A stretch of 64,000 nt of DNA from positions 13,421,898 to 13,485,897 of the forward strand of contig OY811972.1 in assembly GCA_963681505.1 (NCBI GenBank). Reading direction: 5' to 3'. Both the position numbers and the translations under genes were made by a program. Of this stretch, positions 1 to 64,000 are shown one piece after another (the stretch's first letter is position 1; each line of letters opens with the position of its first letter). The notes below the pieces were generated by a model, which saw nothing but the letters and a program-made list of their open reading frames with translations, had not been told where the DNA came from and ran no database searches. The DNA is from Eunapius fragilis. Its lineage: Eukaryota; Porifera; Demospongiae; Spongillida; Spongillidae.

Positions 1-386
1 GAGACTACCATTTGTATGGCGAAGTACAGCGCCGAGTAGGTCACGTTGTAAGCGGAACACGGGACCATGGAGTAGCCGGGCACTTGGTAGTAGGTGAGGA
101 GCGTGACGTCCATCGGTATCCCGTAGCTGATCGGTCCCGCGGCGCACGTAACCGCGAGGAGGGCGTAGAGGACGGAGACGGGCTTGACGCCCGAGGCCGC
201 TGCCTGCCTGTAGAGGTTGTGTAAGACGAGGAAGGAGAGGATCAGCGAAGGGCCCACGACAGCGACGAGGTGAGCGGCGGCAAGAGCGGTGTACACCTGA
301 TCATGACCTTCGAACCCACCGACGTTTTGGTTAGACGACGAATTCGACGGATCCGCGTCGTACGCGAACGTTGTGTTGCGCTCCAT
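1..386 (-). CDS. Seven-transmembrane (GPCR-like) protein, N-terminal 128 residues, cut by window edge
   Basis: Reading from an ATG at 386 down to base 1 stays open for 128 codons with strong GC-rich codon use unlike the AT-rich DNA beyond 400. The translation has a ~30-residue hydrophilic N-terminus with NTT and NSS glycosylation sequons, a hydrophobic segment at about residues 31-57 (TM1), a second at about 69-97 (TM2), then a cysteine at residue 110 just before a third hydrophobic stretch, with an NVT sequon between. A cysteine at the top of TM3 is typical of rhodopsin-type receptors. The family cannot be named because TM3-TM7 lie outside the window. It is not closely similar to the receptor family at 13.9-38.9 kb. 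Receptor function is inference from topology; a different multi-pass membrane protein is possible. Confidence 0.6.
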   Translation of the reverse strand, partial: MERNTTFAYDADPSNSSSNQNVGGFEGHDQVYTALAAAHLVAVVGPSLILSFLVLHNLYRQAAASGVKPVSVLYALLAVTCAAGPISYGIPMDVTLLTYYQVPGYSMVPCSAYNVTYSALYFAIQMVV

Positions 387-2212
387 GCTGTTGTATAAAT
401 GATCGCGTCAGCGACTGTCAGGTGCTCCCGCAGATTTTTTGCCTACTACTGTTATAATTTTGCCCTGCGTAAAAGGAATAGAAATTAGCTGCATATTCAT
501 TTACTAAGCACACTCGATAAGATAAATTCTGCGTGCACTTTAAATAATTTTGCATCGACGCAGCACTTGTATTGATTTTTACATATCTGGTTACGGTGAA
601 CTCACCATTAATTATCATTCTATATTCGAACGACCCAGCCAATTCATGGGGTGCAATAATAGTGTCATGACACAATCATTGTCTTGTCGTGAAGAAACAT
701 AGATATTAGATATTAGAGTCTTAATCAGATTCATCGGCAGTGATTACGAATGTGTCCGCGATCATGGCGTACAAGAGAACTAGGGGGCATAATATTTAAT
801 GATTCATACACACATTCGATCAGAAACAACATTGCTTAATAGCTATTATCGCATGGTATGATCGTGTTGCTTACTTTATTTTTCACTCGATATAACGTTC
901 TAGACGCTAAAAAAACAACTCGATATAGTATATTCGCCCCTGTTGTAACTTGTACACCAAGATGGCGGGTCATTAGTTATTCATTGCCGATGAATTATAT
1001 AAAGACGCGTCGCTTAATACGACATGCACACGCCCCTTTCTGACTTCGTGTACATGCATTCTTATAACCCCACACCCCCACACCCCCCCCCCCCCCTCCA
1101 CCCCATCGATATACAAGGTACGGCTGCAAAACGTTTTATGATACGCATCATCACTCTGTGATGTTTAAATAAACAGACGAACGACGCGTTTGACTTGTAG
1201 TAAACACTGACCTCAGTTTGTATACCTTATTGATATAGTTTGCGCGCGCGCAAGGGTAAGGCTCTATATCACTGTACAACAACAACAGCAAATGTATGAG
1301 CACTCAGTTATAATAATGGAGTGCCGCCGCCAAATGGAGCCTCAGGATGCACTGACATTTTCAAGCGTTTGAATTAATCTTAATTCATGATCAATTGTTA
1401 TACGCACTGCATGGCATGGATATTTGCTTGTGGAACTAATATGTAAAACACTGCCTAAATATTTAATTTTGCGCTAGCGTTTGGCTCCTTTACGCAGAAC
1501 AGTGCCTATTCTATCATGCGAGATCATATATTCACGTACTATATGTTATGCATACAAATACATGCATGCATTTGTGTACATGAGCAAATTAACATATTAA
1601 CTCTCACACTGACAATATATTGGTGCTCTACAACGCGTGGCGGCTTTTTTCGCTTTACCTTGTTCGTGAATCGGTGTTTCAATGCTAACAGCAAGCGAAT
1701 CCCGCCCCACGTTACAAACACCCACGCTGTAAAGTACATTAAAAACAGTGCCGATCATCTATAATATAAAACCCCTCCCCCAAGGTCGCATCGGGGAGCT
1801 ATAATCCCATGCGTGAAACCAGGATGAATATTAATATTGAAATGTGTACCTGTTTACGAGTTGTTTTATGTTTGTATATACCACCTAGGTATGGAGGGCC
1901 CTATTGAACCGCACCGGTTATTGGCCCGCTTCAGTGATGAGGCATGCGTGGAGACCGCTATAACAACGCGTGCGGTACGGGGCAATTCATTAAGTGTATG
2001 TATGTATGTATGTATATACGTGCATGCAATGGAATAGCACTGTGTAGGCATTACACTCATGGATGAACTCCCATGCAGGATCCTTGATGCATGCACGAAG
2101 AATCAAAATTCATCAGCAATGCTTTGGTTCAGCTGCATAGTTACGCCCCTTTAAGTTCATCACTCATTAACATATATACTCATGCATACATACATTCAGT
2201 GCAGCGAATGTA
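387..2212. other. Non-coding stretch, no gene recognised
   Basis: AT-rich DNA without a convincing open frame. It contains a poly-C run near 1080-1097, a short CG dinucleotide run near 1240 and short GTAT repeats near 1995-2020. The upstream region of the edge receptor would lie at the left end. Confidence 0.5.
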
Positions 2213-2340
2213 TGTATGACCCGTACTATATGTATGACCCGTACTGTATGTATGACCCGTACTATATGTATGACCCGTACTATATGTATGACCCGTACTA
2301 TATGTATGACCCGTACTATATGTATGACCCGTACTATATA
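2213..2340. repeat. 18-bp minisatellite, about 7 copies
   Basis: Tandem copies of an 18-bp unit (gacccgtactatatgtat) with one base change in the second unit. Because 18 is a multiple of three, both strands look like repetitive open frames (MYDPYY on plus, STGHTY on minus); there is no sign that either is translated. Confidence 0.9.
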
Positions 2341-2465
2341 TTTTATCCGTTGCGAAGATGCATGTAGCTATGCAAAAGCGTACGTGCACATTCTCCCGCT
2401 CGATGATCATTTACGCCTCAGCGCAGAAGGGTTTTTAAGTTTTGAACCCCTAGGGAAAAAGCCTA

Positions 2466-2695
2466 GTGGTGTAAAAAAAAGGTTTACTGACTGGGAAGTG
2501 AAATAAACCTATATTAGCATGTTGACATATTTGTATAACTATGTGTGCTAATAGAGGACTGTTTCGTTTTTAATTTCCTTCCCATGCATGCAGTCAGTAA
2601 ACCTTGCTTCCTTGGTTTTTACACCACTATAGTCGACGATGGGCCTTTCATTCCTATATACTACCAACTTTCTGGTAGAGATAGTTTTTATCACT
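2466..2695. mobile_element. Degenerate member of foldback MITE family A (TTCTC..GAGAAAGTTGGTGG ends)
   Basis: A gtggtgtaaaaa block at 2466 is inverted at about 2618-2630, and a ggtttactgactggg block is partly mirrored near 2590-2600. The right terminus (ccaactttctggtagaga, about 2667) matches the terminus of the much better preserved element at 40499-40790. Non-coding. Confidence 0.5.
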
Positions 2696-3550
2696 GCATG
2701 GTTATATACAGCGATACGGCATTTTCGCGTGAATTGCATGTCCCATACATATACAATAACCAGAATTCGTTCATCCTAAACCTATAACCCGCGGCGCCAG
2801 ACGGCTTTTGTCAGGCCATCATGATCTTGAGATGCTTTCGCTCCCAGCCAATTGACATGTGTTACCCGCGCGCATCGTTATCCATCCCATCATGCACAAC
2901 ACACGGATGCTTAAAAGAAAAATACTAGCAAAATTGAAAGAATGCAGTTCAAACCTCTTACGTACCGGGCTATAAATGATCTTATCACACCCAATTGGAC
3001 GTAACATCAGTTGTTCGTTGGTGAAGTGAGGGTTCAACTAGCGCGGGATGTGATGCCGAGGTGAGATCAAAAGCCAGGTTTGTCCATGCAACTACTAATA
3101 TAATTATGAACCAAGAATTTTCATCCGTGTACTTCTGAGTACCCCAGGCATCTTAGTTGCATGGAATATATATATATATGTTTACATATACTTCACCCTA
3201 CAATTGCAAATCACAACAGAAAATGTTCACACGCGTTTCTCAATTCAATTTTGTGACAAGAACATGCTCACATTCATGATGCTGAAGGAGAACGCAACAC
3301 TCCAAACAATAGAGTGAAAACAGCGTGCATGCATGATATGGGTGCGGACGACAAATACCAGAATTTTAACCACAATCGAATCGGGCAGAATGATGCCGGA
3401 CGATATGGGATGCCAAAGCGGGATGCTCAGTTTACGTCAAGTAATGCGGTGTTGCAAAGTTTGTAGAGACGGCATACTGAAGTAGAGATCGCGCGAACAA
3501 TATATAGTGTTCTAGAATATATTCCTTGCCGAACCAGTTAATATAAACTA

Positions 3551-3787
3551 TATATGGGACAGTGTCCAGCTAAATCACCCTTATGGAACTTTTCAAAATT
3601 TAACGCTCGCATTGAAATGTATGGCTAATTATAAATTCAGTACCTAATAACTTTGTGATGGATAGTCCGATTTAGGATGCGTAAGGACCATTTGACAGAC
3701 GCTCATGGGTGTTCAAGGAAAATAAAAAATTTTGAAAACTTGAAAAACTAGCTAGAAGGGTGATTCTGCTGGACACTGTCCCATATA
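3551..3787. mobile_element. MITE with ~34-bp terminal inverted repeats (gggacagtgtcc ends)
   Basis: The sequence tatatgggacagtgtccagc at 3551 and the following aaatcaccctt are repeated inverted at 3756-3787 with two or three mismatches, and a weaker match (ttttcaaaatt) continues inward. The element is about 237 bp, has no coding capacity, and is flanked by TA-rich DNA. Size, inverted ends and lack of genes are typical of non-autonomous DNA transposons. A TA-type target duplication is possible but cannot be distinguished from the flanking AT repeats. Confidence 0.7.
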
Positions 3788-3872
3788 TTATAATATATAA
3801 ATTATAATTATATAATATAATTATAATTATAATTATAATTATAATATATATATTATAATTATATATATATCG
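3783..3872. repeat. AT-only low-complexity tract
   Basis: Alternating tata/attata runs, largely self-complementary, directly abutting the MITE on its left. Confidence 0.9.
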
Positions 3873-4110
3873 GAAGTTTCGCTAGAAGCTTCCATGCATA
3901 TTGGATTTGTTCCCAACTATGAAATCATTAAAAACACGCGACCCATTTATAATGAGACTCCTGACGATCGGATCGTTTAACTACCTGTTGTAATCGAACG
4001 AGAAGACGAAAGTGAGTAATTTCGTCGTTTGTTTTATGTCACAAATTCGCGCGGTTGTAGAGAACAAAGGGGTACTGCCCGTCCTCGTACCCAGACGCGG
4101 AATTCCTTAT
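3868..4110 (+). mobile_element. Repeat family B copy (cggaagtttcgctag end)
   Basis: Starts with cggaagtttcgctagaagc and shares blocks (aaatcattaaaaacacgcgaccc; cgttttgtttta..; gcgcggttgtagagaac; gaggac) with an inverted copy at 40960-41223 and a partial copy near 18850-19060. Non-coding dispersed repeat, probably a MITE. Confidence 0.55.
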
Positions 4111-4182
4111 CAAATAGTCGAGGTATAATTTTGTAATTGTATCGTTAAATTTGGGCCGCACTAAACGTTACTCGTATCATTA

Positions 4183-4595
4183 TAATCTATTTCCATCCTT
4201 AATTTAGAATGGAAATCCTGAATTAAGATGACTTTTCGCCGCTCATCATTTCGCATCGCATAAGATATTTTTGGCGATATTAAGCTTCTATAGGCTTTCA
4301 TCTAAACGGCACTAGCTAATTAGCCGTCATTTCCTTCTACTTTTTCTTTGACTTTGATTGTAAGCAGCATTATTACGAACGAACGTTGCAAAAAAGCCTA
4401 AACAGTGGTTTTGCTTTGGAAAAATAAAGATATAACGACTAATTAGAAGACAGCGCTGTTTAGATGAAGACCTATAGCAGCTTAATATCCCCCAAAATAT
4501 CCTATATACGATGCGAATTGAAGTTGATACGAGCGGCGTAAAGTCATCCCCAATTCAGGATTTGCATCCTAAATTAAGGATGGAAATAGATATTA
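4183..4595. mobile_element. Foldback MITE, ~413 bp with ~130-bp arms
   Basis: The left arm begins taatctatttccatcctt and continues through aattcgcatc..ttggcgatattaagc and catctaaac; the same order is found inverted from 4595 back to about 4455. No coding capacity. Confidence 0.75.
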
Positions 4596-4639
4596 AAGGT
4601 TAAGTATATGCTACAAACGGTCTAAATACAGGACTATGA

Positions 4640-4740
4640 CATTTCCCTTACTAATTACAGACTCTCTTTTTACACCACCATTGCCTTCAAATCCTATATC
4701 TCACCAACTTTCTCATAGAGAATGTTTTTAGTTACTTGTA
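4640..4740. mobile_element. Terminus of foldback MITE family A
   Basis: tttttacaccaccattgcc followed by cctatatctcaccaactttctcatagagaatgttttt matches, block by block, the right end of the element at 40499-40790. A complementary left-type terminus (ctatgagaaagtcggtgg) lies at about 6496-6515. Confidence 0.55.
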
Positions 4741-4956
4741 TACGTATTCATAGTTTTGATGAGAAAAAAGAAATCTAACGCACATTAACGGTGCATAAAT
4801 CACTTGCCAGTGAAGGGTATACGTGTATGACCATATTAATAGTAGTACATATCCTGTACTGCATGCGCTATGCACACACTGCATTGTGGATCTAAGTGTC
4901 ATACGATGCAAGAACTGTATAGCATTGCAGTGTGGAAAATCGTAATAAATAAAGTA

Positions 4957-4979
4957 CTCCCCCCCCCCCCCCCCCCCCG
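4957..4979. repeat. Poly-C run
   Basis: About 20 consecutive C; length likely uncertain in the assembly. Confidence 0.9.
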
Positions 4980-5317
4980 ACACAAACTTCTACAGATAAT
5001 AGGATGCATAATAGCTTTCGCCATCTAACTGTACATACCACAGCACACTGAAAAATGCATCTATTGGAAATCAATGACTCATTGATTTCGAAGCATATTT
5101 TGTTTTCCTGCTGCGCATGCATATCTACATCAGAATCTAATTTACTTTGTCACATGCACATCGACAGCACCTGAAGAATATGGGACATTTTATGACAAAA
5201 CCAGGCTGGTGCTTTTTTCAATAAAACCACTATAAAATAGCATCAATTCCAAACCCACATATCTTCCGAGCTAAACATCCTTCATTTTTATTGCCACCGT
5301 ATTTTATTCTATATCAA

Positions 5318-5726
5318 ATTAAAGTTCAGTAACTGTCAGGGTTTAAAAACACGTAATACCAATCAAAGAGCGTCCCTCCAGCGTCAGAATTGCAACGTAC
5401 CAGAAGGAGTCCTGTTGCTATCGGATTCTGCTAATCGTTGATTTTTACTTACATGGATATTGATGGTCAAACTCAGAGCAATATTCCCGGTCGTTCGCGC
5501 CAATCTATATTTTAAATGATACTCCTTCTAAAATATAAAATAGCGTTAAACGACGGAAAAAATTGTTCTGAATTTAAATATCAATATCTTGATTATAAAT
5601 TAAGTAAAATTCAACGATCTGCAGATTCCGATAGCAACAGGAATCCTTCGGGTACTTCGCGGTAGGAGAGACGCTCCTTCGCTCAGTTTTATGTGTTTTT
5701 AACCCTGACGGTTACCGAACTTTGGC
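5318..5726. mobile_element. Foldback MITE, ~405 bp with ~190-bp imperfect arms
   Basis: Left end aaagttcagtaactgtcagg, then cctgttgctatcggattctgc; the right end carries the inverted equivalents (gttgctatcggaatctgc, gtcagggtt, accgaactttgg in inverted order). Shared block order over nearly the whole length. Non-coding. Flanked by an imperfect direct repeat (atgacaaaaccaggct at about 5194 and 5887). Confidence 0.7.
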
Positions 5727-5879
5727 ATTGAAGGGCACATAGTGTGTAAGAATAGAATAAGCTACACAAAGATGTGGCTGATGAAGGACGTGGGTAGCTT
5801 ATACCCCTGGACTCGTAAGTATACTTGAAAAAAAAAAAATACTGTACTGCTGGAAGGTTTATGTACTAGTCAATATTAT

Positions 5880-6820
5880 TAATTTATGACAAAACCAGGC
5901 TTGATAAAACCACATCAATTTCACATGCACCCACATATCTTCCAACCACCCATTGATGCATTGGAAGTACCCAGGTTGAGTGAAGACAGCTTTAATTAGC
6001 CGAGGCCGCACAGCTGTTTTATCTTCCTGTTTCAAATCAGTTCATGCCCATCAAATAATACATTTGTTTCTCCAACTCACTAGTGGCGCCGCTGCTTTCC
6101 AGCTAAATTGCTAGCGTTTGAGGATTGACTGAACAGCATGCACAAGTGTTCATGACCAAAGGTATAGCACAATAGTGGTCAAAAGGACGTATGAAGAATT
6201 GCCCATGCATCGGCGGACATCTTGCATTTTATTTCAAATTGAATTGTTAATTGTGAAAGTGCTAAAAATGGTCTAAATTCGAAATACGTAGCTACAATCA
6301 CGCAATGTCATGGAAAAATCAAGACAAAGTTTTAATCACTACCTTAAGTAATTACAATATTCAACACAACCATTGCCATCAATATAATAATTATAAGCTG
6401 TATTTTATAAATGGGCAGTTAATAAACTCATTCATGCATGATAGCTGTGGGCAGTATATTGTATGCATTATATTTAAAAAGTTGTACTAAAAGTTTCTCT
6501 ATGAGAAAGTCGGTGGCATATAGAACTGGAAGGCAATCATTGACTTGTGCATGGTACCGGATCCTTTGGGTCGTCTGACCGTATCAGGTTATAAAATTCA
6601 TTCACTGGTGATGCATGTACGTAACGCTATTATATATGGACGCGCATCTGATTGTAGAAAAGAACAAAAAAACTGACGAGTGTCCCAGCGTCATGCAAGT
6701 AAAAGATATGATGTATATATACCAGGCAGCACATCAACATTTATCGTATTTCTAAAGTATACAGATCGAGTCATTGTTCCCTTGCTTCTCTGTCACTTAG
6801 CCTTTGTTATTCCCGGCCAG
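5880..6820. other. Non-coding stretch, repeats only
   Basis: No credible coding frame. The block at about 6200-6260 (gcccat..cggcgg.catcttgc) resembles the left end of the foldback element at 27320-27797, so it is probably another fragment of that family. Confidence 0.4.
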
Positions 6821-8158
6821 CTACACGAACGCAGCCATCACGACAGACAAAGCCCCGGCGAATGCTACATTTGAAGAACAGATTGCATGTGTATGAATTA
6901 TAGCTGACATTTCCACTACGCCACACCCCAGGCAGTATTGTATAGCTTCAACCTTACCAAAAAGGCTGATGGTGGCTACGAGAACTGATGCACTCGAGAC
7001 CAATAACGTATCCGTCATTGGGGTTGGCGCGTCCTTGGCGGTTGAATTGGCGACCTCTGTGGATAAAATCGGGACCAGAGGATGGGACGAAGGACTGGGA
7101 ACCAGATACGAGGATGATGCCGGGGAAACAGTGACACTTGGCGATTTGGTGGGACTCGATAGTAAACCTGAGGGTGTGGGGTTGCGTGGTGGATCTGCAG
7201 GAGTGCAACGATGATTATACTTCAATAAATTGGAAATATAAGGTACAACTGTACCCGCTAATTCCTTAATAATAGGTGTTTTCATCGTAGCGTAGAACGT
7301 TTTGAAATCCGCAACAACGGCGTAACTGCATGAACATTTATTTTTGCGTGGTTATACATATCCCCAATGCGGATAATTACTGCATTGATATATATTATAG
7401 CGAAACTCACTAAAACGCGAAGTCTCCAGTTCCTCTTGGAGGTGCGGTCCACGATAGTTGCACGTTGTTCTTTAGAGCGTTGCTCGTGTGCGTTATAGCA
7501 CTCTGTAAAATGCGTCATGTCACACATGCAGTACACCAACCATCCTATCCACCCTCTTCCCTCATGCATGAGCCCATTCCCATTCCATATTCCTAAATAT
7601 AGAAAAAAACATTTTTCAGATGCCATAATGGTGTGGCTGGCCGGTCGGGTGTCATTAATGCGCATGCGCGCAGACCCTCACCTCGCGTGGTGTACAAGCG
7701 CTCAGCTTCGTCAGTGCGTTGATAACATTGAAACTACCAACTGGTAGCGTCCCGTTTTTCCTTGCTTGGATTAGAATCCCCTTGTACTGCTTGGTTCCTA
7801 TAAGCGTGACTAAACGTATGCATGCATGCATGCATATGTGAAAGGAGAGAGAAAGAATGTAAATGTCATAATGAAAGTAGTTTCCGCGCATTTTGATATA
7901 AGGACAAGCTGAAATATGTTTATATCATTAATTTCACTCACAGTTGTATGTTCTTCCTGGGTGGTATCCGCCCTCCGACTTTATTTGAGAAAGATTGAAC
8001 GCGTACATTATGCGGTCGATACTTTGAGACCTGTGCCGGCCATGGGTCGGCTGTATTTTGTCGCACGCTCCAGATGGCGCGCCGTCGGAGCGGGAATGAG
8101 CACCACCCAACAGCGAGAGTATGAAGTAGACCGCTGGTATAACATTCACGAGGTTCAT
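6821..8158 (-). CDS. Reeler-domain protein with probable GPI-anchor signal (5 exons)
   Basis: Five exons on the minus strand join in frame with GT-AG introns: 7942-8158, 7682-7809, 7411-7502, 6958-7325 and 6821-6864, giving 282 residues. Exon 1 encodes a signal peptide then the Reeler opening (DGAPSGAC, ending GGYHPGRTYN). Exon 2 carries QYKGILIQAR and the SAC cysteine. Exon 3 reads SAITHTSNALKNNVQLSWTAP, the usual Reeler THS/WTAP block, and exon 4 ends the domain with YYAVV..FYATMKTP. A Ser/Thr/Pro-rich linker follows. Removal of the last 93-bp intron joins two hydrophobic halves into a ~30-residue hydrophobic C-terminus with no cytoplasmic tail, typical of a GPI-attachment signal. Single Reeler domains occur in reelin, spondins and secreted insect defence proteins; the role here is unknown. 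Exon-intron structure matches the paralogue at 43820-44969, which supports the model. Single-pass membrane anchoring is the alternative. Confidence 0.8.
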
Positions 8159-8159
8159 T

Positions 8160-9740
8160 TCGGCAATTGCTACTTGAATGAGAAAATGAAAAATTTGCCA
8201 CGCTATTTAAGTTACCTTCTAATCACGTGTGATACAGTTATGTTGAGTCGAGGTATCACGTGTTCGGCAGAGGTTTGTTTTCTGCAACCCTGTTGAACTT
8301 TGCAAGCAGAAAAGATGATATATACATAACAGCAACCCAAGTAGATGTTGAAATGTATTTTTTATCACAAGAATGTGCCATACTTGCAGGGTTTCAAAAG
8401 AAAGCCTATCATTTTTGTATGCAAATTTCTTAACTCCTTTTATACGTATCTGAAAGTATAGTAAAGATTTGCGTCAATGTAAATGCATACTTGCAAGTAT
8501 AATTCTAATACATTTATAAACTTCATTGGCCTGCATGTACTACTATAGTTACAATGCAGGGTAAGAATAGAACAAGCGATGCAGCTGGCCATTAATTAGT
8601 ATTTTCTGCTGTTCAACTATTCTCTGCCGAACTCGTCAATATCATGTTTGCAATCATTCACAGAAAGTGTAGTCTACTGGGAAGAAAGAATCCCTGCCTC
8701 CTTGAGAACTTTGCTCTTGGTGGGAGCGGCGTACGCCTACTCCTTGTTTTACAATACAGGCATCCCAGACGAACTGATTCTTTTGCGTGGATGCTCCCTT
8801 ATTGGTATACACCTAGGTAAATACCATTTTTCTAATCTTTTCAAATCTTCAGGCAAAACAGGTTTCCTGGTGTCGTGCATGCATGCTTTAACCTGTCAGA
8901 GTGCACAGAAAGGTGCATGCCAAAATGGAAGCTGCTGTGACCAGAATTATCCCCTGCAGACATTTTGGCTAAATGGCAAACCAGGAGTAATTGATTTAAC
9001 AGTGAGTACGTGACCTCAAAGTCACACCATGTAAGACAGGCAATACCACTGAAAGCAGAGTTAATTTCTCCGGTGATGCCGCGTAGTTCTGCGATCGCGA
9101 GCTACATGCGCAACTTAAAGGATCAATCTGTCTCCATTTAATCGAGGCAAGAAGCGCGTGCCATTAAGACTTTCTCCCTCTCCCAAGCCCCCCCCCCGCA
9201 ATGAAGGTATTTTAAGTTGAGTGTGCTTATTATCTCCAAGGCTGCCTCAATTAATCGCCGGTATAGCAACTGTGCGCTACATCAAGGAAAGCCACACATT
9301 TTACTGAGATTTAGCTACACTACCGTCCGCTACTTGGTTCCCTCCTACGAGGTTTGGCTACCATTCCCTACATGGTACCCTTCCAATGAGGCTTGCACTA
9401 TGTGGTATCAAGCTTGGCTGAGGCTTGGTTATTGCACACGCCCATATAATCGGTCATCTTTGTATTGAATTCTAAACGACTTTAGAAAACACTAATATAA
9501 AATGAGACTGATTGGAATTTTATTTGCACTAAGCAATGTTAATGATCAAGACAAATTTTTGAATATTCAACACCGCAGTTATCTTCATAACTACATATAG
9601 ACATTGCCATGCCGTGGTCCACGGTTGTGTGTGGCTGGAAACTACGGTTATAAATTAAAACATAACGCTACCACTGGTGTTTGCCACCCGATGTTTTGTG
9701 GACACTATTCGTTTTAAATGATGATGTCATGCCTTTAGCA
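8160..9740. other. Non-coding stretch upstream of the Reeler gene
   Basis: An open frame around 8650-9010 starts without an ATG and has no recognised motif. A poly-C run sits near 9188. Upstream regulatory sequence of the Reeler gene should lie just above 8158, but no box was recognised. Confidence 0.4.
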
Positions 9741-9745
9741 ACGAC

Positions 9746-9990
9746 CATGACTATCTGTGGTGGCCCAAGATGGATGCTGATATTGAGCAGGTAGTAAGGG
9801 CTTGTGATACATGTCAATCAACCCGTTCATTGCCTGCGGTAGCCCCGTTGCATCCCTGGGAATGGCCGCCGCAACCGCGGTCTGCAGACTTTGCTGGACC
9901 ATTCCAAGGGCACATGTTTTTGATAGTGGTTGATGCTTGTACTAAGTGGTTAGAAGTCCACACATTTAATGAAGTTAATCACATCATTTG
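9746..9990 (+). pseudogene. Ty3/Gypsy integrase fragment
   Basis: The frame reads through YLWWPKMDADI, then a CDTCQ half of the HHCC zinc motif, then the start of the integrase core: SADFAGPFQGHMFLIVVD..TKWLEV, including the first catalytic Asp and the VDA(Y/C)TKW signature. It stops at TGA (9989) before the second Asp and Glu. The histidine half of the zinc motif is lost upstream. A short relic of a retrotransposon. Confidence 0.8.
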
Positions 9991-10640
9991 AAACCTTAGA
10001 CCGCCTTTCAAGGGACCGCTGTTTCCCGCCGCATGCATGGGACCGCCTTTCAAGGGACAGCTGTTTCCCGGGGCATACATGGGGATCGCCGGACGCAGAG
10101 CCTTTCTGAAAGGAACCGCTGTTAATTCCCGCCACATGATGGGACCACGCCTTCCTCACCGCCTTTCAAGGGACCGCTGTTTCCCGCCGCATGCATGCAT
10201 GGGACCGCCGAACACCCGCAGTACCGCTTCGTTTTAATTTCCCGCCGCAAGCAAGGCCGGGACCGCCGAACGCAGGGCCTTAACTTTCAAGGGACCACTG
10301 TTCCCGCCGCATGCCGTCCCCGCAGCCTATCAAGGCCGCTGCTCCCCCGGTTTCAAGGGATGGTTGTTCCCGCCGCCTGCATGGGATGTCCCCGCCGTTC
10401 GCAGGGACCGCCGCTCCCGCTGCTTTAAGGGATTATTGTGTACACGCCGCGGCGTGCCCACCCTGTGCAGGAGACCGCTGTGACCCGATTGCAAGGTACC
10501 ATTATCGCCGTTGGCTGGCAGGGAGCCGCTATCCCCAAGGGATCGCTGCTTCGCGCTGGTGAATATACCCATTGGCCGATGCTTGTCTGGCCACGTGGGT
10601 TTGCGATGGCGGTCATCGCGATTGATATCCAAGTACCTAT
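9991..10640. repeat. Degenerate GC-rich tandem repeat
   Basis: Variants of tttcaagggaccgctgttcccgccgcatgcatgggaccgcc recur roughly every 35-45 bp (for example near 10005, 10047, 10160, 10285, 10350). The units are too diverged for a fixed period. It abuts the integrase relic and may be part of the same element. Confidence 0.6.
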
Positions 10641-10970
10641 AGTTTAAGTTTAGGCAGCTAGTATGTAGAGTTGTATCAATTGCCATTAGCATTACAAGCA
10701 TTATAAGCCACGGCTCAATTCTGTCTGCAGTGAACTGAATAAAGCCTTTGTTTATTATTATTTTTTTGCAAGTTGTGCCTTTCGTAAACAGGGTGGGGGT
10801 GGCCGACCGCTATCGTTTAAGTTTAGGCAGTATGTGTAGAGTAGTATCACATTGCCTTAATATAAACAGGGCGGGGGTGGCCGACCGCTACCGTTTAAGT
10901 TTAGGCAGTATGTGTGGAGTATAGTATCAGCATTACTAGCAATATAAGCCACGGCTCAATTCTGCCCTCT
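10640..10970 (+). repeat. Repeated block, possible retroelement 3' region
   Basis: gtttaagtttaggcag is found at about 10643, 10815 and 10894, followed each time by a variant of tatgtgtagagtagtatca, and cataagccacggctcaattctg occurs at about 10700 and 10943. A polyadenylation-type aataaa is at about 10738. This could be a duplicated LTR-like tail of the Gypsy relic, but no defined LTR ends were found. Confidence 0.4.
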
Positions 10971-11265
10971 TCCATACATGTCGCACTTCAACGTTGGGAC
11001 ACCCCTCTCTCAGGCCCTAATTTAATATTAAAGTTAGCGGGACAAAATATTTTAATATTAAAGTTAGCGGGCCCTATATTGATATTAAAGTTAGCGGGAC
11101 AAAAAAACTGTCCCTTATTTAATATTAAAGTTAGCGGGACAAAAAAATATGGCCTGGTAGTGATGGACAAGGTCTTTGTGCGCATGCGCTAGCCATTCCG
11201 CAACAGAATCGTGTACTGTTGTAATTTGGTTAGTGAACCTTTCCGTATACTAGTCTGATCGAGTG

Positions 11266-11451
11266 ATGGCGTATTCAGCAGAGTTTCGTGATGCGGTAGC
11301 TTATTCTCTAAGGTGTGTTCACCTGGAAAGCCTAATACTCAAGGCCAAGCAGGAGGAAGCACTTTTTCATCTGTACAAATGTCGGGATGTGTTCGCTTGG
11401 TTTCCTACTGGGTACGGGAAGTCAATTTACTACCAACACCCCCACACATAA
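11266..11451 (+). pseudogene. RecQ-like ATP-dependent helicase N-terminus (Q motif and Walker A)
   Basis: From the ATG at 11266 the frame gives SLILKAKQEEALFHLYKCRDVFAWFPTGYGKS, containing the (L)K..Q..A Q-motif-like segment and the motif I P-loop FPTGYGKS, as in RecQ-family helicases. The frame ends at 11451 where the QLLP-type sequence should follow; related hydrophobic sequence continues in another frame to about 11618, so the gene is broken. It lies just inside the left terminal inverted repeat. Confidence 0.7.
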
Positions 11452-11620
11452 CTCTGTTGCGCTCCTTCAAGAGAATGGCCACTGCTGTGCACAAGCCTGG
11501 ATACTGTGCACCCCCTTTCTTGTGCTTGTTCTTGCTAGCTGAGCGTCGCGTCATTGCACTGTTATTCATAATGCTGAAAAGAGTTGGCGCCTTGCTGCTT
11601 ATCTCGGAAATAGCCTGAGT

Positions 11621-11983
11621 TCATGAGAAGTTCTCAGCCTGCTCAAGGGACATATGGCGGAACAGTGACACTGGCTGCAGTGCTTTCTTTTTGCACAACA
11701 AGGAACACTCATCACTGACCATACGGGACACTTCGGACACAGCCTCCTGTCTGAGATGAGGATTGGCAAAAAAGGCCTTACAAATGGACTTCATGCTGTC
11801 GCCTGCCAATGCCTTTTCATATTCACGACTCACAACTGTGATCACATCAGCACCATTTCTAGGTGAGTACACAGAAATCTGTATACATTGTGCACTATTA
11901 GTATTAAGAACATTATACTTTACCTTAACTGATGTAGGAGCAGCCAATGCATCTTCAGTTGTGTTATCACATGGGTCCAACAC
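11621..11983 (-). pseudogene. Unidentified element-internal frame
   Basis: A 120-residue minus-strand frame, with charged helical sequence (VSREYEKAL, VSRMVSDEC) and several cysteines. No domain recognised. It lies between the inverted repeats and so probably belonged to the element. Confidence 0.3.
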
Positions 11984-12186
11984 TATTGAGCTTGGTTCCG
12001 TAAATGTGGTGCATGTAAATTTGGTTATGTAGATGAATTATTTATACAGCGTACCTTCAACAGGATTCTGAGATACGTACGTTTGGGGCAACTATCACAT
12101 CTAGCACTTGGTCCCCTGTACCATCTGTAGTACCTGGTCCCTGGCTCAGTACAATTATCAGTCTGCGCTGTGCAAGCATAAATATA

Positions 12187-12456
12187 TCAAGTGGGATTTA
12201 TTTTGTCTTTTTTATTTCTCTTACAGTTATGGCAATCAGGATAAGTAAGCCTTCTTCTAGGACGCTCAGCAGTCAGCCGCTTGGCCACAGGTCTACACTG
12301 GCTAGTGTGAAGAGATGCCTCAGGGCCACTGGCGTCTTTGGTTCTCTTTCGTGTGACCTGAGCTCGAGAACCCATGGCACCACCTGTGCCAGAGGGTAAG
12401 GCTTTTTTCTTCTCGTAACTTGACTTGGCTGTTGTTATAAATGACTCTGCTGACAA
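12187..12456 (-). pseudogene. Unidentified basic, Cys-containing frame inside the TIR element
   Basis: An 89-residue minus-strand frame, rich in Lys/Arg with a YPDCHNCKRN segment near the end that could be half of a zinc finger. An acceptor-like tract lies upstream. Function unknown. Confidence 0.25.
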
Positions 12457-12863
12457 AAATTTCCTATTGCAGATTCCTCAGATGAACTTGGCCAAACCAT
12501 CGTCTGGAGCCACTGGGACATTAGCAACCCAGCTGAGCTTAACTATCTGCAAGACCTGAAGTCAGAGACTTCAAAGAAAAGAGTGCTACACTGTAGCAAC
12601 AGTGATTGAGACTATGGCCACGCACGCGCTGCGACAGAACCCCGAGTTGGGAAGATTCTCAGATAGCCAAATCACAGCGGTACACACAAAACATAAAGCA
12701 CACACTCAGCATGCAACCACTGCTTGCCAAGTTCCCACAATGCTTCTGCCTCTGCCTCGGTTGTCACAGCTTTTAATAGTGCCGGTCCATCACGTGCGAA
12801 GATGCTTCGAGAAGCTCCTATGCAATCAGGGACATACAGTCTGGCTGCATTAAGTCCAAACAT

Positions 12864-13133
12864 CTAACAATTTACACCCACACTTCTATTATACCTATAA
12901 CAGCAATCACTACATACACAATGTGTTGGAGGCACGACACTGCCACAAATCCTGCAAGACCATGACTCTTTCCTTGTATCCATGCTTTTCTTAGCATTGA
13001 TTTTGTGTATTTGGTGTATATTTCGAAACAAATCCTCGTGCGACTCATATACGACGGTCTGGGACGAGGTAAAGCTTGCGCGGAGACGAATTAATATATG
13101 GAAAGGTTCACAAACCAAATTACAACAGTACAC
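12864..13133 (-). pseudogene. Unidentified Cys-rich zinc-ribbon-like frame inside the TIR element
   Basis: The C-terminal part reads WSCRICGSVVPPTHCVCSDC, two CxxC pairs in the spacing of a zinc ribbon. The frame lies against the right inverted repeat. Confidence 0.35.
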
Positions 13134-13388
13134 GATTCACCACTTTCTGGTGAATGGATAGCGCATGCGCACAAAGACCATTTCCATCACTACCAGGCCC
13201 TATTTTTTTATCCCGCTAACTTTAATACAAAAATAGGGCCTGTGATGGTTGTACTACTATCAGTCTGGTGACTTGATCGCATCCCTTTTGTGGACTGGTT
13301 GGTATCATGAAATCTCATGACCACAATAATGTGGATAACGGTACTGGACAAACAGTACTAGTTCCTACATTATTTAGCATTAGTATTG

Positions 13389-13640
13389 CGGAAACTTTCT
13401 GTCCTTTGTTTGTCTTGTGGATATGACTTTACCAACCTACCACCCGAAAGGCGGAGCCTTAGCAGAACAATTTCATCTAGCGTTGTACGTTTATGGCGGA
13501 TGTTCGCACAAGATGAGCTGTCGCTAGGAGGTTTCCCTGTCGATATTGTTGAGGATTTATTTGATCCTGTTAGCTGTAAAATGTGTCGTGCATGTTTTAC
13601 TGCCTACACCAGTATGGTAAAACATGTGGGAAAACAAAGG
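13389..13640 (+). CDS. Possible zinc-finger coding exon, unidentified
   Basis: An open frame with two cysteine pairs about 60 residues apart (LCLSCGYDF near the start, CKMCRACF near the end) and an intervening ERRSLS..LWRMF segment. No ATG starts it, so it would have to be an internal exon or a relic; a possible GC-type donor lies near 13651. It sits just outside the TIR element and 0.3 kb upstream of a receptor gene. Similar Cys-pair exons occur in transposon proteins of basal animals, but I cannot name the family. Confidence 0.35.
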
Positions 13641-13883
13641 AGCAAAATTCAGGCAAGATTTATATTATTCATAATGTTATGGCTTATCAGTGGGGGTTAA
13701 TGACTACATGCTTGTAAGTGAGGCATAGTCAGATTCATGCTACTGCACGAATTCAGTGCAGCAGTCCGCAAGACGGATGCGAGCAAGTCTCCAGACTGAT
13801 AGTATAGTAGTACAACCGTCAGTCTAGTAGACTCCCTTCTTAATTGTATATTAATTAGAGTACACGGTATCATTTTTATCATA

Positions 13884-13891
13884 TTACGTAA
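13884..13891 (+). promoter_or_regulatory. TTACGTAA box upstream of receptor 1
   Basis: A perfect 8-bp palindrome 30 bp before the ATG. The surrounding attacgtaacgtta.ttaacacgcg is conserved before the other receptor copies. TTACGTAA is the known consensus for PAR-bZIP/C/EBP-type factors; use as such here is inference. Confidence 0.45.
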
Positions 13892-13920
13892 CGTTATTTA
13901 ACACGCGTGGTAGGGAACTG

Positions 13921-14883
13921 ATGGCAGCGACTGACAATATTTCCAACTGCTCGTCGCCTACAGTGGAGGAGGAGAAGATCGTGTTCGTCTTATTCTCCAC
14001 CTTTGCAGGGATTGCTATCTTCTTCTACGTCACATCCATCCTCGTGATAGTCAAGACCCGTACGTACCGGCTCTTCCTTCACCGCCTGACCCTCTACCTC
14101 GCCTTTAGCGGCATATTGCTTTCGCTGACCCTGGTACTCCAAATACTGCCAGTGGATTTAAATCAGAACACTATAAAAGTTAGGGTGGGTTTAGAGAACT
14201 TGTGTGTATTCGCAGGTTTTCTGCGCCAGTATATGGTCTTCCTCCAAGCGCTCACTGTGGTGTGGATCTGTTTCTACATCTTTCAGCTAGTCGTGCGGGA
14301 GAGACAGCTCAAGAAGTTGAAGTACGAGCTGATCGGAGTTGTTACGGTCGTCCTGGTTCCGTTCCTGTTCACCTGGGAACCGTTCATCACCAACTCGTAC
14401 GGCCTGCGCGAAACTCGGTGTTGGATAATTGATGATGACTGCTTCGACCCCTACGATATCGCCTTCGTGTACCAGATGGCCATCAACTTGATACCCAGTT
14501 TCTCGCTGACGATCCTGAGCTTAATTCTGATATGTTTTGCCTTGGTTTCAGTGACGAAGAAAACGATCGGAAGGAATTTGCAGCGCCACCACTGGTTGGC
14601 GATAAAGGAGATACTCCCCCTGACTATGTTCCCTTCCGTGTACCTTGCAATCGGTTTGGGGAGGATAGTCGCTATGGTTTCCGGCAAATTTTCTTACGAC
14701 GTAGCTGATGCCTTCTTGGTTCTGGAACAGGCGAACTCCTTTGCAGTCCCGTTATCCCTTCTGGTACGTCTCAGTATACGTGAAAGGCTGTGCCGGGGCG
14801 TCCCAAACAAAGTAACAGAAATGGAGGCACTTCCGTCAACTATAGTCACAATCGATGCAAACATCGTAAACCAGCCCGTGTAA
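13921..14883 (+). CDS. Seven-transmembrane receptor, intronless, 320 aa (receptor 1)
   Basis: Single-exon frame with seven hydrophobic segments at about residues 20-44, 55-77, 95-125, 137-155, 180-211, 229-252 and 261-284. The short N-terminus has NIS and NCS glycosylation sequons. C95 at the top of TM3 and C167/C174 in the second extracellular loop could form the usual receptor disulfide. The third inner loop is short and basic (TKKTIGRNLQRHH). There is no DRY after TM3 (LVVRER instead) and no NPxxY in TM7, so class A membership is uncertain; it belongs to a local, lineage-expanded family also found at 16.1, 20.7, 22.3, 24.0 and 38.8 kb. The start is supported by conservation of MAA(T/A)(D/N)N in all copies. 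Ligand and G protein are unknown. A possible polyadenylation signal follows at 15100. Confidence 0.85.
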   Translation: MAATDNISNCSSPTVEEEKIVFVLFSTFAGIAIFFYVTSILVIVKTRTYRLFLHRLTLYLAFSGILLSLTLVLQILPVDLNQNTIKVRVGLENLCVFAGFLRQYMVFLQALTVVWICFYIFQLVVRERQLKKLKYELIGVVTVVLVPFLFTWEPFITNSYGLRETRCWIIDDDCFDPYDIAFVYQMAINLIPSFSLTILSLILICFALVSVTKKTIGRNLQRHHWLAIKEILPLTMFPSVYLAIGLGRIVAMVSGKFSYDVADAFLVLEQANSFAVPLSLLVRLSIRERLCRGVPNKVTEMEALPSTIVTIDANIVNQPV

Positions 14884-15099
14884 AATTGTTGAGGCAAACC
14901 AATGATAAATAGACCTTTTCGCTGCAGTTCTTAAGTTGGCAATATTTGTGCCTGTATTATTAGATTGTGTGAATTTAGGGCGTGTGCAAATTTTATGTAG
15001 TTCGCATACTATTGTATACTGAATCCATTTTGACATATAGTTAATTCTATTGTTTTAAAAATAATACAATTTTTGAATATATATTACAGGAGTACAAAA

Positions 15100-15105
15100 A
15101 ATAAA
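15100..15105 (+). terminator. AATAAA polyadenylation signal candidate for receptor 1
   Basis: First canonical AATAAA after the receptor stop codon, about 217 bp downstream, in AT-rich DNA. Confidence 0.4.
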
Positions 15106-15179
15106 GGAGTGCTAACAAAATATTTTTTTTGCTTCTATTGAGAGAGAACTAAATTTATAATAATTTGATAATGCATGAG

Positions 15180-15930
15180 CATGGAATATAGATAAAATAG
15201 ATTAAGATACGAGAGAGTCCGGACCATTATTGCTCTCACAATAGATCTGGTCAAGGTTAGATTAAGCCTGCTGTATATTTCGTACACACAGCTACTCTTT
15301 GAATTTGGAGACCCAATGGCAAGCTGGGTTGCTAGACGGGAAAATGTGTCCCTAGCCTCCTTCCCCCAATTCCCATAGGTCTCCACTGCCAGAGGGACAC
15401 ACACACACCCTTGCTCACTGCATTTGGGATCATTAGCCTTGTGCTTGCGGGTTTCTGCTGATAGAGCTGCGATGCCTGATGTGATGCATGCTTGATTGAT
15501 TAAGTGAGGCAACAGAGAGGGGGGATGACACGGTGAAATCGAAGGCAGCAAATCTGCCAGTAATCCAATCACGAACCGAATCATCAGCTGGGCGGGATCG
15601 AGAACCATCAGGTGTCAAGTTGCTACCAACTTCAACGTGAACACCAAGATGTGCCTGGTGACAGAAATCAACAAAGACATCTCGGAGTCGATTATGTCGT
15701 GTGACCACATCTCCACCCTTCTTAGTTCTTACATGTAGCAGCATGGTGACCCAGGAGATCTAATGCTGTGTTAGGACAAAGAGAACAGGAAAGCCCTCTT
15801 GAAATATCCAGTCCCAGCCACCACCTAAAGCCTACACAGAACTCATGGGGGTCGAGATGTAAACCAAGCTCTACATTAAGCACCACTGAATATTTGACAT
15901 ACAGTACCTTACGTGTAACATGCATGTACG
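15180..15930 (-). pseudogene. Retroelement C-terminus: CCHC zinc knuckle plus restriction-like endonuclease
   Basis: On the minus strand, a CSLC..H(4)C knuckle (CSLCPNTALDLLGHHAATC) is followed by GGDVVTRHN, then a SRPADD..RDW..FAAFDFTV segment, then, after one frameshift near 15510, RKHKANDPKC, VPLAVETYGNWGKEA and SRLN. CCHC followed by RHN and RPD/DxT motifs is the layout of the PD-(D/E)XK endonuclease at the C-terminus of R2-like non-LTR elements; that family call is inference. Related pieces lie at 26.9, 60.6 and 61.6 kb. The reverse transcriptase is not seen here. Confidence 0.65.
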
Positions 15931-16076
15931 TATTGTATGCAGTAACTTTCTACCGAGGCATTCAACCCTTGAGCAAAGAGCCGCTTATTATTTCAACACC
16001 CTTCCACCCATGCTCCTTTCGCCACACTATGTAAATGAGCCATGCAGCGTCTATTGTAACCAAAGGCATACATCGT

Positions 16077-16205
16077 TACTATCACGATGATGGATGCCAC
16101 GTAGAAGAAAATAGCAATCCCTGCAAAGGTGGAGAATAAGGCGAACACGATCGGCTCCTCCTCCGCTTTAGGCGACGAGCAGTTGGAAGTTATGTCAGCT
16201 GTCAT
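16077..16205 (-). pseudogene. Receptor fragment (first 43 codons, through TM1)
   Basis: An ATG at 16205 starts a copy of the receptor N-terminus (sequons NCS, acidic segment, complete TM1) but homology stops after codon 43, before the first intracellular loop, and the frame runs on into unrelated sequence. The upstream TTAC(A)TAA box at 16234-16241 is retained. A truncated relic, or possibly a decoy start if still transcribed. Confidence 0.85.
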
Positions 16206-16863
16206 CTCTATGGACCACGCTTGTTAAGTAACGTTACATAATATGCTAAAATCACACCATGCACGTACGTTAATCATGCGTTAACTCCTATTTATAATTC
16301 GAATTCGTAATGAACTGGCTATATTTACAAGTGAGGCCTGCATGTCATCATAACACATGATAGATGTCAACGTTGTCCTGTTCAAAATGGACGATGGACT
16401 ATGTATTCTTTCCTCCTAGCTTATTGCGCACGAAAAACGCAAGTAATTTTATAAGATGCTAATTGCAATTACGCTATATCATTTTGACCCTACATCAATT
16501 TATAAATGAGCCATATTCTGCCTATAGCTGTCCGTCTGTGTACACTTATTTCTAAATGCGTGTGGAAGGCCTGTCTGTCTGACTGACAGAGTCCATCATT
16601 TAAATTCTATTTGGGGCATGATATGAAGACTGGAGGCTGGGTTCGGGCTGGTAGACATGATACTAGGCTGTTGCTTGACACTAAATGAGTGGCACTACTG
16701 ACAGGCACACTAAATCACAAGACTCAGTGCTGGTGTGTAGTTGGCAGGATAATGGAGACTGGAAGCTAGATTCGAGTCTTTACTAGGCTGCCGCGTGATG
16801 GCAAATGACTGCCACTTGCCCCAGTCTCTGCTTCAGAAACAAGAATGTCCAGAGGTACATATT

Positions 16864-16948
16864 CAGTGGCGGATCCAGGGGGGAGGGGGGGCACCGGGGG
16901 CCCGTGCCCCCCCCCCCCCCCCCCCCCCCCCCTCCGGATCCGCCAGAT
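16864..16948. mobile_element. Short hAT-like MITE with poly-C core (cagtggcggatcc ends)
   Basis: cagtggcggatcc at 16864 is inverted at the right end (ggatccgcca); between them are GGGGGA-type runs and over 20 consecutive C. Related elements: 25256, 46041, 58793 and 60629. Ends beginning CAG(T/G)GG are typical of hAT transposons; target duplications are unclear. Confidence 0.65.
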
Positions 16949-17110
16949 ATGACAACATACCCAGAAGCATCAGCTGTTAGAATGATTGGATACTGTGGAT
17001 TATAGTGTACCAACACCCTTGATGGCTGCAACTGTGTTTTGGCTAACTGAAATACCTCCTCACAATCTCTTGATCAATTCCACTTTGTTTCCGATCTTAA
17101 AAGCCTGTTC

Positions 17111-17310
17111 AGTGGGGTGCCATACCTGGGGCACATAATTGATGCGGAAGGATTGCATACTGCACCAAGTAAAACCGAAGCTATCGAGCAAGCCCTACCA
17201 CCGGAAAACACTCAGGAGTTACGTTCCTTCTTAGGAATGTTAAATTACTATGGAAGATTTGTGTCACTACCTAACCTTTCCACAATTCTACACCCCTTGG
17301 CCATAAACTG
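17111..17310 (+). pseudogene. Ty3/Gypsy RT-RNase H junction fragment
   Basis: The frame gives VPYLGHIIDAEGLHTAPSK, then ELRSFLGMLNYYGRF..NLSTILHPL, the conserved segment just after the Gypsy reverse transcriptase catalytic core and the start of the RNase H connection. It lies in opposite orientation to the RT fragment immediately downstream. Confidence 0.85.
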
Positions 17311-17334
17311 ACATTTGCTTCTCTTCGCTTTAAC

Positions 17335-17700
17335 TCCATGATTTTGCAGTCGCGACAGCAGTCTCTAAGTTGTCTCGATGAGCTTCATCAGTGGGCCCCG
17401 TTACCAAAATGTCATCCATATAACAAAACACATTGGGTATCCCCTATAACATCAAGTCCATTATCGTTTGAAAAATGGCTGGAGCTAGCCGAGGCCACTC
17501 CAAAAGAAAGACGTGTACATCGGTACAATCTCTGGTGAGTAGGAATGGTGAGGATGGCCCATCCAAGGTTTGTTGCTGGTATGCCTGGGACAAGTCAATC
17601 TTGGAGAAGGTCTTTCCTCCAGCCAGAGTAGCGAATATGTCTTCTGGTTTTGGAAGGGGGTATTGGTCAACATTTATAATATTGCAATGCTTCATCTTTC
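17335..17700 (-). pseudogene. Ty3/Gypsy reverse transcriptase fragment with YMDD box
   Basis: Minus strand, from 17700: INVDQYPLPKPEDIFATLAGG, KTFSKIDLSQAYQQ, then after frame damage APAIFQTIMD, and in another frame FCYMDDILVTGPTDEAH with the catalytic YMDD. These are RT motifs A-C of Ty3/Gypsy pol. At least one frameshift and one stop make it inactive. Confidence 0.85.
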
Positions 17701-17839
17701 CTTAATTCCGAGCTATAAATTGAATGCATGCTGTGGTGAGCTATGTAGAGTTCATTGTGCAAGCTTGACACCATACTACATCAGAACTATTTTTGTGGAG
17801 CCACTGAAAGCTGGTTGTGCATGGGGGGTTGCGTGCATT

Positions 17840-18270
17840 AGGTCAGAGCTGGTTGAGGGACCAGAGTTGGTTGAGGGACCAGAGCTTGTTGAGGGACCAG
17901 AGCTGGTTGAGGGACCAGAGCTGGTTGAGGGACCAGAGCTTGTTGAGGGACCAGAGCTAGTTGAGGGACCATGCAGAGCTGGTTGAGGGACCAGAGCTGG
18001 TTGTGATGCCAGGGCTGGTTGTGAGGCCAGAGCTGGTTGAGGGGCCAGAGCTGGTTGAGGGGCCAGAGCTGGTTGTGGGGCCAGGGCTGCATGGTGGTGG
18101 GGCCAGAGCTGGTTGTGGGGCCAGAGCTGGTTGTGAGGCCAGAGCTGGTTGAGGGGCCAGAGCTGCATGGTGGTGGGGCCAGAGCTGGTGGTGGGGCAGG
18201 GTTGTGGGGCCAGAGCTGGTTGTGAGGCCAGAGCTGGTTGTGCAGAGATCAGAGCTGGATGTGGAGCCAT
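17840..18270. repeat. 18-bp minisatellite (agagctggttgagggacc), >20 copies
   Basis: Tandem 18-bp units, homogeneous at the left (agagctggttgagggacc) and changing to agagctggttgtggggcc with small insertions (atgcatggtggtgg) at the right. Open in several frames on both strands because of its period. It lies between two Ty3/Gypsy RT fragments. Confidence 0.95.
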
Positions 18271-18359
18271 AGCTTGTTATGGAACCAGCAACGTAATGTT
18301 AGGTTAAAAATTAACAGTATCAAGTCCAACTCCCCAGCCACGCAGTGTTACAGTTCAGT

Positions 18360-18790
18360 TGGCTGCAGAATACACTATATGTATTCTAGTCGAGAACCAT
18401 GCAAATGCATACAGGCGGAGTTGCACCACACCCAATTTTGTCCAGTCCTTAATAAATTGTTCAATGGTAGGTAGAATGGTCACAAAAAAATTTTTAAGGA
18501 ATTTACCGTAATAATTTAGCAATCCCAAATATGCCTTTAATTTTCTCCCCCCACGTGTGCACTCCTTCAGCATCTATGGTATGCCTCAAATACTCAACAG
18601 AGTCCTTAAAGAATTGACACTATTCCAGTTCTAAATGCACTCCCTGACTCTGAAGACTTCAATAGCTCCTCCAAATGTAACAGATGCACAGCGTCTATGT
18701 AATAGATTACATGTGGTATCCCTGCCAACAAGGTATCCATTACTCTTTGAAAAATTGCAAGGGCCGAAGCCACTCCAAATGGTAACCTGT
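18360..18790 (-). pseudogene. Second Ty3/Gypsy RT fragment, degraded
   Basis: Minus strand from 18785: RLPFGVASALAIFQRVMD, then YYIDAV where YxDD is expected, then a diverged copy of the YLGHxIDAEG segment near 18600 and YLGLLNYYGKFLKN at about 18500. The active-site second Asp is lost and frames shift. Confidence 0.75.
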
Positions 18791-19240
18791 ACCACCTGGG
18801 TGTTTATCAGGAACTACGGTAGTAGTTCCTATATAGGAATTGACCCGGGTCGTGAAATCATTTTAAAAACACGACCCGCGTAAAACTCGCGTACCAAGAA
18901 ACGGATAGTTTAGCTCTTTGTTGCTATCGAACCAGAAGGCAAAGGCGGTCATTTTAATGTTTTGTTCCAGTCTTTAAACTGCTTTTTTTTTCAAGAGAAC
19001 AAAAAAGCTCGTGTTTTTCCTCGTCCCAGGCCAATTCGCTTTAGAATCTCCTGGAAGGACATTTTCAGGTATCAGATAAATGAACAAAGCATGAAACTGA
19101 CATACGTAATCGTTACGTAATGCGGAGTGCTATAATGAAGCGTTCCCACGGCAACATTCACGAATTGTGCAGCTTGGGAATCGCAGTTGTGCAGTTTTCA
19201 CCACTTTTGGCTAGCGAAGTTGTTTTTTTTTTTTTTCAAA

Positions 19241-19351
19241 ATGCCTTCACGTCAACAAAAGAGGAGAGCTAAACGACGAGAGGAATACCTCCAAATCGAG
19301 ACGGTCGACGAGTTACTGTCCTCCCGCTTCGGTACAATTGCTGATCCTTAA
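19241..19351 (+). CDS. Short basic ORF, unidentified (36 aa)
   Basis: ATG after a 16-T tract opens a very basic N-terminus (MPSRQQKRRAKRREEYLQ) that stops after 36 codons. It resembles the beginning of a truncated mobile-element protein; upstream sequence carries a family B repeat (acacgaccc, ctcgtcc). Likely not functional. Confidence 0.25.
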   Translation: MPSRQQKRRAKRREEYLQIETVDELLSSRFGTIADP

Positions 19352-19469
19352 CAAAAGCGGGCGTCTGCTCGTGACGGTAATTGAAGTGCCGGGGGGTGGG
19401 AGGGGAGGGGGGGAACTGCGTAAGTGCCTGTTATTCAATTAAAGAGGCTACGTCATAACTATAACTTGT

Positions 19470-19980
19470 GAGCACTTGCCTATATCTTCATCTTCCTCGC
19501 CGACGTCCACCCAACTGGCTTTATTCCTTTTTATAAACCCCTTGGATTTACACACTCTAGCCATGTGACCTTTCTTGTGACACTTACGACACACAGATAG
19601 CTCCATCCTTTCCACACCGAAAACAACGTCCCCCCTGATGTTGTTCCCTGCTATATATATATATAGTTCTTTTCTACCTCAGGACTTCTAAAGGCTTATC
19701 CGACTAACCTTAATAAGTTGCCCCTTCAAATCCTTTCATCTCTTTGGTGCTTTGTCAGACGCTTTGATCAAAGTTAGCTGTGCCTCAGAAGCAAGCGTCT
19801 TTGCGCACTCTCACTTACTAAGCCACATACCAGTCTATCACGCAATGCTTCCTCACACCCTCTTCGCCAATTGTCGTGTCTTTGCCGATGCTGGAAAATC
19901 CTCCGCGGCGGGTGACCGTAACTTGTTGATAACTGATGCGCATGCGCATGCTGATATTACAGTCTCCTTCACGGGCAATT
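19470..19980 (-). pseudogene. Ty3/Gypsy gag fragment with CCHC zinc knuckle
   Basis: Minus strand: EEALRDRLVCGLVSES.QRRLL..LTL.KA, typical of the gag capsid C-terminus, then across a TA microsatellite a knuckle CRKCHKKGHMARVCKSK (C-x2-C-x4-H-x4-C). Part of the first knuckle (CFRCGKDG) survives in another frame. Together with the RT relics at 18.8-17.3 kb it indicates one decayed minus-strand Gypsy element. Confidence 0.75.
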
Positions 19981-20278
19981 AGAAGTATTGCCAGCCGTCC
20001 CTATGCACAGCCATGCACCGGCCGACACCAAGCGTGTTATGTAATGCTAAATCATTACAAGCTGGATATTTCGTTATGAGCTGGCTATACATATATGGCC
20101 TGTCATCAAAGCCGTCTTTCCTATTGTACTGCTCAGGTGGGATACAATAATGGCACATTATACCTCTGCATGGTTTCTCGTCCAAACATACTGGTTCGAT
20201 AAGGCAACTGTAGAGATGGTAATAGTGGATCCTAGTCATGTTCCACCTCCTGCGCGGAACTGCCATTATACTCAACAT
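19979..20278 (-). other. 99-codon frame of unknown meaning, kept in all three units
   Basis: A Cys-containing minus-strand frame (CRGIMCHYC, then DRPYMYSQLITKYP). The equivalents at 21632-21931 and 23285-23584 are intact with only three residue changes. No family recognised. The intact state may simply reflect the recency of the duplication; it could also be a fragment of the adjoining retroelement. Confidence 0.25.
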
Positions 20279-20606
20279 CTCTAGATCTAACCAGTCCTAT
20301 TAAATCGTTCAACAAATCCATCAGATTGGCCATGGGGTCGTTCGTACCAAGCAATTAACAGATCGACACCTAGACAATTTCCTGTGGGAGGTGCAAGTTC
20401 AAAAATACAACTTACTATCCACTTAGTTTACACTAATATCTATGGTCTACTTACCTAGGAATTCTAGGATGAACACAACCCACTCCGCGACGACGCTTTC
20501 TTGAAGAATAGTCTATCCGGCGTCCTTTCTGAAAAAGAGGATAATTGATAATGCATTTTGGCATGTGCCTATGTCATTACGAAACATTACTTAATAGCGT
20601 AGCCTA

Positions 20607-20614
20607 TTACGTAA
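20607..20614 (+). promoter_or_regulatory. TTACGTAA box upstream of truncated receptor 2
   Basis: Same palindrome as before receptor 1, 41 bp before the ATG, with acttaatagcg and acataacacgcg around it. Identical boxes sit at 22260-22267 and 23907-23914 in the next two units. Confidence 0.45.
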
Positions 20615-20654
20615 CATTACATAACACGCGCGGTGCCGGCGACTGTGCATAGAG

Positions 20655-21068
20655 ATGGCAGCGGCTAACAATACTTCCAACTGCTTGTCGCCTACAGTGG
20701 AGGAGGAGAAGATCGTGTTCGTCTTATTCTCCACCTTTGCAGGAATTGCTATCTTCTTCTACGTCACATCCATCCTCGTGATAGTCAAGACCCGTACGTA
20801 CCGCCTCTTTGTTCACCGCCTAACCCTCTACCTCGCCTTTAGCGGCATATTGCTTTCGCTGACCCTGGTACTCGAAATACTGCCAGTGGATTTAAATCAG
20901 AACCGCGCTAAGGTTAAAGCGGGTTTGGAGAACTTGTGTGTATTCGCAGGTTTCCTGCGCCAGTATATGGTCTTCCTCCAAGCGCTCACTGTGGTGTGGA
21001 TCTGTTTCTACATCTTTCAGCTAGTCGTGCGGGAGAGTCAGCTCAAACAACTGAAGTACGAGCTATGA
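20655..21068 (+). pseudogene. Truncated receptor, 137 aa, TM1-TM3 only (receptor 2)
   Basis: Identical to the first 137 residues of the full receptor at 23955, ending KYEL followed at once by TGA where a ~230-bp repeat begins. It keeps the glycosylated N-terminus, TM1-TM3 and the second inner loop but loses TM4-TM7. Most likely a pseudogene; if transcribed, a 3-TM product might interfere with full-length receptors (speculative). Confidence 0.85.
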
Positions 21069-21300
21069 CGGGTTTGAACCCCAAGGGGTATCAGACGTTG
21101 TAACACTGGCACGAAGCTAATGCAAGAGCCCATAATCGATTTTACCAGAGGGAAATGATGTAGTATGAAGTGTTGAAAATAGGAAGTCAATAGCATTTAC
21201 GGTACGGGAGATGTAGCGATTTCGAAGTGAATCATTTTTATAACTTTATATATATATATGCGATAGGCAATTTTCGCGTGAACTGTCCCATATATATATA
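21067..21300. mobile_element. Inserted repeat, family C, truncating receptor 2
   Basis: Runs from the receptor break (gacgggtttgaacccc) to a TA microsatellite, with a gcaattttcgcgtgaactgtccc end. The same sequence is at 22720-22953, and a diverged relative (tttgaaccctactgggtatcgg..ttgtaac) at 57915-58125. The terminal motif also appears near 2722. Non-coding. Confidence 0.65.
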
Positions 21301-22307
21301 TATATATATAGTTCTTTTCTACCTCAGGACTTCTAAAGGCTTATCCGACTAACCTTAATAAGTTGCCCCTTCAAATCCTTTCATCTCTTTGGTGCTTTGT
21401 CAGACGCTTTGATCAAAGTTAGCTGCCTCAGAAGCAAGCGTCTTTGCGCACTCTCACTTACTAAGCCACATACCAGTCTATCACGCAATGCTTCCTCACA
21501 CCCTCTTCGCCAATTGTCGTGTCTTTGCCGATGCTGGAAAATCCTCTCTCTAACCCCGCGGCGGGTGACCGTAACTTGTTGATAACTGATGCGCAAGCGC
21601 ATGCTGATATTACAGTCTCCTTCACGGGCAATTAGAAGTATTGCCAGCCGTCCCTATGCACAGCCATGCACCGGCCGACACCAAGCGTGTTATGTAATGC
21701 TAAATCATTACAAGCTGGATATTTCGTTATGAGCTGGCTATATATATATGGCCTGTCATCAAAGCCGTCTTTCCTATTGTACTGCTCAGGTGGGGTACAA
21801 TAATGGCACATTATACCTCTGCATGGTTTCTCGTCCAAACATACTGGTTCGATAAGGCAACTGTAGAGATGGTAATAGTGGATCCTAGTCATGTTCCACC
21901 TCCTGCGCGGAACTGCCATTATACTCAACATCTCTAGATCTAACCAGTCCTATTAAATCGTTCAACAAATCCATCAGATTGGCCATGGGGTCGTTCGTAC
22001 CAAGCAATTAACAGATCGACACCTAGACAATTTCCTGTGGGAGGTGCAAGTTCAAAAATACAACTTACTATCCACTTAGTTTACACTAATATCTATGGTC
22101 TACTTACCTAGGAATTCTAGGATGAACACAACCCACTCCGCGACGACGCTTTCTTGAAGAATAGTCTATCCGGCGTCCTTTCTGAAAAAGAGGATAATTG
22201 ATAATGCATTTTGGCATGTGCCTATGTCATTACGAAACATTACTTAATAGCGTAGCCTATTACGTAACATTACATAACACGCGCGGTGCCGGCGACTGTG
22301 CATAGAG

Positions 22308-22721
22308 ATGGCAGCGGCTAACAATACTTCCAACTGCTTGTCGCCTACAGTGGAGGAGGAGAAGATCGTGTTCGTCTTATTCTCCACCTTTGCAGGAATT
22401 GCTATCTTCTTCTACGTCACATCCATCCTCGTGATAGTCAAGACCCGTACGTACCGCCTCTTTGTTCACCGCCTAACCCTCTACCTCGCCTTTAGCGGCA
22501 TATTGCTTTCGCTGACCCTGGTACTCGAAATACTGCCAGTGGATTTAAATCAGAACCGCGCTAAGGTTAAAGCGGGTTTGGAGAACTTGTGTGTATTCGC
22601 AGGTTTCCTGCGCCAGTATATGGTCTTCCTCCAAGCGCTCACTGTGGTGTGGATCTGTTTCTACATCTTTCAGCTAGTCGTGCGGGAGAGTCAGCTCAAA
22701 CAACTGAAGTACGAGCTATGA
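22308..22721 (+). pseudogene. Truncated receptor, 137 aa (receptor 3)
   Basis: Second tandem copy with the same predicted protein as receptor 2 and the same TGA junction to the family C repeat at 22720. The shared breakpoint shows that receptors 2 and 3 descend from one already interrupted copy. Confidence 0.85.
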
Positions 22722-23954
22722 CGGGTTTGAACCCCAAGGGGTATCAGACGTTGTAACACTGGCACGAAGCTAATGCAAGAGCCCATAATCGATTTTACCA
22801 GAGGGAAATGATGTAGTATGAAGTGTTGAAAATAGGAAGTCAATAGCATTTACGGTACGGGAGATGTAGCGATTTCGAAGTGAATCATTTTTATAACTTT
22901 ATATATATATATGCGATAGGCAATTTTCGCGTGAACTGTCCCATATATATATATATATATATAGTTCTTTTCTACCTCAGGACTTCTAAAGGCTTATCCG
23001 ACTAACCTTAATAAGTTGCCCCTTCAAATCCTTTCATCTCTTTGGTGCTTTGTCAGACGCTTTGATCAAAGTTAGCTGCCTCAGAAGCAAGCGTCTTTGC
23101 GCACTCTCACTTACTAAGCCACATACCAGTCTATCACGCAATGCTTCCTCACACCCTCTTCGCCAATTGTCGTGTCTTTGCCGATGCTGGAAAATCCTCT
23201 CTCTAACCCCGCGGCGGGTGACCGTAACTTGTTGATAACTGATGCGCAAGCGCATGCTGATATTACAGTCTCCTTCACGGGCAATTAGAAGTATTGCCAG
23301 CCGTCCCTATGCACAGCCATGCACCGGCCGACACCAAGCGTGTTATGTAATGCTAAATCATTACAAGCTGGATATTTCGTTATGAGCTGGCTATATATAT
23401 ATGGCCTGTCATCAAAGCCGTCTTTCCTATTGTACTGCTCAGGTGGGGTACAATAATGGCACATTATACCTCTGCATGGTTTCTCGTCCAAACATACTGG
23501 TTCGATAAGGCAACTGTAGACATGGTAATAGTGGATCCTAGTCATGTTCCACCTCCTGCGCGGAACTGCCATTATACTCAACAATGTCTCTAGATCTAAC
23601 CAGTCATATTAAATCGTTCAACAAATCCATCAGATTGGCCATGGGGTCGTTCGTACCAAGCAATTAACAGATCGACACCTAGACAATTTCCTGTGGGAGG
23701 TGCAAGTTCAAAATTACAACTAGCTCTCCACTTAGTTTACACTAATATCTATGGTCTACTTACCTAGGAATTCTAGGATGAACACAACCCACTCCGCGAC
23801 GACGCTTTCTTGAAGAATAGTCTATCCGGCGTCCTTTCTGATAATTGATAATGCATTTTGGCATGTGCCTATGTCATTACGAAACATTACTTAATAGCGT
23901 AGCCTATTACGTAACATTACATAATACGCGCGGTGCCGGCGACTGTGCATAGAG

Positions 23955-24908
23955 ATGGCAGCGGCTAACAATACTTCCAACTGCTTGTCGCCTACAGTGG
24001 AGGAGGAGAAGATCGTGTTCGTCTTATTCTCCACCTTTGCAGGGATTGCTATCTTCTTCTACGTCACATCCATCCTCGTGATAGTCAAGACCCGTACGTA
24101 CCGCCTCTTTGTTCACCGCCTAACCCTCTACCTCGCCTTTAGCGGCATATTGCTTTCGCTGACCCTGGTACTCGAAATACTGCCAGTGGATTTAAATCAG
24201 AACCGCGCTAAGGTTAAAGCGGGTTTGGAGAACTTGTGTGTATTCGCAGGTTTCCTGCGCCAGTATATGGTCTTCCTCCAAGCGCTCACTGTGGTGTGGA
24301 TCTGTTTCTACATCTTTCAGCTAGTCGTGCGGGAGAGTCAGCTCAAACAACTGAAGTACGAGCTGATCGGAGTTATTACGGTCGTCCTGGTTCCGTTCCT
24401 GTTCACCTGGGAACCGTTCATCACCAACTCGTACGGCCTGCGCGAGACTCGGTGTTGGATAATTGATGACAACTGCTTCGACCCCTACGATATCGCCTTC
24501 GTGTACGTGTTGGCCATCAACTTGATACCCAGTCTATTGTTGACGATCCTGAGCTTAGTTCTGATATGTGTTGCCTTGGTATCATTGACGAAGAAAACGA
24601 TCGGAAGGAATTTGCAACGCCACCACTGGTTGGCGATAAAGGAGATACTCCCCCTGACTATATTCCCTTCCGTGTACCTTGCAATCGTTTTGGGGAGGAT
24701 AGTCGCTGTGCTTTCCGGCAAATTTTCTTACGACGTAGCTGATGCCTTCTTGGTTCTGGAACAGGCGAGTTCCTTTGCAGTCCCGTTATCTCTTCTGGTG
24801 CGTGTCAATGTACGCCGAAGGTTATGCCGATACCGACAAGGCGAAGCAGGGGAAATGGAGCCATTTACAACAACTACAATGAAAGGGGATTACGAAAACA
24901 AGAACTAA
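23955..24908 (+). CDS. Seven-transmembrane receptor, intronless, 317 aa (receptor 4)
   Basis: Full-length paralogue of receptor 1, colinear through all seven hydrophobic segments, with the TM3 cysteine, the CWIIDDNC second-loop cysteines and the basic TKKTIGRNLQRHH third loop retained. The N-terminus has an NTS sequon. The C-terminal tail differs from receptor 1 (RRRLCRYRQGEAGEMEPF) and ends about 33 residues after TM7. It is the intact third unit of the tandem triplication, with a TTACGTAA box 41 bp upstream. Ligand unknown. Confidence 0.85.
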   Translation: MAAANNTSNCLSPTVEEEKIVFVLFSTFAGIAIFFYVTSILVIVKTRTYRLFVHRLTLYLAFSGILLSLTLVLEILPVDLNQNRAKVKAGLENLCVFAGFLRQYMVFLQALTVVWICFYIFQLVVRESQLKQLKYELIGVITVVLVPFLFTWEPFITNSYGLRETRCWIIDDNCFDPYDIAFVYVLAINLIPSLLLTILSLVLICVALVSLTKKTIGRNLQRHHWLAIKEILPLTIFPSVYLAIVLGRIVAVLSGKFSYDVADAFLVLEQASSFAVPLSLLVRVNVRRRLCRYRQGEAGEMEPFTTTTMKGDYENKN

Positions 24909-25255
24909 TTAAGACATGCGTATATTCATGCTGTTGTAATACTCAACATCATGAATGATGAGTGTATATAGCTATGGTGCTGTACTTATGTTTTATTGTG
25001 CATGCATGCCCCTATAGTTATTATATTTTTATATATGTGCAGCTTGCATGAGTTGTGAGGAGTCGAGTGTGCAATGAATTAACAGGTTAAATTACGGACC
25101 ACTGTATAGGAGAGAAGAAATCAGGTCAAGCATACTGGAATCTTGGGGTATTCATTCATGCACGTGTAATATGTATATTAAATCCACAATCAATCAGTTG
25201 ATGTCACTACGTCACAAAAGCAGTGGCGATAATCAAAGAGAGGTTTATGTGGACA
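24909..25255. other. 3' flank of receptor 4, no gene
   Basis: AT-rich DNA with no canonical AATAAA recognised close to the stop codon. Confidence 0.4.
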
Positions 25256-25264
25256 ATGGTGGAT

Positions 25265-25297
<33 letters not shown>

Positions 25298-25460
25298 CTT
25301 TGGGGTCTAAAGCTCCCCCCCCTCGGCCCGTCTAGCTATGAATAATGAACTTATGAATACTTAATTAATTTCATATACGCGTAAAAATGAACTTCAATGA
25401 GTAGCACGCGATTTATCGTTCGGCCAAACTTTCGAGAGCGGGGGGGGGGGGGGGGGGTTA
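25256..25460. mobile_element. Poly-G rich hAT-like MITE remnant
   Basis: aatggtggatccgg is followed by about 30 G; a second 17-G run lies at 25440-25457. The left end matches the cagtggcggatcc family; the right end is not clearly defined. Confidence 0.5.
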
Positions 25461-25861
25461 AACCAACACCCTCCTATTGCGAAAATAAAATTTGCATGCA
25501 TGGTATTTTTCATATTACTCGCACGATTGAGCAGAAAGAAAACGATCAAACGACGTGAATGGTGTGACGAAACAGGTAGAACTACAAATATGTGTATGTA
25601 ACAGGGATCACGTGTAGCTTGTAATATCTCTGGCTAAAGGTGTATCTTTTGAATGTAATGCAGTCTAATACCATGCATATTTCCCTGAACGGTGTCAAAA
25701 GTGAGCTTATACCATGGAGGCGGCTATAACGGTTCGGATGAGCGCCGTCCGCCGGCAAAGTTCACCGAAAAGAAGGACTGATGCTCTGGGTCTCCCGTTT
25801 CGAGAGGTATGGAAAAGAGGCAAAGGTACCTGATACGGAGCGGGTGAAATAGCTACTACCT

Positions 25862-26230
25862 TTGCTGGAGGATGAACCGCTAAGCTTAGTGGTTCCGAAC
25901 GGATTGTCCGAGTCCACAGGTTGCGCTGTAGTAAAAGACTTGCTTGAAGCAGTGCTATGGTCAGGAAGGCACAGAATTGGAATGGCAGGTATAGCTGCAG
26001 GCTCAACTCGTGTGGTAGATTACATTGGTGAGTTACGTACGTTGGCTAGCAGGGCTTTTCCAAGTTGGTCTGAATTTAAAGAACAGCGCGAAGTTTTAAT
26101 TCGTAACCATGCCAGTTTATCCATGGTGTCTCGTCCTCTTCTATCCAAGTGCAGCTTATGAAGGAGATGCCTAAGACGGTCAAGGATGCAGTTGCTCTGG
26201 GCACGCATGCTGGAAGCAGCGGAGGTGCAT
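25862..26230 (+). pseudogene. Ty3/Gypsy gag fragment
   Basis: The frame gives DYIGELRTLASRAFPSW..FKEQREVLIRN, then in a shifted frame QFIHGVSSSSIQVQLMKEMP and KTVKDAVALGTHA, the usual gag capsid C-terminal order. One frameshift near 26108. Confidence 0.6.
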
Positions 26231-26539
26231 GGCTCATAGGCGCCTAGTAAGACGGTTAAATGATACCAACTGAATAGGAAACTGCGCCTCCCTGCAGGCC
26301 AAAACATTAAGGAAAATGGTGTGCGCTTAATAGCTTCATGGACACTTGTCCGATATGCCTATACGTGAGTTACATGAAGTGTCTCAGGGCGTGGTAACAG
26401 CTGATGGTAGCAGCCTGGAGCTGTTGGCGTATTAGTGCATGGAAATATGGTATTAGACTGCATTACATACAAAAGATGCACTTAAATACTAATTTAGTCA
26501 GAAAATTCCAGAGCTATTACACTGAAGCTTCACGTGATC

Positions 26540-26740
26540 TTGTCTCCTCCTCTGAAAAAGTGTTAGAAAAGATTCGGTCCATGCAGGTTTTTTTGGGTTG
26601 GACAATGTCATGATGCGGTGGAAAAGTGGTGTGAATCATGTAACCTTTGTGGGTCCTCTAAATCATCTCCTAAGCATGCACATGCTTCCTTACAAAACGA
26701 CACAGCATGTGTGGTTTACCTGCAGGGTCAATGCACCACT
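26540..26740 (+). pseudogene. Ty3/Gypsy integrase zinc-domain fragment
   Basis: KVLEKIRS followed, after a frame change near 26590, by GQCHDAVEKWCESCNLCGSSKSSP: the CxxC half of the integrase HHCC motif and its usual basic linker. The catalytic core is absent. Consistent with the same element as the gag piece 0.5 kb upstream. Confidence 0.65.
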
Positions 26741-26934
26741 GTATGTCAAGAGATGAGTGAGGCCTGAAAACTGCGGCACCTAGAGTGCGCGTAGGAGGTA
26801 GTCCGTGTAAGTTCGTCGGGAAGGAATTGCGAAGCACATAGATTTCCCATTGCCAGTTAATAGACAGACAAAAACGTCCTGGCCTTTCACTGGGTTTTTA
26901 AATGGCTACACCCAGCCTAGTGGTCACTGGTCAC

Positions 26935-27095
26935 CCTCTTCCCAGGATTGATGATGCTTTGGAGGACATGCTGATGGCAAAGTGAGATGCCAACCTAGAG
27001 AAAGTGAGGTGAGCCTCCTTACCCCAGTTGCAGAAGGTCTCAATGGCTAAGGGAATGCATATCCACCCCGAAGCTAGTGATGGCAGTCTTCTGAT
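26935..27095 (-). pseudogene. Fragment of the CCHC/endonuclease retroelement C-terminus
   Basis: Minus strand: GWICIPLAIETFCNWGKEAHLTFSRLASHFA matches the VCVPLAVETYGNWGKEA..TFSRLATQLA segment of the 15.2-15.9 kb copy. Only this end piece survives. Confidence 0.65.
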
Positions 27096-27319
27096 GAGTG
27101 CGAACGCTAGATATGGCGGTTTCAATAGCAGCGTCAAAATGCACACCAGAAGGTAATATACAAATGGAATGTAATTACGACACCATTTATTTACCTTATA
27201 ACATGACTGTGGGAGTGTCACATGACTGCCTGCATCTGATTGGTACTGTCGCTATTGCCGCGAAATTCGACCTACATTGTGTATTTTCGCCAGACGTATA
27301 AATTTTTATACCATATCGG

Positions 27320-27797
27320 CATATCCAGAAATGGCCCATACATAGGCGGTCATCTTGCTTTTTTTATTCAATTTGAATTTTAACCAAATTTATAATGTAC
27401 TATAAGCAGGTCTGATTATGATATATGTACTTCAAAAAATTATTTCATTAACCATTCTTTAACTAAAATCAAGACAAAACCATATCCGTTAAATTAATTC
27501 GCGGTTTGCGAATCAACGAATATTCCCGTATATCTTCCCATAGACATGTATGGAGTACTTGAATGCCAAGCACGCCAGATTTTTCTCAGCATTTGCCACG
27601 AGGGATTGTTAGTTTGCTAATTGTGAGAGATTGTTAGTGTGCTAACAATCTCTCATGGCAAATGCTGAGAAAACTCTGGCGTGCTTGGTATTCAAGTACC
27701 CCATACATGTCAATGGAAAGATATACGGAAATATTCGTTGATTCGCAAACTGCGAATTAATTACTTCTGACTTTTGGCTGCTCATTTCTGGATATGT
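27320..27797. mobile_element. Foldback element, ~478 bp, 121-bp arms
   Basis: Arms 27492-27612 and 27642-27762 are inverted repeats with roughly eight mismatches around a ~29-bp loop; outer ends atatccagaaatg (27321) and catttctggatat (27783) are also inverted. No coding capacity. Confidence 0.75.
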
Positions 27798-30700
27798 GCC
27801 TGGGTACGAGACTATGTTAGCTATAAGAGGTTGTAGTCAGAACAATGACAACTGCGTGAAGAAGCTACGACGTTTAAAGAGGTATGATCCGGACAGCTCA
27901 GAAATTGGCAGTGACAATGAAGCACCTGAGAAGGACATGAAGGTGACGTATACATACCTTCTGCCCAAGGAGAGTGACGTTAGTGTTGAGTGTAACTAAG
28001 TCAAAACTCTGCTTTTTGGGAATCAAATTGAAGATATTAGTAAGACTATACGGCAGGTCCAAAAAGAGCTTGGTATAAAGAAGGGGAAGAGTTAGATGAT
28101 TCCAACATGCTATTAAACACATTTCTTCTTGGCTTCTTAAAGGCTGTAAATCGTGCCTTCACGGGTTGTGTTTGCGCACTAATCCTAATGCTGTATTGCG
28201 TTTTGCAAACAGGTGAAGGTAATCATCATCTAGTGAACAAAGGGTTGAAGGGTTGTCTGCAAGCACATGGTCCATGCTCATTGTAGATCTTAAGTGAGCA
28301 CCATAATGTTGTTCCTCTGTCATAGGAAATACCCTTTGTGAACTTTTTCCAAAGTTCTTCACTTTGATTAGAGGTATACAAGTCCAAAGGCTTTCTTAAC
28401 CTTTTTGTCAAAGAGGGCAGTGGGGAAGCAGCGATAGAAATGTAGCCAGAATATTTATAGTGTCTTCAAGCAAATCTCAATGTCGTAGTATGAGAGTTTC
28501 TCTTTACCATCCCCACATAAGGGGTATGGGCCAGATCAGCATGTGTGTACCTCTGTAGAAACTAATTGCATTCTAGCTGCACATGTGGAAAGTAAATCCA
28601 CAGGGCTGAATGCTGGCATGCAGAATTTGCTGAAAATTATTGCTCATGGCTCTAAAGATAACACTGTAAACCATGACATATCAATTGATAGCGTTAACAA
28701 ATGTGCAATGGTTGGACTGCAACACACAGGTACAGTTAAGTATTACGCTAAGCCATTTACAAATAAGTAGGCATCAAGCAAGTTTTAATGGATGTCCAAT
28801 GAAACAACAATGTATAGTCAATGAAGGACATGCTAATGTGTACTGTGCTACTCATGAAGTTGTAGGAAAATCACGAAAAGATAAGGAAAGGTGTTATCAG
28901 TAGCAGTGAGGTTATTTTCTTACAAACAGCATCAACAAAGATCAAACTTATTCCCTATGATGTGATATTTGATGAACAGCATGACAAACCTGTGCGTACA
29001 TAGTCTCTTGAAGATAAAAATCAAGCGCATGAAATTTACTGACTTCTTAAATGGTATCAACCAACTAACAGTTACACAACTTAACATTTGATCATATCTT
29101 CCTATTGACCTCCCAATTGAAACAGTAGTACATCAAGCATGGTTCATGACATCAAGTGATAATGATAATACAGAATGCTTGCTGACAGCATCTAAAAAGC
29201 CAACCATTTACTTACAGCAAAAAGTCCAAGGAGTGTATGTCATCTTGTCTGGTGCAAAGTAAAGCTAATGTGGGAGGAGCTTGGTCTGGTGCAAAGTAAA
29301 GCTAACATGTGGGAGGAGCTTGGTCTGATGCTAAGTAAAGCTAGCACCAGTTGTGGTGCCTCCCTTGATGGAGTGATGGAAGTTAAGTTTCTGTCTTGGT
29401 TAACAAGCAAGCTTTGCATTGTTGACAAGGGTAACTAAAAAGACACAAGCTGCTGCAGATATGATCAAAGAAAATTTGTTGAATGTGACTTTCTCAGAGA
29501 TGATGTCATTAATATAGTTGAAGCGGAACATAGAATTCAAATATTGCACAACACGGCTGTGGTGGAACTCACTTGATGCCCTTTATGTTGTAGGGACAAC
29601 TGAAACTATTACATATGTTGTGTTAGTTCACTTCAATGATACACTTAATTCTTCAAGTACTTGAAGAAATAACTGTCAGGTGTTTACTATGGATTCAGCA
29701 GGTTAGTCATGTCCAGTGGGGATAAACTGCTCTCTCATATGATGCATGCCATTGCTTTCATATCAGGGTTCCCGTGTAATTCCTCCTAGTAATCCTGAAG
29801 TCTATAATGAAAACTATGGAGGTTGTGTTGACAATGAAACACTCACTACTAATCTATATTTGTGGTGCAAGTTTATGCATGCCATGGAGGCAAGAGTGTG
29901 TGCTCCTTTCCCCCAGTTTATAGAATTCTTCCAAAGATTGTTGTATTTTAGAACTTTATTAAAGGGGGAGTGGATCAATACAGCCGAACTTTGAAAAATT
30001 AAAAGCCAAACTTTAATTCATTGCATCCTTATGCCTTCCTTTGGATTCGATTGATAATGAGTCTCACTTTAAATTGTCATCTTCTCTTTCGCTTGAAAAA
30101 AGCATGCATTTACCTGCATTGAACAGTTGAAAAAAGCACTGAACAAATTATATATCGCTAGCTAGGCTCATTTCAGAATTCTCTGTTTCAATTTGCTGAA
30201 AGACTTCATTTTGCAGCTGCCATTCATCATGAGCACCATTCACCTTCCACAAGCAGCACGGCAACTAATACAGGTGCATGCGTGCCACACCCTTGTGACA
30301 CCTCAAAGAATCGGACAATATACTAAAGTGGTGGAATGGCATCGAGCAAAGAAATCAAGAAGGTGCATTCCAATAAGCTATCCCTCCAAGGTGTACAAGT
30401 ACTGTTTGATCTGTCACAGTCACAACAAGTACCATGCACTGCATCAAATGTGCACTGCACGTCGATATATGACTCGAGATCGATGTTATATATTCTTAAC
30501 CTGCATGCCGTGCGGCCATTTAAGAATTTAAAATGGCGGTCTATATATGCAGGGAGGCTTGGCAATAAAAAACAAGAGGTCTTCGTCCATTATCTGAATG
30601 CCATATATCAACAGATTTACTGAAGGTAATTTAACAAACTATCAATCACATGTTACGTTCTTTTAATGGCGACCTCACAGCCACTCTCGTAAAAGACTGC

Positions 30701-30865
30701 ACCTACAAGGGACAACGTTTGTTTGAAATAGCCAGGCCACCCCTTGCACCCGGTGTCAATAAGTGGAATACTACTATCAGCGTATTGAATGCCAAAATTA
30801 TTAAATCAATTAATGCAATCATTATTAAGTTCCAACATCCTCCCGACCGTTGATTATACTCACGT
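27798..30865. other. Region with only short unassigned frames
   Basis: Frames of 60-80 codons occur (27796-27999, 28543-28770 and 29746-29994 on plus; 28226-28411 on minus), with AT-rich, Ser/Asn-rich content. None shows a recognised motif, and neighbouring frames appear to be pieces of longer decayed coding sequence, as in old transposons. A ~40-bp unit (tctggtgcaaagtaaagcta..gtgggaggagcttgg) is tandemly repeated about three times at 29250-29345. Confidence 0.35.
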
Positions 30866-31044
30866 AGTCAACAATTAGTGTTGTCTTCCAATTGCTTTAT
30901 ACTGTATGATTGGATCCTTTGTAGGGCTGCCTTAAATGCTGCACATCTGGGCCGAATCCTATCCGTGACTGATTGATCTCCTATAGAGACATGGTCCTCA
31001 CCATGCTCTTCAACCCTAGGGCCGTGGTGCACTTCTAGCGGATA

Positions 31045-31107
31045 TAAATGTTCAACAGACTAGGTCTCCTGAGTACTACTCAGGAGACCTAGTCTGTTGA
31101 ACATTTA
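31045..31107. repeat. Perfect 31-bp inverted repeat with 1-bp centre
   Basis: 31045-31075 and 31077-31107 are exact reverse complements (core ctaggtctcctgagta). It interrupts the tail of BEL/Pao pol coding sequence. Confidence 0.9.
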
Positions 31108-31192
31108 CGGGTCTGGTTCGAAGCAGACCCGACGCGAATAAGCGCTCCCCTTATAATTCCATCTTTGCTTGGAATCAACTGCATCACTCTTG

Positions 31193-31770
31193 CTAACTTC
31201 CAAAATGCTCTGGGTGCGCTCTTATCATACACTGTAACGATATCACCGACCCTGATAGTGTCATAGTTTTTGCTGAAACTCCTAGCCTTCCGTAGCGGTG
31301 ATGTTCCCTCAACTCAGTCAAGTACTCCCTTCTCCATCTCAGCCAAAAGTGCTGCAACATGGTGCCCAGATACTTCATTCTTCTTGTCAAAGTTGCATGC
31401 GATGTTTCCTCTCCATACGTAGGGTCTTTGTCAACTCCAGACTAGGGGACAGGCAAATTGTACAACCGACGCCCTAGCAGGAGATGAGAGGGAGTGAGTG
31501 GTTCTTCGAACTCTTCAGCATAGACGTAAGTAAGTGGACGGGAGTTGAGTGTGATTTCTACCTCTGCAATAATTGTTGTCAATTCATCCAGTGTGACCCT
31601 AGCTTGCCCTATGGACTTCTTCAAACACCTTTTTGTCAACCGCACCATCCTTTCGAAGAGCCGTCTCCACCAGGGAGCTCTTTCCAGGTTGAATGTCCAC
31701 TGCACACGACAGTCCAATAAAAACCCTTGAACAACTGGATCTTTTATTATCTTTGAGATAGTTTTCTCCC
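31193..31770 (-). pseudogene. BEL/Pao integrase C-terminus
   Basis: Minus-strand frame with WTFNLERAPWW, FERMVRLTKRCLKK, EVEITLNSRPLTY and EPLTPSHLLLGRR, hallmark blocks of the BEL/Pao integrase including the region of the catalytic Glu (AEVEITLNSRP). A single in-frame TAG at 31442 separates it from the following LTRRMKYLGTMLQHFWLRWR..EYL.ELREHHRY block. Confidence 0.85.
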
Positions 31771-33776
31771 CTTCCTGCTGAACGGGACACTCAAATACCA
31801 TGGTGAAACGTTCAAAGATGTAGACCCCGATTTTGTTTACGAGTTCTCTAGATCGTTATATGTTGATGATTTTGTCTCCGGAGCTGATGAGCTTGATGAA
31901 CTCTATGATTTGTACAAAAAGTGTAAACTGCAGCTCAAGGCAGGTGGCTTCAACATGAGGAAGTTAACATGCAGCTCCCCCACTCTACAACAGAGAATAG
32001 ATCACCAGGAGCATCTCCAACCGAAGGAGCAACTGCAAACTACTGAAGAAGACCAGTCATACACCCACTCTACGCTTGGAGGACAAACAGTGTGAACGGG
32101 AAGCACAGAAGGTTTTGGGTGTCCAATGGCCTCCTACAGACAATCATTTTGTCTTTGATATCAGTCTGTTTGGTCAACTAGCAAGGGAATTGCGACCAAC
32201 CAGAAGATATATAGTTGGCCTTGTAGCTCGCTTCTATGATCCCTTAGGGGTAATCTCCCCAGTAATAGTTAAACTGAAGATCTTTGTACAAGAATTATGT
32301 GGAGCCAAGTTGTCATGGGACGAAATGATTACTGGGTCATTGTTTATGAAATGGAGGAATTTGGTTTCAGATCTCCAGATAACGGAACCACTTGGAATAC
32401 CAAGATGTTACTTGTTGCAGCCATGTGTACCTTAGAGGGTTTCTGTGATGTGTCTTCATTGGCGTATGGTGCCATTGTCTATTTGCGTATTCAAACACCA
32501 ATGGATATTGCTGTACTCTCTGTCACTGCGAAGACACGAGTTGCACCTTTGCACAACAAAACCATTCCTCGACTTGAGCTGCTAGCAGCTCTGCAATCCT
32601 ACCTGAAATGTCGCTACAGGGTATAAGGACAGTCCCTATTATTCTGACTCCATGGTGTCACTCTTTTGGATAAAAGGTGTAAGTCATGAGTGGAAGCAGT
32701 TCATCCAAAACGGGGTCGAGACAATCAGGGAGTTGGTGCCAGGAGATTTCTGGAGCTATTGTCCTGGAGGCTGCAATCCTGCTGACATCCCTTCCAGAGG
32801 AACAAATATACTTGAACTGAAAGAGTCATTGCTGTGGTTGAATGGTCCCATATGGCTACATGGCAGCATTAGCATGATAGGCACTAGTATGATGACATCA
32901 CCATTCCAGAGGTTTGTCTACCAGATATGAAATTGTCACGTGAAAATGGATCTATCATAACACACTCTTTCATGGCAAGTCTATGTGATGAAGAAGGCAG
33001 CATAATACCATGTGAAGATTTTAGCACACTCAGAAGGTTGCTGAGAGTAACCTCTCTTGTAATACAATTCATTGACAACCTCAAAATGAAGAGAGCTCCA
33101 TCAGCACGTGGAGAAGGAGGAGGTTGCATTATAAGGGCCAAGAAGTATTGGATTAAGGTTTCACAAGGGGCACTACAGCAAAAAAAGCATTTTACATTGT
33201 GGAAATTGCAGTTTTCTTTGTTTCTAGATGAAGACGGAATTTGGAGATGTAAGGGACGACTAGCAAATGTGGGTTTACCCACCTGCACAACATTCCCTAT
33301 ACTATTGGACACCAGCAGCCATATCACACATCTGATTGCAATGGCATGTCATGAGCGCATTCTGCATGGAGGTGTAAAGGACACCTTGACCGAACTTAGG
33401 TCCAAGTATTGGGTAGTCAAAGGAAGAAGTTTTGTGAAGAAATTACTCCGAGGATGCATTGTATGCCACAGATTTCAAGGAAAACCATTTCCGTCCCCGG
33501 TGTCACCCTCATTACCTGCATTCAGAGTACAGGAATCTCCACCCTTCTCTTACACTGGAGTGGATTTTGCTGGACCACTCTTTGTGAAGTCAGGTGAGAA
33601 TAAGGTACGGATCTGTCTGTTCACATGCTGTTCACGCAGAGTGGTGCACTTGGAGGTAGTTCCAAATTTATAACAGCAGAAGCATTCATTAGGTGTTTTA
33701 GAAGGTTCATAGCAAGGCGTGGAATTCCACGCAGAATCATTTCTGACAATGGGAAAACGTTTAAGGCTGCTACTAG
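31771..33776 (+). pseudogene. Inverted BEL/Pao pol segment: RT (YVDD), RNase H, integrase HHCC and core
   Basis: In order on plus: RSLYVDDFVSGADELDE (RT catalytic box), FNMRKL, KVLGVQWPP, ARFYDPLGVISPV (about 32.2 kb), a KTRVAPL.N.TIPRLELLAA segment (RNase H region, 32.5 kb), NPADIPSRG (32.8 kb), then a long frame 32927-33673 with the CHERILHGGVKDTL..C.VCHR zinc motif and DFAGPLF (first catalytic Asp), and in another frame PRRIISDNGKTFKAA (second Asp). Frameshifts are near 32.08, 32.41, 32.62 and 33.67 kb. Confidence 0.85.
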
Positions 33777-34515
33777 AAGATACACAAAAAACAACCCGAG
33801 CAAACCGAAATGCAGCTATCTGGGGAAATCCTTTGGATGTGTCATCAACCCAGGAGAAAACACAGAAAATCTCTGTCCTAAGGACAACAGATATCATGAG
33901 AAATGCCTTCTCAATATCTCCAATGATTGCTACCTTGTACAGTCGAAAGCGGAGGATGATGTCCAAAATAATTTGATCAAATTTTGGGCCAGCATACAAG
34001 CAATCATTCAATGATGGTCCATCACCACGAGCAGGTGCATCATACGCGATTCTTACCTTTGTTGTCTCCTTATCTTGTCTTACAACTGCATATGATGCAG
34101 GATGTAGTGTACCTTGCCTGCATGGATGGAACCGATTCGATGATGCCTTTGCTCAGCTGTTTTCTGATGATGGTGTCATACCCCTTAAGAATCTCTGGAT
34201 TTTGCCGCGAAGTCGTCTCAACAAGCTTTTCAGCCGTGCTTCACTCAATTTATAGTTGCTAGGCAAAATGGGGTGATGTTCCTTCCATGGAAGCCACACT
34301 TGGTATCTGTTGTTGATGAAGGCTATGCTGTTGACAAACCTTCCATACAAAGTGGAATCAACGGCTTCAATAGCCTGGGCGATAATTCGAGTAGTAGATG
34401 ATTTCTGTCCTGCTCAAATCCTCCGTTTCCGTGTAGCGCTATTCTGTTCAGCCATATTGTGTTATTCCCGGCTCGAAAGATCAAATATGCTTTGCTGGCC
34501 ACGTATTGGCACAAA
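33777..34515 (-). pseudogene. BEL/Pao pol N-terminal part and RT start
   Basis: Minus strand from 34515: GFEQDRNHLLLELSP region, then QVWLPWKEHHPILPSNYKLS, and NDCLYAGPKFDQIILDI, KVAIIGDIEKAFLMISV, SWVDD and RFARVVFCVSS, the motif order upstream of YVDD in BEL/Pao RT. At least two frame breaks. Confidence 0.8.
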
Positions 34516-34639
34516 CTGAGTTTGTCCAGAACATCAAGTTCTGGCCCGGGAAAGGAATGATGTTGGACTCTGCAGGTTAGTTTATAAAATAGGTAATTTG
34601 GCTATTGTGTTGTGTTTATTGTAACCATACTAGTGTACC

Positions 34640-34656
34640 TGCATTAATATATATAT

Positions 34657-34693
<37 letters not shown>

Positions 34694-34695
34694 GC
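34640..34695. repeat. TA microsatellite
   Basis: Alternating AT over about 50 bp. Confidence 0.95.
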
Positions 34696-35005
34696 ACGGG
34701 ATAGTGACCAAAGAACTCTTTGTGGTCGAACGAAAGGCATTCCAGGGACTATATATTTGGGCATTGTCCAGCAATGTGGATATCTATCAAGCACCTGTGA
34801 ATGCATATCACACCTCAGTGCCTTGTCTGGCTGGAAGGTTTATATATGACCATCTTGCAAACCATATTGTAGGGGTTCAAGACAATGATGGTACAATGTA
34901 CCAGGGGATGCCTACCTGTGGCTGACCTTAGACAGGTCATCATCGGCCACCACAATGAGGGAGAGGCAGAAGTAAAATTAATATGTCTAGGCACAAAAGT
35001 ATCAG

Positions 35006-35008
<3 letters not shown>

Positions 35009-35051
<43 letters not shown>
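35009..35051. repeat. CA microsatellite
   Basis: About 21 uninterrupted CA units. Confidence 0.95.
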
Positions 35052-35052
<1 letters not shown>

Positions 35053-35127
35053 CATTTGATTCACTGGATACATTCTGGATAGTTTGTTTAGATGCAGGTG
35101 GTGCAATAATGGGCCAGGTGGGTAACA

Positions 35128-35286
35128 CTAGGAAAAAAATTGTGTTCCGGACCTTGGGTTTTATCCTATCGACCTTGGGATCTGTTCCATCAAATGTTTT
35201 AGGCACTTTGAATACGTTTGATGAAACAGATCCCAAGATGGATAGTATAAAACCCAAGGTCCGGAACGCGATTTTTTTTTCCCTGT
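35128..35286. mobile_element. Family D MITE copy 1 (ttccggaccttgggtttta arms)
   Basis: Arms of about 60 bp (gtgttccggaccttggg.. and its inverse ending ccggaacgcgattttttttt) around a ~20-bp loop. A second copy follows at 35574-35747. Confidence 0.75.
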
Positions 35287-35300
35287 GTAAGCAGGTCAAC

Positions 35301-35456
35301 TAGGTGGGTGAGCAGATGGGCCACGCGGGTGAGCAGGTGGACCAGGTGGGTGAGCAGGTGGACCAGGTGGGTAAGCAGGTGGGTCAGGTGGGTGAGCAAG
35401 TGGGCAAGGTGGGTGAGCAGGTGGGCCAAGTGGGTGAGCAGGTGGACCAGGTGGGT
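35301..35456. repeat. 21-bp minisatellite (gtgggtgagcaggtggaccag), ~7 copies
   Basis: Tandem 21-bp units with substitutions, open in frame on both strands because of its period; lies between two copies of the family D MITE. Confidence 0.9.
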
Positions 35457-35573
35457 ACAAAACTCCGCTATCCTAGGCCAGGGATTTTGCGCTCACGTGA
35501 CTCCGGTTGGACCCAAACCGCCTTTTATACGTGCATCGATCGGCGTGCTTGTGCTGCGCCCTGCGCTACTACA

Positions 35574-35747
35574 CAGGGGGAAAAATCGTGTTCCGGACCT
35601 TGGGTTTTACCCTATCGACCTTGGGATCTGTTCCATCAAAGTATTCACGGTTGACTTAGGCACTTTGAATACGTTTGATGGAACAGATCACTGCAGTTGT
35701 TGTGGACAAGGTGGATAGTGTAAAACCCAAGGCGATTTTTTTCCCTG
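35574..35747. mobile_element. Family D MITE copy 2 (caggg ends)
   Basis: Begins caggggg then aaaaatcgtgttccggacc and ends ggcgatttttttccctg. Same body as copy 1 with two internal insertions. CAGGG ends point to hAT-like mobilisation. Confidence 0.7.
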
Positions 35748-35749
35748 TC

Positions 35750-37092
<1,343 letters not shown>

Positions 37093-37915
37093 TACTGACT
37101 TTACGAGTAAGATTTTGGAATTCGATAGTATGGACTCTTCACACGCTATGAGTGACCTGATTAGATATGATTCATATGAATTTTTAACTAGTGATTAAAT
37201 TCAAACTTAATCAGGTCACTCATGAGTGCCACCATTGCTTAGTTGTGGTTGCCTCCGGATGGCGATCATGTCTGTGCGTTTAAGTCCATTCATGTTTGTA
37301 AATAGACTTTAACTGCATGCAGTATTATACGTCTTATAGCAACAGCTTTTACCACTTCAAACCTTGACTACGCAATAGGTTTGCTACTACACATATGTAA
37401 TAGTCTTACCTTTGTTTTGTGTGTGTGTGCTCGTGTGTATGTGTGTGTAGATGCATGTGGGTGTGCGTGCGTGTGTGTGAACTCAGAGACGTGCATCTTC
37501 GGACTACGTAAACAAGTACATTGTTACGTGAGACTCGCCCCGCCGCCGCCCCGCCCCGCCGCCCGCCCCCCCCCCCCCGCCCCCGCCCCCCCCCCAAGTA
37601 GAGATGTGACCTTTATAGCCCGTATGTGGACCGGTCAGATCACACGCTATGGCCCCAACGATGGCAAATGGCGTGTGCTGATATGGTACAACCACTCCGT
37701 GACCTAATCCCGACTTCGCCCCTGTCTCGTGTGCACGTGACAACGATACGCAGCGGTAAAAGGCCCGCGCAGCGGTTGCGACCTCTGAAACAGTTACGCA
37801 TTATTATATAAATAGCTATAAATCAATTTTACAGCCTTACACTGACAGCCTCTCCAGATTGATGTTAACTATATTCATGATATATGCATTTAGGACTATA
37901 GTTTTTGTAATCACC

Positions 37916-38845
37916 TTACATATGAGTTGATGTAAATGGCTCCCTTTCCTCTGCTTCGCTTCCACGGCATCGGCATAGGCTTCGGCGCACATTGACACGC
38001 ACGAGAAGGGATAACGGAACTGCAAAGGAGCTCGTCTGCTCCAGAACCATAAAAACATCAGCTACGTCGTAGGAAAATTTGCCGGAAAACACAGCGACTA
38101 TCCTTCCTAAAATGATTGCAAGGTACACGGAAGGGAATATAGTCAGGGGGAGTATCTCCTTTATCGCCAACCAATGGTGGCGCTGCAAGTTCCTTCCGAT
38201 CGTTTTCTTCGTCACTGTAACCAAAGCAATGCATATCAGAATTAAGCCCAGGATCGTCAGCAAGAGAATGGGTATCAAGTTGATGGCCAACGTGTACACG
38301 AAGGCGATATCGTAGGGGTCGAAGCAGTCATCATCAATTATCCAACACCGAGTCTCGCGCAGGCCGTACGAGTTGGTGATGAACGGTTCCCAGGTGAACA
38401 GGAACGGAACCAGGACGACCGTAACAACTCCGATCAGCTCGTACTTCAACTTCTTGAGCTGACTCTCCCGCACGACTAGCTGAAAGATGTAGAAACAGAT
38501 CCACACCACAGTGAGCGCGTGGAGGAAGACCATATACTGGCGCAGAAAACCTGCGAAGACACACAATTTCTCCAAACCCACCCTAACTTTTATAGTGTTC
38601 TGATTTAAATCCACTGGCAGTATTTGGAGTATCGGGGTCAGCGAAAGCAATATGCCGCTAAAGGCGAGGTACAGGGTCAGGCGGTGAACGAAGCGACGGT
38701 ACGTACGGGTCTTGACTATCACGATGATGGATGCGACGTAGAAGAAAACAGCAATCCCTGCAAAGGTGGAGAATAAGACGAACACGATCTTCTCCTCCTC
38801 CACTGTAGGCAACGAGCAGTTGGAAGTATTGTTAGCCGCTGCCAT
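37916..38845 (-). CDS. Seven-transmembrane receptor, intronless, 309 aa (receptor 5)
   Basis: Full-length, inverted member of the receptor family. The ATG at 38845 gives the conserved MAAANN start; the frame extends four codons further but only to a GTG. Seven hydrophobic segments, NTS and NCS sequons, the TM3 cysteine (EKLCVFAG), the CWIIDDDC loop and the TKKTIGRNLQRHH third loop are all present. The C-terminal tail (RRSLCRCRGSEAEEREPF) is closer to receptor 4 than to receptor 1. A TTAC(A)TAA box lies 18-25 bp upstream. No disabling change seen. Ligand unknown. Confidence 0.85.
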   Translation of the reverse strand: MAAANNTSNCSLPTVEEEKIVFVLFSTFAGIAVFFYVASIIVIVKTRTYRRFVHRLTLYLAFSGILLSLTPILQILPVDLNQNTIKVRVGLEKLCVFAGFLRQYMVFLHALTVVWICFYIFQLVVRESQLKKLKYELIGVVTVVLVPFLFTWEPFITNSYGLRETRCWIIDDDCFDPYDIAFVYTLAINLIPILLLTILGLILICIALVTVTKKTIGRNLQRHHWLAIKEILPLTIFPSVYLAIILGRIVAVFSGKFSYDVADVFMVLEQTSSFAVPLSLLVRVNVRRSLCRCRGSEAEEREPFTSTHM

Positions 38846-38862
38846 CTCTTTGTGCACAATTA

Positions 38863-38870
38863 TTATGTAA
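38863..38870 (-). promoter_or_regulatory. TTACATAA box upstream of receptor 5
   Basis: Variant of the TTACGTAA palindrome at a position similar to that in the other receptor genes. Confidence 0.35.
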
Positions 38871-38879
38871 CTTTATATC

Positions 38880-39960
38880 ATACGCGACAATACCTATACG
38901 CCCCGAAATATTGAAGCAATGACATCATGTATCATGACCTAAACAAGGACTTTGTATTTTGGAGCTATATAAGGACTGTACTTGTACATGTTGTACCGAC
39001 ATGTAACAGCCATTTTATATAATAGAAATGCCATATGTTATTCTGTGCATTTTTTTATCCATCATGTAAATTACGTGCCATAACTCTGCATGTACCGCCG
39101 CGCTCGCAAGACGAGTACCCCAATCGGATATCCTGCACAAAGGACGGAACAGTGGACCACTGCCAATTTTCCTAGGAAAAAGCTAATAGGTAAGTGGAGG
39201 GTGGGTTAAGACTATCAGTGTGTGATGGAGACATTGTCAAAATTGTGTCATAAATATGGCTGCAAATTCACACAAATCAACGAGGAAGGGCTATAGTTGT
39301 CATTATGCTTGGCACGATTTTTAAAAATCAGTGATTTTGACGATCTCTATTTTGACGATCTGTATAGCGCCATCATTTCAGCCGGCCGCACTTAGCCTAT
39401 ACTCTATATCAAGTGTTCTACGACTGCATCTCCTGCATATACTCAGGCGTATGTTATTCTGTGCAGTACGTGATCATGATTGGCATGTATACAAGAATTT
39501 CTCTTCTTGTTCTGCAAGCCCGAAGGAGACTGGCTGAATCCTGTTCTACAAGCCTATATAGTGCATGTGATCTCAATAGGATGATGTTAACAGGCCCGCT
39601 CGTACCCATGTATCCTCCGTCTGCAGTGTAACATTATTGCCCATTAAATGCCACTCCACACTTGTAGAGGTCCTAGGTTGATCCATACTTCATCACAGGG
39701 GGATTTATTAGTCAAGTGTACATTTTAAAAATTCAAGCTCTGATGTCCCAGGAACATTCAGTCTGCACAATACATCAAGATATCTGCTACAATGTTTGAT
39801 ATCAATCTAGGTATCTAGGGTAATAGTGCTGTCATAACAATAATGATGCTGTATATATTGGCAGGCACCATTATATTGCTTGATGCAGCTTTAGGGGTAC
39901 CTCTATAAGCAAAGAGGACACTTGATAATACACTACATTTGACATGTAAGTTTGTCACCT
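38880..39960. other. Non-coding stretch, no gene recognised
   Basis: No convincing coding frame or repeat. Confidence 0.4.
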
Positions 39961-40290
39961 CAGGGCCGTAGCAACCACTACGGACTATACGGCCAAATCC
40001 GTACAGGTTTTTGGCCAGAGCTTAAGTTATTACTGAAAAAACTATTATATTTGAAACTTCATAGCGGCTGGTATGAATCTGCTTCAGATATAGAAACCAC
40101 CAATCATGACTTCATAACTTCAAAACATAGTAGCAGAGCGTCTGGGGCTCCGCCCCAGACCCGATGGGGGAGCTTACAGCGCTCCCCCATACCCCCTACC
40201 TGGGGCGGGAGTAGTTCCCCCTCCAGCACCCATATTGACCACGCCTCCATCCATTAGCGTACAGATTTTATTCCCGTTCCTACGGTCCTG
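39961..40290. mobile_element. hAT-like MITE (cagggccgtagcaac end), ~330 bp
   Basis: Begins cagggccgtagcaacc and ends tacggtcctg, with GC-rich internal hairpins (tctggggctccgccccaga; gggggagc..gctccccc). CAGGGCCGTAG termini are common in hAT elements of invertebrates. cacct occurs on both sides, short of an 8-bp target duplication. Confidence 0.6.
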
Positions 40291-40498
40291 CACCTGCGAA
40301 ATATTGCTAATGTACTTTATGGCTTAATAGCACGCCCTTAATTAATTGTGTGTGAACCATTTGTATGTTTTGTGGACGTGAAGTGGTAAAATAACCAGTG
40401 TAAAAGGCTGTATAAGCATGGGATCACTAGCTTTTTTTAAACTGGTCAATGCATGACAATTAACTAAACTATGTGTTTGCTATTGAAATGAAATAAGA

Positions 40499-40790
40499 CA
40501 AGTAAATTAAAACATTCTCTCTGAGAAAGTTGGTGGGATATAGGTTTTGCAGGCAAATAGCATACTGGTGTAAAAAGCAATGAAACAAGTTTTATCAGAA
40601 GGGAAAATGTAATAGTCCTATATTTAGCACACTTCGACTAAGGCATATGCTGTTTCTGTGCTAAATATAGGACTATTACATTTTCCCTTCTGATAAAACT
40701 TGTTTCATTGCTTTTTACACCAGTATACTATTTGCCTGCAAAACCTATATCCCACCAACTTTCTCAGAGAGAATGTTTTTATTTACTTGT
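40499..40790. mobile_element. Foldback MITE family A, 134-bp arms, near-perfect hairpin
   Basis: Left arm 40499-40632 and right arm 40657-40790 are inverted repeats with about two mismatches around a ~24-bp loop. Ends acattctctctgagaaagttggtggg define the family; decayed relatives at 2466, 4640 and 6496. Non-coding. Confidence 0.85.
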
Positions 40791-40959
40791 TTCCTTACTT
40801 TTTTTAACACCCAAATAGGTACTTTTGCTTAATTAGACTCGATAAGACCGTATATAGGCTTTTAGGCTTTTGTGTATCAAAGCCTAAAAGCGAGTCCTCC
40901 AGCAAATTCTAAAGCTATTGGTGCAATTTTCATTGCTTAAAAGTGTTCCTGTCCCGAGT

Positions 40960-41223
40960 TATGAGTTCCCAAGTAGAAGAAGACGACCCGCCCATTATTT
41001 TTGGAAGGGGAACGAGGACAGCAGTATTTTTCGTTCTCGACAACCACGCGGTTCTACGACGTGAAACAAAAACGAAACTACTCAGTTTTGACTTCTAGAT
41101 CGATTGCCGCAACAAATTAGACGATCCGATTGTCGGGAGCGAAGCTACGGTAGGGTCGCGGGGTTTTAATTAAATTCATAGTCGGGGTCAAAACCTATAT
41201 GGAAGTCTCTAGCGAGACTTCCG
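40960..41223 (-). mobile_element. Repeat family B copy, inverted
   Basis: Ends ctctagcgagacttccg, the inverse of the start of the copy at 3868, and shares gttctcgacaaccacgcgg and acgaggac blocks with it in inverse order. Confidence 0.55.
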
Positions 41224-41775
41224 ATAACAGCTTCTGAAGTGATTGCTTGCAGGAGCTACAATACTGAGCAGGTACATGGCTGCATCATCAGATGAAATTC
41301 CACACCATACAAGGCCTGGAAAAAATGATTCATACTGGTATATGGTGTCCTGTATGCTTGCTCTCTTATAGGACATGCGTTTTTCACATTCTGCAATGCA
41401 ATCGTGCTCCATTGTACCAGTTCATGATTATTCATAGAAAACAAGCAGCCTATTTAGGCCGAAAACAGCCGGCCGCACTTACTGGACGAGATAAACCCAC
41501 TACTTGAAGCTTTCACATTGCCTGTATGTCTGTCTAACTCACATGTGGGAAAATTGGCAGCTACATGCAATTCGCGCATCTTTAACACCTATTCGATCTT
41601 GCCGTACCTCATATGCCTATGAAAATGTGGCGCGTATATTAACTGGAAAGCGCAATTTATTGTTTCAAGTGTGTGTCTTGAAGCTAGATGATTGCTGGTA
41701 CTAATTGAATGTTTTTAATAGCATCATTTTGCAAGGCAGACCGTCAAACATATCGTGCCGATAATGAGGCTAACC

Positions 41776-41885
<110 letters not shown>

Positions 41886-41899
41886 TCTGATATTGCCAT

Positions 41900-43819
41900 A
41901 CAACACTAATTAACACGGTAACTCGTTAACACTGTTCTGAAGTTTAACTCAGAGAACACTATTTATGCAACCCGCAAATTCAAGTTCAAAACAAATTCAA
42001 AACAAAACGCTATATCATCTGCTTCTTTCTAAATTGTCTCAAAGATCCCAAGCACGTTTTGATTGGCGCCAAGTAACCTTTCTGCCCATGTCTAAAAATG
42101 AATTAATATTGAATGAGAAAAAAAAAATAATAATAATATTTCAACTACATTCGGCCCAGTGCAAAGCTCTACTGACAGTTAGGTCTGTTCCACCAAGAAC
42201 GACTGTGGAGAACTCAGCAGGCAATTGGCTTTCAGGATCAGTGTGGTATGACCATGCAGCGATCGTCAGTAATGGAGGGACATATGTGTGCTCTGCTGTG
42301 GTGTCCCCACTGTAGTAGTACACACCCACAGTCACCATCACCTTACAATCACCCCCAAGCACTGGGGGGAGTGGTCTAATGCAGGTGTACACAGGTGAGT
42401 GTGTGAGCCAATGAGTGTACGGATGTCATGTAGTCACATGACTAGGTCGTGTTGGGTTGCGCGGGATAAGATACAGGGAGAGTGCAGAGAGAGAGCAACT
42501 AAGTCTACAATATCGATAAATTCGATAACACATACTCCCAAGCGCTTATAAAGCGGTCTATACATGCCACAAAGAGATTATATCAGTATACATAGTTTGC
42601 ACATGTACAAAAATCAGTGCATCATTTATCAATATGTGTACGTACAATTGCTATTTGTAAACCACACTTGGACAGAAGTCCACTTTAGCCTCCTTGATTG
42701 TGCACCAACTAGAAACCTGAAAAATCCAAGGCCAGGACTACGAAGACGAGCGTTTTCGCATAAATGTCACGCATCACCTGAAGGTACGATATGTTCATCT
42801 GCACCGTCAGAGAATGGCTCTGGTATAGAGAGTGGCTCTACGATATCAGTGTAGTACAATAAACAATTTATGCGAAATCACTGATTCCTGGATTGTTTAA
42901 TGAATTGTGACATGAATTCGTGAATTCAGTGCAGAAGAATACATATAATTTCCGAGCTAAGGTGTGACGGTGAGAGCGCATGACCATTATGCTATGAAAA
43001 TTCATGGGTCGCTACGTGTTGTGTGTATGCGTGAAGAAATCGCCAGTGAGAGACAGAACGTTCACCTCTGGATCTGCTTTTCAGACCAACACACTGAAAA
43101 CAGTCAAAATGAACCCACTCATGACGACAGCTAGCCAAGTGTTGTCATGCACAGGCCACCATTTTGACATCATCTAGTGATACCATCACATCAGCATGCA
43201 GCATGCAGTAATGGGGTTCTGCATCTAATGGTACAGTTGGGCTATGCTGAGGTTTGTACTTTGTATTCCCAGTGAGAAGCAAAGGAGAAGAACATTCAAA
43301 AGAATGTGCATGCATGCCCAGTGATGCCTTTCAATAGTGTCGAAGAAGATGAAGAGTCTCTATAAAGACTGATGCGCTCAATGTGGATATCTCGAGACAT
43401 CCAACACATAAAATCGCACTGTGCATGCCACTTCAAGCAAGCACTGAAAGCTGACCCTGACATCGTCTTTTCTTACGATGACCAAGGCTCATTAGCTTCA
43501 GTTACGGAGGATTGTCCAGGGGACATTATATCCTAGGACACAGGCACACAGCACATTTGTTCTAGTGGGGAACAATATAAACTTTCACACCGGCATACAT
43601 GATGGCGAAGATTTCTAGATTGCATACTCTAGTGAAAGACAGCAGAACTTGAACATAACTTTAAAAATTCTTGATGGATGCATATTACAATTCTACGGCA
43701 TGCACTGATTACAATGCTTCAGATTCCAAATTAAGAAAGTAAATACCGTAATACGCAGGTATAACAGAGGCATGCACAATCGAATTAAGCGTTCTGATCA
43801 CTGTGCAGGCGTGTATAAT
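41900..43819. other. Non-coding stretch downstream of the second Reeler gene
   Basis: No gene supported. A short plus frame ending GGTYVCSAVVSP near 42270-42312 resembles the C-terminal strand of an Ig-like domain, but nothing else of such a domain is visible. Confidence 0.35.
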
Positions 43820-44969
43820 TCATTCATCTGTTGCTTCGACATCATTGCCGCGGGAATGTGATGATTGATCGCCGCGAGGTGTGACATCATTGCCGCGGGA
43901 ATGTGATGATTGATCGCCGCGATGTGTGAATTGACCTGCTAAACAAGAAAGTATGTTTAAGTAGTATATGCGACGTGTTCAGATCACTGTACTTCTTTCG
44001 GCTGTTCCACTGTCTGTTGAGACGGATCGATCGCGAGTTTCAACTTGATCTGGGAAGTAAGTAGAACGTGCACACGAATGAGTATTGTGCGTGGAATCAT
44101 GTGCGCATCACCTGACAGCTCCTTGATCGCTATGGTTTTCATGGTAGCGTAAAACGTTTCATAGTTCACCACCACTGCATAGCTGCAAGGTAATTGAGGC
44201 GTTGAGCGCATGCACATAGGTTCGTACTAGCTATAGTCTGTTATAAATAGCACAACCCTACATCTGCGCATACAATGAGACCTACTGGAACACGACGTCA
44301 CCCGTTCCTTTTGAAGGCGCGGTCCACGATAGAGCAACATTACTCTTCAAAACACTGTTGGAGTGTGTCACAGCGCTCTGAAATACAATCATGAATGTAT
44401 TGCACATGATGCAGTGAGCGTCTTTTTTATTATTTTATTTTATTTTTAGTTTGGTTGAATACCAAAATGCCCTGTATATATATACATGCGCGCACGTTGG
44501 TGTACACTTGATTTATCAGTTTGGGGGGGGGGGGGGATTTTCCCGCACTCACCTCAGGTGGCCTGCAGGCGCTCAACTTTGTCGCCGTACCCGCCACGAC
44601 AGCAAACTTTCCCACCGGTGTACTCCCGTGTCTGCCTTGCACCAGAAGTCCCCTGTATTGCACCGCGCCCGACAACCGGACTTTAATTCGTTTGTGTGCG
44701 CGCGGAATGGCGGGCGATCATGCGCATGTATAATACAATCTCTTTTTATTTAACTTACGTGTGTACTCCTTTCCCGGCTCATAACCACCATTGTTTAACA
44801 ACTCCGATATATCCAATTCGAAAGGGCTCGCCTCGATATTTTCCGAAACGGCATCTTCGTGTTGAGGATAAATACTGTTGCAGGCGCCGCTTGGAGCACC
44901 GTGTGGGTGTCCGTGGACAGCGACCACCAGGGCCGTTGCCAGAAAAAAGGCAGACGCTAGATTCTTCAT
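43820..44969 (-). CDS. Secreted Reeler-domain protein (6 exons) with RGD-repeat tail
   Basis: Exons 44759-44969, 44553-44680, 44286-44377, 44112-44182, 43993-44049 and 43820-43935 join in frame with GT-AG introns, giving 224 residues. Exon 1 encodes a signal peptide (MKNLASAFFLATALVVAVHG) and HGAPSGAC..GGYEPGKEYT. Exon 2 gives LSGAVQYRGLLVQGR and LSAC; exon 3 AVTHSN..LSWTAP; exon 4 YAVVVNYETFYATMKT, completing the Reeler domain. Exons 2 and 3 have exactly the sizes (128 and 92 bp) and phases of the paralogue at 6821-8158. The last two exons are less certain (weak GTACAG donor); they encode a hydrophilic tail with a 15-residue repeat holding two RGD tripeptides. No membrane anchor, so probably secreted. 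Reeler domains occur in matrix and innate-defence proteins; exact role unknown. Confidence 0.8.
44522..44536. repeat. Poly-G run inside Reeler intron 2
   Basis: Fifteen G, just after the exon 2 donor. Confidence 0.85.
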
Positions 44970-45284
44970 CTATAGTGTCCAATTTGTTCTATATAGTTTT
45001 TGAGCGTACGCCTTTTGGAAGTTAATGTATTTATAATCGCGGTGATTAGATATTGTTGATTCTTCGCGGCGAGATGTTTAGTCTCCTGCAAGCACTGCGA
45101 TATCTATTTCGCGCTGTAAATACCATACGTTATGACTGTAAGAGCTATTTAACAGTTTATGATATAGGTTGCTCTGCGTTACCTTGCCGATGTACATGTA
45201 TATTATATATGCAACTATATGACTGATTTGCATACACTGATCAGAGCGATCGAGTATGGGAAATTAGCAACGCGCTACTATACA

Positions 45285-45375
45285 TGTACATAACAAGTAT
45301 ATTGCATACGCTCGCGCGTACATAACGCTCGCGCGTACATAACAAGTATATTGCATACGCTCGCGCGTGCATGCA
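45285..45375. repeat. Direct repeat (tattgcatacgctcgcgcgt), 2-3 copies
   Basis: acataacaagtatattgcatacgctcgcgcg occurs twice, with a third partial copy between them. Confidence 0.8.
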
Positions 45376-46040
45376 TGCGGGTGGAGAGACTAATGACAAG
45401 ATGGTACGAGAGTAGCTGGAATATTTCCATAACACGAATTCTCGCTGTTAACTATGGTACGACGCTTATACTCAGTTCATAAGATAGCTCTGAACTCCAC
45501 CTTTGGCCATTAGTAACTTTTGTATGAGACTATTCCTTCCCAATTTCTACATATCAATTGTCATTCGTTTTGTTTTAATTATATACACTGGTGTGTAATG
45601 AACTCCTGTTCCCTTCATCCCTTATTAGGCTTAAAGGGAAATGCAGGTGCAAGTTCACACAGTGTATCTTTTCGTTCCTTTTCCCTTTCTATAAATCACA
45701 GCAATATCACTGCTTTGGAAATTTAGGCTTAAAGAGTGCACCCATATAAAAGGTATATGTTTATGAACTGACCTAGCCAGGTGTTATGCAAGCGGCACAT
45801 GGATAAAGTACAAACAGAAGAACATAGACAAATGCACCAATGTTCAGCGGGAACCTCGCGTGGGAGTACTACTGCATGGTTATCCTGCGTGGAAAAAACC
45901 ATGCACTTTTAGTGGACCGGCATGGAACTAATGAGCTTCATGTGGCATCAAAACCAAGGAATGACTTCTGTTTCTTCCACATTAAAAAGGCACTTTGTAG
46001 TGTTTGTCATTCCTAAGAAACGCATGCATGCATGTATTCC

Positions 46041-46214
46041 AGGGGCGGACGTACGAAGGGGGCGTGGCAGATAAAGGGGAGGGGGGGGGGTTAATGATTT
46101 ATTCAAAACTATCAATGCAGATTGCCTAATTTCCTGCCTTGATAATGTTATCGAAGGGCTGGGAGGGGGGTTTAACACCCCCCCCCCCCCCCCCCCCCCC
46201 CCCAGATCCACTAC
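46041..46214. mobile_element. hAT-like MITE with poly-C core
   Basis: Starts caggggcggacgtacg and ends agatccactactg, imperfect inverted ends of the cagtggcggatcc family, with 10 G near 46080 and about 24 C before the right end. Confidence 0.6.
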
Positions 46215-46666
46215 TGTATTTTAACTGATTAATATTTTGAACGTAGGTTTGCTTTGGGTGTTGGTAGACTGTAAAGAAGTTGATGGATTCCCTGCCGGGG
46301 ATGGAAGCAGTTGCCTCGCCAACACTGTGGAAAACAGGATGTCGACTTACTTTGAGGTGGCGCAAGCCAAAGCATGGTGCGTCTCTATGCGGTACAGTTT
46401 GTGCTGACATTGGCTTATGCACATGGAAACTTCGTCAAAATAGGGACACGTATCCGATGGTTTGTTCTTTTTTTTTCTTTTTGTTCCTCCATGTAATGCA
46501 ATCCTTAACTGAGCTAGTGCAACCTGATATGAAGGTATTTTGTATATTAGCACTAGCATACAAGTCAGTATAGACCCTTTTCCAGCGTGGGCGTATCATG
46601 TGACATGATTCCTCGTGCCCGGACAATTTTTCTCGTACCCCAACCACGTGTAGGCACAAGCTAAGG

Positions 46667-48665
46667 ATGGAGTCGTCTTACTTGAGCTCTCTTGATTATT
46701 CAGCGCGAAGACGGTACCTTTTGAAGCTGCAGATCGATGGTGAAGTGTTTCCGACCCCTATTGCATTGATGAGAAGGAATGGGTTAATGACGTTACTACC
46801 TGGCCAGATTTACAGTTTGGAGACATTTATACTTATCTCATTGATACGAAGGGAACATACACACAAGAAACTTTGAAAGCTTACAAGTCACTTGAAGCAT
46901 ACAACTATTTTTACAACGGCTATGTTCAAACAGTTTTGTCGTATGAACTTAACTGATACGCGTGTCTTAAGGCAAAGGTAAACCCAAGTCAGAAGGCACC
47001 AGACCATGGCTACGAAGCATGGGTTATTTTGTCCCAAAAAAATGTCTCCGTAATAACAGCACATTGTAAATGCATGGCGGGGTAAGTTCATAGTACTTTG
47101 GATGTACTTGCCACAACTCATGTGCTGTTTCCTTCCCAATGCATTTAATTTTGTGCAGATTAGGTGAAGTGTGCAGCCATGTTGCTGCTTTATTGCCGGT
47201 TTAAAATTGAAGCTGCTTGCAAATTGGGGTATAATAAACCATCGTGTACCTCACTTCCTTGTGAGTGGAATAAGTCATTTGTGGACAATGTAAGCAGCAA
47301 CATGTATAAAAGATTAGTTTCATACAATTATATGGTTCTTCCTGCATGCAGGTAGATCCTTCTGAAGTGATGGACATTCACTTTGTGCAACCTGTTCATA
47401 CAGGTTTGGGGGAAAATTCATCAAAAGATGTTAATGCATTGTCATTGAAGATGAGTAGTGAATTTGCAACTGGTCCTCATGAAAGCCCTCATATAAAGAC
47501 AGATATCTTATTAAGTACAATTCACAAAGTTGCTCCAAATTCAAGTCTATTCACAATTGTATCCTTCCCTTAATTCAGTAGCAGTTGAATGTACCTCTAG
47601 AGCTGAGGCAATGTCTCCTGCTATTGCTGCTGTTACAGCAACTAGGTATGATCAAAGCATCATTCCACTATCTTGTCTTCCTTCACCATTGACAGCACTG
47701 TATGATGAAAAGTATAAATGCTTAAATAGTGAGCAGTTACTTAAGAAGGCTAGAGAAGTTTTTCAAGGCATAACAATATCTGAGAGCACATGCAAAATTA
47801 TTGAGTTGCAGACATGCAAACAAAGAGAATGCAGGGAGTGGCATGAGCAACGTAAAGGGCGGATTACTGCATCTTCATTCCATGAAATTCTTGTCTTCAA
47901 AAGTAATGGCAATCCACAAAATATAATTAGAGCACTACTTGTAGAGAAAGACTTGAGTTTTGTTCCTGCTATTAAGTGGGGTATTGAACATGAGGAGACT
48001 GCGAAGCAACAGTATATAATTTAAATGCAACAGTCACATGAAGGATTAAATATGATCTTGCTGGGTTTGTAATAAATCCCCTTTACCCGCATTTAGGTGC
48101 AAGCCCTGATGGCTTTATAGAATGTAAATGCTGTGGAAGAGGGTTATTAGAGGTGAAATGCCCACTGTCGTACAAAGACATTAATCCTCAAGAACTAAAA
48201 TTGATGAAGCTTTCATGTATTGGTGACAGTGAGCTTAAAAAAACACACAAGTACTATACACAAGTGCAGGGACAACTTGGGATATGTAGTAGCAGGAACT
48301 TTTGTGACTTTGAAGTCTGGACTCAGAAAGGTATATATGTGGAAAGGATATACAAGAACCTTCCATTTGTAGAACAGCTTGTTAAGAAGCTGACCACATT
48401 CTATGTTGAGTGTTTGCTGCCAGAAATTATGACTCATAACATTTTGGATGCTGAGTGTTCTAAGAACCCCCAGAATTCAGAAACCCTGCAGCCTGCACAA
48501 AGCATTTCGGATACATACTGCTTTTGTAAAAAGAAAGAATATGGAAAAATGATCCAGTGTGACAATCCAAGTTGCAAATTTGTTTGGTTTCATTATGCCT
48601 GTGTAGGAATCAAAAGAGCTCCTAAAGGAAATTGGTACTGTTTTGAATGTCAGCTAATGAAATGA
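46667..48665 (+). pseudogene. SWIM zinc finger - YqaJ nuclease - PHD finger protein of the transposon
   Basis: ATG at 46667 opens MESSYLSSLDYSARRRYLLK; after a +1 shift near 46752 the frame runs WVNDVTTWPDL..YTQETLKAYKSLEAYNYF. A SWIM finger CKCMAG/LGEVCSH is split by an intron (47082-47158), and a second intron is at 47290-47351. After a shift near 47555 comes the YqaJ PD-(D/E)XK exonuclease domain: EWHEQRKGRITASSF, GIEHEETAKQQY, and, past a shift and TGA near 48020-48040, GASPDGFIECKC and GLLEVKCP with the catalytic Asp and ExK. The C-terminus is an ING-type PHD finger. YqaJ nucleases trim DNA ends; in this transposon the role in transposition is inferred. Three frame breaks make this copy inactive as it stands. 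Confidence 0.8.
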
Positions 48666-48763
48666 CATGCATACATGTACATGTACATATAGGACTATAC
48701 CCAAGTGCATGAAATATTTGATGCATAAAGCAGTTGTATTGTATTCACAATATTTGATGAATG

Positions 48764-50169
48764 TCATTGGACCAAGGGAGGATTAAGGTTACATAAGGCA
48801 GCACATACAATAAGAATCTTGTCAATTGTTGAAAAATGGGTATCCTTAGATGTTTTAATCATAGAAACAGGTAGTCTCAACTGAAGACGCTTGAAGTGTT
48901 TCAACCTTCCTATTGCTCGCTCAACATGAATTCGCACTCGAGATAATGACCTACTGACTTCAACTTCATTTTGGGATAACTGATCTTTACCTTTGGTAAA
49001 GGAAGGCAAGGCAAGAGAAGCCCCATGCAAAGCCAAATCATCAGCAATGTTAAAGCCTCTGCCGGCTAGTACTAGATCTCCCGGGATAAGGTAGTTATAA
49101 AAACCACAGTTGGCTGTCAAATACTTATCTGAAACTCGTCCACCCCAACACTTAGATAAGAAAATTATTGCTCCTGTTGGACTGATAGCCATCAAAATCT
49201 TTACAGTATTGTGATGTTTGTATTGAGAATATGTCTGAGCTCTAGCCAGCAATGAGGATGGTCGCTCCAGAAATATTTCTGAGCAATCTATTATACAAGT
49301 AGCATGAGAATACATAGGCTTGAAGCAATCAGGCAGTGTTCATCGAATTTTTGTTCGATCTGGCCAACATATCAGATGATGAAGTTCTCTAGACATAACA
49401 TCTATCCAACAATGAAATATTTTACTAACTGAAGAAACAGCAATTCTAAATCGATAAGATAAGTCTTCGTGAGGCATTGCTAGTCGCAATTTTATACAAA
49501 CCAAAAGCAATTCATCCCCATGTGACAGCTTGCAAGTATCATTATTCATAGCCATTAATGGATTCAAAAGAGTCAAAATTGTCTCCAACACTTTGTAGGA
49601 ACGGAGTGAGGTATAGAAGTGTGTTTGGGAATCATCACCTTTAAGCATTTCAAATGGGCTTGATGTGGAGAGAAACCTACTATCCATTCCTGCATCAGTA
49701 TTTATGGCTTTCTCTTCTACTTGCACATCCTGTGTAAAATGCCTGTGCTCTGCACATTCTATAAAAACACTGCTGTGCTCACTCTCTTCTTGGACATATC
49801 TCCTGCAGTAGCAGTGGTCTTCTTGTGTGTTAACACCTTTGTCCTTAAGTTCTACATCTGTGTTCATAGCCTCATCTTTCATTTGTATCTCTGTATTCAC
49901 CCCCTTGTCTTCACATTGAATACCTTCAAATTCTATCCTTTCTTCTTCATGGCAGTACATATCATCATCATCTAAAGTATTATACGACGATGATGAAACA
50001 AGTTTTTCAGTGCATGCTATGTTAATAATAGCTATTAAAAGCAACTCTGAGAGCACTCACCAGATACTTGAGTTGTGGCATCTTTCTGGTCTCTCTCCTC
50101 AATAGACGAGCTCAGACTCATAGAGCGTGGACGCTTATAGCAGCGGCCAACTTGGAATCTTCGTGGCAT
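48764..50169 (-). pseudogene. HARBI1/ISL2EU-type DDE transposase with one stop and a lost catalytic Asp
   Basis: A first exon (ATG 50167-50169, MPRRFQVGRCYKRPRS, donor near 50068) is joined by a short intron to the long frame from about 50019. That frame has acidic repeats (EDKGVNTEIQMKDEAMNTD), then a helix-turn-helix (LLLVCIKLRLAMPHEDLSYRF..SVSKIFHCW) of the HTH_Tnp_4 type. After one in-frame TGA (49340-49342) the DDE core follows: IDCSEIFLERPSS with Asp 1, SPTGAIIFLSKCWGGRVSDK, GDLVLAGRGF where Asp 2 (usually ADRGF) is Gly, and HVERAIGRLK with the Glu. The HTH binds DNA and the core cuts and joins it. An upstream MSDDTCCVSVGC frame (50541) could be a THAP remnant. Confidence 0.8.
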
Positions 50170-51069
50170 GGCTGCATAATCATGTAAGGGCAAACTGTGA
50201 AACTTAGTTGCATCAACACAACATCATGTGAATGTAATTTATATCTATTAACACCCGCCAAGCACCTATGTGTACTTCGTTTGTTTGGTTTACGTCCTTC
50301 TTGTTCAGTGTCTGGACCAGAGGGATTACAGCCAAAGCCATCCAATTGCACACACTTGATTAGTTAATAGAGGATGTACAAAAGGCTGAAGCAAAATGTA
50401 TCCATTAACACCCACGATATGGCGAAGAATTTTTAGGCATCGTTTTTCACAGATAATAACTTTACCATGGATCGCCAAAGGGATTACAAGATTGTTTTCA
50501 AAATAGCAACCTACGCTTACGCAGCAAGTATCATCGCTCATAATCAGTCGATGGAAACAATGAGTACCAACCTTGCGTTAAAGTTTCGTACCGTAGAGTT
50601 GACCGTAGCTTGCTCTAGAACAATTCACAGCTTTCAACCTTCAGAAACACATGTAGTCACGTGAGCGTGCGTGTGATAATTAAAGTATTCATGTCCATTG
50701 GAAAAGGGTCTATATTTAAATTAATAATTAGGGGGCATGTAACAGATTTTAACTGAAGAGATTCTGTCGACTATGAAATCAATGTGATCATATTCATAAT
50801 AGCCAATTTCTGTAGTGGCGATTAGTCAATATTGGCTTCTGCATAGCCTGGAAAAAAAAATTTTTGTTACCTGCATGTACCTTTAAATTAGCCGATCCTT
50901 GGTTTATTAACGGGTAAAGTTTGGGGGTGGGGCTGGGGAGTTTCTTTTAAATCGTGTGGTAATTAACCCCAGCCAGGTTTTCATTGATTCCATCTGATGG
51001 TTAGAAATGCGCATGCAACAGTACGAATTTCCCTCTCTGTGTGAATGGGGTACAAGTACTGTAGAGCAT

Positions 51070-51071
51070 AC

Positions 51072-51118
<47 letters not shown>

Positions 51119-51122
51119 ACAC
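51070..51122. repeat. Poly-C run plus CA microsatellite
   Basis: About 30 C followed by CA units. Confidence 0.95.
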
Positions 51123-51492
51123 ATCCCTCCACAGTGGTTTAAAACTATATGTGACCAGGACATTTTGAAATTCTTGTAAACAACAAATTGTTTTATCCCT
51201 GCTTGCAATAAGGTGGTGTTAAGTAATGGCAATATTAATTGTGGTTAATTAATTAAAATCAAATCCAAATAATCAAGTTTAACTATCAATGAACTGAAAG
51301 TTTTAATTAAAGATTTTAATAAAAATAAACATAATAAACCATAACGGTAGCAATTAATGTTAATAATCATTACAAAATAATTAATAAAATCAATCCAATT
51401 TAATCATGATATGACTGTGAACATAATATAATTAAATAGTTCACTAGAATCGCTTTTAAACGCACCGAAGGGGTTCCTTCAGCCCATTATAC

Positions 51493-51964
51493 TCCCTAGT
51501 ATTAACATGCACACGTACAGCCAACGAAAAACAAAGATGCGCACACACGAGGCGCTCTCGTTTCTAACAAAGACATCAAAGACGGCGCATCATAAAGAAC
51601 GCAGCTGCTGTCTGTCAGACAGCATGATNNNNNNNNNNNNNNNNNNNNNNNNNNNNNNNNNNNNNNNNNNNNNNNNNNNNNNNNNNNNNNNNNNNNNNNN
51701 NNNNNNNNNNNNNNNNNNNNNNNNNNNNNNNNNNNNNNNNNNNNNNNNNNNNNNNNNNNNNNNNNNNNNNNNNNNNNNNNNNNNNNNNNNNNNNNNNNNN
51801 NNNNNNNNNNNNNNNNNNNNNNNNNNNNTCCCTAGTATTAACATGCACACGTACAGCCAACGAAAAACAAAGATGCGCACACACGAGGCGCTCTCGTTTC
51901 TAACAAAGACATCAAAGACGGCGCATCATAAAGAACGCAGCTGCTGTCTGTCAGACAGCATGAT
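51493..51964. other. 200-N assembly gap with identical 136-bp flanks
   Basis: 51629-51828 are N. Bases 51493-51628 and 51829-51964 are the same 136-bp sequence, starting tccctagtattaacatgc and ending cagacagcatgat. This is what unmerged overlapping contig ends look like; a genuine tandem repeat is less likely. Confidence 0.9.
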
Positions 51965-51999
51965 GGCCCGAGAACACCTTCGTTTGCATCGTAGCGTAG

Positions 52000-54609
52000 T
52001 GGCTGTCATCGTTCACACGCGGTTGCGGAAATAGGCACATTTGAACACGAGCCTTTTTTTACCATTGGAGGCCGGGGGGTGGGGGCTGAATTACATCAAC
52101 AGTATGCCAACCTGAAAAACATAGGCAATTGATAGCGCAGTAATCGCTAAATTCGTCTAGTAAACAATTTTCATTTCGGGGGGGGGGGGGGGGGGGGGGG
52201 GGGGCGAAATTCAAAATTGACTTATTTTTTTATCGGTTTTGATTTTTTTTTTAAAGGTTTTACATCCTAGTGGAAAGAAAGCTTTGGAATGCACCGAGAT
52301 GGAAAAAAAAAAGATGTAAATGCGTTACTTAATACACTGCAAAAACTAGAAATAGCGGCTGTCGTACGTAGTTGGTAAAGAAAAGAAGGGAGAGAACCTT
52401 ATCGTATACGCATGAAATGTACCATATTTACCATGCATGATCAGCTCAATTAGAGTTTTAACAACGTAATCATGAGAGCTAGCGATTACGGTATACAGCA
52501 TGATGAAACTGGGGGGCGCTTAGAAACAGAGATACGCTGCCTCGTCCCCACACATGAACCTCTTAAATAAAGTAGTTTCTTTATCTGCTGTATATTTATA
52601 TTAGTTATGCCACTACAGGGGTAACGTGTGAAAAAATAAAATTGGTTGTGTATGTAGGAATTGTGGGTTCAGTTTATGAAAATGTTAAGCAAACCAGAGG
52701 ATTACAGAAATCATGCATCACGCGTGACAAATCCCAAATCCACACCAATTTATCTTTTGCAGGGTGGGAGCCACTGGGAGGGCTAAATGAGAAATGCAAT
52801 AAAGTTAACATAATCAGACCGGCTTCATATCCACTACACGACAGAACTACATGAACGAATATCATTGTATACAGCTTGCGCCTAACTGTTGCACGACAAA
52901 TTTTTTTTTGAGCTTTTTTTTTTTTTTTTTTTTCATTTTTGGTTTAAAAAATGGTTAGGCCTAACGCCCTACCTGCCCGACCATTGCACAGGTCCTGTGA
53001 ATCAGACTTGCCATCTCGCCAAACCCAACCGCCACACTGCTATACAAGAACAGCACATAGATGTGACAAGCGTGCAGAGTACACCAAAAGGCTGCTATAA
53101 TGGCTTGTTGCGATAGTGTACGCAAAGGCCAACCTCCATATCAGCCTTGAGTCCCCAGCTGATGATAAAACACATGCATTTTAAAGAATGAATACCATGG
53201 CATGCAATCCAGATTGCTAAGATGAAATTAAATCAGTATATTGCTAAATATATTGCTAGAGACCATGTACGTAGACGGACAAATTGCATTGATGGACGTC
53301 GCCAGAAATGGTTCTGTGCTTGTCCAACAACTGACACTCATCACCTAGGATATTGGTCATCAAAGTGACTCTAGTGCAGATGCTCCCTAGCTAGAATAGT
53401 AATATTTATTTTTTTATACACAGCATGCATGTATAATATGAGCAAAACGGGAACAAGGATTAAAAACTTTTATTGACGGGAGTGTTAGGAAATACGTTCA
53501 CTTCAATAAATTCAACTGACAAATAACTATGTTAGCGTAGCATTCTTATGGGCACCAGCCATCCAAAGGAAGTTGATCCATGCACCAACCCTTACTTGCG
53601 TGCATGCATGGACAAGAACATGTTGATATTCTTCAATGCTTCTTTGTTCACACTGCAATCCGCCACATGTCACTCAGGTAAATTAAGGTTTTCATTTCAA
53701 ACAATGGGCCAGTTGCAATAGATATTTACGCTGCCTTTCACTATGGTGTTGGCTATAACTTGATCAATGAACGCATTTTTTTTAATTGTTAAATTCTCAA
53801 TGCGGACGGTACTTGCAATTACATAAAACATATAGAGAAAGGCAAGTAATGGCTAAAGAGCACATATATATACACCATCCTATTTCATAGCACAGTTCAT
53901 GAACAAGAATGGGAAGTTTTCCCATTTGGCCCATAAATGCTATATGCATGGAAGAAACTGGGTGGAGTATTACAAGCATGCCCTATGAATACTGCAGTGC
54001 AATGTTCCATAAATACAGGAAAACTAGGAGCAACAGAATCAAATCATATATTTGGTAAGCCCTGTATTGCCACTATGGCCAAGTACAATATTACAATTCC
54101 AAGTACAACTTATACAGAAACGTGGACTTGAGAAATCATCACCATATATATATTCAATGATTTATAATACCATCATCGGAATCTTCACCTGACCTGTTTG
54201 TTGAAAACCATAATCCGAAACTGTTTTTTGAACACTGCATGCACAGTTAGTTAATAATTTTGTTCACCTACAGCATGCAAACAAAGTGATGCACACGTCA
54301 TTATATATGTATGTACACCACCACTTGAAAGCTATCCAAAAACCTCACCATCAGTCACAACTCTATATCCGGTATCTGAAGCACATGCAACACCCACATA
54401 CGTATACGTTTATAGCGTAAACTACCCACGCGCTGCCACACAAATCAACAATATATACTCTCTGCGTATGCCTAGTAGTACAGATACCAAATGGAACACA
54501 AACCACAAATATCTTCTTTTTTTTTTAAACTCCTGTGCATGTGTATAACATATATTGCAGGTAGCGTTAAGACTGTACACTCGACCTAAATCGATCCACG
54601 ATCGATCAT
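52000..54609. other. No gene supported; low-complexity runs
   Basis: Contains a 26-G run near 52179-52204, a T-tract near 52913-52936 and short TA runs. A plus frame at 53937-54131 has no recognised features. Confidence 0.35.
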
Positions 54610-54795
54610 TCAATGCGATCCCTTCGACGCCCGCTGAAAGCAGCCACAAAAAGTGCTGTCGTTGTCGGCTTCCAGTTCGTCCAGAAGGCGGTCGGTTTTA
54701 TTCAAGTCCTCTTTCATCTTATCCAAATTACGTTCGGTGCTGTCCAGTTGACCAGCCTGCCGGCTGAGTTCCTCTAACCCCTTCTGGTCACTCAT
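54610..54795 (-). CDS. SNAP-25-like Q-SNARE segment (61 aa or an exon)
   Basis: From an ATG at 54795 the frame reads LEELSRQAGQLDSTERNLDK, then a heptad-like KMKEDLNKTDRLLDELEADN and FCGCF. The central Gln (QAGQL) in the zero-layer position, the following helix and the adjacent cysteines match the C-terminal half of the first SNARE helix and palmitoylated cysteines of SNAP-25-type proteins, which bridge vesicle and target membranes. The N-terminal half of the helix and the second helix were not found, so this may be one exon of a gene with long introns, or a relic. An alternative acceptor (GACCAG) lies just inside the frame. Confidence 0.45.
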   Translation of the reverse strand: MSDQKGLEELSRQAGQLDSTERNLDKMKEDLNKTDRLLDELEADNDSTFCGCFQRASKGSH

Positions 54796-55849
54796 AACAA
54801 ATATTAGCATGAAATAATTTTTACGTACACAATTTAACCTATCTTTAATACGCGTACAGCCGTGCCGTATATCTGAACCTGCTCAATATAGGATTGATTG
54901 AGGGTTGATGAATGTCATTAATAAAACTTCACTAGCGTCTGGAGGGACAACGGAGAAACGGATCTCCTATCTCTTGTCGCGATGGAATGAGAGCACAACG
55001 AACAACGATCTACAGTTCAACGTTGGTTCCAAACGGGCTACGAACGGTTTTGAAGATCGGCAATAGTACCAATCGCTTCGAAATTTACCGGCACGTTATC
55101 CTTACAAGTCATATAGACACATATCAAGTTCTATTTAATAATGATATAATAGATTTTTATTAATAATTTTAGGCAGTATAAATACTCTGACCTGCACACA
55201 TGCATACACGCATACATGTACAAACACACACACTCACACAAACAAACAAACAAACACACACACACATACACAAGTACAAACCACCCACTCTTGTTGACAC
55301 CATCCTGCTCACACTTGTACCTCCAGCATTATGTAGCCTGTTGGTCTTTAATTCACCTCATATACACTGATATGTATTTTCCGTTGATTTTTTTTTCTAC
55401 TGCTCCTGTTTGGCTTCCACTAATGCACCACTAGATGTTCATGTCCCATCACCTACACTAGATGCTCATGTCCCATGATTCTAAGTACTAATTTATCAGG
55501 TTGAGTAGCGCCAGCAGCTATAGGTGCACAACCATAGACCATCACCCACAGCTGTTGAGGTTTTCAATATACAGCACATGTATCCAGGCTAAGAATCTCC
55601 TCAGTACGCTATGGATAGAGATCCTGAGCTGGCTTTCTGTGATTCCATTAATTGCCCTTCACCTTGACCCATCCATGTTGCGACTTGGCTGCATGGACTC
55701 GTCTCATGCCATAGGTTGACTACCCCACCATCATGATAAGCCTGCTAACCACAATAGGCTCAGTGATATCCATCACTTAAGCTCACCTCAGTGTATTGCT
55801 GGAAACTTTGGTAAGGATCAAGGCTCTAAACCTGTCCACCTGGGGTCAC

Positions 55850-55857
55850 ACACACAG

Positions 55858-55913
<56 letters not shown>

Positions 55914-56210
55914 AATCTCTAAAGGAAATTCCATTAGCTCCGTGTAAGGAGGTGGTGACAAAAGTAGAGGCCAGTCTATAACTGATGCCTCTGTCCATAG
56001 GACTCAGCAACAAGTGGAAACACTCCGCCTGTGTGTGTGCATGTGTGTGCATGCATGTGTAAGCCTTGCATGTCTGACAGTGAATATCATTGCTACCCTA
56101 TCACTACTGATAGTGGCTAGACTGGGCCTCTGTAAAGTTTGGATTGGATTGGGTGGTAGTAGTATTCACATCCAACTACAGCCCCTGTACCTAGGAGTTC
56201 ACTGGAGTAC

Positions 56211-56280
<70 letters not shown>

Positions 56281-56492
56281 TACACATACACACACAACAC
56301 GTACAAAACACATACATACATATGCACTCTCCCAAATGTATAAAAGACATGGAGTACATTCAATTTAGATTTCTGGGAGGTGGTGACCAGCTTATAGCTG
56401 ATGCCTCTGTACCTTAGCAACAAGTGGAAAATTGGTGTCTTTGAACAGGTTCAATATTGTCATTCCAGCCCTGCTGTAGGGTCATGGTATGT

Positions 56493-56579
<87 letters not shown>

Positions 56580-57210
56580 GTGCACATAGCAACACCAGAC
56601 AATTTAGTAACCAGATGTTTAAAAATTGACTCTAGACCTGTTCATCATCTCTCGACTTAACCCCCTAACAGCGGGCCTCCCCAGGCCACAAAGATCCGAA
56701 CATGTACTTTTAAGCACATGCGCACTCTTACACACACACACACACACACACATACCTACTCTCACACACCAGAAATAATACATATGCACACACAACACAC
56801 TTACATGGTGTGTGTATGTGTGGTGCATGATAAAAGTGCACAAGACGATTTAGAAAAAGCAAAGGCTCCAATAGAAATACAAATTTAAATACAAAGAGTA
56901 ACATGTGATGAATAGGATGACTGAGGTTGTATGTGGGTGGACAATTAGGAAATAAAATTACAACAGCAAAGCCCGGACGTTGATGTGTGAATTACTGACT
57001 GCCCATGTGTGTGTGTGTGTGTCTGTGTCTGTGTGTGTGTGTGGTGTGTGTGTGTATGTGAAGTGCACATGGCAACACCAGACATTTGTAACCAGCTGTT
57101 TAAAAAAATATGTTCTAGACCTGTTCATCACCTCTCGATTTAACTTCCGAACAGCGGGGCTGCCCAGGCCACAAAGGTCCAAACTGCACTTGTGTTTGTT
57201 TATGTAGATG
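55850..57210. repeat. Microsatellite-rich block with a duplicated ~135-bp segment
   Basis: CA tracts at about 55855-55911 and 56210-56273, a TG tract at 56480-56577, and CA/TG tracts near 56730 and 57007. The segment gaagtgcacat.gcaacaccagaca..ggccacaaag is present at 56577-56705 and again at 57060-57180. It is open in frame on minus in both copies (DLCGLG.PAVR), without a recognised family. Confidence 0.7.
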
Positions 57211-57214
57211 TATT

Positions 57215-58792
57215 AAACTTGGTTTAATGTTTTGGTGTATAGGAACGATAGCAATGCACTAAATTCAGCTAATTCCTGCCTAAAACCTGGGAAAATCCCC
57301 CGGGAATGCCTCACTTGCATTCATTTCTGAGACTAAAAGTCTGGGAAATGCCTCACTTCCATTGAACTAATTCCCTCACTTTCAGTCAACCCAATCTAAC
57401 ACACTGTCCCCAAAATATTTACACCTGATATGGTTCCGGGTCACACATGTACATATAAAGGGTGGTAGGGGTGGGCTGCAATCATTCACTTCACAGCAAA
57501 ATTCCAGCTGCATTGCTTACCCACCCACCTCTCCACCTGTGCATTGACTGCTGGAACTTGTACAGGTGTTCTTGTTTATATGTCAATGGCAGGCAGCACC
57601 CTTTGGACTTCTACCCTGACCTAACCACCTTACCTTGACCAGCGTCACGGTGTGGGCCAACCAAATGGTAACCTTGGTTCCAATCATGCTTAGAACCCGA
57701 CTGGCTGGCTGTCGCCTGACCCTTTTTGGGCAAACAATTTACTGTGCCAAGCACAATGGGAATTACATCAATTGCAAGCTATTAGCATGAGGGATCATTC
57801 TGACAGAAGACAGGAAATATGCTATTACTTTGCACAGTTGTATCCCCGTAACGGATAAAGTAAAAATTAACGAACAGAACAAATCAATAGCGACAGGACC
57901 CTTGTACGTACATACCGAATTTGAACCGATTTGGACGCTCCTACCAGGAGATGTAGCCGTTTTGAACCCTACTGGGTATCGGACCTTGTAACGTCGGTAG
58001 CCCGCATGAATAAGACACCAAAATAGATTTTCACATATAGTAATGGTGTGGTATGTTGTGTCAAAAATAGGAACCCGATAGCGCTCATATTTCGGAAGTT
58101 ATATCGATTTGATTTGGATGCTATATATATATAAATCCACAAGGCCCATTTTCTCCTGCAATGTTCCATATATTCATTACCAGAAATTTCGGACGCTCAT
58201 TACGTATTCCTGACGCGTCAATGCAAACGTCCGTTAATTTTCCGCGCACGCGTCCATTGACATGTATGGAACAAAGTGCATTTCTGTTCAGTATAAATCA
58301 GGAATCGACAGAAAAAAGGAAAGCGGTCAAAAATATAGTTAAGAACATCTTTCACTATGTGTTATTGATGAAACAAAAAAATTAAGGGTCTATCTGTAGG
58401 TTCCATGGCCCTAAAACAACACGTCCATAGACACATGTAGAAATTGTGTAGAAATTTGGGTTTTGTCAAGATGTTTGTGCATTTTTCTCAGGATCTGTGA
58501 TAGTTGCAGTAAGAATCAGTGATTAAAATGTTAGCCAGATCATCGAAGAAGGGGCCAGATACTTCAAAAACACTCTTTCCTCTACTTTTCAAGGTTCCAG
58601 AGTCACTTCAGTGGTGTTAGGTACTGAATGTCCCCATTATTAATTCTTCCACTTGTATGACGTAATGGACGTTTTTATGCGGGCTCTACCACTGTGTGAC
58701 TCACTCAGGTATGTTACATCTGAGGTGCTTATAGGCGTTCTACATGTGCGTAACAACCATAGCTTGACCCACATACGTAGTATATATGCAGT
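57215..58792. other. No gene supported; includes a diverged family C repeat (57915-58125)
   Basis: tttgaaccctactgggtatcgg..ttgtaac, aaaaataggaa and ttcggaagttat match, in order, the repeat that truncates receptors 2 and 3. The rest shows no recognisable coding sequence. Confidence 0.45.
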
Positions 58793-59540
58793 GGCGTATC
58801 CAGAATTTCAGCGAGGGAGGTCAGGAATTCTGGGGGGGGGGGGGGGGGAAGGGGAGGGCCCGCTTCTGGTCCGATATGAAAAGTGAGTGTGTGTGTGGGA
58901 GGGGGTGGGATGCAGTCCGCTTCAAGTCCGATACGAAAAGTGGAGGCCTTTGGCACACGTTGTCGTTATAATTAATAACTAACGGTTACAATTTTGGCCG
59001 AGGGGGGTGCTCAAAAGCACCAGGAGCACCCTCTCCAGGGGCGGATACAGAATTTTCCAAAAGGGAGGTTTAGACCCGCGATACAGTGGCGTAGAGAGGG
59101 GGGGGGGGGGGGGAGGGACATATGTCCCCGGGCGCAGGGTTGAGGGGGCGTCGAAATAGACGAGAGCTAGATAATTAATTATCGCGTCAACGAGAACTCA
59201 CGAACGCATCGGCAGATACAGGGGGCAGTTGTAAACCCGTTCATATAATATAAGGCTCCTCCCCTTCCCTCTTTTCCGCTAGGTACCCCTCCCCCCCCCC
59301 CCCCCCCCCCCCCATCGGGCCAGAAGCCGACAGCCCCCCCCCCCGGGCGCTCAACACTCACACTACGTCACTGCCGCGATACGAAAAGCGGGGGTGGGGT
59401 GGTGGGGGTGGTGGTGCTGTCCGCTTCAGGCCCGATACGAAAAGCGGGGGGGGGGGGGGGGGGGTTTGCTGTCCGCTTCAGGTCCGATACAAAAAGTGAG
59501 GGGGGGGGGGGGGGGGTGGTGCCGTACGCTTCAGACTGGA
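58793..59540. mobile_element. Cluster of poly-G hAT-like MITE fragments
   Basis: cagtggcgtatccagaattt at 58793, ggggcggatacagaattt at 59038 and cagtggcgta at 59083 are related ends; gtccgatacgaaaag recurs at about 58868, 58926, 59372, 59430 and 59481. G or C runs of 12-30 bases lie at 58831, 59099, 59287, 59446 and 59499. Confidence 0.6.
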
Positions 59541-60550
59541 CTCAATAATATCTTGTATATTTACCAGACCCCGCCAAACTAAGAACTAAACAACATTTGA
59601 AATAGCCTACAACCAGCCTGCCTATACAACTGTATAGGCCTAACAGTGTGATATTGTCTAGTTGTTGAATCAGTTTCCATTACAAAAGTGTTGGTGCCAT
59701 ATGTATGTGTGTGCTTGTGTGCATGCATGTGTATGCTTGTGTGCATGTGTGTGCATGTGTATATGCATGTGAATATTCGTCAATGCACATGGATGCATGT
59801 GTGTGCATCTGCATGTGTGAATGTGTGTGTGTGCATGTGGATATTGTACTTGTGTGTTCATTTGTGTCACTTCATACACTCACATAGGTCTCAGTCTAGT
59901 ATTTGGGCAAGCTGGACTGACAATAGATTGGAACTGGACCTCTCAAGCTAGAGGTGTTTCTTCATGTACATGTACGTTGTTTTGTGAGTGTGTGTGTGTG
60001 TGTGTGGTATATGTCTGGAGTATGTATTTGTGCATTTCTGTGTTTTTATAACATTTCTGCATGTTATAAAGTGGGGCTCAATAGCTCAAGTATCAACTAG
60101 CTGGACCTCTCAAGCAAGGGGAGCTAGATCATACACAAGGGGAGCTAGCTAGATCATACGCATTGTGTGTGGGTGTGCATATGTCTGTTGAGAATATATC
60201 ATATATGTCTGTTGAGAATATGTGCATGTGTTTGTGTACATTAGATGTGTGTGCATTGTGCACATGTTATCGCTCTTCTGCTAATGGGCTGCTTCTGTAC
60301 TGTTAGGTGAGCAGCAGCTGGCTTCATGTGTGTTAGTTAATTATTTGCTCATGCATGTAAACACATGCACACATGTATATCACTATACATATCACACATG
60401 CACACATATACACAACACACACACACACAGAATGTTTGCTATGACCAAATGCAAAGTCTCCCATTTAACACCATGGTTAGTTGGTCCAATACATACAACA
60501 CACCAGTTTGTTGCATGTACTGGACTTATACATACTGGATTGCCTTTTGA

Positions 60551-60628
60551 AAGTGGCGCTGCTCAGGCCACTACGATCCAGAAACCTACTTCAAATGACA
60601 CCAAGTGCTCAGATCTTGGGTGGGTGTG
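60551..60628 (+). pseudogene. Fragment of the CCHC/endonuclease retroelement
   Basis: Frame reads SGAAQATTIQKPTSNDTKCSDLGWVC, matching the RKHKANDPKCSEQGCVC segment of the 15.2-15.9 kb copy; interrupted right after by a hairpin MITE. Confidence 0.55.
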
Positions 60629-60737
60629 CAGTGGCGGATCCATCATATTTAAGGTTCATTAAAACCGGGCAATTATGGGCCCGTGCCCATAATTGCCCGG
60701 TTTTAATGAGCCTAAAATATGCCTGGATCCACCACTG
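60629..60737. mobile_element. Hairpin MITE (cagtggcggatcca ends), 109 bp
   Basis: Arms cagtggcggatcca..ttcattaaaaccgggcaatta and the inverse fold almost completely around gggcccgtgccc. ggtgtg occurs on both sides as a possible target duplication. Inserted in a retroelement fragment. Confidence 0.8.
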
Positions 60738-61134
60738 GGTGTGTCTCACTAGTTCCCGAGTCCTACATACAGTACAGAGGCATTATGTATTTGCAACTTC
60801 CACCACATGTTGTATGAACAGGACTGGTGTATTGGATTGCTGTGATGTATGTAGTGGACTGGTATGTTGTATGATGGAGGAGGGAAGGGGGTGTGGCATT
60901 GCCCCTGCACACTTATTAAAGAGGGAGGGTGTTGGTGGGAAGTACTACACACCGGTGTACCATCTCAGATTTTTACAATTGAAGTTCTGAAGCCATGGGT
61001 AAATATGAAGTCATGTGTGTGAATAGCTCAGCATATCCAGTGGCCAAATCTATTGAGATAGGGTAGAAATAATTTCACTGCCATTATCAAGGCTCCATCC
61101 AGTGAGACCATTTACATGTAAATACAAACACAAA

Positions 61135-61136
<2 letters not shown>

Positions 61137-61204
<68 letters not shown>
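61137..61204. repeat. CA microsatellite
   Basis: About 34 CA units. Confidence 0.95.
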
Positions 61205-61207
<3 letters not shown>

Positions 61208-61544
61208 GATGTTTGATATCACCAAATGCAAAGTCTGCTATTTAAGTCCATGGAGTTTATGTGAGGTGGTCCAGTACATACTACACACCAGTCCAGTACA
61301 TACATCACACCAGTCCAGTACATACATCACACCAGTCCAGTACATTCAATACATCAGCCCAGTACAACACCGGCACCAGTCCTGTACATTTATCACACAC
61401 GTGCGTGTCAAGTGTAGGCCTATTACAATTGATAGTGTATGGATTATGGTCAGTCTGCCCACACAGTTGGACTTGGGTTTCAGAATAAGCAATACTGGTA
61501 TTCCAAAGGCAAAGAAGTTCCAAGCTCTAAACAATAACCAACTG

Positions 61545-61795
61545 GTGTTTGGGCTTGCAATTGGACACTTCCAGAGGCACTTCATGTGCTCTTTGCCCTG
61601 ATGTGGCACTCGACCCTCTCGACCATCATGCAGCTACCTGTCGGCATGGAGGTGACATTGTGGTACGCCACCATAAGTTGCATGATGTCTTTCTGAGCTA
61701 TTGCCACATTGCAGAGTTAGAAGCAGGAAGATGCCTCACACGAGGACTGGGCCACACTCACCTAGCTGATGTGCTAGTGAGGGATTGGGCACAGC
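61545..61795 (+). pseudogene. CCHC knuckle and endonuclease start of the retroelement
   Basis: VFGLQLDTSRGTSC, then CALCPDVALDPLDHHAATC (CCHC knuckle), GGDIVVRHHKLHDVF and HLADVLVRDW, colinear with the 15.2-15.9 kb copy; the catalytic DxT segment is cut off downstream. Confidence 0.65.
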
Positions 61796-61974
61796 TGATG
61801 TATGTGAGGTGCATGTGTGTGTTATATTTGTGTGTTCATTTGTTTCACCTGTTTCATCCACTCAAGTGGGTCTCAGTCTAGTATTTGGGCAAGTTGGTCT
61901 GACAATAGATTGGAACTGGACCTCTCAAGATAGAGGTGTTTTCATGTACATGTATGTTGTGTGTGTGTGTGTGT

Positions 61975-62013
<39 letters not shown>

Positions 62014-62247
62014 GTGTTGTGTGTGTGTCCTAGTGTGTGTCATGTGTCTGGAGTACAGTGTATGTGTGTATATTTGTGTGTTTTTAATATTTCTGCATGT
62101 TATCAAGTGGGGCTCAATAGCCCAAGTATCATCAAGCTGGACCTCTCTAGCAAGAAGAACTATGTGTCTGTTGAGAATATGTGTATGCATTTGTGTGCAT
62201 TAGGTATGTGTGAATTTGTGCATGTTATCGCTCTTCTGGTCATGCAG

Positions 62248-62358
62248 AGTCAGAGGGTATATGGCTTTGTCCCTAGAAAATGATTGGTGGGATTCAAGAC
62301 GTTCATCAGACGAGACCATGTGCTGCTTCCTAACAACAAGCTCATACTGTACGGTGAG
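62248..62358 (+). pseudogene. MATH-domain exon, SPOP-like
   Basis: Flanked by AG and GTAAGC, the exon gives SQRVYGFVPRK, then GFKTFIRRD in one frame and LLPNNKLILYGE in another. This corresponds to the C-terminal MATH segment of SPOP-type (MATH-BTB) ubiquitin-ligase adaptors, where the exon also ends just after the LxxxE. A TGA and a frameshift disable it. Confidence 0.5.
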
Positions 62359-62498
62359 GTAAGCAGCAGCTGGCTTGATGTGAATTATTTGCTCATGCAT
62401 GTAAACACATGCACACATGTATATCACTATACACACATCACATATCACACATGCACATGTATATTCACATCAGCACAACACATGCATGTACATACTAA

Positions 62499-62501
<3 letters not shown>

Positions 62502-62536
<35 letters not shown>
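62502..62536. repeat. CA microsatellite
   Basis: About 17 CA units. Confidence 0.95.
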
Positions 62537-62538
<2 letters not shown>

Positions 62539-62753
62539 GTCTACCAGCTACCAGTGTAACACTGGGACCTCAGGGCTGGACTGAGTATCTGCACGCTGTA
62601 CGTGGGTCACTAGGGTGCCCAGCCCCATTTGTATTCTGAGTGTAACCATGCACTTGAATGCTGCATGTCATAGCTGAGAACTGTGCAATGATATTCTTGC
62701 TGGATAACATGATAGCTCAGTTTCACTTTCACACAATCCTTTCTATATTTAAC

Positions 62754-62834
62754 CATGCCCACAAGATGTGTGTGAAGTGGAACCACAATGGCAACTTGCT
62801 GGCAATCGCTACCAGGGATCGGTCCCCTCATCTA
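62754..62834 (+). pseudogene. WD40-repeat-like fragment
   Basis: The frame reads HAHKMCVKWNHNGNLLAIATRDR, then SPHL and TGA: a WD40 blade pattern (AH..V.W...G.LLA.A..D). One partial blade only; the parent gene cannot be named. Confidence 0.4.
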
Positions 62835-63063
62835 TGAAGTAGGTCTACCCTACATGGATGTGTGATAGAGGTGTGTAGTGGCCTAGTGGGGTGTGTTTAG
62901 CCAGGTGTGGAGGGGGAGGAGGTGACTGATGGAGCTTCTTTTGGTGTATGTTCTGTGTGTGTGTGTGTTTGTGTATGTGCATGTCGACTATGCGCATGTA
63001 TATGTGTGTTTTTGTGTGTGTTAGGTGTGGGTGCATTGTGCATATGTTATAGCTCTTCTGGTC

Positions 63064-63170
63064 AGAGGGTATATAGCTTTGTCCCTAGGAATGACTGGGG
63101 GGATTTAAGACGTTCATCAGACGAGACCAATGTGCTGCTTCCTAACAACAAGCTCATACTGTACGGTGAG
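63064..63170 (+). pseudogene. MATH-domain exon, second copy
   Basis: Same block as 62248-62358: QRVYSFVPRNDWG, then a shifted GFKTFIRRD-equivalent and NVLLPNNKLILYGE before a GTGAGT donor. Here the whole exon is open in one frame (SQRVYSF to ILYGE), but the middle (DLRRSSDET) reads in a shifted frame relative to the family. Confidence 0.45.
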
Positions 63171-63322
63171 GTGAGTAGCAGCTGGCTTGATGTGAATTAT
63201 TTGCTCATGCATGTAAACACATGCATGCACACATGTATATCACTATACACACATCACATATCACACATGCACATGTATATTCACACACAACACACATACA
63301 CATACTTACACAAAGCACACAG

Positions 63323-63355
<33 letters not shown>

Positions 63356-63886
63356 TGATTGTAGTGTCAAATGTGATGAACCAAAATCATGATGTCCAAC
63401 AGTCCCAAGGTCCCAGAGTGTAACCTCAGTTCATGCAATAGAACGATAGCTATTTCAGTGACATCATGTTCATGTCTATGTTTTTCTGAAATAAAGGTGA
63501 TTGTCACCACTGCAGCTTGTTGATCATTTCATTAGTAGCAAAAATGGCTCCTCCCCTTTAAAGAGCTTTAGTCTATACCAAAACAATGGAGTCACTGGGG
63601 GTGATAGAAAATATCTGCCTGTGCTTGAGAAGGCTAACCTAGCCCAAAATTGCCGCATGTCCCAACATTGTAAGTGTGCTTTTAAGATATCAATAACAAC
63701 TTAGTCAATAACCATAAAACTTTATAAATATGTTCACAAGAAGGCAATAAGAATGGAACTACATATAGCTTCCAGTGACAGCTGCACAGGATTTCTTATT
63801 TCCTCATTGCCATAGTGGGACGGTAATCTATTGAGTGGGAAGAGGGTAATATTGTCAATGGTTCATTCCCAATGGCATGGACAACA

Positions 63887-63891
<5 letters not shown>

Positions 63892-63951
<60 letters not shown>
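63892..63951. repeat. CA microsatellite near the right edge
   Basis: About 30 CA units. Confidence 0.95.
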
Positions 63952-63954
<3 letters not shown>

Positions 63955-64000
63955 CTGGGAGAAGGTGAAAGAATGGTGGTGTAAATAATTTAGTGCAGAA

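What the first reader, a model, noticed from the sequence alone, without database searches (positions are those of the whole stretch)
46569..50714. Nearly whole ISL2EU-like transposon with convergent nuclease and transposase genes
Exact 16-bp inverted ends bracket a SWIM-YqaJ-PHD gene and a HTH-DDE gene and nothing else. The layout matches what is known of ISL2EU elements, and few mutations separate this copy from an active one, so intact relatives may exist in the genome.
Basis: partly seen in the sequence, partly recalled or inferred. Interest (0 to 1): 0.7.

Follow-up and report, generated by a model that had tools for sequence, protein, structure and literature searches.

The report
Jumping gene with nuclease-histone-reader protein
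This is a dead copy of a recently mobile ISL2EU-type DNA transposon in an animal-like genome; its second protein joins a DNA-cutting domain to a histone-reading finger of the ING type, which may let the element sense active chromatin.

Summary
Confirmed and extended. Window 46569-50714 is one copy of a young ISL2EU family. The genome holds 8 near-full-length copies, 96.3-99.5% alike. An empty site shows a 2-bp AT target duplication. The window copy is dead: both genes are frame-broken and the second DDE aspartate is glycine. One of 8 aligned copies keeps both frames open.

The layout recurs genome-wide: 90 of 118 YqaJ hits lie within 5 kb of a listed DDE_Tnp_4 hit, all 90 convergent, against 0.85 expected. 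Both genes show purifying selection between this and a sister family.

The new point is the finger ending the nuclease protein. It is ING/Yng1-type (E 2.5e-19), follows 84 of 118 YqaJ hits, and keeps the H3K4me3-cage positions in most of 18 loci I chose. I propose it tethers the nuclease to active chromatin, as the RAG2 PHD does; binding is untested. This family also lacks the usual THAP domain and prefers T|AT|A over the published A|AT|T. New variant of a known kind.

The parts
46570..46571 (.). left copy of the AT target-site duplication
   Evidence: paralogous empty sites of a sister copy (L007) carry a single AT at the same position; coordinates
46572..46584 (+). left terminal inverted repeat, 13 bp
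46667..47081 (+). gene 1 exon 1 (N-terminal region and first half of a SWIM-like CxC..CxH motif); frame broken in this copy
   Evidence: exon model from copy L002; GT/AG sites kept in 8 of 8 aligned copies; coordinates
47082..47158 (+). gene 1 intron 1, inferred (77 nt)
   Evidence: no transcript data
47159..47289 (+). gene 1 exon 2 (second half of the SWIM-like motif)
47290..47351 (+). gene 1 intron 2, inferred (62 nt)
   Evidence: no transcript data
47352..48665 (+). gene 1 exon 3 (YqaJ nuclease and PHD finger); frame broken in this copy
47836..48284 (+). YqaJ / viral alkaline exonuclease-like nuclease domain, split by a frame change here
   Evidence: Pfam; 1.9e-18 in copy L002; PDB exonuclease 3syy E 1.9e-6
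48519..48650 (+). C-terminal PHD finger of ING/Yng1 type
   Evidence: Pfam PHD 1.6e-5; phmmer to Yng1 2.5e-19 with copy L002
48764..49971 (-). gene 2 main exon (HTH and DDE transposase), interrupted by an in-frame stop at 49340-49342
48788..49291 (-). DDE_Tnp_4 catalytic domain; second acidic residue is G in this copy
   Evidence: Pfam 1.5e-46
49388..49534 (-). HTH_Tnp_4 DNA-binding domain
   Evidence: Pfam 5.1e-13
49972..50060 (-). gene 2 intron, inferred (89 nt here, 67 nt in L002-L006)
   Evidence: no transcript data
50061..50169 (-). gene 2 first coding exon as inferred (basic N-terminus); no THAP domain
50699..50711 (-). right terminal inverted repeat, 13 bp
50712..50713 (.). right copy of the AT target-site duplication

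Best explanation
The feature is a non-functional copy of a young family (here 'family A') of ISL2EU cut-and-paste DNA transposons. SHOWN BY SEQUENCE: 13-bp inverted ends; 2-bp AT duplication; convergent genes for an HTH-DDE transposase and a three-exon YqaJ-nuclease protein ending in an ING-type PHD finger; recent spread (mean 0.94% divergence among six copies); purifying selection on both genes between two families. INFERRED: the DDE protein binds and cuts the ends and inserts the element at an AT, preferably in TATA. The YqaJ protein is an accessory alkaline-exonuclease-type enzyme that trims or resects the DNA ends left by excision or insertion. Its PHD finger binds H3K4me3 and so holds the transposition or repair complex on active chromatin.
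For: Copies and ends. Empty site with single AT: 40 of 41 rows span the L007 junction; the two read (L062, L063) agree exactly across it; MITE L047 has one at 89%. Domains. Purifying selection, family A vs B: pN/pS 0.25 (gene 1 exon 1), 0.43 (exon 3), 0.25 (transposase core), third codon positions most changed. Layout: 90 of 118 YqaJ hits paired, all convergent, 0.85 expected. PHD: 84 of 118 YqaJ hits have one downstream. Four of four queries from four families return 20 ING/Yng/Pho23/Png2-type sequences before any other PHD. Among 18 YqaJ-linked PHDs that I chose: aromatic before CxC 16, Met 16, Asp 17, Trp 18. ING4 Y198, the residue before the first CxC by my recalled ING4 numbering, is a stated cage residue (PMC8123807 passages). 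Young copies.
Against: No activity, expression or binding data. TIR starts AG, not the usual GG; no THAP found in 9 of 9 near-full-length family A copies; flank preference T|AT|A instead of A|AT|T. Three left ends (family A L003; family B L072, L074) read ATA|AGACC and could mean a 3-bp duplication there. 34 of 118 YqaJ hits have no listed finger and 28 of 118 no listed DDE hit nearby. Two of 18 fingers have Ile at the aromatic position, two have Leu for Met, one has Glu for Asp. The 18 come from a search with the family A finger itself, so they lean towards it, and at least four pairs look like the same family. The genome counts include degenerate and same-family copies, so they are not independent families; DDE, PHD and THAP lists were capped at 150 scored places.
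Confidence: 0.7

Rival explanations
1. Same ISL2EU transposon, but the PHD finger is not a histone-mark reader: it serves nuclease folding, DNA or transposase binding, or nuclear retention.
For: No binding data; families differ in the loop after the CxC, and two of 18 fingers have Ile at the aromatic position.
Against: Similarity is specific to the ING subfamily, not PHDs in general: ING-type sequences at 1e-10 to 1e-19, against a best of 2.7e-4, 1.5e-8, 1.2e-6 and 2e-7 for the next PHD class. Cage-type positions are mostly kept while the rest diverges.
Confidence: 0.28
2. The element belongs to another PHIS group (Pangu with ANT, or Harbinger with TWA duplications) rather than ISL2EU.
For: TIR starts AG, as PMC4482050 reports for Pangu; three ends could be read as 3-bp ATA duplications.
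Against: The empty site of L007 has one AT; the second gene is YqaJ, not Myb/SANT.
Confidence: 0.07
3. The two genes lie together by chance: two nested elements, or a host nuclease gene next to a transposase.
For: 28 of 118 YqaJ hits have no listed DDE hit within 5 kb.
Against: All 8 near-full-length copies align over both genes between the same ends; 90 of 90 paired loci are convergent with a median gap of 538 bp.
Confidence: 0.01
4. Same transposon, but the YqaJ gene is not needed for transposition and instead supports the element by other means, for example DNA repair or recombination among copies, or countering host silencing.
For: Function of the second ORF is called unknown in PMC4482050 (passages); gene 1 exon 3 is under weaker constraint than the transposase core.
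Against: It is found beside the transposase at many loci, which suggests, but does not prove, a shared task.
Confidence: 0.3

Closest known systems
ISL2EU group of PHIS transposons (Han et al. 2015, PMC4482050; abstract and passages seen)
   Same: AT target duplication, DDE + HTH transposase, second ORF with YqaJ domain, about 4.1 kb against a reported mean of about 4.8 kb, short TIRs
   Different: TIR starts AG not GG; T|AT|A flanks not A|AT|T; no THAP in family A; ING-type PHD on the YqaJ protein and strict convergence, neither mentioned in the passages seen
ING / Yng1 family PHD fingers (H3K4me3 readers)
   Same: finger with the CDNxxC..WFHxxC..PKGxWYC pattern; cage-type positions kept; E 2.5e-19
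   Different: sits on a transposon nuclease, not in an acetyltransferase or deacetylase complex subunit; binding untested
RAG2 PHD of the RAG recombinase (PMC8355894, passages seen)
   Same: accessory protein of a DDE-type transposon-derived system carrying an H3K4me3-type PHD
   Different: RAG2's core is a beta-propeller, not a nuclease; works like it at most, no homology claimed
Lambda-type / viral alkaline exonucleases (YqaJ family)
   Same: nuclease domain; PDB exonuclease 3syy E 1.9e-6; 23 viral-contig loci at 25-33% identity
   Different: the listed viral matches end by query residue 228 of 277, before the PHD

Membership tests
ISL2EU | 5'-AT-3' dinucleotide target duplication (groups are defined by TSD in PMC4482050) | tested here: met
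   empty site of L007 with single AT; three ends in other copies remain ambiguous
ISL2EU | PHIS-type DDE transposase with HTH | tested here: met
   DDE_Tnp_4 1e-45 and HTH_Tnp_4 9.8e-14 in copy L002
ISL2EU | second ORF with YqaJ exonuclease domain ('most' families) | tested here: met
   YqaJ 1.9e-18 in copy L002
ISL2EU | THAP domain in transposase ('most' families; not defining) | tested here: not met
   absent in 9 of 9 near-full-length family A copies (one search lists a tenth locus, C16:3806668, which is only a left-half fragment and cannot count); 48 of 118 YqaJ loci have one among the best 150 THAP hits; sister L061 has it at 1.6e-13
ISL2EU | target flanks A|AT|T (described, not defining) | tested here: not met
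   11 of 17 sites T|AT|A, 1 of 17 A|AT|T; full-length family A copies 6 of 10 T|AT|A against 10% background
ISL2EU | TIR usually begins GG (described, not defining) | tested here: not met
   begins AGACCC
ISL2EU | transposase clusters with named ISL2EU families in a tree | not testable with these tools
   no named eukaryotic transposon library on hand
PIF/Harbinger | TWA 3-bp TSD and Myb/SANT second ORF | tested here: not met
   AT empty site; no Myb/SANT hit
Spy | no TSD, single ORF | tested here: not met
Pangu | ANT 3-bp TSD | tested here: not met
   L007 empty site
ING-type PHD finger | sequence closer to ING/Yng than to other PHDs of solved structure | tested here: met
   4 of 4 queries
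ING-type PHD finger | H3K4me3 cage positions (aromatic, Met, Trp) and H3R2-binding Asp | tested here: met
   present in families A and B; 16, 16, 18 and 17 of 18 chosen loci. Positions other than the ING4 Y198 statement are recalled
ING-type PHD finger | binding to H3K4me3 | not testable with these tools
   needs a peptide assay
SWIM domain | CxCx(n)CxH zinc motif recognised by the family profile | tested here: inconclusive
   motif present in L002; no Pfam SWIM hit at E<=1

The most novel reading that the evidence does not exclude
Many ISL2EU families encode a transposon-borne chromatin reader: an ING-family H3K4me3-binding PHD finger fused to a lambda-type exonuclease. The element thus couples DNA-end processing, or target choice, to active promoters, which would be an independent counterpart of the RAG2 PHD and a first functional handle on the unexplained second gene of ISL2EU.
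Probability: 0.4. Interest if true: 0.7.

Novelty: new variant of a known kind. Interest (0 to 1): 0.5.

Why it matters
The role of the YqaJ gene in ISL2EU is described as unknown (PMC4482050, passages), and ISL2EU activity as unproven as of 2022 (PMC9179366, passages). This genome offers many YqaJ-DDE loci, some very young, and shows that the nuclease usually carries an ING-type finger with the methyl-lysine cage positions mostly kept. That turns 'what does the second gene do?' into two simple tests: peptide binding, and excision with and without the nuclease. If the finger reads H3K4me3, two unrelated transposon lineages would have acquired the same chromatin-sensing device.

Tried and rejected
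Rejected: two independent nested elements; Harbinger, Spy or Pangu membership; a hidden THAP in family A, since neither of two alternative 5' ORFs gave a Pfam THAP hit.

Led nowhere: Rfam and tRNA scans of the window (none). Silicatein-type pattern to identify the host as a demosponge (none; pattern recalled, so not informative). PDB sequence search with the transposase: no hit at E<=1. Single-sequence AlphaFold of the window DDE piece: pLDDT 34.8, discarded. PHD pN/pS across 190 pairs: below 1 in 188 of the 188 pairs with pS >= 0.05, but mostly near synonymous saturation and therefore weak. First alignment of copies was spoiled by the reversed L004 and was replaced.

Rows dropped: L097 and L098 (PHD-like, no YqaJ, different zinc spacing) were left out of the 18-finger count, and the 18 were chosen by me from the 150 places. 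Of 152 DDE matches only the 150 listed were used. Family B sites L072/L073 and L074/L075 and the imperfect-ended MITE L056 were left out of the 17-site table. The MITE sites there come from a search pattern that included the flanking T, so the unbiased figure is the 10 full-length copies. In one search one of the ten family A loci is a fragment without the transposase, so I count nine.
Full report
WHAT IS THERE. The exact inverted pair is at 46569-46584 and 50699-50714 and is not chance (0.06 expected in the window). Between the ends lie two convergent genes: + strand YqaJ nuclease and PHD finger, - strand HTH_Tnp_4 and DDE_Tnp_4. That genome holds 8 near-full-length copies, plus two more in pieces on C16 and C5, and many fragments. 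After alignment the 8 copies are 96.3-99.5% identical. Six young copies differ by 0.94% on average (range 0.54-1.31%), so the family moved recently.

ENDS AND TARGET. Copies have unrelated flanks right up to ATAGACCC...GGGTCTAT. Joined flanks of copy L007 with a single AT match 40 places across the junction (40 of 41 rows, 88-99% identity); the two read (L062, L063) agree exactly across it. MITE L047 also has an empty counterpart (L064, 89%). So the duplication is AT, the inverted repeat is the 13-bp AGACCCTTTTCCA, and the element proper is 46572-50711, 4,140 bp. In 17 sites the pattern is T|AT|A in 11 and A|AT|T in 1. In the 10 full-length family A copies, which were not selected by flank, 6 are T|AT|A against a 10% background, P = 1.7e-4. 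Three left ends (L003, L072, L074) carry ATA|AGACC, which may be a 3-bp duplication or an end variant; unresolved. Related short non-autonomous elements (seven read, 115-327 bp) share about 15-29 bp of end sequence with families A and B and then diverge.

GENE 1. In copy L002 three exons (introns 77 and 62 nt, GT-AG in 8 of 8 copies) give an open 617-aa protein. It is open end to end in 1 of 8 copies. It has a CxC-x7-CxH SWIM-like motif (motif only), YqaJ at 1.9e-18, PDB exonuclease 3syy at 1.9e-6, and a C-terminal PHD. In the window copy it is frame-broken with an early stop.

GENE 2. A basic first exon, an inferred intron (67 nt in L002-L006, 86-89 nt in L008 and L001) and a main exon give 436-439 aa, open in 3 of 8 copies, L002, L003 and L004. 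L002 lacks residues near the C-terminus that L003 has. The window copy has a stop between HTH and DDE, and glycine in place of the second acidic residue of the (recalled) DDE motif.

BOTH GENES BELONG TO THE ELEMENT. Between families A and B, pN/pS is 0.25 for gene 1 exon 1, 0.43 for exon 3, 0.34 for YqaJ, 0.37 for PHD, 0.25 for the transposase core and 0.14 for DDE; synonymous sites are near saturation, so dN/dS values are rough. Genome-wide, 90 of 118 YqaJ hits have a listed DDE_Tnp_4 hit within 5 kb, all 90 convergent, against 0.85 expected; conversely 96 of 150 listed DDE hits have a YqaJ hit that near.

THE PHD FINGER. Searching solved structures with the L002 protein, the best 20 sequences are all ING, Yng, Pho23 or Png2 fingers (2.5e-19 to 3.5e-13); the next PHD class is at 2.7e-4. 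Fingers of three other families also return 20 ING-type sequences first, with the next class at 1.5e-8, 1.2e-6 and 2e-7. 62 of the 150 finger hits have no YqaJ hit within 5 kb. Of 18 YqaJ-linked fingers that I chose and read, 16 have an aromatic residue before the first CxC, 16 the Met, 17 the Asp and 18 the Trp of the ING methyl-lysine site; families A and B have all four. The search used the family A finger, so this sample leans towards it, and some of the 18 are of the same family. PMC8123807 (passages) states that ING PHDs bind H3K4me3 and that ING4 Y198 is a cage residue; the other positions are recalled. Among 23 viral YqaJ relatives no listed match extends into the finger.

HOW IT LIKELY WORKS. 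Shown: anatomy, AT duplication, recent spread, constraint, ING-type finger. Inferred: the transposase cuts at the 13-bp ends and inserts at AT; the nuclease processes DNA ends; the finger tethers it to H3K4me3 chromatin. The last step is the least certain.

WHAT IS KNOWN. In PMC4482050 (abstract and passages) ISL2EU has AT duplications, mostly a DDE/HTH/THAP transposase and a YqaJ ORF of unknown function. PMC9179366 (passages) reports no proof of ISL2EU activity to its authors' knowledge. PMC12730594 (passages) groups ISL2EU with Spy. RAG2's PHD binds H3K4me3 (PMC8355894 passages). I found no paper describing a PHD on the ISL2EU YqaJ protein; the searches were made, in open-licence papers only, and most listed papers were seen only as titles and abstract starts. 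Database annotation of YqaJ-PHD proteins may exist; I recall such entries but did not check.

VERDICT. It is a new ISL2EU family and a variant in three respects: no THAP, T|AT|A preference, and an ING-type finger on the nuclease. The finger is shared by many YqaJ loci of this genome.

Noticed in passing
13855-14880, 20625-21065, 22278-22718, 23925-24905 (+), 37919-38872 (-): Cluster of ORFs that read like intronless seven-helix receptors (my reading), with near-identical N-termini; no Pfam hit at 1e-3 for the three long ones tested.
   Followed up: partly
32001-33670: Fragments of a Pao/BEL-type retrotransposon (Peptidase_A17 7e-18, Integrase_H2C2 2.8e-8).
   Followed up: no
51629-51828: A run of 200 N in the window, about 900 bp right of the element.
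   Followed up: no
L061 (C9:4559295-4563664) with L065-L068: The family B element's left flank matches one repeat and its right flank another, each with AT at the junction, as if two insertions had recombined.
   Followed up: partly
L072-L075, L003: Left ends read ATA|AGACC and right ends GGGTCT|ATA: a possible 3-bp duplication or end variant.
   Followed up: partly
G000 C1:24946558, C2:15898450, C6:268909, C9:2707527 and others: Another YqaJ family: 8 places of near-identical score, 6 with an open frame of 630 aa, several beside DDE hits; probably a second recently active ISL2EU family.
   Followed up: no
50326-50577 (-): An ORF of 70-71 aa starting MSDDTCC near where THAP sits in family B; that length in 6 of 8 family A copies, longer in L003, cut short in L008; no Pfam match.
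   Followed up: partly
L031, L047, L056, L060, L069-L071: Short non-autonomous elements with CCATTGTGGGCG ends, perhaps mobilised by a third subfamily.
   Followed up: partly
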